The position numbers and the translations under genes were made by a program. This document shows positions 1 to 45,997 of a DNA stretch of 45,997 nt, piece after piece (position 1 is the stretch's first letter; each line of letters starts with the position of its first letter). The notes under the pieces are model-generated. The model ran no database searches. It was not told the DNA's origin and saw only the letters and a list, made by a program, of their open reading frames with translations. The DNA comes from Ignavibacteriaceae bacterium (GTDB lineage: Bacteria > Bacteroidota > Ignavibacteria > Ignavibacteriales > Ignavibacteriaceae): contig JACZKK010000079.1 of assembly GCA_014860115.1 (NCBI GenBank), positions 1 through 45,997 on the forward strand, given 5' to 3'.

Positions 1-885
1 GGAGAATTTGTTTCACTTGAAGTATCAAGTTTTCAATTGGATCTGATAGAAAATTTTAAACCGGCAGCCGCATTGATTCTAAATATTACACCAGATCATT
101 TGAACAGATACGAAAACAGTTTTGATAAATATGCCGAATCAAAGCAAAGAATTTATATAAACCAGGATGGAAAAGATTTTTTAATTCTGAATAAAGATAA
201 TCATGCTGTAATGAAATATTTATCAGAACATAATAGTAGATCATTCTTTTTTTCACTAAACGAAGAACAAAATAACGGTTGCTTTTATTCTGATGGTGAA
301 GTGGTTTTCAAGCTAAATGGTAAAGAAAATTTCCGTTGTTCAAGAAATGATATAAATATCAGAGGCGAACACAACCTGGCAAATGCTATGTCGGTGATTT
401 GCGCTGCAAAAGTTTTCAATCTTGAAAATGCAGGAATAGTTAAAGGATTACAAACCTTTGAAAGCGTTGAACACCGTCTGGAATTAGTAAGAGAAATTAA
501 AAGCGTTAAGTACGTGAATGATTCAAAAGCTACAAATGTTGATTCTGTTTGGTATGCACTAAAAAGTTTCGATGAACCAATTTTGCTGATACTGGGTGGA
601 CAGGATAAAGGAAATGATTATGAGCAGATAAAAGATCTGGTCATTCAAAAAGTGAAAAAGATTTACGCTATCGGTTCATCAGCAGAAAAAGTTTTTAACT
701 TCTTTCGAAATGATGTAAAAGTTAAAATAGAAAAAACCATGGAAGATGCTGTCAAAAGTGCGAGCAGCGAAGCAGAGAAAGGCGATGTTGTATTACTTTC
801 ACCGGCTTGTGCAAGCTTTGATATGTTTAATAATTATGAACATCGTGGTAAAGTTTTTAAAGAGGCAGTAAACAAGCTAAAATGA
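1..885 (+). CDS. murD: UDP-N-acetylmuramoyl-L-alanine--D-glutamate ligase, 5' partial
   Basis: The reading frame is open from base 1, so the gene enters from outside the window and its N-terminal ATP-binding part is not seen. MurD adds D-glutamate to UDP-MurNAc-L-alanine in the cytoplasm, the second amino-acid step of peptidoglycan precursor synthesis. The visible part starts at the Mur-ligase central-domain motif EVSSFQLD. It continues through the C-terminal domain with NDSKATN, a GGQDKGND segment and the closing LLSPACASFDMF motif, all typical of MurD rather than MurC/E/F. The TTG at base 37 is internal and not a start. The stop overlaps the ftsW ATG by four bases (ATGA), so the two are translationally coupled. 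Identification is firm; only completeness is limited. Confidence 0.95.
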   Translation, partial: GEFVSLEVSSFQLDLIENFKPAAALILNITPDHLNRYENSFDKYAESKQRIYINQDGKDFLILNKDNHAVMKYLSEHNSRSFFFSLNEEQNNGCFYSDGEVVFKLNGKENFRCSRNDINIRGEHNLANAMSVICAAKVFNLENAGIVKGLQTFESVEHRLELVREIKSVKYVNDSKATNVDSVWYALKSFDEPILLILGGQDKGNDYEQIKDLVIQKVKKIYAIGSSAEKVFNFFRNDVKVKIEKTMEDAVKSASSEAEKGDVVLLSPACASFDMFNNYEHRGKVFKEAVNKLK

Positions 886-2021
886 AAAAACTTGGACTGA
901 CAATATTTTTTGATGTGTTTGCACTTATGTTGCTCGGTTTAACCATTGTTATGAGCGCAAGTAGTACATACAGCGTATTCAAGTTTGACAGCGTTTTTTA
1001 TTTGTTTAACTCGCATCTCTTTAAAGTGGTTCTTGGAATTGGAGCAATTATACTTTTCGCATTAATTCCTTACGAGTACTATAGACGATTAAGCAAGCCG
1101 GTGATGATAATTATTACAATACTGCTGGTAGTTACTCTGTTATTTGCTCCTGATATTAAAGGTGCAGGCAGATGGATGAGTTTCGGATTTTTTTCCATTC
1201 AACCAGCGGATTTTGCGAGGCTTGCGTTGATTATTCACCTTGCTGTTCTGCTGGAAGCAAAGGCAAATGTTATAGATAATTATCGCGAGGGATTTCTTTA
1301 TTTCTTCATCTGGATAATTATTATCTCAGGATTGATCATGCTGCAGCCAAATATAAGCAGTGGTGTTATGTTGATATTCATTTCGCTGGTTATAATATAT
1401 GCAGGAGGTGCAAAGTTCAGACATATTCTTGTTTCGATGGCTATAAGCGGATTAGTAATTGGATCAGCTGCTATGATTTTTCCTCATTCAAGATCAAGAA
1501 TTTTTTCTTATATAAATTCTATTACGAGCGGCGGCGATTTGAATTTTCAGGTTAAGCAGGCACTTTATAGTCTTGGAAGCGGAGGAATATTCGGAGTTGG
1601 AATAGGCAACAGTATGCAAAGCAATCTTTTTCTTCCTGAAGCTTATGGCGATTTTATTTTTGCAATTCTTGGTGAGGAGTTTGGGTTAATTGGTTCAATA
1701 ATAGTTCTGCTCGCGTATCTAGTTCTTTTAGTCTGCGGAATATTGGTCGCCAAAAAAACAAAAGATCAGTTTGGTCAACTTCTTGCTTTTGGAATAACAA
1801 TCTCGATCGTATTCTATGCATTTGTAAATGTTGCTGTTACAACGGGTGTTCTTCCAACAACAGGCCTTCCGCTGCCATTTATAAGTTATGGTGGAACTTC
1901 TCTCATATTTCTGTGCATCAGTGTTGGCATATTGATCAACATTGCCTTTACAAATCATTTGCGGCAGAATGGTGTTGTTTATGTGCCTGATGAAAATTCT
2001 TTTAAAGGCACTAACAGATGA
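882..2021 (+). CDS. ftsW: FtsW, SEDS-family septal peptidoglycan glycosyltransferase
   Basis: This is a 379-residue polytopic membrane protein with about ten hydrophobic segments, matching the SEDS family (FtsW/RodA/SpoVE). SEDS proteins polymerise lipid II into glycan strands, FtsW doing so at the division septum with its partner PBP FtsI. Supporting motifs are QPNISSGVMLI after the middle helices and the C-terminal signature LPFISYGGTSLI. FtsW rather than RodA is chosen because the gene sits between murD and murG in a dcw cluster. It starts at an ATG overlapping the murD stop and ends by overlapping the murG ATG, so it is part of a single operon. Nothing in it looks truncated. Confidence 0.95.
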   Translation: MKKLGLTIFFDVFALMLLGLTIVMSASSTYSVFKFDSVFYLFNSHLFKVVLGIGAIILFALIPYEYYRRLSKPVMIIITILLVVTLLFAPDIKGAGRWMSFGFFSIQPADFARLALIIHLAVLLEAKANVIDNYREGFLYFFIWIIIISGLIMLQPNISSGVMLIFISLVIIYAGGAKFRHILVSMAISGLVIGSAAMIFPHSRSRIFSYINSITSGGDLNFQVKQALYSLGSGGIFGVGIGNSMQSNLFLPEAYGDFIFAILGEEFGLIGSIIVLLAYLVLLVCGILVAKKTKDQFGQLLAFGITISIVFYAFVNVAVTTGVLPTTGLPLPFISYGGTSLIFLCISVGILINIAFTNHLRQNGVVYVPDENSFKGTNR

Positions 2022-3121
2022 GTAATGCGCAAAGTAAATACCGATTTTTATTTGCCGGCGGAGGAACCGGTGGTCATCTTTTCCCAGCAGTAGCAGTTGC
2101 TGAGCAGATCAGAGAAATGAAACCGGAAGCCGATATTTTGTTCATTGGTACTAAAGACAGAATTGAGGGAAGAGTTGTTCCAAAACTTGGATTTAAGTTT
2201 AAGTCAATATGGATTAAAGGATTCTCAAGAAAAATTAATTTTGAAAACTTACTGTTCCCTATAAAATTATTTGTTTCTGTGATTCAGTCGTTAGTAATAA
2301 ATATATCCTTCAGACCAAAAGTTGCAATCGGTTCAGGAGGATATGTTGCAGGCCCCGCAATATGGGCGGCATCAGTAATGGGATCAAAGATTATTCTCAT
2401 TGAACAAAACAGTTATCCTGGCGTGACAACAAGATTGTTGGAAAGGTATGCAAGCGAGGTTCATCTGAGCTTTCAGGAATCAAAAAAATACTTGAGAAGA
2501 GAAAAGATTCATCACCTTACCGGAAATCCTGTAAGAAAAGATCTTGGCAGGATGGAGAAGACAGAAGCGTTGAAAAAATTTGGACTATCGGGTGAAAAAA
2601 AAACTCTTCTCGTGCTCGGTGGAAGTCTTGGAGCTAAAACGATAAATGAAGCTATGTCAGAGAGCATAAAAATATTGGAAGAAAATAAAGTGCACGTGAT
2701 CTGGCAGACTGGAAAAAATTATTTTGAACAGTTTAATCAAATGAATTCAGCTTACATAAAAGTTTTTGATTTTATTGAAGATATGAATGCAGCTTACTCA
2801 GCTTGTGATTTGCTTTTAGCAAGAGCCGGCGCAACTACAATCGCTGAACTGCTGAACCTTGCCCTTCCTGCGATACTGGTTCCATCGCCTAACGTTGCAG
2901 AGAATCATCAGTACTACAATGCAAAGTCTCTATCAGATAATGATGCTGCAATCCTGATTGAAGATAAAGAATTGAAAAAAGAATTAGTGAAAAGTGTTTT
3001 AAATATATTGAATTCAAAGAATAAGCTTTCTGAATTAAAAAAGAATGCTCTGGCAATGGCTAAACCTGATGCTGCAAAAGTAATTGCACAGAACGCAATA
3101 AAATTTGCGGAGGCTGTATGA
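2018..3121 (+). CDS. murG: UDP-N-acetylglucosamine transferase MurG (lipid II synthase)
   Basis: A 367-residue GT28-family glycosyltransferase that transfers GlcNAc from UDP-GlcNAc onto lipid I to form lipid II at the inner face of the cytoplasmic membrane. The N-terminal glycine-rich loop GGGTGGHLFPA lies near residue 14. The second motif GSGGYVAGPA follows, and the donor-binding region includes LARAGATTIAELLNL and PNVAENHQYYNA, the standard MurG signatures. Length is normal for the family (about 355-370). The ATG overlaps the ftsW stop by four bases, and its own stop overlaps the next ATG in the same way, which indicates strong translational coupling. Confidence 0.96.
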   Translation: MSNAQSKYRFLFAGGGTGGHLFPAVAVAEQIREMKPEADILFIGTKDRIEGRVVPKLGFKFKSIWIKGFSRKINFENLLFPIKLFVSVIQSLVINISFRPKVAIGSGGYVAGPAIWAASVMGSKIILIEQNSYPGVTTRLLERYASEVHLSFQESKKYLRREKIHHLTGNPVRKDLGRMEKTEALKKFGLSGEKKTLLVLGGSLGAKTINEAMSESIKILEENKVHVIWQTGKNYFEQFNQMNSAYIKVFDFIEDMNAAYSACDLLLARAGATTIAELLNLALPAILVPSPNVAENHQYYNAKSLSDNDAAILIEDKELKKELVKSVLNILNSKNKLSELKKNALAMAKPDAAKVIAQNAIKFAEAV

Positions 3122-3600
3122 ATAATGGTGAACAGAAAAGAAGAATTTTCAAATACAATCTATCATTCTATTATAAATCAACGATTATATACTTCATCGT
3201 ATTAATCCTTTATGGAGTTATAAGAGGTGAATTTGTTGAAGATTCATTTACATTAATTACTCGTGATCCGATTTTATATTTTCTCGCGATAATATTGATC
3301 GTATCAGTAGCATCTTTACTCTACAATCTTATCAGGAATATGTACATCGAAGTTTCTGATGAAGGAATTGTTTTTGCAGATCGCTTCAAATCAAAAGCAT
3401 ATAAAATCGACCAGATAAAAAAAATAAAATTCTCCCGGCAGGTAAGAACAAGCAACTCACCAGCATTCAGGACAGTGAGGATAAAAGTTAATTCTAAAGT
3501 CACGCCTGTGATGATAAGATTTTCTGATTATGAAAACCAGGATGAATTGTTGCTTCGCATTGAAGAATTAAAATCTAAAATTGATAAGAGCAGTGTTTAA
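3118..3600 (+). CDS. Small membrane protein with C-terminal PH-like domain, inserted in dcw cluster
   Basis: I do not recognise a named family. The 160-residue protein has a basic N-terminus, two hydrophobic segments (about residues 20-38 and 50-68) and a soluble C-terminal part. That part, with the pattern YIEVSDEGIVFADRF followed by alternating beta-like stretches, resembles bacterial PH-domain (bPH/YdbT-like) folds; this is inference from pattern only. It overlaps the murG stop by four bases, and its end overlaps the start of murC, so it is co-expressed with cell-wall genes. A role in division or envelope assembly is suggested by position alone. It is not one of the standard dcw genes. Confidence 0.75.
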   Translation: MNNGEQKRRIFKYNLSFYYKSTIIYFIVLILYGVIRGEFVEDSFTLITRDPILYFLAIILIVSVASLLYNLIRNMYIEVSDEGIVFADRFKSKAYKIDQIKKIKFSRQVRTSNSPAFRTVRIKVNSKVTPVMIRFSDYENQDELLLRIEELKSKIDKSSV

Positions 3601-4972
3601 GAGTATTAAAAAAATACACTTTGTTGGAATTGGCGGCATCGGGATGAGCGGCATCGCTGAAATACTTTTAAATAAAGGTTTTGAAGTATCAGGATCAGAC
3701 TTGAATCTTACTGAGGTCACAAATCGGTTAGCAGAACTCGGTGCAAAAATTTATGAAGGCCATTCTGCTGATAATGTGAAAGATGCTGATGTGCTTGTGT
3801 ATTCTTCTGCAGTAATTCCTGATAATCCTGAAGTTAAAGCTGCGGCTGACAGAAACATTCCAATTATCAAGCGTGCTGAAATGCTTGCTGAAACAATGCG
3901 CATGCAGTATGGAATTGGGATAGCTGGTACTCACGGAAAGACCACAACGACTTCAATGGTTGGATTAACCCTCACAGAAGGTGGAGTAGATCCAACAATT
4001 ATTGTTGGCGGTAAGTTGAGCGGACTCGGCGGTACAAATGCTCGTCTTGGCAATGGTGAGTTCATTGTGGTTGAGGCTGATGAGTTTGACAGAACATTCC
4101 TGAAACTCACTCCAACAATTGCAGCTATAACAACTCTTGAAAAAGAGCATCTTGATACATACAAAGATCTTGATGACATTAAAGCAGCTTTCATTGAATT
4201 TGCAAACAAAGTCCCGTTCTATGGATTTGTTGTTATCTGTCTTGATGAACCGGCACTTCAGGATATTATTCCATTGATTAATAAAACAGTATTCACTTAT
4301 GGAACAACTGCACAGGCTGATGTAAGAGCAATAGATATTGAGTATGAAGGATTCAGCAGCCATTACACTGCGATTTATAAAGGTAAAGAACTTGGAAGAA
4401 TAAAACTGAATATTCCGGGTGAGCATTATGTGAAAAATTCTTTAGTCTCAGTTACAATCGGAATGGAGCTGGGAATTGACTTTACCATTATCAAAAAAGC
4501 ATTGGAAAAATTCACTGGTGTTTACAGAAGATTCGAAACAAAATATAAGAATGATATTCTGGTTCTTGATGATTATGCTCATCATCCAACAGAAACTGCA
4601 GCAACTCTTGCAGGAATAAGAGCAGCATGGGATAGAAGATTAGTGGTGGTGTTTCAACCTCATCTTTTTTCAAGAACAAAAGATTTTTATCAGGATTTCG
4701 GAAGATCATTTTTGAACTCTGATGTATTTATTTGTACTGATATCTATCCTGCAAGAGAAAAACCTATTGAAGGCGTGACAGGTGAAATGATAGCAAACAT
4801 CACGAAAAAGTATGGACATAAGAATGTGCATTACATCGCGGATAAAAAAGATGTTCCTAAAAAATTGATGGAGCTTAAAAAGAAAGATGATATAATAATT
4901 ACAATGGGTGCCGGGGATATCTGGAAATTCGGTGAAAAATTTGTTGAACTGCTTAAGGAGGAAGAACATTGA
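3593..4972 (+). CDS. murC: UDP-N-acetylmuramate--L-alanine ligase MurC
   Basis: MurC attaches L-alanine to UDP-MurNAc, the first peptide step of peptidoglycan precursor synthesis in the cytoplasm. The N-terminal Rossmann motif HFVGIGGIGMSG, the ATP loop GIAGTHGKTTTTSM, VEADEFDRTFL and the C-terminal DDYAHHPTE and FQPHLFSRTKDF motifs are diagnostic of MurC. I chose the GTG at 3593 (MFKSIKKIHFVG), which overlaps the preceding stop by eight bases. A TTG at 3581 in the same frame would add four residues. Neither has a strong ribosome-binding site, so the start is likely set by coupling to the upstream gene. Length (459 residues) is normal. Confidence 0.95.
   Translation: MFKSIKKIHFVGIGGIGMSGIAEILLNKGFEVSGSDLNLTEVTNRLAELGAKIYEGHSADNVKDADVLVYSSAVIPDNPEVKAAADRNIPIIKRAEMLAETMRMQYGIGIAGTHGKTTTTSMVGLTLTEGGVDPTIIVGGKLSGLGGTNARLGNGEFIVVEADEFDRTFLKLTPTIAAITTLEKEHLDTYKDLDDIKAAFIEFANKVPFYGFVVICLDEPALQDIIPLINKTVFTYGTTAQADVRAIDIEYEGFSSHYTAIYKGKELGRIKLNIPGEHYVKNSLVSVTIGMELGIDFTIIKKALEKFTGVYRRFETKYKNDILVLDDYAHHPTETAATLAGIRAAWDRRLVVVFQPHLFSRTKDFYQDFGRSFLNSDVFICTDIYPAREKPIEGVTGEMIANITKKYGHKNVHYIADKKDVPKKLMELKKKDDIIITMGAGDIWKFGEKFVELLKEEEH
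4955..4961 (+). promoter_or_regulatory. Ribosome-binding site fixing the TTG start of ftsQ
   Basis: AAGGAGG lies seven bases before the TTG at 4969, inside the last codons of murC. It is one of the strongest Shine-Dalgarno matches in the cluster and decides for the non-ATG start. Confidence 0.8.
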
Positions 4973-5727
4973 GCGAACGTAGAAGCAAATTTTTTGGCTT
5001 GGCTGTCTTTTTAATTTTGATCATTGGATTCAGTTACCTAATGATTACCGGATCCAAAGCAAGCCATAAAGAAGTTTATAATCAAATAGAAGTAATAGAA
5101 AACACATTGCTTCCGGCAAAGGAGTATTTACGTTATGCCGGTTTGAGCGATTCTACAAAATATGCTGACTTAACTTTATTAGAAGTAAAAACAAGAATTG
5201 AAAAGCATCCCTACCTGAGAAAAGCGGAAGTTGAATTCGATGGTGTAAACACAATCATGGTTGAGGTTCAAGAGAAAGAGATAAAAGCTACCCTGCTTCA
5301 AAAGAATGAATTAAAGCTTTTAACCAATGATTTGGAAACGCTTCCGCTTTTCCCCCCCGCTGCTATCAATGATTTACCTGTAATATCGAACTTAAATTTT
5401 AGTGGGAAAAATTCTTATAGTGAAGAAAATATTTTATTTGCTTTCAGGATAATTGATGCAATTAGTATGAGCGATACAAATGTTAGAAAAAATCTTGCTG
5501 AGATTAATTTAAGAAAGGGTGGAAATGTAATTTTAACTTTTTCCGGATTGAAATTTCCAGTGCTGTTCGGTAAAAGTGATGAAGTAAAGAAAGCACTTAT
5601 CCTGAAGAATATTTGGCAGGAATTAATTGATGAAGAAAATATAAATCAGAATACAGAGTATTTGGACCTTCGTTACAAAAACAAAGTATTTATAGGTAAA
5701 AGAAAAACAGAGTTGGCAAGCGGATGA
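4969..5727 (+). CDS. ftsQ: FtsQ/DivIB-family cell division protein
   Basis: A 252-residue bitopic membrane protein: short basic N-terminus, one transmembrane helix at about residues 10-26, then a periplasmic region beginning with a POTRA-like domain (about 40-110, including TLLEVKTRIEKHPYLRKAEV). FtsQ links early and late divisome proteins and binds FtsB/FtsL. The start is a TTG at 4969 overlapping the murC stop. It is supported by a near-perfect Shine-Dalgarno AAGGAGG at 4955-4961, seven bases upstream. Sequence conservation of FtsQ is generally low, so the call rests on topology, the POTRA segment and the position between murC and ftsA. Confidence 0.88.
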   Translation: MSERRSKFFGLAVFLILIIGFSYLMITGSKASHKEVYNQIEVIENTLLPAKEYLRYAGLSDSTKYADLTLLEVKTRIEKHPYLRKAEVEFDGVNTIMVEVQEKEIKATLLQKNELKLLTNDLETLPLFPPAAINDLPVISNLNFSGKNSYSEENILFAFRIIDAISMSDTNVRKNLAEINLRKGGNVILTFSGLKFPVLFGKSDEVKKALILKNIWQELIDEENINQNTEYLDLRYKNKVFIGKRKTELASG

Positions 5728-6968
5728 AAAAAGAAATCATAGCAGGGATTGACTTAGGCACAACCAAGGTTTGTGCTGTTATAGCTGAAAGAGAAGAAGG
5801 AAAGCAATCCTTCAACATTCTCGGATTCGGGATAGCACCTTCTGAAGGATTGCACAAAGGTCTGGTTGCCAACATCGGAAAAACGGCAGAAGCAATTAAA
5901 GAAGCAATGTCAATTGCATCTAACCGTGCAGGTTTAACGATTAACCTTGTTAATGTTGGAGTTGCAGGTGAGCACATTACAAGCCTCCTGCATAGAAACT
6001 ATGTTACCATCAGCAGTGATGAAAAGGAAATAACGAAGAAGGATCTCGAAAGATTAGAGGCTGATGTTCGCACAATAAGAATTCCATCAGACAGACAAAT
6101 ACTTCATATCATTCCAATTGAATTTTCTGTTGATCATCAACCAGGAATTGAAAACCCTATTGGGATGTCAGGCTCAAGATTGGAAGCCAGCAATCATGTT
6201 GTGCTTGCATCAATTCCTGCAATACAGAACATTAAAAAATCTGTCGAGCGTGCCGGATTAAAGGTTAAAGATTATATACTCCAGCCAATCGCATCAAGCA
6301 CATCTGTTCTTGAAGAAAGTGAAAAAGATCTCGGTGTGATTCTTCTGGATATTGGTGGTGGAACAACAGATATAGCTATCTATCACAAAAAGGCAATCAA
6401 GCATACCAAAGTAATTGGAATAGCTGGTAACCAGGTAACAAATGATATCAGAGAGTCGCTTGGTGTAGTTACTGAAGAAGCAGAAAAATTGAAAAAAGAA
6501 TATGGATATGCAATTGAAACTGCGATAATAAAAGATGAAGATATACTTATACGAGGAGTTGGTGCAAGAGGAAACACAAAAATTCCAATTAGTCTGCTCA
6601 CTCAAATCATCAGCCTGAGGATGAGAGAATTGTTTACGTTGATTGATAATGAGTTGAGGAGTGCAGGTTACAAGAATAAAGTAAAAGCAGGTATTGTTCT
6701 CACTGGAGGAGGTTCACTATTGCGCGGCTGTCCGGAACTTGCAGAAGAAGTTTTTGGTTTACCGGCACGTATTGGTGTTCCTCAGGAATTGGGAGAAGGT
6801 TTGTCCAACGAAATCGAAAGTCCCGAGTTTGCTACAGTTGCAGGATTAATAAGAGGAATACCCGGAAGCAAATCAAGTGATTATCAAATAATGAAAAAGA
6901 AAAAAGAAGCTAAAAACACAATTAAACTATTTGTAAAAAGAGTTCAGGAATTTTTTGATGAATTATAA
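5724..6968 (+). CDS. ftsA: Cell division protein FtsA (actin-like FtsZ membrane anchor)
   Basis: FtsA is an actin-fold ATPase that tethers FtsZ filaments to the membrane and recruits later divisome proteins. This 414-residue protein shows the phosphate-1 loop GIDLGTTKVCAVIAE at its N-terminus, the second phosphate motif LLDIGGGTTDIAIY and the adenosine motif VLTGGGSLLRG. The extreme C-terminus (FVKRVQEFFDEL) has the pattern of the amphipathic membrane-targeting helix. The ATG overlaps the ftsQ stop by four bases and the gene ends just before ftsZ. Family identity and gene order agree. Confidence 0.96.
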   Translation: MKKEIIAGIDLGTTKVCAVIAEREEGKQSFNILGFGIAPSEGLHKGLVANIGKTAEAIKEAMSIASNRAGLTINLVNVGVAGEHITSLLHRNYVTISSDEKEITKKDLERLEADVRTIRIPSDRQILHIIPIEFSVDHQPGIENPIGMSGSRLEASNHVVLASIPAIQNIKKSVERAGLKVKDYILQPIASSTSVLEESEKDLGVILLDIGGGTTDIAIYHKKAIKHTKVIGIAGNQVTNDIRESLGVVTEEAEKLKKEYGYAIETAIIKDEDILIRGVGARGNTKIPISLLTQIISLRMRELFTLIDNELRSAGYKNKVKAGIVLTGGGSLLRGCPELAEEVFGLPARIGVPQELGEGLSNEIESPEFATVAGLIRGIPGSKSSDYQIMKKKKEAKNTIKLFVKRVQEFFDEL

Positions 6969-6980
6969 AAAATCTAATAC

Positions 6981-6987
6981 AGGAGGG
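6981..6987 (+). promoter_or_regulatory. Ribosome-binding site of ftsZ
   Basis: AGGAGGG sits four bases before the ATG at 6991 and decides against the upstream in-frame ATG at 6958, which has no such site. Confidence 0.75.
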
Positions 6988-6990
6988 TCC

Positions 6991-8274
6991 ATGATAAAGT
7001 TCGCCACTCTCGATCGAGAAAAACCAATGTCTGCTGTTCTCAAAGTAATTGGAGTCGGCGGCGGAGGCTGCAATGCTCTGGGAAGTATGATTGCCAGAGG
7101 TTTAAATGGTGTTGAGTATGTTGCCGTTAATACCGATGCACAGGTATTGGAAAGCAGCAAGTCTCATCATAAAATACAAGTCGGAACAAATATTACCCGT
7201 GGACTGGGTGCAGGCGCCGATCCTAACATCGGCAGAAAAGCAGTTGAAGAAGACCGTGAAAAGATTGCTGAAGTTCTTGCTGGAAGTGACATGGTTTTCA
7301 TTACAGCAGGGATGGGAGGAGGTACCGGAACCGGTGGTGCACCAATTATTGCTTCAGTTGCACAAAGCATTGGGGCATTGGTAGTTGGTATTGTTACCAA
7401 ACCATTTAAGTGGGAAGGTAAAACCCGTATGATGAATGCAGAGCAGGGTATTCAGGATTTACGAAAACACGTTGACAGCTTAATCGTAATTCCTAACGAA
7501 AGAATACTAAGTATTCTTGATGGTAACATTAATGCTTTTGCTGCATTCGATAAGCCTAACGAGGTTCTCTATGAGGCAACAAGAGGCATTGCAGATATTA
7601 TCACAGTAGAAGGACTGATTAATGTTGACTTTGCGGATGTTAGAGCAGTGATGAATCAAAGTGGAGAAGCTTTGATGGGTTGTGGAATTGCAAGCGGTGA
7701 AAATCGTGCTATCGAAGCAGCACAGAAAGCAATTTCTAGCCCTCTCCTCGAAGGAGTGAACATAAGAGGAGCAAAGAGTGTGCTGCTGAATATTTCCGGA
7801 TCGAGTAATCTCACACTTCAGGAAATCAATGAAGGCAACAACGTAATATTCGAAGCAGCAGGTGAAGAAGCAAATGTAATCTTTGGATGTGTAAGAAAAG
7901 AAGACATGAACGATTACGTTTCCTACACTGTGATCGCGACTGGATTTGACAGCGCAAGAAAATCTTTCGCAGCGAGCACTTTTAAGTCCCATTCTAAGAA
8001 ACCCGGAGAGCAGCTAAGTTTGAGAGGCGGATTTAATTTCCTGGATACTACTAATATCGATAAAGAAGATCTGGATGTTCCTACAATACTCAGAGTAAAA
8101 AGTCCATCTTCACAAATGGAAGAACCGGAGGATGAGGAACCGGAAAATTCATTTACAGAAAAAGCATCCCGATATAGCTGGGCAAAAGAGAAGATGGAAC
8201 AGAAAGATCCAAATAGAAAATCGAATGATGATGATGATGAAAGTTCATCCTTTTTAAGAATGATTATGGACTAG
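6991..8274 (+). CDS. ftsZ: Cell division GTPase FtsZ
   Basis: FtsZ is the tubulin-like GTPase that polymerises into the Z ring. The tubulin signature GGGTGTG is at residues 109-115 and the T7-loop segment NVDFADV is near residue 211. The start is the ATG at 6991, with AGGAGGG at 6981-6987 just upstream; an ATG at 6958 in frame would add residues that do not belong to the family. The protein is 427 residues. A C-terminal conserved peptide LDVPTILRV lies at about 361-369. It is followed by a further acidic, hydrophilic tail of nearly 60 residues that ends in SSFLRMIMD. The tail is commented on in the findings. Confidence 0.97.
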   Translation: MIKFATLDREKPMSAVLKVIGVGGGGCNALGSMIARGLNGVEYVAVNTDAQVLESSKSHHKIQVGTNITRGLGAGADPNIGRKAVEEDREKIAEVLAGSDMVFITAGMGGGTGTGGAPIIASVAQSIGALVVGIVTKPFKWEGKTRMMNAEQGIQDLRKHVDSLIVIPNERILSILDGNINAFAAFDKPNEVLYEATRGIADIITVEGLINVDFADVRAVMNQSGEALMGCGIASGENRAIEAAQKAISSPLLEGVNIRGAKSVLLNISGSSNLTLQEINEGNNVIFEAAGEEANVIFGCVRKEDMNDYVSYTVIATGFDSARKSFAASTFKSHSKKPGEQLSLRGGFNFLDTTNIDKEDLDVPTILRVKSPSSQMEEPEDEEPENSFTEKASRYSWAKEKMEQKDPNRKSNDDDDESSSFLRMIMD

Positions 8275-8363
8275 TATTGAATTGAATTAAAGAATTGCAT
8301 ATTTTTGGGTTGAGGAGGTTGCGGATAGTTAACTATTTATAATTGTCAACCCTGGAGGGTTAT

Positions 8364-8504
8364 ATGATGCTGTTGGTAATCCTGCTGTTTCTTTCGGTTG
8401 TGTTAAATCTGGTTCTTGTATTCGGAATAGTGCGAAAATGCGATGAAGAAGACCTAGCAATTATAAGGTTTAGGAAAAACTTAAAAATAGAAAGCCTAAA
8501 CTAA
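8364..8504 (+). CDS. 46-residue single-helix membrane protein
   Basis: A small open frame of 46 codons begins at ATG 8364 (or the adjacent ATG 8367), six bases or so after GGAGGG (8354-8359). The product starts with an uninterrupted hydrophobic helix (MMLLVILLFLSVVLNLVL and on to about residue 23). A short charged tail follows (RKCDEEDLAI...), with a predicted cytosolic basic end. The clear ribosome-binding site, helix and polar tail favour a real small membrane protein; no family is recognised. It lies 89 bases after ftsZ on the same strand and could be transcribed with it, or be a separate gene. Confidence 0.55.
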   Translation: MMLLVILLFLSVVLNLVLVFGIVRKCDEEDLAIIRFRKNLKIESLN

Positions 8505-8530
8505 ATAGTATTCAGGTTTCGCGTTCGCTA

Positions 8531-8571
8531 CTCAAAATCAAAATTTAAATTTTATTTTGGTTTTGATTTTT
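8531..8571. terminator. Possible bidirectional AT-rich terminator
   Basis: AAAATCAAAA at 8534-8543 can pair with TTTTGATTTT at 8561-8570, leaving a T-run on the + strand and an A-run on the other side. It lies between two converging genes (46-residue protein and the minus-strand CPXCG gene), where a shared terminator is expected. The stem is nearly all A-T, so it may be weak. Confidence 0.35.
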
Positions 8572-8585
8572 GGAATTTCAGAAAA

Positions 8586-8786
8586 CTATTCATCCGTAAT
8601 ACGTGACTCAACAAATACGTACTCTTCATCCTCTTTATTGTGCTTGATAAGTATCCTGTTTGGTCTGCAGCATACTTCACAGTCCTCTATAAAGTCCTGA
8701 TCTCCCTTAACAGTAAGATCGACCCAGATATCATTCTCCTCTCCGCAATACTGACAAACCCAGTTTAACACATCATCTGTTTGCAT
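8586..8786 (-). CDS. CPXCG-type cysteine-rich small protein
   Basis: A 66-residue protein on the minus strand, the only confident minus-strand gene in the window. It has a CQYCG pair near residue 11 and a second EDCEVCCRP cluster near residue 36. These are the two cysteine knuckles of the CPXCG-motif cysteine-rich family, here with Q in place of P. Conserved flanking residues (GEEN, VD, GDQDFIEDC) also fit. The family probably binds zinc; its function is not established. The start ATG has AAGGTG seven bases upstream on its strand. It has its own upstream region of about 120 bases before the minus-strand terminator at 8911-8948. Confidence 0.82.
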   Translation of the reverse strand: MQTDDVLNWVCQYCGEENDIWVDLTVKGDQDFIEDCEVCCRPNRILIKHNKEDEEYVFVESRITDE

Positions 8787-9217
8787 AGTTTCACCTTACA
8801 AATTGTTAACTCCTCCCTAAACTAAAATAATTTTAAAATGAAACGCAATACTTTATTTAAAAAAAAGTAAATCAACAATTGTTAAGCGTGAACTGTATTA
8901 AATTTATTGCAAAAAAAATGGCTGCCTGGATAATTTACCAGACAGCCAGTCGTCGTTGTATGATCACAATTCTATTCTCAAAAGAAGTTGTGTTAAAGTA
9001 AATATGCAATTCTTAGACCATAGTAAAAGTGGTTGAAATCTTAACTCAAATAATCTTTTTGTTGTTGAACACTGTTTCAAAATAAAATTTGATGGATCAA
9101 AAGGGGGCTGATTAATGAGTGTTCATCACTATTTGAAATCCGCAATTCGAAATTAAAATCCCTCTTGCATTTAAGTTTTAAAAGATTATATTTTAGTGTG
9201 CAAATGTTCACTATATT
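8787..9217. other. 431-base gene-free stretch
   Basis: No open frame of useful length was found on either strand. The left part (8787-8910) is the probable promoter/leader of the minus-strand CPXCG gene and contains the 10-base palindrome AACAATTGTT at 8874-8883. A minus-strand intrinsic terminator occupies 8911-8948. The right part (8949-9217) has a separated inverted repeat, TGAACAC near 9066 and GTGTTCA near 9118, and runs into the broken dnaE-like gene. It may include the rearrangement junction that removed the 5' half of that gene. Confidence 0.6.
8911..8948 (-). terminator. Rho-independent terminator on the minus strand
   Basis: TGGCTGCCTGG (8919-8929) and CCAGACAGCCA (8938-8948) form an 11-base stem with one mismatch and an 8-base loop. 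An unbroken A8 tract at 8911-8918 precedes it, so on the minus strand the hairpin is followed by U8. No plus-strand T-run follows, so it works for leftward transcription. No gene is visible to the right that would use it. Confidence 0.7.
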
Positions 9218-10900
9218 ATGTTTGAAAACAGCTCAAAAACAGAAGATTTATTAATTTACCAGGTTCCGCCTGAATGGCGCGGACAGGCAAAGATACACAC
9301 ACTCTATCCGCCGATACCAAAACACACCGGCAGTATTGATTTCGACATCTTCGATTTTGATATGCTCTTCAACGATCGTGCAACAAAAAAATTAATTCGT
9401 TCGGGGAAAACTATCGGCTGCTTTTATATTGAATCGCCGGGAATGCGTTCGCTTCTTCGCAGACTCGATGTTGAAACTTTTGAGATGCTCACTGCGGCAA
9501 GTTCAGTTATTCGTCCCGGTGTTGCAGAAAGCGGAATGATGCAGGAGTTTATCGCACGGCATAAAGATCCTTCACGAAGAAAATATCTTGTGCCTGAAAT
9601 GGAAATTTATCTCGGCGAAACTTACGGAGTGATGATCTACCAGGAAGATGTAATTAAAGTTGCACATCACATTGCAGGGTTGAGTCTTGAAGATGCCGAT
9701 CTTTTACGCAGAGCAATGAGCGGAAAGATGCGTTCACATCACGCAATGCAGAGGATTGTTGATAAGTTTTTCGTTTCCTGCAAAGAAAAAGGATTAACCG
9801 ATTACCAGAGCAAAGAACTCTGGCGTCAGATTGAATCGTTTGCAGGTTATTCTTTCTGCAAAGCACACAGTGCATCGTTTGCATTACTTTCTTACCAGGT
9901 TGCATTTCTCAAAGCACATTATCCGGCGGAGTTTATGGCAAGCGTACTGAACAACGGCGGCGGATTTTATTCAGCAGCAGTTTACATTGAAGAATCAAAA
10001 CGTTTGGGCTTGAAGATTGAGCTTCCTTCAATCAATGAAAGTGAAAAGGAATATGTGGGAAAAGGAAGAAGCATTCGCATTGGTTTAAAAGCAATAAAGA
10101 ATCTTTCTTACAATGCAATTGAAAAAATTATCGAGGAAAGAAAACGCAACGGCAAATATATTTCGCTGGCGGATTTTCTTGTCCGTACAAAACTTGCTTA
10201 TGAAGAAACTGCTTTACTGATTAAATGCGGTGCAATGGGATGTTTCAAGCAAACGAGACCGACGTTGCTTCGCCTGTTGGATATTTATATCCATCGAAGA
10301 AAAATAATTGAAGAAAGTTACAACGACCTTTTTCTTAGGGAAACTTTTGCTCTTGAGGAAGAAGTTAAAACGGATTTGAACTACACTCTCGCCGGAATTT
10401 GCAAAGAAGAATACGAGGCTTTCGGCTATATGATTACGCGACATCCGCTTCACTTTTTTAAAGAATGGATTGAACAGAAGGGAGTTGTTCCTGCAAAGGA
10501 TATGCTTCGGAACAAAGGACGGCGAGTGAAGATGATCGGCTGGTATATGACTTCCAAGAGAATAAAAACAAAAAGCGGTGAGATAATGAAATTCCTCTCG
10601 CTTGAAGATCTCACGGGAACTTTTGAAGCAGTTATCTTCCCGAAAGTTTATTACCGTGTTGCTGAACTTACGTTGTCAATGGGACCATACTTCGTTACAG
10701 GCAAAGTGGATATGAACGATCACACAAATCTTGTTGTTGAAGATCTGAAAGTTCTTTCTTCAACAGCTCTGCAATCAAGCCTGATGAAAGACAGTGTTGA
10801 GCACAACTACTATGGTGATGAAGAAAAAATAACTGAGGAAGATTTTGCTCTGGCAAAAGCCTTGGATCATAAAAAGCTTAAAGTTGCTTACGCCGGTTGA
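9218..10900 (+). pseudogene. DNA polymerase III alpha subunit (DnaE-type), 5'-truncated remnant
   Basis: The 560-residue frame matches the C-terminal half of C-family polymerases. It contains TIGCFYIESPGMRSLLRRL, the RPG segment (IRPGVAESGMMQEF), LGETYGVMIYQEDVIK, DADLLRRAMSGK, and AGYSFCKAHSASFALLSYQ with LKAHYPAEFMA. An HhH region and an OB-fold (RRVKMIGWYMTSKR...) follow. Family members have about 1000 or more residues. The PHP domain and the palm segment with all three catalytic aspartates should lie upstream and are absent. An in-frame TAG at 9194 closes the frame before the ATG, which has no ribosome-binding site. It therefore cannot polymerise DNA alone. The sequence RPGVAESGMM resembles the second, DnaE2-like alpha subunits seen in Bacteroidota-type genomes; subtype is uncertain. 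The frame is otherwise intact, implying recent loss or retained expression. Confidence 0.8.
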
Positions 10901-10948
10901 GAAACAATATTATTATATTAACTGCCAACAAAATTTTATTGAGGAAAA

Positions 10949-11278
10949 ATGGCCTGGATATATCTTTTCATTGCAGGATTTTTTGAAATCGGCTGGGCAG
11001 TCGGACTTAAATACACCGAAGGTTTTACCAGGCTGTGGCCGAGTGTTATAACGATCGCAACCATGATTCTTAGTTTCTATTTTTTATCAACAGCAGTAAA
11101 GACAATTCCCATTGGAACAGCTTATGCAATCTGGACAGGAATCGGTGCTGTGGGAACAGCTATTCTTGGAATAATTCTATTTGGTGAATCCAAAGAATTT
11201 ATGAGAATGTTTTTTATACTTCTGATAATAGTCGGTATAGTAGGATTAAAATTTTTTTCGAAAATTCCTGTTCAATAA
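10949..11278 (+). CDS. gdx: Guanidinium exporter, small multidrug resistance family
   Basis: A 109-residue protein with four hydrophobic helices, the size of SMR transporters. It carries the central glutamate (E13) in helix 1. The sequences [28 protein letters not shown] and ILFGES match Gdx/SugE more closely than EmrE. Gdx exports guanidinium in exchange for protons as a dual-topology dimer in the inner membrane. The ATG is preceded by TTGAGGAAAA. It lies 48 bases after the broken dnaE-like gene. I see no guanidine riboswitch in that short gap, so regulation is not visible. Confidence 0.9.
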
Positions 11279-11297
11279 CGAAAGGTCAAAATTTAAA

Positions 11298-11909
11298 ATG
11301 AATAATCTTATAAAATTATTTTCAGGTTTTCTATTAGTCATAGTTATCTATTCCTGCAGCCCATCCACTGAGATGACAGACATATACGTTGATGAAACTT
11401 TTACTAGTAAAGGTTTTAATAAAATTTTAGTTCTGGGACTTGCCAAAGACGAATGGAAAAGAAAAGTTTATGAAAATGAATTCCGTTCTCAACTAATAAC
11501 ATATAACGTTGAGGTACTAATGGCCTGGCAGGAACTTCCCAAAGGCGAACAGCTGAACAGGGAAACCTTTGAAAAGTATTTCAGAGAGAAGAATGTTGAT
11601 GCAATATTAGTCGCAATTGAAGGTGGTGAAAGCATGGATAAAACTTTATATAGCGGCGGCGGATCTTCTCATGTTTATGTCGGCTTCTATGGCTTCTATG
11701 CTTCAACAGCATCATATTATTTTAATTCGGAATTTTTAGCTGAAGAAAAAATAGTTCATATGAGAACAAATCTCTATGAAACAACTGAAGGCAAAATTAT
11801 CTGGAGTGCAAAGTCACAATCTTTTGAGCCATCCAGTACAGGAGAAGTCGTCAAAGCTGTAAGCAATAAAGTGGTCGGTGAGATTTTCCGGCAAGGTTAT
11901 ATTAATTAA
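11298..11909 (+). CDS. Putative lipoprotein of unknown function
   Basis: A 203-residue protein with a lipoprotein signal peptide: hydrophobic stretch ending in a lipobox-like VIYSC with the cysteine at residue 20, so the mature protein is probably lipid-anchored in the envelope. The body has an alternating alpha/beta pattern (KILVLGLAKDEWKRKVYENE, NVDAILVAIEGG). A tyrosine/glycine-rich loop follows (YVGFYGFYAS), then a C-terminal segment LYETTEGKIIWSAKSQS. The last part resembles DUF4136-like or GNA1162-like lipoproteins that compare cell-envelope stress states, but I cannot confirm the family. It follows gdx by 19 bases and precedes the channel gene by 21. Confidence 0.7.
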   Translation: MNNLIKLFSGFLLVIVIYSCSPSTEMTDIYVDETFTSKGFNKILVLGLAKDEWKRKVYENEFRSQLITYNVEVLMAWQELPKGEQLNRETFEKYFREKNVDAILVAIEGGESMDKTLYSGGGSSHVYVGFYGFYASTASYYFNSEFLAEEKIVHMRTNLYETTEGKIIWSAKSQSFEPSSTGEVVKAVSNKVVGEIFRQGYIN

Positions 11910-11930
11910 TAATATTTAATTGAAAGACAG

Positions 11931-12593
11931 ATGGTAAAGAAAATATTAAAACTTCTTTCTAGTCATTCACAGATTACTCTGATTGTCAGCATATTGCTTC
12001 TGATACTTTTTTCTCCTTTCTATTGGGATTCACCTTTCGCAAATTATTTTAACTTTCTGTTCCTTAGCTTAATATTACTTTCATCTATTCTTACACTTAA
12101 GAAAAGCGGTTTTAAATTTAAAAGAGTACAATCAATTGGATATTTAATTTTAGCCTTGACCTTACTCACTGCAATCTTGCACAATGATTATCTGGAACTT
12201 GTAAACAAGATAGTGTTTGTCCTGTTTTACATTCTTGTAGCTATCAACCTGCTTGTTGGGATAGTTAAAAGCAAAGAAGTTGATTCTAATGTTATCTTCA
12301 GTGCGGTAGCAGTTTACCTTTTATTTGGATTTTGCGGTGCACTTCTGGCGGCGGTAGTTCATTTCTTCAATCCTGCTGCATTCTCATTAGAAAGTACATA
12401 TTCCAGTCAGTTTCATCAGTACTTATATTTCAGCTTCATAACATTTACCACAACCGGATACGGTGACGTTCTCCCAATTTCTCCAATGGCAAGAACTTTG
12501 GCAATTTTTCTGGCGGTATTTGGTCAGATATATCTAACTGTTATAATAGGTATCCTAATAGGAAAATATTTATCGGGTAGTAAAAAGTCCTAG
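11931..12593 (+). CDS. Two-pore-helix-type K+ channel-like membrane protein
   Basis: A 220-residue membrane protein. Several N-terminal helices (about residues 13-110) lead to a pore module near the C-terminus. That module has an outer helix, a selectivity filter TTTGYGD (about residues 178-184) and an inner helix ending in GILIGKYL. This is the ion_trans_2 arrangement of simple bacterial potassium channels. There is no RCK/TrkA-N domain, and the protein stops soon after the inner helix. Ion selectivity is inferred from the canonical filter. It may be co-transcribed with the lipoprotein upstream. Confidence 0.82.
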   Translation: MVKKILKLLSSHSQITLIVSILLLILFSPFYWDSPFANYFNFLFLSLILLSSILTLKKSGFKFKRVQSIGYLILALTLLTAILHNDYLELVNKIVFVLFYILVAINLLVGIVKSKEVDSNVIFSAVAVYLLFGFCGALLAAVVHFFNPAAFSLESTYSSQFHQYLYFSFITFTTTGYGDVLPISPMARTLAIFLAVFGQIYLTVIIGILIGKYLSGSKKS

Positions 12594-12714
12594 TTATCTA
12601 GTCATATTGAAATACTTACAATTGATTTTTCCTCAAAATTTTCCCCTAAAAATTCTTATTTTTCAGCATCAAGTGTTTATATGTGTCATAATTTGTTTAA
12701 CATCATTAGGTTAA

Positions 12715-14595
12715 ATGTATAAAACTTTCTTATCATCTTTCATTGTTTTTCTATTACTTACCAGCGCATCGGAAGTGAATGCCCAACAAAATAAACAAAC
12801 AAAAACCATACTTATCATTTTTGGGCTTGCCCCTAACCAACCGGCATACATTCCTCTCTTAAAGGGGATAAGAGAAAAGCTTGATGAAGAGTTTTATGAA
12901 AACTATAACTTTCATATGGAATACTTAAACCTTAGACGTTATGAGAATGACAATTTTCCAAATGAATTATTTGAATCGTTAAATAAAAAATACAGAGAGA
13001 TACATATAGATTTATTAATATGTATAGGAATAAATCCGGTCCCTACGATTAAAAAATTTGCCGAAAGATATCTGCTTGAATTACCAACGATTTCAATGGA
13101 TCTGGATTTTTCAGATTATGGATTTGTTCAAGATATGAGGTTGAATAATGTTACAACAATTGTAAATATGAATATTGATCCTGCAAAATCAATTGCATTT
13201 GGCATTAAATTATTTCCGGAAACTTCTTCAGTTTATTTTATTTCCGGCGTTATGCAGCTTGATAAGTTTTACCTTTCTAGTAGTAGAGAGTGGGCAGAAA
13301 AAAATCTCTTAGACAAAAAGATTACATATGTTACCGATCTTAAAATGCAGGATATTCTTGATAAGGTTAGACGATTACCAAAGAAGAGTATTGTATTTGT
13401 CGGATCATTTAGTTTAGATGCTGATTCCATTGAATACAACAACCCTGAAGCGATCCGGCTAATTTCTTCTCAATCTAACGCTCCAGTATTTGGTTACAGT
13501 GATCTGGGCTTTGGTGAAGGACCAATCGGAGGTTATATAGCAAGCTTTGAGAAAGTTGGTCAATTCATGGGTAAGGCGGCTGTGAAGATTCTAAATGGTG
13601 CAGATCCTAATTCCTTTAAAATAACTGAGCAGGACTATTATGAATATGTTTTTGACTGGAGGCAGTTAAAAAGGTGGAATCTCCTCAAATCAGATTTGAT
13701 TCCAGCCGGAAGCACCATTATGCATGAAAACATTTCGTTCATAGATAGATATAAATGGATTGGCGGAGTTGTTCTGCTGTTTTTAGTATTGCAGACACTT
13801 TTAATTGCTAACCTGATACGTTTGAATAGAAATCAAAAACTTATGACAACGAAAATAATCGAATCAGAAAACAGATATAGAGAATTCCTGCACGAAGACA
13901 GAAGTTTGAGGCTTGGACAGCTTACTGCTTCACTTTCACACGAACTTAATCAACCACTTACTGCCATACTAAGTAATGCCCAGGCAGGAATTAATTTTAT
14001 AAATTCAAATGAAGCAACACCTGACCTGTTAAAACAGATCTTCCAGAAAATTGTTGATAATGATAAGAGAGGAGCATCAATACTGAGCAGCATCAGGGGA
14101 ATGATGAAACTTGAGCACAGGGAAAAAGGCAAAGTAAATCTTAATGATCTGATTAACGAAGTTTTAGTTGTTATACAGGGTGAAGCAAATAGATACAATA
14201 CCAGACTAAATTCAGAGTTAACCGGTAAAACAGTATATGTATTAGGTGATAGAATACAGATACAGCAGGTGCTGCTAAATTTTCTGTTGAATGCTACACA
14301 GTCAATGGAAAAAATAGATGCGTCGAGTAGGGAAATAACTGTATCCAGTACAATTAAGGATTCAGAAGTAATCGTTTCCGTTAGTGACAAGGGTGAAGGA
14401 ATTGATGAAGCGACAAAAGATAAACTCTTTAAACCTTTCATCACTTCAAAGAAAGAAGGCACAGGCATCGGATTGGTAATTTGCCGCTCGATTATCGAAG
14501 ACCATGGCGGAAAGATCTGGGCTGAGAATAAACCTGATGGTGGTGCAAAGTTTTCATTCAGCTTAAAAATGTTAGAAGATGGAAAAAGCAGATAG
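12715..14595 (+). CDS. Sensor histidine kinase with periplasmic binding-protein sensor domain
   Basis: A 626-residue two-component sensor. Order: Sec signal peptide (1-24, ending VNAQ); an ABC-type substrate-binding-like periplasmic domain (about 28-335, beginning TILIIFGLAPNQPAYIPLL); one transmembrane helix (about 348-368); a HisKA dimerisation domain with the phospho-acceptor H409 in LSHELNQPLTAIL; and a HATPase domain with N-box NFLLNATQSM, G1 DKGEGI and G2 GTGIGLVICRSIIEDHGG. The architecture suggests direct sensing of a small ligand in the periplasm. It overlaps the downstream FixJ-type regulator by 17 bases, so they form a pair. Being at the head of the amino-acid/dicarboxylate gene run, it could sense an acidic amino acid, amide or dicarboxylate; that ligand is inference. 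Confidence 0.9.
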   Translation: MYKTFLSSFIVFLLLTSASEVNAQQNKQTKTILIIFGLAPNQPAYIPLLKGIREKLDEEFYENYNFHMEYLNLRRYENDNFPNELFESLNKKYREIHIDLLICIGINPVPTIKKFAERYLLELPTISMDLDFSDYGFVQDMRLNNVTTIVNMNIDPAKSIAFGIKLFPETSSVYFISGVMQLDKFYLSSSREWAEKNLLDKKITYVTDLKMQDILDKVRRLPKKSIVFVGSFSLDADSIEYNNPEAIRLISSQSNAPVFGYSDLGFGEGPIGGYIASFEKVGQFMGKAAVKILNGADPNSFKITEQDYYEYVFDWRQLKRWNLLKSDLIPAGSTIMHENISFIDRYKWIGGVVLLFLVLQTLLIANLIRLNRNQKLMTTKIIESENRYREFLHEDRSLRLGQLTASLSHELNQPLTAILSNAQAGINFINSNEATPDLLKQIFQKIVDNDKRGASILSSIRGMMKLEHREKGKVNLNDLINEVLVVIQGEANRYNTRLNSELTGKTVYVLGDRIQIQQVLLNFLLNATQSMEKIDASSREITVSSTIKDSEVIVSVSDKGEGIDEATKDKLFKPFITSKKEGTGIGLVICRSIIEDHGGKIWAENKPDGGAKFSFSLKMLEDGKSR

Positions 14596-15214
14596 TAAAA
14601 TATTTATTATTGATGATGACGATGAAATCCTTCAGAGTCTTTCTCTGCTGCTTAAATCTTCCGGATATCAGGTTGAGACCTTCCCGAGTACAGCACAATT
14701 CTTAGAAACTGAAAACATTAATTGCCCGGGATGCATTTTACTTGATGTATTTCTCGGTGGCAAAACAGGACTGGAATTGCAGGTAGAAATTGAAACAAAA
14801 TTTGAATGTCTTCCTATTATTTTTATCACCGGTCAGGGTGATATACCAATGAGTGTTGAAGCAATGAAAAAAGGGGCAGTAAATTTTCTTCAGAAACCCA
14901 TTGATGAAAAAGAATTATTCAATGCAATTGATGAGGCGCTTCAGAGAAGCATTTCGCTTATCAGTAAACAAACCGAATTAGAAAAATTTAAATCTTTGAT
15001 TAGCACTCTTACTGCAAGGGAATACGAAATTTTTCGATATGTAATTACCGGAATGCTGAACAAACAAATCGCCTCTGAATTAGGCATTGCTGAACACACC
15101 GTTAAAAATCATCGCTTAAAAATAACTGAAAAGCTTGGTGTGAAGTCTGTAGCAGAAATGATATGCATCGCCGATAAGATGAATATAAAAGGCGTCTCCA
15201 TTAATAATATCTAA
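14579..15214 (+). CDS. FixJ-type response regulator (receiver plus LuxR HTH)
   Basis: A 211-residue regulator. The N-terminal receiver has the acidic pocket IIDDDDE and the phospho-acceptor D56 in LLDVF, with the conserved threonine in FITGQ and lysine in LQKPID. The C-terminal LuxR/GerE-type helix-turn-helix (about 143-205) contains LTAREYEIFRYVITG, NKQIASELGIAEHTVKNHR and KLGVKS. FixJ/NarL-type regulators dimerise on phosphorylation and activate promoters. The gene overlaps the kinase gene, which is its evident partner. Likely targets are the following genes; a candidate inverted-repeat site lies at 15275-15290. Confidence 0.93.
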   Translation: MEKADSKIFIIDDDDEILQSLSLLLKSSGYQVETFPSTAQFLETENINCPGCILLDVFLGGKTGLELQVEIETKFECLPIIFITGQGDIPMSVEAMKKGAVNFLQKPIDEKELFNAIDEALQRSISLISKQTELEKFKSLISTLTAREYEIFRYVITGMLNKQIASELGIAEHTVKNHRLKITEKLGVKSVAEMICIADKMNIKGVSINNI

Positions 15215-15274
15215 GAACGTTTCACTCACCTTTTAAGATATAAAAGTATTTTAATCCCGCAAAAGCCTGTGTCA

Positions 15275-15290
15275 TAGGACTAAGTACCTA
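15275..15290. promoter_or_regulatory. Candidate operator, inverted repeat TAGG-N8-CCTA
   Basis: In the 133-base gap after the FixJ-type regulator there is an inverted repeat TAGG/CCTA with an 8-base spacer, about 57 bases before the start of the next gene. FixJ/NarL-type dimers commonly bind short inverted repeats near promoters, so this is a reasonable candidate, but the arms are short and I found no second copy upstream of the other cluster genes. Confidence 0.3.
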
Positions 15291-15347
15291 TTTACTCCGG
15301 TTACCAAAAGAAATAGATTTCATCACAAATTATTTAAGGAGATAAAA

Positions 15348-15947
15348 ATGAAACACTTTGCACTGATTCTTTTATTTGCTTTTTCTTCTTTATCAATTGC
15401 TCAGGAGATTGATTCCTCTATTGTTGAAAAAGATTCCATAATTGTTGAAGAACAAACTCCACCCGAAACACAACCCACATCACCCACAGCGAGCAAATGG
15501 TATTATGGTGGTACCGTCGGTTTCAGCTTTTGGAATGATTACACGTATATAGGACTTTATCCACAGGTGGGATATAAAGTTACGCCCCAGTTTTCAGTAG
15601 GTGGAAAAATCGGATACTCATATTACAATTATCATGATACAGATTTGAGTACTGATAATTATGGTGGAAGCATATTCACAAGATATAGAGTTATTCCGCA
15701 GTTTTACCTTCACGGTGAATTTGTCTACTTCAGTTATGAGCAGCAAACTTACGATTTACAGACGAGGGAATATGGGACAGAACGAAATTGGGTTCCTTTT
15801 ATATTACTCGGAGGCGGATTAAGTCAAAACATTGGACAAAATGTATGGGCATATGTTGAGATATTGTTCGACGTTTTACAAGATGAAAATTCACCCTATG
15901 ATGAATGGGAACCATTTATAAGCATTGGTGTTGGAGTAGGCTTTTAA
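15348..15947 (+). CDS. Predicted outer-membrane beta-barrel protein
   Basis: A 199-residue protein with a signal peptide ending SIAQ at about residue 19 and a proline/threonine-rich linker (about 36-48). About eight amphipathic strands follow, ending in the aromatic C-terminal residue of SIGVGVGF. Strands such as WYYGGTVGFSFW, VGYKVTPQFSVGGKIGYSYY and YGGSIFTRYRV are typical of small 8-stranded barrels. Substrate unknown. It is preceded by AAGGAG and sits between the two regulator genes, directly after the candidate operator, so it is a plausible first target of the two-component system. Confidence 0.78.
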   Translation: MKHFALILLFAFSSLSIAQEIDSSIVEKDSIIVEEQTPPETQPTSPTASKWYYGGTVGFSFWNDYTYIGLYPQVGYKVTPQFSVGGKIGYSYYNYHDTDLSTDNYGGSIFTRYRVIPQFYLHGEFVYFSYEQQTYDLQTREYGTERNWVPFILLGGGLSQNIGQNVWAYVEILFDVLQDENSPYDEWEPFISIGVGVGF

Positions 15948-15974
15948 TCAGTTTTAATAATAAAAAATTAATCT

Positions 15975-16337
15975 ATGCAAATGATTCATATTATTGACGA
16001 TGACCCGAATGTTAGAGATGGATTTATGATGCTGCTTAAATCTGCGGGCTACGTTTGTGATGCTTTTGAAAGTGCTGAGAAATTTTTAGAAAATTATAAT
16101 GCAGAATCGTTCGATCTGCTTATCCTTGATATTCATTTACCGGGGATGAGCGGTTGTTCATTATTGGAATATTTAAGAACAAAAAAAATGCGATTGCCGG
16201 TAATTATCATTACTGGTTATGATGAAAAATCTACTCGTACTGCTGCCAAAGATTATGGTGCAATCGCTTACTTAAGAAAACCGGTAGACAGTACAGCATT
16301 ATTGGACCTGATAAAATTCAATTATGCAAAGGCATAA
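15975..16337 (+). CDS. Stand-alone receiver-domain protein (CheY/FixJ-receiver-like)
   Basis: A 120-residue protein consisting only of a response-regulator receiver: acidic pocket IIDDDPN, phospho-acceptor D52 in LILDIHLPGMSG, threonine in IIITGYD and lysine in YLRKPVD. No output domain follows. It closely resembles the receiver of the FixJ-type regulator at 14579 (IIDDD..., LLKS-GY, F-S---FLE), so it may have arisen from it. It could act as a phosphate sink or compete for the same kinase; this is inference. No strong ribosome-binding site precedes the ATG; a second ATG lies two codons later. Confidence 0.88.
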   Translation: MQMIHIIDDDPNVRDGFMMLLKSAGYVCDAFESAEKFLENYNAESFDLLILDIHLPGMSGCSLLEYLRTKKMRLPVIIITGYDEKSTRTAAKDYGAIAYLRKPVDSTALLDLIKFNYAKA

Positions 16338-16427
16338 AACTGAAAAAAATTTATTCAATCGTGATTTTGAATGTACAGAATTATTACTAAACAAAATTCA
16401 CTTAACTATAAACAGAAAGGAAGAACT

Positions 16428-17660
16428 ATGAAACACTCACGACTTATTCTTGTATCTTTTTTCATCGCACTCTTCGCAATAAGTCTGAACGCACAGGACA
16501 AAAACTGGTTCCAGGTTTACGGCTTTGCAATGACCGATATCGGTTACAATGCAAAACAAATCCAACCTGATTGGTACGATGTTGTAAGACCGACAAAACT
16601 TCCAACCATAGAAAATGAATATGGCTCTGATGGAAACGTATTTTTCAGCGTACGTCAAACTCGTTTTGGTGTAAAAAGTGGAACACCAACTGCTCTCGGT
16701 GAACTCTTCACCCAGTTTGAATTTGAAATGTTTGGAACCGGCAGCGATGCTGGCCAGACAACTATTCGTCTCCGACATGCTTATGGTGAACTTGGACAAT
16801 TTGGTGCTGGTCAATACTGGTCACCGTTTATGGATATAGATGTGTTCCCGAATTCAGTTGAGTATTGGGGACCTAACGGTATGGTATTTTTCCGCAATAT
16901 CCAATTTCGATATATGCCGATTAAAGGAGATACACGATTAACATTTGCTCTCGAAAGACCGGGTGCAAGTGCTGATGGAGGTGTTTATAGTGAAATACTT
17001 CAGGAACAAAATATCAGCGGTCAATTCCCTCTACCTGACTTATCAGCGGAGTATCGTTACGGTCAGGATTGGGGTTATGTAGAACTGGCTGGCATTGTTC
17101 GTTATATAAAATGGGTAGATCAGAGTGATAATGAATATGATTTGAGTGATGAAGCATTAGGATGGGGCCTTAACTTGAGTTCAAATTTAAAGATAACTAA
17201 GAATGATGTTTTAAGACTTGCGTTTGTTTACGGTGAAGGAATTCAGAACTATATGAACGATGCCCCGGTTGATATCGGAATTCAGGATAATTCAAGTGAT
17301 CCTGAGAAACCAATTAAGGGAGTTCCAATTCCAATGATGTCAGCCGTTGCTTTTCTGGATCATAACTGGAGCGAAAAATTCTCAACTTCAGTTGGTTATT
17401 CTTTCCTGGATATGGATAACACCGACCTTCAAAGTTATGATGCCTTTAACAGAGGTCAGTATGCTCTGATAAACTTGCTTTATTACCCGGTAGCGAATGT
17501 AATGATGGGAGCTGAAATACAGTGGGCTGACAGAGAAAACTTTAATAACCTTGTAGAGGAAGGAGAAGTTCAATATCCGGAGAATTATTTGAAGACTGCT
17601 GACATTTTAAAGGTTCAGTTCTCATTCAAATATAATTTTTCACATAAAGTATTGTTCTAA
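16428..17660 (+). CDS. DcaP-type trimeric outer-membrane porin
   Basis: A 410-residue outer-membrane channel. The start is the ATG at 16428, with AGAAAGGAAG upstream and a signal peptide ending SLNAQ; an upstream in-frame ATG at 16371 would prefix 19 non-signal residues. The mature protein strongly matches the DcaP family, with YGFAMTDIGYN, DWYDVVRPTKLP, FSVRQTRFGVK, LRHAYGELGQFGAGQYWS and VEYWGPNGMVFFRN. DcaP of Acinetobacter is a trimeric channel for negatively charged, dicarboxylate-type substrates. Here it precedes secreted glutaminase, and a role in admitting acidic or amide amino acids fits the context, though substrate is not shown by sequence. Confidence 0.9.
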   Translation: MKHSRLILVSFFIALFAISLNAQDKNWFQVYGFAMTDIGYNAKQIQPDWYDVVRPTKLPTIENEYGSDGNVFFSVRQTRFGVKSGTPTALGELFTQFEFEMFGTGSDAGQTTIRLRHAYGELGQFGAGQYWSPFMDIDVFPNSVEYWGPNGMVFFRNIQFRYMPIKGDTRLTFALERPGASADGGVYSEILQEQNISGQFPLPDLSAEYRYGQDWGYVELAGIVRYIKWVDQSDNEYDLSDEALGWGLNLSSNLKITKNDVLRLAFVYGEGIQNYMNDAPVDIGIQDNSSDPEKPIKGVPIPMMSAVAFLDHNWSEKFSTSVGYSFLDMDNTDLQSYDAFNRGQYALINLLYYPVANVMMGAEIQWADRENFNNLVEEGEVQYPENYLKTADILKVQFSFKYNFSHKVLF

Positions 17661-17694
17661 ATTTTTTAATACTTAACTAAAGGAGTTAAATAAA

Positions 17695-18726
17695 ATGAAA
17701 CTATTATTAGTCAATACAAGATTGGTAGTAATAATGCTTGTTGCTTTATTGCTATCGAGTCCTGTTACTTTGTTTGCACAGGATCTTTCAAAAGCAAACG
17801 TAGAAAAAGTCCTTAGCGACGCATACAACAAATTCAAAGATGTAAAAGAAGGTGCAAATGCTGATTACATCAAAGAGCTTGCTACTGTTGATCCGAATAT
17901 CTTTGGAATTGCTCTGGTAACAGTAGATGGTCAGGTTTACACTGCTGGCGATATTCAATCAATGGTCTCAATCCAGAGTGTATCTAAAGTCTTTACAATG
18001 GCTAAGGTTATTGAGGAACAAGGTCATCAATCCGTTCAGGATAAAATTGGAGTTGATGCAACCGGTGAAGTATTCAACTCAATTACAGCAGTAGAAAGAA
18101 TGAGAGGAAAGGAAATTAATCCTCTTGTTAATCCCGGTGCAATTGCTTCAACAAGCTTGATTAGCGGTGCAGATTCTTCTGCTAAATGGAAAAATGTATT
18201 ACAGGTTCACAGTGATTTTGCAGGTCGTCAGTTAAGTCTGAATGTTCCTGTTTACATCAGTGAAGCCGGAGACAATTTACGTAACCAGGCTATCGCACAT
18301 CTTCTTCTTGCTTACGGCAGAATGTATTTCGATCCGGTTGAAGCAACAGACATTTACACAAAGCAATGTGCAATAAACGTTAGTGCAAAAGATGCTGGGA
18401 TTATGGCTGCGACTTTAGCAAACGGTGGAGTTAATCCTGTAACAAAGAAAAAAGTTGTGTCACCTGAAACAGTTATGTACACTCTTCCCGTTATGTCAAC
18501 AGCAGGACTATATGATGACTCAGGTATCTGGTTTTACAATGCCGGTGTTCCAGCAAAAAGCGGAGTTGGCGGATGCTTGATTGCAGTTGTTCCGGGAAAA
18601 TTCGGAATTGCAGTAGTATCACCGCCACTTGATAAAGCTGGGAACAGTGTTAAAGGTCAGTATGCTATTAAATATGTTATCGAACAGCTTAAGGCTAATC
18701 CGTATTTGATTCAGCCAAAGCAGTAA
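17695..18726 (+). CDS. glsA: Secreted (periplasmic) glutaminase, serine-dependent type
   Basis: Glutaminase hydrolyses L-glutamine to glutamate and ammonia. The sequence matches the GlsA family of beta-lactamase-like fold: SxxK motif S95-V-S-K98 (SMVSIQSVSKVF), INPLVNPGAIAS, NLRNQAIAHLLLAYGRM, LANGGVNPVTKKKV and AGVPAKSGVGGC. Unlike the usual cytoplasmic GlsA of about 305-310 residues, this one has 343 because it carries an N-terminal signal peptide (about 1-28, LLLSSPVTLFAQ). It should therefore act in the periplasm. GGAG precedes the ATG at the expected distance. It follows the DcaP porin by 34 bases, suggesting an operon. Confidence 0.93.
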   Translation: MKLLLVNTRLVVIMLVALLLSSPVTLFAQDLSKANVEKVLSDAYNKFKDVKEGANADYIKELATVDPNIFGIALVTVDGQVYTAGDIQSMVSIQSVSKVFTMAKVIEEQGHQSVQDKIGVDATGEVFNSITAVERMRGKEINPLVNPGAIASTSLISGADSSAKWKNVLQVHSDFAGRQLSLNVPVYISEAGDNLRNQAIAHLLLAYGRMYFDPVEATDIYTKQCAINVSAKDAGIMAATLANGGVNPVTKKKVVSPETVMYTLPVMSTAGLYDDSGIWFYNAGVPAKSGVGGCLIAVVPGKFGIAVVSPPLDKAGNSVKGQYAIKYVIEQLKANPYLIQPKQ

Positions 18727-18751
18727 TTGTTTTTTGAAATAAAATTTTAAT

Positions 18752-18848
18752 GGGGCTATTCTAAAACTGTTTATTTATGTTAAGTTGAGTAAGCCTCCTC
18801 CCGCCAAGCGGGACTCAGTTTTACATAAGCAGTTATTTAGGTAGCCTC
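18752..18848. repeat. Long imperfect palindrome, MITE-like unit A
   Basis: The unit begins GGGGCTATTCTAAAACTG (18752-18769) and ends with an imperfect reverse complement (18830-18848). A second internal arm pair follows (18767-18789 with 18812-18830), and the centre is a perfect TCCCGC-CAA-GCGGGA hairpin (18799-18813). The whole unit could fold into one near-continuous stem. It has no coding frame. Confidence 0.6.
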
Positions 18849-18877
18849 ATTCATTTTGAACTATAAAATGTGTTGAT

Positions 18878-19050
18878 ATGAGGCTGTCTTAAAATTAATT
18901 GTTCTTATCCAGTTGGGCAAATTGTTCCTGCAATCAGAGCAGGCTCAGAATTAATGGTGACTGTGTCAGTCTTTTAATTCTCTCCTAAAAGACTACGAAA
19001 TGACAAGCAAGGCTCAGGTTAACATGGTAAGCTTTTTAAGATGGCCTCAT
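18878..19050. repeat. MITE-like unit B with terminal inverted repeats
   Basis: ATGAGGCTGTCTTAAAA at 18878-18894 is matched in reverse complement by TTTTAAGATGGCCTCAT at 19034-19050 (15 of 17 positions). The 173-base unit has no transposase. Its termini share the pattern GRGGCTRTYYTAAAA with unit A, and both units are followed by the same GCCTCATTCANTTTGAA (18844-18860 and 19044-19060, exactly 200 bases apart). This fits two related non-autonomous elements side by side. Confidence 0.6.
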
Positions 19051-19082
19051 TCAATTTGAAACTAAGAAAGGAAGTATATACC

Positions 19083-20435
19083 ATGAAGAGTTTATTTCTA
19101 TCACTGAACTCAAAAGTAATTACCGTTTTATTTCTCTCATTAAACCTCATCATTTTATTTACTAGTAAAAATTCCGCTCAGGATTTGGAAGCAAAGGTTG
19201 ACACGGTAACTGCTTCTGATATTGTTCTTGAGAACACGACTGCGGGAGAATTTACTCCCTCAAAAGGATTTACAATTGTAAAAACTCGCTTAGGAAGCCT
19301 GAACATCAGTGCGTATGGATTAGCAAGATATGTCAACCAGGTTGACAATGATACAAAATATCTGGATCACCTTGGCCGTGAAAGAACCGTTGATCCAAGA
19401 CAGGATATAACGTGGCACAGAGGTATGTTATGGTTTTCCGGTTTCTTTCTAACACCTAAATTTCGTTATTGTGTAACAGTCTGGGCACTTGCATCCACTA
19501 ATCAGACGTTGTTATTCGGATATATGCAGTACTCATTCCAGAAAGAAATTAATGTTGCAGTAGGTATTGTTCCTAATCTTAGCACCCGTTCAATGCAGGG
19601 AGCCTGGCCGTTTTTCCTTTCAAGTGACCGTGTCTTAGCTGAAGAATTTTTCAGAGCCGGATTTACAATGGGCGCTTTTGTAACCGGAGAAGTGCTGCCA
19701 AAATTCTACTATAATTTTACAGTTGGTAATAACCTTAGCATACTTGGCACAACTGTAAGTCAATTAACAAGAGACTTGTCCACTAGCGCAAGCATCTGGT
19801 GGATGCCTACAACCGGTGAATTCGGACCGAGAGGTGGATATGGTGATTTTGAAATTCACAAAGAAATGGCTACCCGATTTGGAGCATCGTATACACATAT
19901 GCGAGAGAATAGACAAACACCTGATGATGTTTCTGCACCTAATGAAACTCAGGTAAAACTTTCAGATGGAGTATTGTTTTTTGAAACAGGCGCTCTTGCC
20001 GATGGTGTTACTGTAAGAACAGCAGATTTTGATCTATTAGCTGTTGATGCCGGAGTAAAATATAACGGATTGCATTTACAGGTTGAATATTATTTCAGAA
20101 ATCTTTCCAAACTTGATTTAATAGGTCCTGCTGAGGGATTTGAATCAGTTCCAAATTCAATCTATGATCATGGTTTTTACGCTACTATTTCTTATGAAGC
20201 AATTCCTAAAGCGCTTCAGGTCTATGCTTCTACAACTCAGATATTTGATCAGTTTAAAATGAAACCCTGGGAAATAGTTGGGGGAATGAATTTTTACCCT
20301 GCCGGGACTCGTAGCTTGCGCTTAAACCTTAATGTTATTTATGTAGAAAAATCAGCGGCATCCTCGTCATTTGGTTTTTATTTAGGCGGGCTTAACGGAA
20401 TGTCTTTATCAACCGGAATTGACATCCTTATTTGA
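19083..20435 (+). CDS. Porin-like outer-membrane protein
   Basis: A 450-residue secreted protein with a signal peptide ending KNSAQ (about residue 33) and a long series of amphipathic strands, for example FTIVKTRLGSLNISAYGLAR, MLWFSGFFLTPKFRYCVTVW and ATRFGASYTHMRE. It resembles porins of the OprO/P-like class; no family can be named securely. The start is the ATG at 19083, behind AAAGGAAG. A frame-open ATG at 19041 lies inside repeat unit B and would place non-signal residues ahead of the signal peptide. It is the first gene after the repeat cluster and 39 bases ahead of the secreted amidohydrolase. Confidence 0.72.
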   Translation: MKSLFLSLNSKVITVLFLSLNLIILFTSKNSAQDLEAKVDTVTASDIVLENTTAGEFTPSKGFTIVKTRLGSLNISAYGLARYVNQVDNDTKYLDHLGRERTVDPRQDITWHRGMLWFSGFFLTPKFRYCVTVWALASTNQTLLFGYMQYSFQKEINVAVGIVPNLSTRSMQGAWPFFLSSDRVLAEEFFRAGFTMGAFVTGEVLPKFYYNFTVGNNLSILGTTVSQLTRDLSTSASIWWMPTTGEFGPRGGYGDFEIHKEMATRFGASYTHMRENRQTPDDVSAPNETQVKLSDGVLFFETGALADGVTVRTADFDLLAVDAGVKYNGLHLQVEYYFRNLSKLDLIGPAEGFESVPNSIYDHGFYATISYEAIPKALQVYASTTQIFDQFKMKPWEIVGGMNFYPAGTRSLRLNLNVIYVEKSAASSSFGFYLGGLNGMSLSTGIDILI

Positions 20436-20474
20436 TAGTAAAATGTAATTGAAAAAAATATTGGAGATATAGAA

Positions 20475-21563
20475 ATGAAAAATAAATTTATGTTAAACTT
20501 TTTTAGATCAACATACTTATCACTTTTTCTCTTTTTAGCATTGAGTACTCTGGTAATAACCAAAGCACAATCCAATGATAAAATTTTATTTCACGATTCT
20601 CATTTCCACATAACAAACTACATACAGGAAGGTATTGAGCTGGAGTTTTATGTGGATTCAATTATGGGAGATAAAGTAGGCAGGTCAACTGTCTTTGGAC
20701 TTCCATTGCAGCAGCAGTGGTCATACCGCGTAACTGGTGAGGCTGCACCAACTTACTATCTCGATACGGATGCACCACTTTACTATTACTCATTTTGCGA
20801 TGCATGGATTGCAGCGCAATATTTATCTCTTCCCAAAGAAAAGCAGGAACGCCTCGATCCGATGATAATCGGTTTCAATGTTACAGATATGTATGCTGCC
20901 GATCATATTAAAAGAGTTCTCACAACTTTTCCCGGAGTATTCACCGGGATTGGTGAGTTCAGTATTCATAAAGAATTTGTTTCTGCTAAAATTTCGGGCG
21001 ATGTAGCAAGTCTCACTGATCCTGCACTCGATAGAATTTTTGATTTTTGTGCTGAAACCGGACTGATCTCTATAATTCATAACGATATTGATAATCCATT
21101 TCCTAAACCAAATAAACCAAATTATGTAAAAGGATTCCAGGAATTAATAAAAAGACATCCCGATGCAATTATAATCTGGGCACATCTTGGGTTGGGAAGA
21201 ATTATTAAACCAATCGAAGATATGGGAACGCTCTTCGAAGAAATGCTCGCAGACCCGGCATACAATCATCTTTACTTCGATCTATCCTGGGACGAAACAG
21301 CTAAGTGGCTTGACTACAACGATAAATCATTGGAAAATACTGCAAGAATAATCGGCAAGTATCCTGACAGATTTTTATTTGGTACTGACAACGTTGCACC
21401 TGATAAGCAGGAAAAGCAGCTTTATGTTTATCATCTATATGACAGACTCTGGAAACTCGTCGGTGAAGAAGTTACTTACAAAGTATGTATAGGTAATTAC
21501 GAAAAATTATTTAATGATGCTCGTAAAAAAGTAAGAGCCTGGGAGAAAGCGAACGTAAAATGA
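20475..21563 (+). CDS. Secreted metal-dependent amidohydrolase (amidohydrolase 2-like)
   Basis: A 362-residue protein with a signal peptide ending TKAQ (about residue 32) and a TIM-barrel amidohydrolase pattern. It has an HxH metal pair H43-F-H45 at the first strand, a histidine at about H202 (SIIHND), WAHLGLGRI, and a final aspartate D305 in FGTDN. These are the usual metal ligands of the amidohydrolase-2 (TIM-barrel) family, which hydrolyses or decarboxylates varied small molecules. Export suggests action in the periplasm or on the outer membrane. Substrate unknown. Its stop overlaps the next start by four bases (ATGA), so it is coupled to the barrel protein downstream. Confidence 0.82.
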   Translation: MKNKFMLNFFRSTYLSLFLFLALSTLVITKAQSNDKILFHDSHFHITNYIQEGIELEFYVDSIMGDKVGRSTVFGLPLQQQWSYRVTGEAAPTYYLDTDAPLYYYSFCDAWIAAQYLSLPKEKQERLDPMIIGFNVTDMYAADHIKRVLTTFPGVFTGIGEFSIHKEFVSAKISGDVASLTDPALDRIFDFCAETGLISIIHNDIDNPFPKPNKPNYVKGFQELIKRHPDAIIIWAHLGLGRIIKPIEDMGTLFEEMLADPAYNHLYFDLSWDETAKWLDYNDKSLENTARIIGKYPDRFLFGTDNVAPDKQEKQLYVYHLYDRLWKLVGEEVTYKVCIGNYEKLFNDARKKVRAWEKANVK

Positions 21564-22309
21564 AAATTGAATTAGTCCGTTTAACAAAAAAAATATTATT
21601 CGGTTTGGTTATCCTTACCAGTATTCCACTTTATAGTCAGCAATTTAATTCGGATAATTATCTATCTAAACCACATGGTGTTTCAACAATTATTCTTACG
21701 TACGGTGAGCGAAATACAATGATGATGACAACATTCTCATTGCTGCCCAGATGGGAATTTACGGTTGCAGGATACTTGTATAATGATGATGATGATCCCA
21801 CAACCGATGATGGACACTCGACATCACTTTATGCAAAATATATGATTTATGAAAATGATTCTAAAACCGGAGGTGTTGCAGTTAAAGCTGGAACAGGCTT
21901 AGATCCCGGTTATCTGGATGGCAACGACAGAGTTAATGATGCATTTAAAACTTATTGGACAAATGTACCAATCACATTTGGTTTCTTAGAAAACACTCTT
22001 TCGTGGGACATAATGCCCGGTGCAAGTGTTACCAGAAACTATGGAGAGGAGAATTCCACTGTCTGGTATGTTACATATTCAACCAGATTGGCCTGGTATC
22101 CTGCCAGCCCCAACTGGGCTGTGGTTGGAGAAATTTATGGTTCAGCCGGAGATTTAAATGTTGATACTGAGTTCAGAGTTGGTTTACGCTGGGAACCAGA
22201 CCAGCATACTAATATTGCAATAACGTACGATGAAGAATTTGGAGGTAATCAAGGCGGAGGATTTGAAATTGGTCTGATGCTTTTTACACCGCCATTTTTT
22301 AAGCTGTGA
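21560..22309 (+). CDS. Predicted outer-membrane beta-barrel protein
   Basis: A 249-residue protein with a signal peptide ending PLYSQ (about residue 27) followed by alternating amphipathic strands (HGVSTIILTYGERN, WEFTVAGYLYND, STSLYAKYMIY, TNIAITYDEEF) and a C-terminal strand ending GLMLFTPPFFKL. It is probably a small outer-membrane barrel; no family is recognised. An acidic DDDDPTTDD loop near residues 75-83 could bind cations. Coupled to the amidohydrolase by a four-base overlap and to the next gene likewise. Confidence 0.72.
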   Translation: MKIELVRLTKKILFGLVILTSIPLYSQQFNSDNYLSKPHGVSTIILTYGERNTMMMTTFSLLPRWEFTVAGYLYNDDDDPTTDDGHSTSLYAKYMIYENDSKTGGVAVKAGTGLDPGYLDGNDRVNDAFKTYWTNVPITFGFLENTLSWDIMPGASVTRNYGEENSTVWYVTYSTRLAWYPASPNWAVVGEIYGSAGDLNVDTEFRVGLRWEPDQHTNIAITYDEEFGGNQGGGFEIGLMLFTPPFFKL

Positions 22310-22326
22310 TTAGAAGGAATTTTCTT

Positions 22327-24447
22327 ATGAATGACTTAATAAAAATTTTAATCTTTCTTCTGATAATTAATATTGAATCATTTTCGGAAGAATGGCCGAA
22401 GATAATTACTCATTCATCCGGGACAGAAGTTACATTTTATCAGCCGCAGATTGAATCCTTTGACAATATTATTCTGCAGTCACGCGCAGCAATAATGATT
22501 AAATCTCAGAAGCAAACAGAACCAATCTTTGGTGCGGTTTGGATCCAAGCCAAAGTTTTAACTGATCGCGATACAAGGTTGATTACACTTGATGAAGTTG
22601 TGGTTACAGATGCAAAGTTTCCAAACCAGGATTCAACAAAAATTGAAGAGCTGAAGAAATTTCTATCTGAAGAAATTCCGAAGTGGGAGTTGGATATCAC
22701 AATCGATCAGTTGATTGCCAGTTTGGAAGATGATAAAAGTAACACAAAAGAAAATTTCAAAACGGATCCGCCTGAAATTATCCACGTAACAACTCCGTCA
22801 GTTTTAATTACCATTGATGGTGAAGCAAAACTCAAAAAGCTGGAGGACACTGATTTCGAAATGGTGATCAACACTCCATTCTTTATTGTGAAAGACAACT
22901 GGGATGAAGTTTATTACCTGAAAGGCGGAGTGCTGTGGTACAAATCAGAAAATATTTACGATGAATATGAATTCACTGAAGAAATTCCGGATGAGCTTAT
23001 CGAATTCATCCTCAAAAAAAATCCTGATGAATATAAGGATATTGATCCTGATACGATCAAAGTTAAACCTGAGATAATTGTAAGAACCAAACCAGCCGAG
23101 TTAATCGTAACCACCGGCGAACCAAAATTAGCTTCGATAGAAGGAACATCGTTGTTATTTGTTGAGAATACTGACAGCGACATAATCTTTGATATCAAAT
23201 CACAATCTTATTTCATACTTATTTCAGGCAGATGGTTCCAATCAAAATCCCTTGAAGGACCCTGGAGTTTTATTGAACCAGAAAACCTGCCAGCAGACTT
23301 CGTAAAAATTCCAGGTGACTCAGATATGAGCAATGTACTTGCGAACGTTCCGGGAACTCAGGAATCAAAAGATGCAATACTTGATACACAAATTCCTCAA
23401 ACTGCAAAAGTTGAGCGCAGCACAAAGCTCGAAGTCAATTATGATGGCGAACCTAAGTTCGAAGCATTATCAACTACTGATCTTTATTATGCAACAAACA
23501 CAGACAAGAATGTAATCAAGTATTATGATAAATATTACTGCTGCGATAATGCAATTTGGTTTATTGCTGATAGCCCGAAAGGTCCCTGGAAAGTTACAGA
23601 TCGGGTGCCGGATAAAATATATGAAATGACTCCCGACTCCCCGGTTTATAATACCAAATATGTTTATGTGTACGATTCAACTCCCGAATATGTTTACACA
23701 GGATATTACCCTGGCTATACTGGTTGTTATGTTTATGGTGGAACAGTTATTTACGGAACAGGATATTATTATCAACCGTGGTATGGTACTTATTATTATC
23801 CACGTCCGGTCACTTACGGATTTTCTGTTCATTACAATCCTTATATGGGATGGAGCTTTGGATTTGGAATGAGCTATGGAGGTCCTTATGGCTGGATGTC
23901 TTTCAGCTATCATTCATATCCATATTATGGAGGCTATTGGGGTGCTGGCAGATATCATTCAGGCTATCATCACGGATATTATCAGGGAAGAAGAAACGGA
24001 TTTTATGCGGGTTACCATTATGCACAGAATAACCCGCGGATCAATCCTTATGGAGATGGAAACAGAAACGTTTACAATCGTGAGAATCGTGGAAATATTA
24101 ATACGAATGACAGGCAGCGAAACAATGTTTCTACAATGGATAGACAGAGAAATAATGTTTCTACTGGGGATGTCCAGAGAAACAGAGTAAATACAAATAA
24201 TAATGTTTATGCAGATAAACAGGGTAACGTTTATAAAAAAGAAAACAATCAGTGGCAATCGAGGGAAGGAAATAATTGGTCAGGTGTTGATCAGAGTAAA
24301 AACAAATCTAATTATGAAGGAAATAAGCAGGACTTAAACCGTCAGCAAACTTCAAGAGATAGAGGGAATCAGAGGACACAAACCTATAATCAGCAAAGGA
24401 CTAATACGTCGAGAAGTATGAACAGAGGTGGTGGAAGAAGAAGGTAA
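22327..24447 (+). CDS. Large secreted repeat protein with Tyr/Gly-rich and Asn/Gln/Arg-rich C-terminus
   Basis: No named function is recognised. The ATG at 22327 is preferred (AGAAGGA upstream; gives a signal peptide ending SFSEEW); a GTG at 22306 is also in frame. The 706-residue protein has three related repeats of about 80-95 residues (about 149-228, 249-332, 359-440). Each has the pattern T-P/K-L-x-x-DGEPKL and a hydrophobic-aromatic stretch; the last two also carry GPW. Residues about 450-565 are extremely rich in Tyr, Gly and Pro. The end is polar and basic, including tandem 10-residue units DRQRNNVST-type (595-624). An extracellular or surface-coating role is suggested by composition only. 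Confidence 0.7.
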   Translation: MNDLIKILIFLLIINIESFSEEWPKIITHSSGTEVTFYQPQIESFDNIILQSRAAIMIKSQKQTEPIFGAVWIQAKVLTDRDTRLITLDEVVVTDAKFPNQDSTKIEELKKFLSEEIPKWELDITIDQLIASLEDDKSNTKENFKTDPPEIIHVTTPSVLITIDGEAKLKKLEDTDFEMVINTPFFIVKDNWDEVYYLKGGVLWYKSENIYDEYEFTEEIPDELIEFILKKNPDEYKDIDPDTIKVKPEIIVRTKPAELIVTTGEPKLASIEGTSLLFVENTDSDIIFDIKSQSYFILISGRWFQSKSLEGPWSFIEPENLPADFVKIPGDSDMSNVLANVPGTQESKDAILDTQIPQTAKVERSTKLEVNYDGEPKFEALSTTDLYYATNTDKNVIKYYDKYYCCDNAIWFIADSPKGPWKVTDRVPDKIYEMTPDSPVYNTKYVYVYDSTPEYVYTGYYPGYTGCYVYGGTVIYGTGYYYQPWYGTYYYPRPVTYGFSVHYNPYMGWSFGFGMSYGGPYGWMSFSYHSYPYYGGYWGAGRYHSGYHHGYYQGRRNGFYAGYHYAQNNPRINPYGDGNRNVYNRENRGNINTNDRQRNNVSTMDRQRNNVSTGDVQRNRVNTNNNVYADKQGNVYKKENNQWQSREGNNWSGVDQSKNKSNYEGNKQDLNRQQTSRDRGNQRTQTYNQQRTNTSRSMNRGGGRRR
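24109..24198 (+). repeat. Three tandem 30-base coding repeats
   Basis: Three consecutive 30-base units encode DRQRNNVSTM, DRQRNNVSTG and DVQRNRVNTN at residues 595-624 of the secreted repeat protein; the preceding ten residues (ending RGNINTN) look like a fourth, degraded unit. Copy-number variation is possible here. Confidence 0.75.
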
Positions 24448-25115
24448 TGTGGATGAATAATATTCAGATAAGCCGTATGAGAAAAAATAATTTACTAATA
24501 CTGGTGCTTTTTAGCCTAGCACTGAGCAACATTGCCCTCGCCCAAGTTCAAATGTCAGTTTGGGGCGGTGTAAACCAAACCAGCTTTGGAGGTAATCCAC
24601 CCGAGGATGCTGGATATGGAGATATTCGTGGTTTAGCCGTTGGTGCTAATTTAGATTTCCAGCCAACAGAAGATTTTGTTATTTCTCTCGAACCAACCTT
24701 TGAACAAAAAGGTTCAACAATCGACATACACCTTGAAGAAGGTAGAGAGGATACGACTTTAAAATTCAAGGTTAAGCAAAACTATTTTGGACTTGGACTT
24801 ATGTTCAAAATAAATGCTGGAAATTTTTTTGTTGGCAGCGGCATCAGCGCTAAGCTTCTGAGCTCAGCAACTCTGGAATTTGAATCTGAAGAAACTGATG
24901 TTAAGGATGCATTTATAAATTATGATGCTCTTGCATTTTTTAATATAGGCTATAAAATACCAATTGGCGGACCATCACTCTTTATTGAACTAAGATACAT
25001 TCAGGGACTGATAAATATTCGCTCAGAGGAAAGTGAATCGGATACAGAAATTTATTTATCAAACTTTAAGACTACCGGTTTGAGACTAAGTACAGGAATA
25101 ATGATTCCACTTTAA
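24447..25115 (+). CDS. PorT-like outer-membrane beta-barrel protein
   Basis: A 222-residue protein with a signal peptide ending ALAQ and a barrel of the size and pattern of the outer-membrane beta-barrel (OMP_b-brl_2/PorT-like) family: WGGVNQTSFGG, GLAVGANLDFQP, VISLEPTFEQKGS, YFGLGLMFKI, FIELRYIQGL and terminal LRLSTGIMIPL. The given start overlaps the preceding stop; ATGs at 24453 and 24477 are also in frame, and the last gives the most compact signal peptide (MRKNNLLILVLF...). Function unknown; likely structural or uptake-related at the outer membrane. Confidence 0.78.
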   Translation: MWMNNIQISRMRKNNLLILVLFSLALSNIALAQVQMSVWGGVNQTSFGGNPPEDAGYGDIRGLAVGANLDFQPTEDFVISLEPTFEQKGSTIDIHLEEGREDTTLKFKVKQNYFGLGLMFKINAGNFFVGSGISAKLLSSATLEFESEETDVKDAFINYDALAFFNIGYKIPIGGPSLFIELRYIQGLINIRSEESESDTEIYLSNFKTTGLRLSTGIMIPL

Positions 25116-25128
25116 ACTATTCATCAAT

Positions 25129-26121
25129 ATGAAAAAAATAAAAAAGTTGTTGCTGGTTCTGTTGACGTTAAGTGGTTTTTCACCACCTTCATTTATTTTA
25201 GCACAAGAACCAGACTCAACAATCAGCTTAGAGCAGAACTCAGATACGACTTATCTGCCATCACGAGGCAATCACGTTTTTACTTCAATATCATCCGTTG
25301 ATGATCCATTCGTGAGCACAAAATTTTATTTAGGATTCGGTATTGCAGAAATAGTTGAAACTGAAATCCCAATTACTATCGGTGAGTATAGCAAAACGAT
25401 AAAATTTGAACCTGATATATTTTATTCAACCGGAGGAATTGAATTTCAGTACGCGATAAGAAATTGGGCTGCTGTTAATATCAAGGCTTACGGTCTCGCA
25501 CGGCTTGGAAATAATTTTCTTTCGCTCGCTTCCGAGGGAGTATCAGCAGCTTCAGTTTATAGTATCGGGTGGCTATTCAGAATTGCTGAAAATGAAGATC
25601 TCATGTTCTCAGGTTCTATTGCTTTGCAAACCACTGATTTAACATTTATTGATCTTTTGGCACAAACAGATACAACAATTACTCCAATAGATACGCTGAT
25701 CGGGAGGCAAGTCGTCACCGACTATCAGAGCTTAACAACTCAAGCTGATTTGAGATTTGCAGTAAGGTTTAGTGATGTATTCGGATTACTTACAAAGTTA
25801 TCCGGAGGATTTGGAGAAGTTTATGCCGCTGAAAACAGAAGCCAATTCCAATACAACTTTGGATTCGCATTAAGTGTTGACTTAAGAAACTGGATTCATA
25901 TTCCGTTTGGACTGGGACTCGGAGGCACAATTATTTCAAATGACTGGAGATTTAATGATGCCAAACCACCCGTCTTTACCGGAAATATTAATATAGCATT
26001 TTACAACCGGAATGATTTTACTCTTGGAATTGAAAATTATGTGCAGATTATTGAACCGCAACAGTATGAGCAAACTTTGAATATAATGTACTCAAGAATT
26101 TATATAAGCTATTACTTTTAA
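25129..26121 (+). CDS. Predicted outer-membrane protein of unknown function
   Basis: A 330-residue protein with a signal peptide ending FILAQEP and many amphipathic strands (FYLGFGIAEIVET, GGIEFQYAIRNWAAVNIKAY, LRFAVRFSDVFGLLTKL, FGLGLGGTIIS). The C-terminal strand ends in aromatic residues YISYYF, a common outer-membrane sorting pattern. It lies 13 bases after the PorT-like gene and 26 before the AspT-type exchanger, so it is probably in the same transcription unit. No family is recognised. Confidence 0.72.
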   Translation: MKKIKKLLLVLLTLSGFSPPSFILAQEPDSTISLEQNSDTTYLPSRGNHVFTSISSVDDPFVSTKFYLGFGIAEIVETEIPITIGEYSKTIKFEPDIFYSTGGIEFQYAIRNWAAVNIKAYGLARLGNNFLSLASEGVSAASVYSIGWLFRIAENEDLMFSGSIALQTTDLTFIDLLAQTDTTITPIDTLIGRQVVTDYQSLTTQADLRFAVRFSDVFGLLTKLSGGFGEVYAAENRSQFQYNFGFALSVDLRNWIHIPFGLGLGGTIISNDWRFNDAKPPVFTGNINIAFYNRNDFTLGIENYVQIIEPQQYEQTLNIMYSRIYISYYF

Positions 26122-26147
26122 TAATGATAATGAAATAAAAATATTTT

Positions 26148-27827
26148 ATGAACAGTTTCATCGAAATACTTCAGCAATATCCAGAGTTAGCACTATTCCT
26201 TGTAATTGCTCTCGGATTTGCTTTCGGAAAAATCAGTATTGGTAATTTCAAAGTTGGTTCAGCACTTGGGACTTTGTTTGCCGGAGTTTTGGTCGGTCAG
26301 TTTCATATCGAGGTTGATCCGATTGTGAAAGTAATATTCTTTGATTTGTTCCTCTTTGCAACAGGTTACAAGGTTGGTCCGCAGTTTTTCCAGGGATTAA
26401 AGAAAGATGCAGGACCTCAATTGATACTAACTATCATTCTCTCTTTAGTCAGTTTGTTTTCAGCATATGCTATCGGCAGGATTATGAATTTTGATGTTGG
26501 AACAACTGCCGGTATGCTGGCTGGTGCATTTTCCCAGTCAACAATAATCGGTACTGCGAGTGAATCTATACAACGTCTTCCACTACCCGAAGCAGAGAGA
26601 AACATTCTGCTCAATAACATAGCTGTTGCTTATGCTGTTACTTACCTTGTCGGAACGATTTCTCTTGTCTGGTTCCTTTCTTCATTGGCACCAAAACTTA
26701 TCAAAGTTGATTTGAAATCTGCCAGCAAGGATCTTGAGAAAAAATTATTTGGAAAGAGTGAGGATGAAGAGGGAATCGAATCGGCTTTTGAGGATTGGAA
26801 ATTGCGTGCGTTCAAATTAACAAATGAAAAATGGATTGGGAAGAGTATAGGAGATATTGAGCAAAGTGTTCCGGGCTTCAGAATATTTATTCACAGGTTT
26901 CGCAGAGAAGGGAAGGTTGTTGAATCAAACTCAAACACCATTTTAAAATCAGGTGATGTTATAGCTTTAATGGCCAGATACAGAGCATTATTTGAAAAGT
27001 TAAATGATATCGGTCCGGAAGTTATGGATCAGGAATTATTGGACTATCCAGTTGCATACAGAGACGTGATAATCACCAGTAAAAAATTAGCCGGCAAAAC
27101 ACTAAAAGAATTAGGCTTAAAATATGGGCAGGGTATAAAGCTTCATAAACTGATAAGAACCGGTCAGGAAATCCCATTTACTCCTGAAACTATCGTTAAC
27201 CGTGGAGATCTTTTAAAAGTATCAGGTCTTTTACCTGATGTCGAACGTGCAGCAAAACTTATTGGTTATGTTGATAAGACTTCTGCTGAAACAGATATGA
27301 TATTTGTCGGTCTCGGAATTTTGCTGGGAGGATTGGTTGGACTATTAGCGGTAACTGTTGGTGGTGTATCTATTACATTAACAACAAGTGGTGGCGCACT
27401 TGTAATGGGATTAATATTCGGATGGCTGCGTTCCAGGACACCTAAAGTTGGTCGTATTCCTGATGCGGCACTTTGGATCTTCGACTCTGTTGGGCTTGCA
27501 GTATTCATAGGTATTATTGGATTGTCAGCAGGACCGAGTTTCATTTCAGGTATTTCTCAAACAGGCCCGGTTTTACTTTTAGCCGGGGTAATTATCGCAT
27601 TATTACCTCACGTAGTCGGGCTGTATGTGGGACATCGTTTATTAAAAATTAATCCTGTCATTCTACTTGGGGCTCAGGCAGGTGCAGGTACAACAACTCC
27701 GGGATTAAAAGCAATTCAGGATACTGCAGAAAGTAAGATGCCTGTGCTTGGTTATACTGTACCTTACGCACTTGGAAGTATTTTACTTACTGCCTGGGGA
27801 CCTGTAATAGTTGGAATGATGAGTTAA
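26148..27827 (+). CDS. AspT/YidE-family exchanger (aspartate:alanine or dicarboxylate type)
   Basis: A 559-residue inner-membrane transporter of the aspartate:alanine exchanger (AAE) family. Two membrane halves flank two TrkA-C domains (about residues 222-290 and 302-360). Diagnostic segments are LFATGYKVGPQFFQGLKKDA in the first half, GAQAGAGTTTPGLKAIQD near the end and GYTVPYALGSILLTAWGP at the C-terminus. Characterised members exchange aspartate for alanine (AspT) or export succinate or glutamate. With asparaginase, aspartase and Dcu genes just downstream, an aspartate, glutamate or C4-dicarboxylate substrate is likely, but sequence does not fix which. No strong ribosome-binding site is seen. 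Confidence 0.88.
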   Translation: MNSFIEILQQYPELALFLVIALGFAFGKISIGNFKVGSALGTLFAGVLVGQFHIEVDPIVKVIFFDLFLFATGYKVGPQFFQGLKKDAGPQLILTIILSLVSLFSAYAIGRIMNFDVGTTAGMLAGAFSQSTIIGTASESIQRLPLPEAERNILLNNIAVAYAVTYLVGTISLVWFLSSLAPKLIKVDLKSASKDLEKKLFGKSEDEEGIESAFEDWKLRAFKLTNEKWIGKSIGDIEQSVPGFRIFIHRFRREGKVVESNSNTILKSGDVIALMARYRALFEKLNDIGPEVMDQELLDYPVAYRDVIITSKKLAGKTLKELGLKYGQGIKLHKLIRTGQEIPFTPETIVNRGDLLKVSGLLPDVERAAKLIGYVDKTSAETDMIFVGLGILLGGLVGLLAVTVGGVSITLTTSGGALVMGLIFGWLRSRTPKVGRIPDAALWIFDSVGLAVFIGIIGLSAGPSFISGISQTGPVLLLAGVIIALLPHVVGLYVGHRLLKINPVILLGAQAGAGTTTPGLKAIQDTAESKMPVLGYTVPYALGSILLTAWGPVIVGMMS

Positions 27828-27893
27828 AATTAATGAGATTCATAGAATGACAAAGAACATTTTATAAAATATTAAAAGTAAAAAAGTTATTCA

Positions 27894-27909
27894 CTCAAAA
27901 AAGTTTGAG
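27894..27909 (+). promoter_or_regulatory. Short hairpin directly before malic enzyme start
   Basis: CTCAAA-AAAG-TTTGAG is a perfect six-base stem with a four-base loop, ending six bases before the ATG at 27916, where a ribosome-binding site would be expected and none is seen. It could influence translation, but could also be chance in AT-rich sequence. Confidence 0.25.
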
Positions 27910-27915
27910 CAGTAA

Positions 27916-29532
27916 ATGAAAAAATCAACAGGATATTTAATGCTTCGGGATCCCAGAAATACTAAAGGGACTGTCTTCAATAAATCAGAAAGACGAAAAT
28001 ACAAATTGGAAGGTCTGTTGCCTGATGGAATTGAAACAATTGATAAACAGATCCAGCGCGTTCAGGGACAGTTGAAACAAATTGAACTTCCAATTCATAA
28101 ATATATTTATTTGTCAAATCTTCTTGATATAAATGAGACTTTATTCTTTCACACAATAATCAGTGACCCGGCAACATTTTTACCTTTGGTTTACACACCA
28201 ACCGTCGGTGAAGCCTGTGAAAAATTCGGCCACATTGCCAGAAGACCACGTGGACTATTTATATCAATAAAAAATAAAAACAGGATTGAAACTCTGCTTA
28301 AAAACTGGCCGGTAAAAGACATAAGATTTATTGTTGTAACAGATGGTCAGAGAATTTTAGGATTGGGTGATCTGGGTATCTGCGGAATCGGTATCCCAAT
28401 TGGAAAATTAGCTTTATACACAAGTTGTGCTGGCGTTCCACCTGAATATACACTTCCGATTGTTCTCGATGCGGGAACTGATAATGAAAAGTTTTTGAAT
28501 GATCCTCTTTATCCGGGACTCAGGCAGAAAAGGCTTAAAGGAAAAGCATATGATGATTTTATTGGTGCATTTGTAAAAGCTGTTACAAAAGTATTTCCAA
28601 AAGTTTGCATCCAGTGGGAAGATTTTGCTGGTGTAAATGCAATTCGAATTTTAGAAAAGTATCGGGATAAGGTTTGCACATTCAATGATGATGTGCAAGG
28701 TACTGCAGCAATAGCTGTTGCAGGATTCATCGCAGTAAGTCGGTTGCTGAACAAACCTTTTAAAGAACAGCGTTTTCTTTTCCTTGGTGCAGGTGCTGCG
28801 GCATTCGGTATTGCCGATATGCTTGTAAAGAAATTTCAGAAAGATGGCTTAAGCAAAGAAGAAGCGTACAAACGATGCTGGATGTTCGATGTTAATGGAT
28901 TGCTTGTTAAATCGAGAACAGATCTTGCTGATCATCAACTACCATTTGCTCATGATAGTGAGCCATCAAATGATTTTGCATCAAGTATTTTGAAAATAAA
29001 ACCAACGGCTATTATTGGTGTTAGTACAGTTGGCGGAGCTTTTACTCAACAGGTAATTGAAAATATGAGTTCAATAAATGAACGCCCGATTATTTTTCCT
29101 TATTCAAATCCAACCTCCCATTCGGAATGCACAGCAGAACAGGCTTATAGCTGGAGTAAAGGCAAAGCAATATTTGCTAGTGGAAGTCCATTTGCACCTT
29201 TAACCTACAATGGTAAAACATTCACCCCCGGACAAGGGAACAATGTATTCATCTTCCCGGCACTTGGTTTAGCAATCTATTCAACGGAAGCAAAAAGAGT
29301 AACCGATGAAATGCTGCTTACTGCTTCAGAAGCTGTAGCTGAGCAGATCACTGAAGAAGACTTTGCGAAAGGATTAATCTATCCTCCGGTTAAAAATATT
29401 AGAGAAGTATCTATCAATGTAGCAGTTAAAGTTGCTGAAGAAATTTTCAGAAGCGGTTTAGCTCGTATTAAAAAACCGAAGAATATCAGGAAGTTTATAA
29501 AAAGTAAAATGTATGAACCTGTTTATAAATAA
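27916..29532 (+). CDS. maeA: NAD-dependent malic enzyme
   Basis: A 538-residue cytoplasmic enzyme that oxidatively decarboxylates malate to pyruvate and CO2 with NAD(P). It belongs to the large-subunit malic enzyme type of E. coli MaeA (about 565 residues). Evidence: FVYTPTVGEAC-like segment (LVYTPTVGEACEKF), RRPRGLFIS, the metal-site motif FNDDVQGTAAIAVAG beginning at residue 256, the dinucleotide loop FLGAGAAAFGIADML near 289-304, and IFPYSNPTSHSE. NAD preference is inferred from family. It sits between the AspT-type exchanger and asparaginase, so it would feed C4 acids derived from aspartate into pyruvate. Confidence 0.95.
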   Translation: MKKSTGYLMLRDPRNTKGTVFNKSERRKYKLEGLLPDGIETIDKQIQRVQGQLKQIELPIHKYIYLSNLLDINETLFFHTIISDPATFLPLVYTPTVGEACEKFGHIARRPRGLFISIKNKNRIETLLKNWPVKDIRFIVVTDGQRILGLGDLGICGIGIPIGKLALYTSCAGVPPEYTLPIVLDAGTDNEKFLNDPLYPGLRQKRLKGKAYDDFIGAFVKAVTKVFPKVCIQWEDFAGVNAIRILEKYRDKVCTFNDDVQGTAAIAVAGFIAVSRLLNKPFKEQRFLFLGAGAAAFGIADMLVKKFQKDGLSKEEAYKRCWMFDVNGLLVKSRTDLADHQLPFAHDSEPSNDFASSILKIKPTAIIGVSTVGGAFTQQVIENMSSINERPIIFPYSNPTSHSECTAEQAYSWSKGKAIFASGSPFAPLTYNGKTFTPGQGNNVFIFPALGLAIYSTEAKRVTDEMLLTASEAVAEQITEEDFAKGLIYPPVKNIREVSINVAVKVAEEIFRSGLARIKKPKNIRKFIKSKMYEPVYK

Positions 29533-29569
29533 TAAATAACATTTATTAATAATTAAAAGGAGTGGTGTT

Positions 29570-30619
29570 ATGAAAAAGTTACTAAGTCTCTTTGTTGTTT
29601 TTGCAGTTGTGCTTTCTGTAAATGCACAGGAACTGCCAAACGTTGTTATTCTTGCAACCGGTGGAACTATTGCCGGTGCCGCACCGACTGAAGTGCAGTC
29701 AGGATATCAATCCGGACAGGTTGGTGTTGATATTTTAATTAATGCAGTCCCTCAGCTAAAGGAAATTGCAAATGTTTCCGGAGAACAGATTTCAAACATC
29801 GGCAGCCAGAATATGAGTGATGTTGTCTGGTTGAAATTAGCAAAACGATGCAATGAGTTATTAGCTCAGGATGATGTTGATGGAATAGTAATAACTCACG
29901 GCACAGATACCATGGAAGAAACAGCTTACTTCCTGAATCTTGTAATCAAATCGAAGAAGCCGGTTGTGCTTACTTGTTCAATGCGTCCTTCAACTGCTTT
30001 AAGCGCTGATGGTCCGTTAAACATTTTCAATGCCGTTGCTGTAGCAGGAAACAAAGAATCATGGGATCGTGGAGTATTGGTAGTTACTAATGATCTCATT
30101 CATTCAGGTCGTGCAGCAATCAAAGGAAACACAACGGCTGTTGAAACATTCTTTTCACCTTTAGTTGGCCCATTAGGAACTGTTAACTACGGAGATATTA
30201 ATTATGTAGATGTACCGGACAAGAAACATACATATCAAACTGAATTCAAAGTTGACGACTTAACCAGCTTACCACGAGTTGATGTAATTGCAATCTATGA
30301 AGATGCGCCCGGCGATTTAATTAAAGCTTCAGTTGATCTTGGTGCTAAAGGAATTGTAACAAGCGGTCTTGGAAATGGCAACTTAACAGATGCTTGTGTT
30401 GAAGCATTGAAGTATGCAAGAAGCAAAGGTGTTGTTGTTGTTCGTGGTTCACGCGTAATTACAGGATTTGTTGGAAGAAATATAGAATTGGATGATGATG
30501 CACTTGGTTTTGTTGCTTCTTACGAACTTATTCCTTCTAAAGCAAGAGTGTTGTTAAGACTTGCATTATTACAGACTCAGGATCCAACAAAGATTCAGGA
30601 ATATTATGAATTGTATTAA
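29570..30619 (+). CDS. ansB: Periplasmic L-asparaginase type II
   Basis: L-asparaginase hydrolyses asparagine to aspartate and ammonia. The 349-residue protein has a signal peptide ending VNAQ (about residue 20), the first catalytic motif ATGGTIAGA with T30, and the second motif THGTDTMEETAYF with T112-D113. The conserved MRPSTALSADGPLN segment is also present, all as in E. coli AnsB. Type II enzymes are periplasmic and high-affinity. Some also accept glutamine. The gene has GGAG ahead of its ATG and is followed, after a repeat-bearing gap, by the Dcu transporter and an exported aspartase, giving a direct product chain. Confidence 0.96.
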   Translation: MKKLLSLFVVFAVVLSVNAQELPNVVILATGGTIAGAAPTEVQSGYQSGQVGVDILINAVPQLKEIANVSGEQISNIGSQNMSDVVWLKLAKRCNELLAQDDVDGIVITHGTDTMEETAYFLNLVIKSKKPVVLTCSMRPSTALSADGPLNIFNAVAVAGNKESWDRGVLVVTNDLIHSGRAAIKGNTTAVETFFSPLVGPLGTVNYGDINYVDVPDKKHTYQTEFKVDDLTSLPRVDVIAIYEDAPGDLIKASVDLGAKGIVTSGLGNGNLTDACVEALKYARSKGVVVVRGSRVITGFVGRNIELDDDALGFVASYELIPSKARVLLRLALLQTQDPTKIQEYYELY

Positions 30620-30635
30620 TTAGGAATGTAAAGGA

Positions 30636-30711
30636 GTCATTCCGGCGAATGAAATGAGTCCGGAATCTGACCACTGTTATGCTACTCGGATTCTGGACAA
30701 GCCAGAATGAC
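30636..30711. repeat. GTCATTCCGG-type intergenic palindromic repeat
   Basis: A 76-base element framed by GTCATTCCGG and its near reverse complement CCAGAATGAC. Inside are two hairpins: CATTCCGG/CCGGAATC (left) and GATTCTGG-acaag-CCAGAATG (right). It lies between asparaginase and the Dcu transporter and has no coding frame. The style resembles dispersed GTCATTC...GAATGAC intergenic repeats found in many bacteria. It could also end or attenuate transcription after ansB. Confidence 0.6.
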
Positions 30712-30782
30712 TACGACTTTGACATAAGTATTCGTTTATGAATTAAAAAAATATTTAAAACCATTTCTCTAAAGGTGCAATA

Positions 30783-32114
30783 ATGATGTGGATTGAACTT
30801 CTCATTCTCTTTGCGTGCATTGTGATAGGTGCGCGGCTTGGAGGAATCGGATTAGGTACAATGGGTGGGATCGGGTTAGTGATTCTGGTTTTTGTCTTTG
30901 GACTTCCACCAGGTTCACCACCCGGAATTGTACTTGGGATGATAATCGCAGTTATTACCGCATTAGCATCAATGCAATCAGCGGGTGGGCTGGATTATCT
31001 GATATCCCTCGCGACAAAAGTGATGAGAAAAAACCCTCGCAATATCACATTCGTTGCACCTTTTATTACTTATTTTTTGATTTTAGCCAGCGGTACACAG
31101 CATGTAATTTACGCACTGCTTCCTGTTATTGCTGAGGTAGCAACGAAAGCAGGTGTTCGTCCGGAACGAGCAATGTCAATGAGTGTTACAGCTTCAATGT
31201 ATGGAGTTATTTCTTCACCAATTAGCGCTGCTACTGTTGCGTTATTAGCTGCACTCGTTTCTTATAATGTAAGCTTACTTCAAATTATGATGGTAATTAT
31301 TCCTGCATCAATATTAGGTGTACTTGTAGGAACTTTATCAGTTGCATGGAAGGGTAAAGAACTTAAAGACGATCCTGAATATCAGGAAAAATTGAAATCA
31401 GGAAAAATTCAAGTGGCTGCCGAAGCTGTTGAAATGGCAAAAGAAAAAATAGGCTATGCACGTAATTCATTGTTTATTTTTTTAGTTGCGATTGTGGCAG
31501 TCGTATTCATAGGAATATTCCCTGAACTCCGTCCAACTTATGAAATGTTTACCGGGAAGGGATCAATAACAGAACAATTAGAAATGGGCGATGCAATAAT
31601 GATAATTATGCTTGCAACAGCAGGAATAATGATGGTCTTCTTTAAAGCCAAGCCAGCCGAAGCAGTTAAAGGCAGCATAATGAACGGAGGTGTTGTTGCT
31701 GTCATTTCGATACTCGGTGTATCGTGGATGGGTTCATCTTTTTTTGAAGGAAACAGAATTGAAATAGTTGGAGGTATATCAGATATTATTCAACAAGCTC
31801 CGTGGGTTCTGGTGATTGGTTTGTTTGTTCTTTCAATGCTTTTATTTAGCCAGGCAGCAACGGTAGTTACCTTGATGCCGGTTGCAGTTGCACTTGGAAT
31901 GCCGTTATGGATATTGATTGCAGTCTATCCTGCAGTGAATGGATTTTTCTTTTTACCAACATATGGAACCGTGCTGGCAGCCGTTTCATTTGATCGGACA
32001 GGAACAACTAAAATCGGTAAATATCTGTTAAACCACAGCTTTATGCTTCCGGGTTTTGTAACGCTAATTGCTACAACAATTTTTGCGTTTATTATTAGTT
32101 CATTTATTCTATAA
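30783..32114 (+). CDS. Anaerobic C4-dicarboxylate transporter, Dcu family
   Basis: A 443-residue polytopic inner-membrane protein, the length of DcuA/DcuB. The sequences IGLGTMGGIGLVILVFVFGL, PPGIVLGMIIAVITALASMQ, TFVAPFITYFLILASGTQH and YGVISSPISAATVALLAALV match the family closely. Dcu carriers import fumarate, malate or aspartate and exchange them for succinate, chiefly during anaerobic fumarate respiration. DcuA versus DcuB cannot be decided from what I can see. The ATG has AAAGGTG upstream. It lies between periplasmic asparaginase and exported aspartase, so fumarate made outside could be taken up here. Confidence 0.92.
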   Translation: MMWIELLILFACIVIGARLGGIGLGTMGGIGLVILVFVFGLPPGSPPGIVLGMIIAVITALASMQSAGGLDYLISLATKVMRKNPRNITFVAPFITYFLILASGTQHVIYALLPVIAEVATKAGVRPERAMSMSVTASMYGVISSPISAATVALLAALVSYNVSLLQIMMVIIPASILGVLVGTLSVAWKGKELKDDPEYQEKLKSGKIQVAAEAVEMAKEKIGYARNSLFIFLVAIVAVVFIGIFPELRPTYEMFTGKGSITEQLEMGDAIMIIMLATAGIMMVFFKAKPAEAVKGSIMNGGVVAVISILGVSWMGSSFFEGNRIEIVGGISDIIQQAPWVLVIGLFVLSMLLFSQAATVVTLMPVAVALGMPLWILIAVYPAVNGFFFLPTYGTVLAAVSFDRTGTTKIGKYLLNHSFMLPGFVTLIATTIFAFIISSFIL

Positions 32115-32132
32115 ATATTATTGGAGTTAGTC

Positions 32133-33599
32133 ATGTTATCAATGAAAAAAATATTTTTATCATTCATCGTTGGATTTATGTTTTTACCAGCAGTCCTATT
32201 TGCACAGGATGGTGGATTCAGAATAGAAAAAGACCTGTTGGGAGAAAAGCAGATACCAAACGATGCATACTATGGCGTACAAACTTTACGCGCATTAGAA
32301 AATTTTCAAATCAGTGGTGTTACTACCAAAGATTATCCCGAATTAGTAAATGCTTTTGTGTTGGTTAAACTTGCTGCGATCAGAGCGAATTATGAATCCG
32401 GTGCTCTTCCGAAATATGTTCTTGATGCAGTTGAAAAAGCCTGCGCTGAAGTGCTTGCAGGAAAATATCACGACCAGTTTTTAGTTGATCTTTATCAGGG
32501 CGGTGCAGGTACATCAGCTAATATGAATGTCAATGAAGTACTTGCTAACATTGCTTTGGAAATGAGCGGAAAGCAAAAAGGTGATTATGCTTACATAGAG
32601 CCTCACGATCACCTGAATATGTCGCAGTCAACAAACGATTCCTATCCAACTTCACTTCACGTTGCAATAATTCTGATGAATCAAAAACTTCTTCCTGAAC
32701 TTGAAGCATTAGTAAAATCATTTGAATCTAAAGGAAAAGAGTTTGAAAACATTCTGAAGATGGGAAGAACAGAATTACAAGACGCAGTTCCTATGACACT
32801 GGGTCAGGAGTTCTATGCTTTTGCATCTCAGCTCAAAGCTTCGATAGAAGAACTTAAACAAGCCGAAGCACATCTTTATGTAATTAATATGGGCGGTACT
32901 GCAATTGGCACAAAGCTGACTGCTCAAAAAGGTTTTGTAGAAAATTGTGCAAAGCATCTAGGCGATATCCTGAAAAAGAAAATAGTTTCCGCAGATGATT
33001 TAATCGCGGCAACTTCAGATCTCTCTGGTTTTGCTAATTATTCAAACGCATTAAACACACTTTCAATAAGACTCTCAAAGATTGCAAGCGATTTAATTTT
33101 ATTAGCTTCTGGTCCGAGAACAGCATTATTTGAAATAAATCTTCCTCCACTTCAGCCGGGTTCTTCAATTATGCCGGGGAAAGTTAATCCGGTAATGCCG
33201 GAACTTATGAATCTTGTTACATTCAAAGTGATGGGTAATAATGTGGCTGTTACTATAGCGTCAAAGACCGGTCAACTTCAATTGAATGCATATGAGCCGC
33301 TGGCAATTTCCTGCATACTTGAATCGCAGAAACTGCTCACAAATACAATGAAAGCTTTCAGAACAAGCTGCATCGATGGTATTACAGCAAATGAAGATGT
33401 GATGACAAAGTATATTAATCAAAGTGTTGGAATCGTAACTGCTCTTAATCCTGTTTTAGGTTATGAGAAAACAACCGAGCTTGCAAAAGAAGCTTTGGAA
33501 ACAGGAAAAGGAATTCTTGAGCTCATTCGTGAGCAAAAATTATTAACTGAAGAGCAAATAAAAGAATTGCTCGATCCAAAGAAGATGACCGGGCAATAG
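32133..33599 (+). CDS. aspA: Aspartate ammonia-lyase with N-terminal signal peptide (predicted periplasmic)
   Basis: Aspartase converts L-aspartate to fumarate and ammonia. Family evidence: IEKDLLGEKQIPNDAYYGVQ, TSANMNVNEVLANIALEM, the aspartase-type NMSQSTNDSYPTSLH, and the signature GSSIMPGKVNPVMPELMN; STND-YPT and the post-signature residues favour aspartase over fumarase C. The start is ATG 32133, with GGAG six bases before; a TTG at 32121 is not needed. The first about 25 residues (MLSMKKIFLSFIVGFMFLP... ending AVLFAQ) form a clear Sec signal peptide lying exactly before the point where E. coli AspA begins (IRIEEDLLG). The usual enzyme is cytoplasmic, so this predicted location is unusual. 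It starts 18 bases after the Dcu gene. Confidence 0.93.
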   Translation: MLSMKKIFLSFIVGFMFLPAVLFAQDGGFRIEKDLLGEKQIPNDAYYGVQTLRALENFQISGVTTKDYPELVNAFVLVKLAAIRANYESGALPKYVLDAVEKACAEVLAGKYHDQFLVDLYQGGAGTSANMNVNEVLANIALEMSGKQKGDYAYIEPHDHLNMSQSTNDSYPTSLHVAIILMNQKLLPELEALVKSFESKGKEFENILKMGRTELQDAVPMTLGQEFYAFASQLKASIEELKQAEAHLYVINMGGTAIGTKLTAQKGFVENCAKHLGDILKKKIVSADDLIAATSDLSGFANYSNALNTLSIRLSKIASDLILLASGPRTALFEINLPPLQPGSSIMPGKVNPVMPELMNLVTFKVMGNNVAVTIASKTGQLQLNAYEPLAISCILESQKLLTNTMKAFRTSCIDGITANEDVMTKYINQSVGIVTALNPVLGYEKTTELAKEALETGKGILELIREQKLLTEEQIKELLDPKKMTGQ

Positions 33600-33666
33600 A
33601 GAATTTATTTTTTGTAGAGATTACAATTTTGGTTATTTAATAATTTATAATTAGTGAGGTAAAGCG

Positions 33667-34755
33667 ATGGATTCAGACCTTTCAAAAAGAGATTTAACTC
33701 AAATTACAATCGGAGTCGTTTTTATTCTATTGATGATTGTAGGAAGCATCTGGGTATTTATGCCTTTTGTCGCTGCTTTGCTCTGGGCAACGATCATTGT
33801 GATCTCTACTTATAATTTTATGCTAAACTTACAAAAAAGACTCTGGAATAAGCGAGGGCTTGCAATAACTGTAATGCTTCTTTTGATTCTTGCCGTAATT
33901 ATAATTCCTATTATGGTAGTTGTTGGAGCCATAATAGTTAATGCTTCTGATATTAGAGGCTGGTTTAGCACATTATCCGATTTGCGGGTCCAGCCGGCTC
34001 CCGAATGGTTTAGTGAAGTACCAATAGTTGGTTCACAATTAGTCGATGGCTGGAATCAAATATCATCAATGCATAATGAGGAAATAATTAAGAGAATAAT
34101 CCCTTTTCTGGATGATGTAGTGAAATGGTTTGTAGCTCAAGCCGGAGGATTTGGATTGTTCATGATTCACTTTCTTATTACGGTAATTATCTGCGGAATT
34201 CTTTATTCAAAAGGTGAAGTTGCAGTAACCGGAATCAGAAAATTTGCAGTTCGGCTAGCCGGACAAAGAGGTGACGAAATAGTGACGTTGGCTGGTCAAG
34301 CAATTAAAGCTGTTACAATGGGTGTTGTCATAACAGCACTCATTCAATCTATTTTGGGAGGACTTGCGCTCTGGATATGCGGTGTTCCGAGACCAGGTTT
34401 ACTAACAGCTATTATGTTTATTCTTGGATTAACTCAAATAGGTGCTGGTCCAGTTCTAATACCGGCTGTTATTTGGAAGTTTGTATCAGGCGATCCTGTT
34501 TGGGGAGCTGTACTACTTGTTCTTACTATAATTGTTGGTGGTTCCGATAATTTCATACGACCGTTTTTAATAAAAAGAGGAGCTGATCTCCCAATTTTAT
34601 TAATCTTTGCGGGAGTTATCGGAGGACTAATTGCATTCGGAATAGTTGGATTGTTTATTGGTCCTGTTATTCTTGCGGTGACTTATACATTGTTGAAAGC
34701 CTGGGTGAATGAAAGGAAAAATGATACCGGACTTGATGCTGTTACGGGCCAATAA
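33667..34755 (+). CDS. AI-2E/PerM-family membrane transporter
   Basis: A 362-residue membrane protein of the AI-2 exporter/PerM superfamily. It has paired N-terminal helices (about 15-45 and 62-90), a soluble segment (about 95-150), then C-terminal helices with GLALWICGVPRPGLLTAIMF, GAGPVLIPAVIW, GGSDNFIRPFLIKRG and GLFIGPVILAVTYTLLKAW. Family members transport diverse small molecules or ions (some are Na+/H+ antiporters), so the substrate is not predicted. It follows aspartase by 67 bases and precedes the RND genes by 96; association with the upstream amino-acid genes is only positional. Confidence 0.88.
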   Translation: MDSDLSKRDLTQITIGVVFILLMIVGSIWVFMPFVAALLWATIIVISTYNFMLNLQKRLWNKRGLAITVMLLLILAVIIIPIMVVVGAIIVNASDIRGWFSTLSDLRVQPAPEWFSEVPIVGSQLVDGWNQISSMHNEEIIKRIIPFLDDVVKWFVAQAGGFGLFMIHFLITVIICGILYSKGEVAVTGIRKFAVRLAGQRGDEIVTLAGQAIKAVTMGVVITALIQSILGGLALWICGVPRPGLLTAIMFILGLTQIGAGPVLIPAVIWKFVSGDPVWGAVLLVLTIIVGGSDNFIRPFLIKRGADLPILLIFAGVIGGLIAFGIVGLFIGPVILAVTYTLLKAWVNERKNDTGLDAVTGQ

Positions 34756-34851
34756 TAAAAAATATTAAATTTTTATAGTTAAATTTTGTCAGGGCATAAA
34801 TTTAATTCTCAATAAAATCAAAAATTACTTTTTCATTGAAGGAGTCATAAA

Positions 34852-36027
34852 ATGGTGAAATTAAAAATACCGAAAGATTATTTCACTCTATTTCTCTTAA
34901 TAATACTGGTAACCTTTTTCTTTATTGCTTGTGGTGAAGAAGCAATTGAAATGAAACCTTTTGAAGTCAAGGTAACAAACGTTGTTGCTAAGGACGTTCC
35001 GATTACTCGCGAATGGGTTGGTCAAACACTCGGTGCCGTTGATATTGAAATACGTGCAAGAGTGGATGGATGGCTGCAAGGAATTTACTTTACAGAAGGA
35101 AGTGAAGTAAGAGAAGGAACTCTGCTTTACAAAATAGATGCAACTGAATATGAGCAGGCGGTTGCTGAAGCCCAAGGTAATGTTGCTTCAATTAGAACAC
35201 TGCTGACGCAAGCCGAGGATGATGTTAAACGATATACTCCGCTTGCGGAAGTCGGTGCAGTCAGCAAGCGTGATCTTGAAATTGCAGTTTCAACTTACGA
35301 AGCAAGAAAAGGTGAATTAGATGCTGCTCTTGCTGCACTAAATATTTCTCAAATCAATCTTGGTTATGCAACTGTTACAGCTCCTATATCAGGATTGATT
35401 GGTATATCTGCTGCCAGAGTCGGGGATTTTGTAGGTCGTCCGCCAAATCCGGTAATTCTCAATACTATTTCAAGAATTGATTCTATCCACGTTCGCTTCT
35501 CAATATCTGAACAAGAATATCTTTATCTCGCTAAGCAGTTTAGTCAGAAAGAAAATTCCAAATCAACACAAAAACGTGAACTCGAAATGATTCTTGCTGA
35601 CGGATCAGTCTATCCTGAAAAGGGATTTGTAGTATTTACACAAAGGCAAATTGATCCTACAACAGGCACACTACAGTTCGAAGCTTCTTTCCCAAATAAG
35701 CAAAAATTTTTAAGACCCGGACAGTTTGCAAAGATCCGTACTGTGGTTGAAGAACGAAAAGGTGCTTTGGTAATTCCGACGCGTGCAATGATAGAACTTC
35801 AGGGACAATTTACAGTTTTTGTTGTTGACGAAAACAACAAAGTACAGCTTAGGGTTGTAAAAACTTCAACAACATTCGGTCAATTTACAGTTGTTGATTC
35901 CGGATTACAGGAAGGGGACAGAGTCATCGTTGAGGGAATGATGAAAGTAAAACCTGATATGGTTGTAGCACCTGTCGATTTTATAATGAACGAAAAAACT
36001 GATAAGAATCCCGGGGAGAATAAATAA
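34852..36027 (+). CDS. RND efflux periplasmic adaptor (membrane fusion) lipoprotein
   Basis: A 391-residue AcrA/MexA-like adaptor. A lipobox FFFIACGEE places the lipidated cysteine at residue 27. The body has the usual order: beta-barrel start (FEVKVTNVVAKDVPITREWVGQ), lipoyl half (DIEIRARVDGWLQGIYFTEGSEV), helical hairpin (about 90-165), second lipoyl half (INLGYATVTAPISGLIGIS), then barrel and membrane-proximal domains. It bridges the inner-membrane pump to the outer-membrane channel. AAGGAG precedes the ATG. The stop overlaps the pump ATG by one base, showing operon organisation. Substrates are not predictable. Confidence 0.95.
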   Translation: MVKLKIPKDYFTLFLLIILVTFFFIACGEEAIEMKPFEVKVTNVVAKDVPITREWVGQTLGAVDIEIRARVDGWLQGIYFTEGSEVREGTLLYKIDATEYEQAVAEAQGNVASIRTLLTQAEDDVKRYTPLAEVGAVSKRDLEIAVSTYEARKGELDAALAALNISQINLGYATVTAPISGLIGISAARVGDFVGRPPNPVILNTISRIDSIHVRFSISEQEYLYLAKQFSQKENSKSTQKRELEMILADGSVYPEKGFVVFTQRQIDPTTGTLQFEASFPNKQKFLRPGQFAKIRTVVEERKGALVIPTRAMIELQGQFTVFVVDENNKVQLRVVKTSTTFGQFTVVDSGLQEGDRVIVEGMMKVKPDMVVAPVDFIMNEKTDKNPGENK

Positions 36028-39000
36028 TGGCAAATTTTTTCATTAACCGACCAATCGTCGCGATGGTAATCTCCATCGTGATGGTTCTTGTTGGAATAAT
36101 TGTAATGAGGGGACTGCCAATATCACAATTTCCTGATATTGTTCCTCCCATGATAAATGTTACTACAACTTATATTGGCGCATCATCTGTTGACGTTGAA
36201 CAATCTGTGGCAACACCACTCGAACAGCAGATCAACGGGGTTGAAAACATGATTTATATGAAGTCCATCAATGCAAATGACGGTACTCTCACTTTACAAG
36301 TCTCGTTTGATGTCGGCTCTGATCTGGATATGTCAAACGTTCTTACTCAGAATCGTGTAAATCAGGCAAATGCATTTCTTCCGGCTTCTGTAAAAAATTA
36401 CGGTGTAACTGTTAAAAAATCTCTTGTGTTTCCTTTACTTCTTGTAACATTAAAATCACCCGAAGGACAATTTGATAATAACTTTCTCAGTAACTATGCC
36501 TCAATAAATATTAATGACTACCTCAGCAGAACAAAAGGTGTTGGAGACGTTAAACTATTTGGTGGAAGTGATTATGCGATGCGTATCTGGGTAAAACCGG
36601 ATGTTCTTGGAAAACTTGGACTCACAGTACCTGAAATCGTAAAAGCAGTTCAGGATCAAAATGTTATCACACCTGCAGGACAGATTGGCGGTCCACCTGC
36701 ACCGGAAGGAACAGACTTTACTTATACTGTCAGGACTCAAGGAAGATTACTTAATGAAGAAGAGTTTGGTCAGATAATTATCAGGACAAATCCTGATGGT
36801 TCACAACTACGAATGAAAGATATTGCCAGAATAGAGCTCGGTTCCCTTTTATACAATATGATTGGTAGAAATAATGGTAACCCGGCTGCGGTAATTGCAG
36901 TTTATCAGCTTCCCGGTTCAAATGCAATTGAAGTCGCTGAGAAAATTAAGGAGACGGTGAATGAGCTATCGAAAAATTTCCCCCCGGGAATGGTTCACGA
37001 AATATCTCTTGATACTACTCTGCCAATCGAGGAAGGAATAACAGAAATTGTTCATACTTTGTTCGAAGCTGTGCTGCTTGTAATACTTGTTGTGTTTCTT
37101 TTCCTTCAAAATTGGAGAGCAACATTAATTCCATTGCTTACTGTTCCGGTATCATTGATTTCAACTTTTATTGTTTTCCCGATGCTTGGATTTACAATCA
37201 ATACCTTGTCTTTGCTTGGTCTTGTTCTTGCAATCGGAATTGTTGTTGACGATGCAATAGTAGTTGTCGAAGCAGTAATGCACCACATAGAACAAGGTAT
37301 GACACCTAAAGATGCAACAGTTCAGGCAATGAAGGAAGTATCGGGTCCTGTTGTTGCTATTGCACTCATACTTGCTGCAGTGTTTGTACCAGTTGCTTTC
37401 ATGGGTGGAATTACGGGAATGTTATATCAGCAGTTTGCAATAACTATTGCAATCTCAGTTTTGTTTTCAGCTTTCAATGCACTTACTTTAAGTCCTGCAT
37501 TAGCTGCTAAGCTGTTAAAGCCAAAAGGTGGGAAAAAATCTCCACTTGAAAAATTTTATGTATGGTTCAATAAAAAGTTTGATAGGTTCACCGGAAGCTA
37601 TCTTTCATTAACAAGCATACTGGTTAGAAAAATTTCCAGGAGCGTGATCTTTATAGCAATTATTTTAGTCCTGACTCTTCTGTTATTTAAAGCTGTTCCC
37701 GGAGGATTTGTTCCGGAGGAAGATAATGGCTACTTCCTTATAAATGTTCAATTGCCTGATGCAAGCTCACTTCAAAGGACTGATTTAGTTTGTAAAAAAG
37801 TTGAACAAATACTTGCTGAAACTCCCGGTATCGATAACTATACTACAATTTCAGGATACAGTATTATCACTCAGGTGGTAAGTCCAAACGTCGGAGGTTT
37901 CTTCATATCAATGAAACCCTGGGGTGAAAGGACGGAATCATCTGAAAGATCTTTTGAAACTATACAAGCCTTAAACAAAAGATTTGCCGAAGAAATTCCT
38001 GAAGCTTTTATTTATGTATTCGGACCACCGGCTATTCAAGGGTTGGGAACCGGTGCCGGCTTTACATTTTTACTTCAGGATAAAAGCGGAAATACTCCTG
38101 TAGATCTTAGTATGGAAGTTCAAAGATTCATAACTGAAGCAAAGAAAAGACCAGAGATTGGAAATATTGCTACGTTTTATAGAGCCACAGTTCCACAAGT
38201 TATGGCTTCTGTTGATCGTGATAAAGTTTTAAAGCAGGGAGTTACAATAGCGGATGTGAATACAACACTTGGCTCACTGCTTGGTGCAAATTATATAAAT
38301 GATTTTAACAGATTTGGCAGAGTGTATAAAGTTTACCTATCTGCCGAGGGCGAGTATCGAAATGAAACCTGGGATCTTAGTCAATATTTTGTAAGAAATA
38401 ATCAGGGCAGTATGGTACCGCTTAATACACTTGTTAAAATGGAATCAACCAGAGGTCCCGAGTACACAAACCGTTTCAATCTTTTCCGTGCTGCTGAATT
38501 AACTGGAGTTCCGGCACCCGGTTATACGTCAACCGATGCGATCAATGCACTTAAAGAAGTTGCTGATCAGACTCTGCCGCAGGGCTGGGGATATGATTGG
38601 GCTAATATGTCTTACCAGGAAGTCAAAGCAGCAGGAACCGGTGCAACTGTATTTATCTTCGCACTTCTCTTCGTCTTCCTAATTCTTTCAGCCCAATATG
38701 AAAGCTGGTCTTTACCTCTCAGTGTTTTACTTGGAGTTCCGTTTGCGGTATTCGGGGCAATGACTGGACTGTGGATAGCAAGATTTTTGAGTGATAGTTA
38801 CGTGAACAATGTATTTGCTCAGATTGGTTTTGTAACGCTCATCGGACTAGCAGCGAAGAATGCAATCCTTATTGTGGAATTTGCAAAGATGAAAAAGGAG
38901 CAAGGGATGGAAGTTGCGGAAGCAGCACTTGATGCAGCTAAACTTCGTCTGCGCCCGATATTGATGACATCTTTTGCATTCATACTTGGGGTTCTTCCAC

Positions 39001-39212
39001 TTGTGAGGGCAGCAGGTGCTGGTGCTGAAGCAAGAAAAGTTATGGGTCTTGCTGTATTTTCAGGACTGCTGATTGCAACTGCTTTAGCTATTTATATTAT
39101 ACCATCACTCTTTGTTATGGTTGAAAAATATTTTGTGCGTGACAAAAAAACTAAAGAATCGACTCCTGCAATTGCCCACAATCCAGGTTCAGAGGAGAAA
39201 GGAGGACATTGA
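36027..39212 (+). CDS. RND multidrug efflux pump, inner-membrane subunit (HAE1/AcrB-like)
   Basis: A 1061-residue pump of the hydrophobe/amphiphile RND type, close to AcrB length (1049). It shows N-terminal FFINRPIVAMVISIVMVLVG, FPDIVPPMINVTTTYIGAS, the proton-relay pair D408-D409 in the helix-4 motif GIVVDDAIVVVEAV, GFVPEEDNGYF after the central loop, and the C-terminal GLAAKNAILIVEFAK with PILMTSFAFILGVLPL. It should export lipophilic or amphipathic compounds by proton exchange through a tripartite channel with its neighbours. The gene is intact. Start context is by overlap with the adaptor; specific substrates are unknown. Confidence 0.96.
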   Translation: MANFFINRPIVAMVISIVMVLVGIIVMRGLPISQFPDIVPPMINVTTTYIGASSVDVEQSVATPLEQQINGVENMIYMKSINANDGTLTLQVSFDVGSDLDMSNVLTQNRVNQANAFLPASVKNYGVTVKKSLVFPLLLVTLKSPEGQFDNNFLSNYASININDYLSRTKGVGDVKLFGGSDYAMRIWVKPDVLGKLGLTVPEIVKAVQDQNVITPAGQIGGPPAPEGTDFTYTVRTQGRLLNEEEFGQIIIRTNPDGSQLRMKDIARIELGSLLYNMIGRNNGNPAAVIAVYQLPGSNAIEVAEKIKETVNELSKNFPPGMVHEISLDTTLPIEEGITEIVHTLFEAVLLVILVVFLFLQNWRATLIPLLTVPVSLISTFIVFPMLGFTINTLSLLGLVLAIGIVVDDAIVVVEAVMHHIEQGMTPKDATVQAMKEVSGPVVAIALILAAVFVPVAFMGGITGMLYQQFAITIAISVLFSAFNALTLSPALAAKLLKPKGGKKSPLEKFYVWFNKKFDRFTGSYLSLTSILVRKISRSVIFIAIILVLTLLLFKAVPGGFVPEEDNGYFLINVQLPDASSLQRTDLVCKKVEQILAETPGIDNYTTISGYSIITQVVSPNVGGFFISMKPWGERTESSERSFETIQALNKRFAEEIPEAFIYVFGPPAIQGLGTGAGFTFLLQDKSGNTPVDLSMEVQRFITEAKKRPEIGNIATFYRATVPQVMASVDRDKVLKQGVTIADVNTTLGSLLGANYINDFNRFGRVYKVYLSAEGEYRNETWDLSQYFVRNNQGSMVPLNTLVKMESTRGPEYTNRFNLFRAAELTGVPAPGYTSTDAINALKEVADQTLPQGWGYDWANMSYQEVKAAGTGATVFIFALLFVFLILSAQYESWSLPLSVLLGVPFAVFGAMTGLWIARFLSDSYVNNVFAQIGFVTLIGLAAKNAILIVEFAKMKKEQGMEVAEAALDAAKLRLRPILMTSFAFILGVLPLVRAAGAGAEARKVMGLAVFSGLLIATALAIYIIPSLFVMVEKYFVRDKKTKESTPAIAHNPGSEEKGGH

Positions 39213-40681
39213 TGAAAAAAATATTTTTTGTATTGATGCTTTTAATTTTTGCAGTTAGCTGTTCTATTGGTCCTGATTATGTCAGACCTCCAGTTGAAAT
39301 TCCTGATAGCACACTTTATGTTCAGGATTATACTGTTGAAGATAGTCTTGCGTTAGCTTTAGCAGACACTACCTGGTGGGAATTGTTTGGAGATACGGTA
39401 TTAACTTATCTTATCACAACTGCTGTTCAGGAAAATAACGATATAAAAATAGCTGCAGCAAGAGTTGATCAGTATATGGGATTGTATGGTGTTAATCAAT
39501 CCGATTACTATCCTAAATTTGACGCAGGCGTATCCGGACAGATTGGTGAATCAAATTCTCAGGGAGTTAAATTCCGTGATAATAGATTCAATGTAAGCTT
39601 ATCTGCATTCTGGGAAATTGATATCTGGGGAAAAATCCGTCGGGCAAATGAAGCAGCTCTTGCCGATTTACTTGCTGCAGAAGAAGTAAGAAGAGGGATT
39701 ATCCTTTCCATCACTTCACTAATTGCAAATAGTTACTTTGATCTGCTTTCTCTTGACACGCAGCTTGAAATCGCAAAAAGAACAGTAGAATCACGCGCTA
39801 AATCATTGGAACTTTTTCAGCTAAGATGGGAGAGAGGTGACATATCACAACTGGAAATAAGTCAGCTGGAATCAGAGTACTGGTATGCAAAATCTCAGAT
39901 ACCTTTGCTTGAAAAAAGTATTGTTCAATTAGAAAATGCAATAAGTGTTTTGCTTGGACGAAATCCCGGTCCAATCCCTCGTGGTCAAATGATAGCCGAT
40001 TTAATTTTGCCTGAAATTCCTGAAAGTCTGCCATCTACATTGCTTGAGAGAAGACCGGACGTTTTGGAAGCCGAACAGCAGTTGATTGCTGCAAATGCAA
40101 GAATAGGTGTTGTTAAATCTTTATACTATCCTTCATTATCATTAACGGGTTTGATTGGATTTTCTAATAATGATATTGCTAAACTTTTTGAACCAAGTTC
40201 ATTTGTATGGAATGCCGGTGGAAGTTTGCTCGCACCGATTTTTAGAGCTGGAGAAATTTCAAGTCAGGTTGAATCAGCAGAAGCTATTCAGAGGCAAGCG
40301 TTCTTCAATTATATAAAATCAGTTCAGACAGCGTTTAGTGATGCGCAGAATGCTTTAGTTGAAAGGAAGAAGACAGAAGAGATTTATTTTTCAGATGGTA
40401 AAAGACTGGAAGCAATCACCACATATTATAACTTGTCTAATATGAGGTATGAAGAAGGTGCTACAAGCTACCTTGAAGTTCTCGATGCTGAAAGAAATCT
40501 TTTCAATTCGGAGCTCGGTTATGTTCAGTCAAGAGCAACTTTGATGAAAAGTGCTGTTGGAATATTCAGCTCACTTGCAGGAGGATGGCTTGATAAAACG
40601 GCTTATGAATCTTATCAGCCGATGAACACTGTTGAGGAACTGCCTGAACCGGATCAGCCTTCTGAAAATGGAAATGAGTAA
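39212..40681 (+). CDS. RND outer-membrane channel lipoprotein (OprM/NodT-type)
   Basis: A 489-residue TolC-superfamily channel. The start is ATG 39212, with AAAGGAGG directly upstream; the frame-adjacent TTG at 39209 is rejected. A lipobox FAVSC places the lipid cysteine at residue 17, followed by SIGPDYVRPP typical of NodT/OprM factors. Two repeated halves of strands and long helices follow, with WWELFGD, ISQLESEYWYAKSQIPLLEK and LLERRPDVLEAEQQL. It completes the tripartite pump with the two genes before it. A strong terminator 27 bases downstream ends this transcription unit. Confidence 0.94.
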   Translation: MKKIFFVLMLLIFAVSCSIGPDYVRPPVEIPDSTLYVQDYTVEDSLALALADTTWWELFGDTVLTYLITTAVQENNDIKIAAARVDQYMGLYGVNQSDYYPKFDAGVSGQIGESNSQGVKFRDNRFNVSLSAFWEIDIWGKIRRANEAALADLLAAEEVRRGIILSITSLIANSYFDLLSLDTQLEIAKRTVESRAKSLELFQLRWERGDISQLEISQLESEYWYAKSQIPLLEKSIVQLENAISVLLGRNPGPIPRGQMIADLILPEIPESLPSTLLERRPDVLEAEQQLIAANARIGVVKSLYYPSLSLTGLIGFSNNDIAKLFEPSSFVWNAGGSLLAPIFRAGEISSQVESAEAIQRQAFFNYIKSVQTAFSDAQNALVERKKTEEIYFSDGKRLEAITTYYNLSNMRYEEGATSYLEVLDAERNLFNSELGYVQSRATLMKSAVGIFSSLAGGWLDKTAYESYQPMNTVEELPEPDQPSENGNE

Positions 40682-40707
40682 ATTATTACAATAGAAGACG
40701 AGAAATT

Positions 40708-40742
40708 AAATCCCCAATCTTTTCAGAGAACGGGGATTTTTA
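40708..40742 (+). terminator. Rho-independent terminator after the RND operon
   Basis: AAATCCCC (40708-40715) pairs with GGGGATTT (40732-40739) and is followed by a T-run. It lies 27 bases after the outer-membrane channel stop and just before the PPK2 gene, separating the efflux operon from the next unit. Confidence 0.85.
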
Positions 40743-40762
40743 TTAATTTGAAGGAATATTAC

Positions 40763-41659
40763 ATGAAGAAAAAAGATTACATCAAGCGGGCAAAAAAAAT
40801 ATCGAAACCTTTCCGGGTTGATGGTGGTAAAGGTTTCAAATTAAAGCACTTCGATCCTGATGATACACTAAATTTAAAATCTGAAGACAAACCTAAAGCC
40901 AAAGAAGCTCTTCAAGACGGAATTGAGCTATTGGCAGAATTGCAAGACATGTTGTACGCACAGGATCGATGGTCGGTTCTATTAATTTTTCAGGCAATGG
41001 ATGCGGCAGGAAAAGACGGTGCTATAAAGCATGTTATGTCAGGAATAAATCCGCAGGGCTGCCAGGTATTCTCATTTAAGGCTCCATCAAGAGAAGAACT
41101 TGATCATGATTTTCTATGGCGATGTATGAAAAGCTTACCTGAACGCGGGAGGATAGGTATTTTCAACCGGAGTTATTATGAAGATACTTTGGTTGTTAGA
41201 GTGCACAGAGAAATTTTGGTTAACAAGAGACTTCCAAAAGAATTAATTACTAAGAAAATATGGGATGAGCGATTCCAGGACATTCGAAACTTTGAAAAAT
41301 ATTTAAACAGGAACGGAACGATTGTTAGAAAGTTTTTCCTTTATGTATCAAAAGATGAACAGAAAAAAAGATTTCTGGAAAGAATAGACAATCCCGAGAA
41401 AAACTGGAAGTTTTCATCAGCAGATGCGAAAGAACGCGGTCATTGGGATGAATATATGAATGCATACGAAGAGATGATTCGCAACACTGCCACAAAAGAC
41501 TCTCCCTGGTACGTTGTTCCTGCAGATAATAAATGGTTCACACGGCTTGTTGTAGCGGCTGCAGTAATTGATGCACTAGCATCCTTGAATTTAGAATATC
41601 CTGAAGTTGGTGAGGATAAACTTAAAGAGCTTTCTGAAGCAAAAAAGTTACTTCAATAG
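40763..41659 (+). CDS. Polyphosphate kinase 2 (PPK2)
   Basis: A 298-residue cytoplasmic kinase that transfers phosphate between polyphosphate and nucleotides (AMP, ADP or GDP). Walker A-type motif FQAMDAAGKDGAIKHVM near residue 75 and the second motif GIFNRSYYEDTLVVRVH are present. The lid-helix region RFQDIRNFEKYLNRNGTIVRK and WYVVPADNKWFTRL are characteristic of PPK2. The single-domain size fits class I or III types; substrate class cannot be decided here. ATG 40763 with GAAGGA upstream is preferred over the TTG at 40748. It follows the terminator, so it likely has its own promoter in the short gap. Confidence 0.93.
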   Translation: MKKKDYIKRAKKISKPFRVDGGKGFKLKHFDPDDTLNLKSEDKPKAKEALQDGIELLAELQDMLYAQDRWSVLLIFQAMDAAGKDGAIKHVMSGINPQGCQVFSFKAPSREELDHDFLWRCMKSLPERGRIGIFNRSYYEDTLVVRVHREILVNKRLPKELITKKIWDERFQDIRNFEKYLNRNGTIVRKFFLYVSKDEQKKRFLERIDNPEKNWKFSSADAKERGHWDEYMNAYEEMIRNTATKDSPWYVVPADNKWFTRLVVAAAVIDALASLNLEYPEVGEDKLKELSEAKKLLQ

Positions 41660-41707
41660 TCTGGGTTAGATGTAATCATTCAATCAACAATATAGAGGGC
41701 AACGTAA

Positions 41708-42793
41708 ATGAAAAAGTTTTTCAAACCGGGACCCAACTGGCTGCTTATCTTCATACCCATTTCATTTGCGCTTGAAGCCGCTCATGCTTCGGAGCCATTA
41801 ATTTTCTTTTCCGCAGCGCTATCAATTATACCAATAGCGAAGTTAATCGTTCATTCAACTGAACAACTTGCTACCTATACAGGTGATGCCATTGGTGGAT
41901 TACTAAATGCAACTTTCGGGAACTTCCCTGAATTAATTATAGCAGTCGTTGCATTAAAAGCGGGACTTTATACAATGGTATTAGCGTCAGTTGTAGGTGC
42001 AATACTTGCAAATCTTCTGCTTGCATTGGGGCTGTCATTTTTTATTGGAGGCACCAAACATCACATTCAGGAATATAATCCAGCCAGTGCACGCGTGTAC
42101 GCTTCGATGATGTTTATGGCTGTAATAAGTTTAGCTGTGCCCAGTTCTTTTAATACTCTCTTCGGTGCACAGGATGTTCTCAGACAGGAAAGTATGTTGA
42201 ATATTGGATTGGCAATTGTACTTCTGCTGGGTTATGGACTTTATCTTTTCTTCATGATCAAGACGCATCCCGAGTTCTTTAAAAGTAATAAAGATGAAAA
42301 AGACGAACATCACGAAGATCGCTGGTCAAAAGGTCTTTCAATTCTTATGTTGGTAATTGCATCGGTTGGAGCCGCATTTATGAGTGAAGTACTTGTCGGT
42401 GCAGCAGAAGGAACCGGTGAAGCGCTTGGTATGTCAGCTACTTTTATTGGAATAGTATTTCTTGCAGTGGTAGGCGGTGCGGCGGAGAGTTTCTCAGCTA
42501 TTGCAATGGCGCAGAAAAATAAAATGGATCTTAGTGTCGGAATATTATTGGGCAGCTGCATACAGATTGCATTGTTTGTAGCGCCCCTTCTCGTCTTATT
42601 GAGTCTGGTGGTAGGACCTCAACCTTTACATCTTTCATTTCCGCGATCACAGATTGGTGCTTTATTTTTTGCAGTAATAATCGGATCTTTGATCTCCGGT
42701 GACGGAAGAGCTAACTGGTTCAAAGGAGTTCAATTAATTGCAATTTATATTATAATAGCTTTGATGTTCTTCTTCATACCTGATGCTATTTAA
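41708..42793 (+). CDS. Ca2+/H+ antiporter (CaxA/ChaA family)
   Basis: A 361-residue membrane protein of the cation/Ca2+ exchanger superfamily. It carries the two inverted-repeat signature motifs: GLLNATFGNFPELIIAVVAL in the first half and VVGGAAESFSAIAMAQKNK in the second. An acidic/His-rich cytosolic loop (DEKDEHHEDRW, about residues 196-207) lies between. The two halves of about five helices each export Ca2+ in exchange for protons. It follows PPK2 by 48 bases, with an AGGGCAACGTAA leader, and is followed by the VIT-like gene after 11 bases, indicating co-transcription. Confidence 0.92.
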   Translation: MKKFFKPGPNWLLIFIPISFALEAAHASEPLIFFSAALSIIPIAKLIVHSTEQLATYTGDAIGGLLNATFGNFPELIIAVVALKAGLYTMVLASVVGAILANLLLALGLSFFIGGTKHHIQEYNPASARVYASMMFMAVISLAVPSSFNTLFGAQDVLRQESMLNIGLAIVLLLGYGLYLFFMIKTHPEFFKSNKDEKDEHHEDRWSKGLSILMLVIASVGAAFMSEVLVGAAEGTGEALGMSATFIGIVFLAVVGGAAESFSAIAMAQKNKMDLSVGILLGSCIQIALFVAPLLVLLSLVVGPQPLHLSFPRSQIGALFFAVIIGSLISGDGRANWFKGVQLIAIYIIIALMFFFIPDAI

Positions 42794-42804
42794 GAGAGAG
42801 TCGT

Positions 42805-43482
42805 ATGTTAAATAAAAATCTTTGGCACCGGATCAAAGAAAAAAACGCAAATGCTTTAGATCCTATTGACAGGATTTCCGAAGTATTGTTTGGACTTATA
42901 ATGGTTCTCTCGTTTACCGGCTCAATTAGTGTTGTTTCAGATGGACGAGCAGAAATCAGTGAGTTACTCTGGGCAGCATTAGGCTGCAATCTTGCCTGGG
43001 GAATTATTGATGGAGTATTTTATTTGATGGGTACTATATTCTCAAGAGGACATGGTTTATCAGTTCTAAGAAGATTGAAAGTAACTAAAGATAAAAATAC
43101 TTCCCGAAATCTTCTGAAAGATGAACTGCCTCTTTATTTGTCTGCAATCTTAAAGCCTGAAGAAATGGACAGTATAAATGAAAGATTAGTTACCCTTGAA
43201 AGTCTTCCTACAAAAAATATTATCTCATCTGCTGATTTAAGAGCTGCATTTTTAATTCTACTGCTTGTATTTACCTGTACTTTTCCCGTTGCCCTTCCAT
43301 TTATATTTCTTACTAATACAGCAATTGCTTTAAGAATATCAAATGGTATTGCCTTATTTATACTCTTCTTTGGTGGAGTCTCAGTCGGAAAGTATGCAGG
43401 CTTTCATCCTTATTGGACAGGAACAATAATTATGGTTCTTGGAATTATTTTAGTCGCAATAACTATTGCATTAGGCGGATGA
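42805..43482 (+). CDS. VIT1/CCC1-like membrane protein
   Basis: A 225-residue membrane protein. N-terminal LDPIDRISEVLFGLIMVLSF and the following LLWAALGCNLAWGIIDGVFY are shared with bacterial proteins annotated as VIT1/CCC1-like. The C-terminal half has three hydrophobic segments. The family includes eukaryotic vacuolar iron/manganese transporters; these bacterial relatives are less well characterised, so metal transport is a hypothesis. GAGAG precedes the ATG. It is 11 bases after the Ca2+/H+ antiporter and overlaps the next gene by four bases, which places it in the same transcription unit as PPK2 and Cax. Confidence 0.65.
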   Translation: MLNKNLWHRIKEKNANALDPIDRISEVLFGLIMVLSFTGSISVVSDGRAEISELLWAALGCNLAWGIIDGVFYLMGTIFSRGHGLSVLRRLKVTKDKNTSRNLLKDELPLYLSAILKPEEMDSINERLVTLESLPTKNIISSADLRAAFLILLLVFTCTFPVALPFIFLTNTAIALRISNGIALFILFFGGVSVGKYAGFHPYWTGTIIMVLGIILVAITIALGG

Positions 43483-44105
43483 AAAAATATATCTTCATTC
43501 TACCATTAATTATCAACGTGTTTTTCTCCTCATTCAATTTTGCTCAAGAAGAAGATACATTAGAAACATCAGAATGGAAATTGAGTGTTGAGACCGATCT
43601 TTACTTTACAGATCCGTTTGTATTTCTTCCTATTTTCATTGCAGATAAAGGTAACCTGCATCTTGAAGCCCGGTACAATTATGAAGATTTAAAAACATTT
43701 TCGGGCTGGGTTGGATATAATTTTTTTGGCGGAGAAGAATTTGAATATTTTGTAACACCAATGATTGGCGTTGCCGTTGGAAGAACAGACGGAATTGCTC
43801 CGGGTCTGGAGTTTACACTTGGCTATGCAGGATTTGAATTATACAGCGAGTCAGAATATTTATTTGATTTTGCGTCGAGTGAATACAACTTTTTTTACAG
43901 CTGGACAGATTTAACTTATTCACCTTTAGACTGGCTGTGGTTTGGAATAAGCGGACAGATTACAAAAGTAATTGAATCAGAACTTGAAACAGATCGGGGT
44001 CTGATACTTGGCTGTTTTTATAAAAACTTTGAGATCACAGGTTATTTTTATAATGCATTTACTAATGATGATTTTTTCATGTTGGCGCTCTCAACCGAGT
44101 TATAA
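43479..44105 (+). CDS. Predicted outer-membrane protein of unknown function
   Basis: A 208-residue protein with a signal peptide ending FNFAQEED and many short amphipathic aromatic strands (WKLSVETDLYF, NLHLEARYNYEDL, FSGWVGYNFFGGEEFEYF). It starts at the ATG 43479 that overlaps the VIT-like stop by four bases; a longer frame from 43413 has no signal peptide at its head. It is probably a small barrel. No family is recognised. Translational coupling to the VIT-like gene suggests a shared envelope or ion-related task, by position only. Confidence 0.7.
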   Translation: MKKYIFILPLIINVFFSSFNFAQEEDTLETSEWKLSVETDLYFTDPFVFLPIFIADKGNLHLEARYNYEDLKTFSGWVGYNFFGGEEFEYFVTPMIGVAVGRTDGIAPGLEFTLGYAGFELYSESEYLFDFASSEYNFFYSWTDLTYSPLDWLWFGISGQITKVIESELETDRGLILGCFYKNFEITGYFYNAFTNDDFFMLALSTEL

Positions 44106-44140
44106 TTTTTATTCCAACAAAAATTTTTAATATTTATATA

Positions 44141-45277
44141 ATGAAAATTAAATCTACAGTGAAGGCTGTCATTCGTGCAATTTTATTTTTGCTCTTTGCA
44201 TCAGCTTCAATATTTTCTCAAACAGAAAATCTTGATTCAGCAATAACTGAAATTCCTGATACTGTTGGAGTTGGCGGAATTGATTGGTTTGCTTATCCGT
44301 ATATCTTTTATTCTCCTGAAACCAGTTTGGCTTTTGGCGGTGGTGGAATTGTTTACTTCAAATTATCTGATCGCCAGAAAGCAAAATCATCAAGCATTAC
44401 TCCTTCATTTTACTACACAGTAAATGGGCAATATGATATAACAATCATCCCCGAATTGTTTTTGTTTCATGATAACCTGAGAATTTGGTCTAAAATAAAT
44501 TATGCTTCGATATTCGATAGGTACTATGGCATTGGAAACAGTACACACAAAATTGAAAACGATAAATACCTTCAGGATAATTTTCAGATACAGGTGAAGC
44601 TGCAGCCAAAATTATTTGATGATAGATTGAATATTGGGGTTAACTATGAATTCAGAAATATGTCTGTAGATGATAAACTCGGTAATCCCTATCTCGAAGA
44701 TTCAACGCTTGTTGGGCGTGATGGGGGGGTGACTTCAGGATTAGGACTAGCAGTTAGCTGGGATACACGAGATAATAATTTCTATCCTTCAAGCGGCGGT
44801 TATTATGAAATATATGCGTCCAATTTTTCAGATTTTTTAGGTAGTGATTTTGAATACAGTAAAAGTGTAATCGACCTAAGACATTATTTTAATCCGACGC
44901 TGAGTCACGTAATTGCTTTACAAGCTTACTTATTGCGAGAAACAGACTCACCGCCATTTTATGATTTAGGATTACTCGGCGGCAGTAAGTTAATGCGGGG
45001 AACTATAATGGGCAGATACAGAGATAAAACATATTACATTCTTCAATCTGAGTACAGAATGCCTAATCTTGTATGGAAATTCGGGTTAATATTATTTGCC
45101 GGAATTGGGGATGTAGCACCATCCGTAGGTAGAATAACATTATCAACTGTTAAGCCAACTTATGGTTTTGGAATCCGGTTTAGGATTGATGAATTGGAGA
45201 AAGTCGAAATTAGAATGGACGTTGGCTTTGGAAGGGGAAGTAATGGAATATACTTTGATATTAATCAGGCATTTTAA
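44141..45277 (+). CDS. Omp85-superfamily beta-barrel protein without POTRA domains
   Basis: A 378-residue secreted protein with a signal peptide ending SIFSQ (about residue 28). The 16-strand bacterial surface antigen (Omp85) barrel pattern follows: YSPETSLAFGGGGIVYF, LAVSWDTRDNNFYPSSGGYY, YSKSVIDLRHYFNP, LGGSKLMRGTIMGRYRDK and the terminal FGIRFRID with GRGSNGIYFDINQAF. The L-GG---RG segment is the lid-loop motif region of Omp85 proteins. There is no room for POTRA domains, unlike BamA or TamA. Such barrels occur in patatin-like and other envelope proteins. Function is not known. It precedes the AsmA-like gene by 65 bases. Confidence 0.8.
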   Translation: MKIKSTVKAVIRAILFLLFASASIFSQTENLDSAITEIPDTVGVGGIDWFAYPYIFYSPETSLAFGGGGIVYFKLSDRQKAKSSSITPSFYYTVNGQYDITIIPELFLFHDNLRIWSKINYASIFDRYYGIGNSTHKIENDKYLQDNFQIQVKLQPKLFDDRLNIGVNYEFRNMSVDDKLGNPYLEDSTLVGRDGGVTSGLGLAVSWDTRDNNFYPSSGGYYEIYASNFSDFLGSDFEYSKSVIDLRHYFNPTLSHVIALQAYLLRETDSPPFYDLGLLGGSKLMRGTIMGRYRDKTYYILQSEYRMPNLVWKFGLILFAGIGDVAPSVGRITLSTVKPTYGFGIRFRIDELEKVEIRMDVGFGRGSNGIYFDINQAF

Positions 45278-45342
45278 AAAGTTTTACCTGGTTATATTTT
45301 CTTAATCCAAATGTCTGTTAAAGTATGTAAGAAGTTCTGAAA

Positions 45343-45997
45343 TTGAAATATCCTGAATCCCAAAAACCAAAATCCCTCTTCAAGATCATCCTCATTTCAT
45401 TTGCATCACTGTTTACTATGATGATTCTGTTCTTCGCAATTTTATTTGTACTCTTTCTCGTTTACAAAGATGACATCAGCAAAACTCTTTTAACTTCTGT
45501 GAATCATAAAATTAATGGGGAGATTACTTTTTCTGATCTGTCCTTTACTCCATTTCGACATTTTCCAAATGCAGCTATAGTTATTGAAAACTTTTCCCTG
45601 AAAGAAAGTAAAGATTCAGTTGAAAACTTCAATAAGTTACCAGTATTCGATATAGATGAAACTTACCTGACGCTACACATCATCGATTTGTTTTTATCAA
45701 AGATTAATGTTTCAGAAATTACTTTTGATGGCGGAAGCATAAATGTAATTGTTTATCCTGACAGCCAGACAAATCTTGAAAAAGCAATTAAGATAATTTC
45801 AGAGAAAACTAAAATTTCAGGAGAAGGAACTGATTCAATATTCTCTAAAAGAAGAGAGATAACTGAACAACCTTCAAATCTTGAACTTCGGATTGACAAA
45901 TTGGAAATAAATGATCTGATCTTTATTGCATATAATCAAATTACAAATAATAAAGCTCAACTTCAGATAACCGAACTCGAGTCACGCTTTTCTTACA
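45343..45997 (+). CDS. AsmA-like envelope protein, 3' partial
   Basis: The frame runs off the window after 218 codons. A TTG at 45343 is the most likely start (AAGAAG upstream; in-frame stop TAA at 45328); an in-frame ATG at about 45418 lies inside the first helix. The N-terminus is basic, then one membrane helix (about residues 13-42), then DISKTLLTSVNHKINGEITF and SDLSFTPFRHFPNAAIVIEN. These match the start of AsmA-family proteins, large bridging proteins for lipid or outer-membrane assembly. The C-terminal part is missing, so the subfamily is undecided. Confidence 0.78.
   Translation, partial: MKYPESQKPKSLFKIILISFASLFTMMILFFAILFVLFLVYKDDISKTLLTSVNHKINGEITFSDLSFTPFRHFPNAAIVIENFSLKESKDSVENFNKLPVFDIDETYLTLHIIDLFLSKINVSEITFDGGSINVIVYPDSQTNLEKAIKIISEKTKISGEGTDSIFSKRREITEQPSNLELRIDKLEINDLIFIAYNQITNNKAQLQITELESRFSY

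Follow-up and report, generated by a model that had tools for sequence, protein, structure and literature searches.

A putative three-protein phosphorelay cassette with a binding-protein-like sensor and a predicted promoter box in an Ignavibacteriaceae genome

The window analyzed here, a stretch of 45,997 nucleotides, is contig C131 within the 3.9-Mb draft genome of an Ignavibacteriaceae bacterium (G000), whose close GTDB relatives are Ignavibacteriaceae MAGs. A sensor histidine kinase and a FixJ/NarL-type response regulator, encoded by ORFs that overlap by 17 bp, start a run of same-strand genes in it (Table 1). A preliminary description had placed this pair at the head of a cluster, which stands in so far as the two genes lead the run, but an ion-channel gene and a lipoprotein-like gene precede the kinase immediately upstream on the same strand. 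A stand-alone receiver, which starts about 760 bp past the regulator and outside the interval covered by that description (12715–15214), belongs with the kinase and the regulator as one cassette. The wider cluster also holds genes that, judging by their sequence, encode RND-type pumps.

Table 1. Features of the cassette and of the presumed operon downstream, in window coordinates.
Feature	Coordinates	Strand	Basis
Ion-channel gene adjoining the kinase	11931..12593	+	Pfam; kept in G002, G003 and G005
Sensor histidine kinase, 626 aa	12715..14595	+	ORF, Pfam and hydropathy
Periplasmic sensor domain, type I binding-protein fold, TrpX/CD0873-like	12784..13752	+	AlphaFold2 model, PDB matches, weak PF04392
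Single transmembrane helix, about residues 349–371	13759..13827	+	Hydropathy
HisKA and HATPase_c	13912..14571	+	Pfam
FixJ/NarL-type response regulator, 211 aa	14579..15214	+	ORF and Pfam
Putative regulator box TAGGACTAAGTACCTATTT	15275..15293	+	Conserved by the cassette in four genomes; genome scans
TAGATTT, −7-type promoter element (TAnnTTT)	15314..15320	+	Fixed spacing from the box
Small outer-membrane-type protein, first gene past the box	15348..15947	+	Type from sequence; syntenic in G002
Stand-alone receiver, third cassette member	15975..16337	+	PF00072 3e-28; aligned with related-cassette receivers
DcaP-type porin	16371..17660	+	PF19577 2.6e-23
Glutaminase A, signal-like N-terminus, final gene of the presumed operon	17695..18726	+	PF04960 5.2e-98
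Terminator-like hairpin past the glutaminase	18799..18813	+	Terminator scan

The kinase is composed, in order, of a signal-like N-terminus, a periplasmic sensor, one membrane helix, HisKA (E = 1.1e-8) and HATPase_c (E = 4.4e-24). Apart from the N-terminal signal-like sequence, its hydropathy profile has one hydrophobic segment, within residues 346–371, and no Pfam domain was found between the membrane helix and HisKA. The phospho-acceptor is His409 within SHELNQPL (codon 13939–13941). The regulator consists of a receiver (PF00072, 3.1e-24) and a LuxR-type HTH (GerE, PF00196, 1.6e-18), which is the receiver-plus-GerE composition of FixJ/NarL-type regulators. To the sensor, the Pfam model PF04392 (ABC_sub_bind) was matched over residues 47–320 below its gathering cut-off (17.9 vs 25.9 bits, E = 0.0019), and AlphaFold2 gave sensor residues 24–346 the fold of a type I periplasmic binding protein, with a pLDDT of 80.9 and a pTM of 0.76, based on an alignment of only four rows and with pLDDTs of 52.9–67.2 for the remaining four models. 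The best PDB match of the model was 6hnj (Z 21.3, rmsd 3.8 across 278 residues). The earlier claims of a binding-protein-like sensor joined through one helix to the kinase and of a FixJ-type partner are both supported.

In the PDB ranking for model residues 5–315, 6hnj (Z 21.3) was followed by 6hni (17.4), 3lft (17.2) and 3lkv (16.7), vs Z of 14.6 or lower for other type I binders; the sensor model thus has a TrpX-like type I binding-protein fold. The proteins of 6hnj/6hni, 3lft and 3lkv are described as binding tyrosine, tryptophan or phenylalanine (PMC6816091). In CD0873, Glu263 is described as holding the tyrosine hydroxyl (PMC6816091), and with the numbering set from the A262-E263 and Y279 given there, a weak sequence alignment pairs this tyrosine-selecting Glu263 with Ser239, and CD0873 Tyr279 with Phe255, of the modelled domain. 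In fold, the sensor model therefore looks like an aromatic-amino-acid-type binder, at an identity (13–16%) too low to name the ligand.

By comparing the regions 3′ of the regulator across the four cassette carriers (G000, G002, G003 and G005), a putative box was found, in which TAGGACTAAGTACCTATTTACT at 15275–15296 is identical in G002 and differs by a single base in G003 and in G005. The gap between the box TAGGACTAAGTACCTATTT and the TAnnTTT element is 20 bp. TAnnTTTG is the −7 element in Bacteroidota promoters, and a site centred near −41 is in keeping with FixJ/NarL activators. The box is the sole strong site in the window, where it scores 53.3 with a matrix that includes this very site, followed by a runner-up of 12.7 that is close to the best score from three shuffled windows (12.6). 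Four distinct copies were found in G000, one each in the window and on C7 and two on C193, the C199 and C7 boxes being one site on contig ends that overlap by 26 bases; further copies are located at 3694815 and 3705111 in G002 and on C235, plus a second on C368, in G003. Putative sites of the regulator hence lie both in the window and elsewhere in the genome, and not, as would have spoken against the proposed link to the neighbouring genes, only elsewhere.

At offset +39 from the box start, TAnnTT[TAC], a class widened after the boxes were inspected, was found in 10/11 distinct boxes and the strict TAnnTTT in 7/11, the one exception having TTAACTT; these 11 distinct boxes (12 rows) represent four promoter types and are not 11 independent cases. 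TAnnTT[TAC] starts at 1.0% of the intergenic positions of the window (19/1881). When the box and the element were searched together at ≤2 mismatches, 11 matches vs one reversed control were obtained in the four carriers, and 12 matches (in nine genomes) vs 26 reversed controls in the remaining 160 genomes. At ≤1 mismatch, the nine matches obtained across the order fall in G000, G002 and G003, hence in 3/164 genomes, each of which carries the kinase. Looser scans for the box do not beat their reversed controls in both genomes: a 22-mer with three mismatches gave 4 vs 0 in G000 and 3 vs 4 in G002, and a 17-mer with two gave 9 vs 13 and 3 vs 20, respectively, the control counts being totals over all mismatch classes. 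It is the promoter element that decides.

Past the box, the genes from the outer-membrane-type protein, which has no Pfam match, through the glutaminase, which also exceeds the NF009020 cut-off, are separated by gaps of 27–34 bp. No plus-strand terminator-like site was found from the box to the glutaminase and two were found after it, at 18799 and 18959, by a weak scan that also placed three plus-strand terminator-like sites inside coding sequence. Based on the gene gaps and the terminator-like sites, we infer that the box probably drives the outer-membrane protein, the receiver, the DcaP porin and the glutaminase as one transcript. In the window and in G002 the receiver is located 3′ of the box, and in G005 it follows the box directly. 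Elsewhere in G000, the C7 box precedes a run of genes for a DUF4136 lipoprotein, an OmpW-like protein, GDPD, DUF3943, an AI-2E transporter and others, which also holds DUF481, glyoxalase and metallo-beta-lactamase-fold genes; one C193 box precedes two outer-membrane-type proteins without Pfam match, and the other an MscS channel gene. The extent of each transcript is a prediction. G002 contains one kinase and one regulator of this type and three boxes, and therefore one regulator can serve all boxes; at the C193 boxes of G000, either a paralogous regulator or the window regulator could act.

Such a paralogue belongs to a second cassette of the same genome, which sits on C193 between arylsulfatase and HAD hydrolase genes; its kinase is 45% identical to that of the window over 624 aa, its regulator 56% and its receiver 50%. 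The site obtained for its regulator, TAGAACTAAGGTACTATAG, is weak (P 0.025), and neither box matrix found a significant site before the arylsulfatases of this cassette. At E 1e-10, the sensor was found in 3/5 same-genus relatives, in 0/31 others of the family and in 2/22 others of the order (23–24% identity), and at E ≤1e-25 the kinase sensor was found in 5/164 genomes of the order, namely the four carriers and G490 (27% identity). When the sensor alignment was searched against 395 sampled phylum genomes, eight matches were obtained at E 1e-8, six of them outside the genus and with far lower scores; the ORFs inspected among these six were other kinases. The regulator was found at E 1e-40 in 2/395 phylum genomes, both from this genus. 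No match to the sensor alignment was found in viral contigs, and only three loci were found in genome contigs because the patterns were drawn from one genus. Synteny with G002 extends from the kinase through the transporters and further. At an identity of at least 90%, the glutaminase was found in G000, G002 and G003 only, all cassette carriers (in G003 on a separate contig), and homologues of 32–36% identity occur in four distant genomes; G005, an 81% complete MAG, has the cassette and the box, but the glutaminase was not found in it. This patchy distribution of the cassette suggests its spread by horizontal transfer.

Related cassettes were found on alphaproteobacterial plasmids. The sensor matched 156 plasmid records, 142 of them from Sinorhizobium, Rhizobium or Ensifer, every match being below 60% identity. 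By tblastn, kinase, regulator and receiver are adjacent in all 12 plasmid loci examined, which come from Rhizobium, Ensifer, Sinorhizobium, Pararhizobium, Alloyangia and Microvirga (whose locus holds two cassettes), with identities to the window of 26–30%, 36–43% and 31–39%, respectively. All three proteins were recovered in this way from L109 and L110, in which ORF-based blastp had missed the receiver or the regulator; the L108 kinase match is split in two, with 34% identity for the second part, and L108 and L041 are from one strain. Eight loci chosen via regulator similarity (L072–L079) were left out of the cassette count; the kinase matches that ORF-based blastp gave in them reach at most 259 aa and hence do not cover the sensor. 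An arylsulfatase match was found in 9/12 plasmid loci and a HAD match in 8/12, the HAD neighbour being no evidence in L040, L041 and L043, which were chosen via HAD-hydrolase similarity. Among the nine kinase-chosen loci (L033, L034, L035 and L108–L113), seven have an arylsulfatase or HAD match, L034 and L109 having neither. A DUF1254 gene is located at L070.

The cassette on S. meliloti pSymA (kinase 28%, regulator 42% and receiver 36% identical to the window) adjoins an arylsulfatase and a HAD hydrolase gene, with 34% and 62% identity to the genes by the paralogous cassette of G000, and has the box CCCCAAGGTACAATA. We take the arylsulfatase and the FixJ-like regulator there to be SMa1683 and SMa1686, respectively. 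In the literature, SMa1686 is described as RirA-regulated and as having no known tie to microaerobic growth or symbiosis (PMC4560400), and SMa1683 as reduced in a tolC mutant (PMC2912261).

Around the cassette, the rhizobial loci have CCCCnAAGG(A/T)CAATA-like sites. The column comparison between the rhizobial box CCCCnAAGGaCAATA and the ignavibacterial box was not significant (P 0.32), and a single motif for both is therefore not claimed. In Alloyangia, the site GGACCAAGTACCTA, which differs from the ignavibacterial box at one position, lies between receiver and arylsulfatase, at the equivalent place in both of two cassettes that one strain carries; with the ignavibacterial box matrix it scores 15.9, exceeding all 200 shuffles, which were made by moving two-base blocks and are not exact dinucleotide shuffles. 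The Ensifer adhaerens site GGACTAAGGACCAAT is two mismatches from the box. A bridge between the phyla is thus proposed only via the Alloyangia sites and this one Ensifer adhaerens site. The recognition-helix stretch of the window (AEHTVKNHR) resembles in kind those of Alloyangia (AEKTVKVHR) and rhizobia (SERTVK(A/V)HR). In six loci chosen after the patterns were fixed, a type A or B box within two mismatches was found near the cassette in 5/6, with 0 reversed controls in all six; no box was found in L113, in which the cassette is present. Over all plasmid loci, a related box was found in 11/12, a count that includes the six loci studied first, from whose sites the box patterns were in part derived and whose whole-locus reversed controls were 1 in L033, 0 in L034, 3 in L035, and 0 each in L040, L041 and L043.

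As the best explanation, and in our judgement a fairly probable one, these genes would form a three-protein phosphorelay cassette with a box-driven envelope/enzyme regulon. A periplasmic ligand would be bound by the TrpX-like sensor domain, and the ligand-induced change would be relayed by the single membrane helix to the kinase, which would phosphorylate the FixJ-type regulator. The phosphorylated regulator would then bind the ACTAAGTACCTATTT box, centred near −41 at a fixed spacing, and replace the −33 element, thereby activating promoters with a TAnnTTT −7 element. In the window, this would switch on the outer-membrane protein, the lone receiver, the DcaP porin and the exported glutaminase. 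Three further promoters at other places in the genome would be activated as well (those of the DUF4136/OmpW-like/GDPD/AI-2E run, the outer-membrane-type pair and MscS). Since the lone receiver sits after the box and would itself be a target, it may damp the kinase as FixT does FixL, a feedback role proposed from gene position that we hold at slightly under even confidence. The cassette, probably mobile by horizontal transfer, would recruit different hydrolase and envelope operons in different hosts. Of this scheme, the box, its spacing, the order of the genes and the co-occurrence of box and cassette are observed; ligand binding, phosphotransfer, binding to the box and feedback by the receiver are proposed.

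More tentatively, the cassette may carry its own cis-code across Ignavibacteria and Alphaproteobacteria, with differing operons wired by its hosts to a single periplasmic signal. Going by the TrpX-like sensor and by the arylsulfatase that commonly adjoins the cassette, this signal may be an aromatic compound, perhaps one that sulfate esters carry or release. The operons wired in this way would be arylsulfatase and HAD hydrolase, or porin and exported glutaminase, with the box at a fixed promoter distance.

It is doubtful, though conceivable, that the cassette instead serves an envelope, acid or ion stress response, in which porins would be induced along with a mechanosensitive channel and a glutaminase that releases ammonia. 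Such a response would suit the predicted targets, among them MscS, GDPD, the DUF4136 lipoprotein and barrel proteins, both OmpW-like and others, and also the wider cluster with its ion-channel, Na/Ca-exchanger-family, VIT1-like (below cut-off), PPK2 and RND-type pump genes; and 11–15 kb from the S. meliloti cassette are two ORFs that, judging by their sequence, are amino-acid antiporter-like and one that is arginine-deiminase-like. However, no box was found at these wider cluster genes, and a binding-protein fold is unnecessary for stress sensing.

The signal suggested by the preliminary description, an acidic amino acid, an amide or a dicarboxylate, in response to which the sensor would induce the exported glutaminase and its neighbours for its use as a nutrient, appears unlikely. 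In its favour, the box-driven operon closes with an exported glutaminase, genes for asparaginase, aspartase (signal-like N-terminus), Dcu and AspT follow about 11.5–19 kb downstream of the kinase and are syntenic in G002, and AauRS of Pseudomonas, a two-component system for acidic amino acids, offers a precedent (PMC7962211). Other amide or amino-acid genes are moreover annotated in L034, L035, L040 and L108 (L035 has an amidase, an amidohydrolase and an acetamidase, L034 an acetamidase, and L040 histidine degradation), and since some plasmid loci carry them, a nitrogen compound may still be the cassette signal. Nevertheless, the matrix scan of the window found no box at the asparaginase, aspartase, Dcu and AspT genes, so that the supposed link to exported enzymes holds for one of them, the glutaminase; the three remaining box promoters head mainly envelope genes; the closest folds are aromatic amino-acid binders; and 0/12 plasmid loci, searched over stretches of 13–41 kb each (tblastn, E 1e-4), match the window glutaminase, asparaginase, aspartase, Dcu, AspT, malic enzyme or DcaP.

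Finally, it is improbable that the box serves a different regulator, a sigma factor or the paralogous regulator and just happens to lie near the cassette: although 3/4 G000 boxes are distant from the window cassette and two are on the contig of the paralogous one, box and cassette co-occur, three boxes accompany a single cassette in G002, boxes recur by related cassettes in another phylum, and a position near −41 suits FixJ/NarL activators.

With the phosphorelay cassette as the favoured explanation, an uncharacterised family of binding-protein-headed kinases gains a predicted DNA site and a small regulon, together with a candidate for feedback within the cassette itself, and the ligand and output of such kinases thereby become testable by one reporter. 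Because relatives retain the cassette but swap its neighbours, inferring a kinase ligand from gene neighbours can mislead. The architecture is already known in kind; the putative box, its promoter geometry, the predicted regulon and a three-part cassette common to two phyla appear to be new as far as the literature was searched, in which the titles and abstract openings retrieved with limited wordings held nothing on this cassette or box.

Among NCBIfam models, kinase and regulator score highest against FixL and FixJ, with 159.9 bits for the regulator against FixJ (NF006900), below the equivalog cut-off of 255. The FixL sensor is a haem PAS, whereas the window sensor is a periplasmic binding-protein domain. 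TtrS–TtrR combines a binding-protein-like sensor on the kinase with a FixJ-type regulator, but the window kinase matches TtrS (NF040750, 116.3 bits vs cut-off 750) over residues 333–608 only, that is, the membrane and kinase part, and the regulator reaches 156.7 bits vs a cut-off of 290 for TtrR (NF040749). With TrpX, CD0873 and VC_1101 the window sensor shares the fold (Z 17.2, 21.3 and 16.7, respectively), but it is 13–16% identical to them and fused to a kinase. AauR is termed an enhancer-binding protein (PMC7962211), whereas the window regulator is composed of receiver and GerE, and Pfam shows no sigma-54 activator domain in it. Compared with FixLJ–FixT, the window receiver lies inside the cassette, the equivalog cut-offs are not reached, and the four-Cys motif of Caulobacter FixT is missing from the receiver, which has two Cys. 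Caulobacter FixT is described as a receiver that inhibits FixL and is a member of the FixLJ-induced regulon (PMC7078487), and the likeness of the window cassette to FixL–FixJ–FixT would lie in this same set of a kinase, a FixJ-type activator and a single-domain receiver under pathway control (PMC7078487).

The DnaE-type polymerase half was matched in its finger and HHH domains, with the OB-fold match falling slightly under the cut-off, and no ORF of comparable size was found between it and ftsZ. This half is considered to be kept, because its counterpart in G002, a same-genus relative, is 92% identical. For the 713-aa protein, Pfam and NCBIfam searches gave no match, and its counterpart in the same relative showed 87% identity over 526 aa. 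The aspartate ammonia-lyase gene lies next to one for a type II asparaginase and another for a Dcu transporter, and the three together look like an exported route from Asn via Asp to fumarate.

Features and their coordinates
Feature	Location	Remarks
C-terminal half of DnaE-type polymerase, stand-alone	window 9218-10900	560 aa; finger and HHH matches, OB-fold match slightly under cut-off
713-aa protein	window 22306-24447	Tyr/Gly-rich stretch
Aspartate ammonia-lyase	window 32121-33599	signal-peptide-like N-terminus
Alloyangia plas2 cassette	L108 5983-10606	decayed appearance
HAD-family hydrolase pair	L033 (S. meliloti pSymA) 16769-17896; L002 (own genome) 184-1188	

Elsewhere in the own genome, the ends of contigs C199 and C7 share a 26-base overlap located at the box, the putative regulator site. 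This suggests that the two contigs adjoin each other and were split during assembly by the repeated box.

The Alloyangia plas2 cassette looks decayed: the kinase and arylsulfatase matches are each split over two frames, the HAD hydrolase match covers 50 aa only, and an IS30 transposase follows shortly after the cassette. Between the Ignavibacteriaceae genome and S. meliloti pSymA, the HAD-family hydrolases share 62% identity, far above the 28% of the kinases, and the hydrolase may have been transferred.
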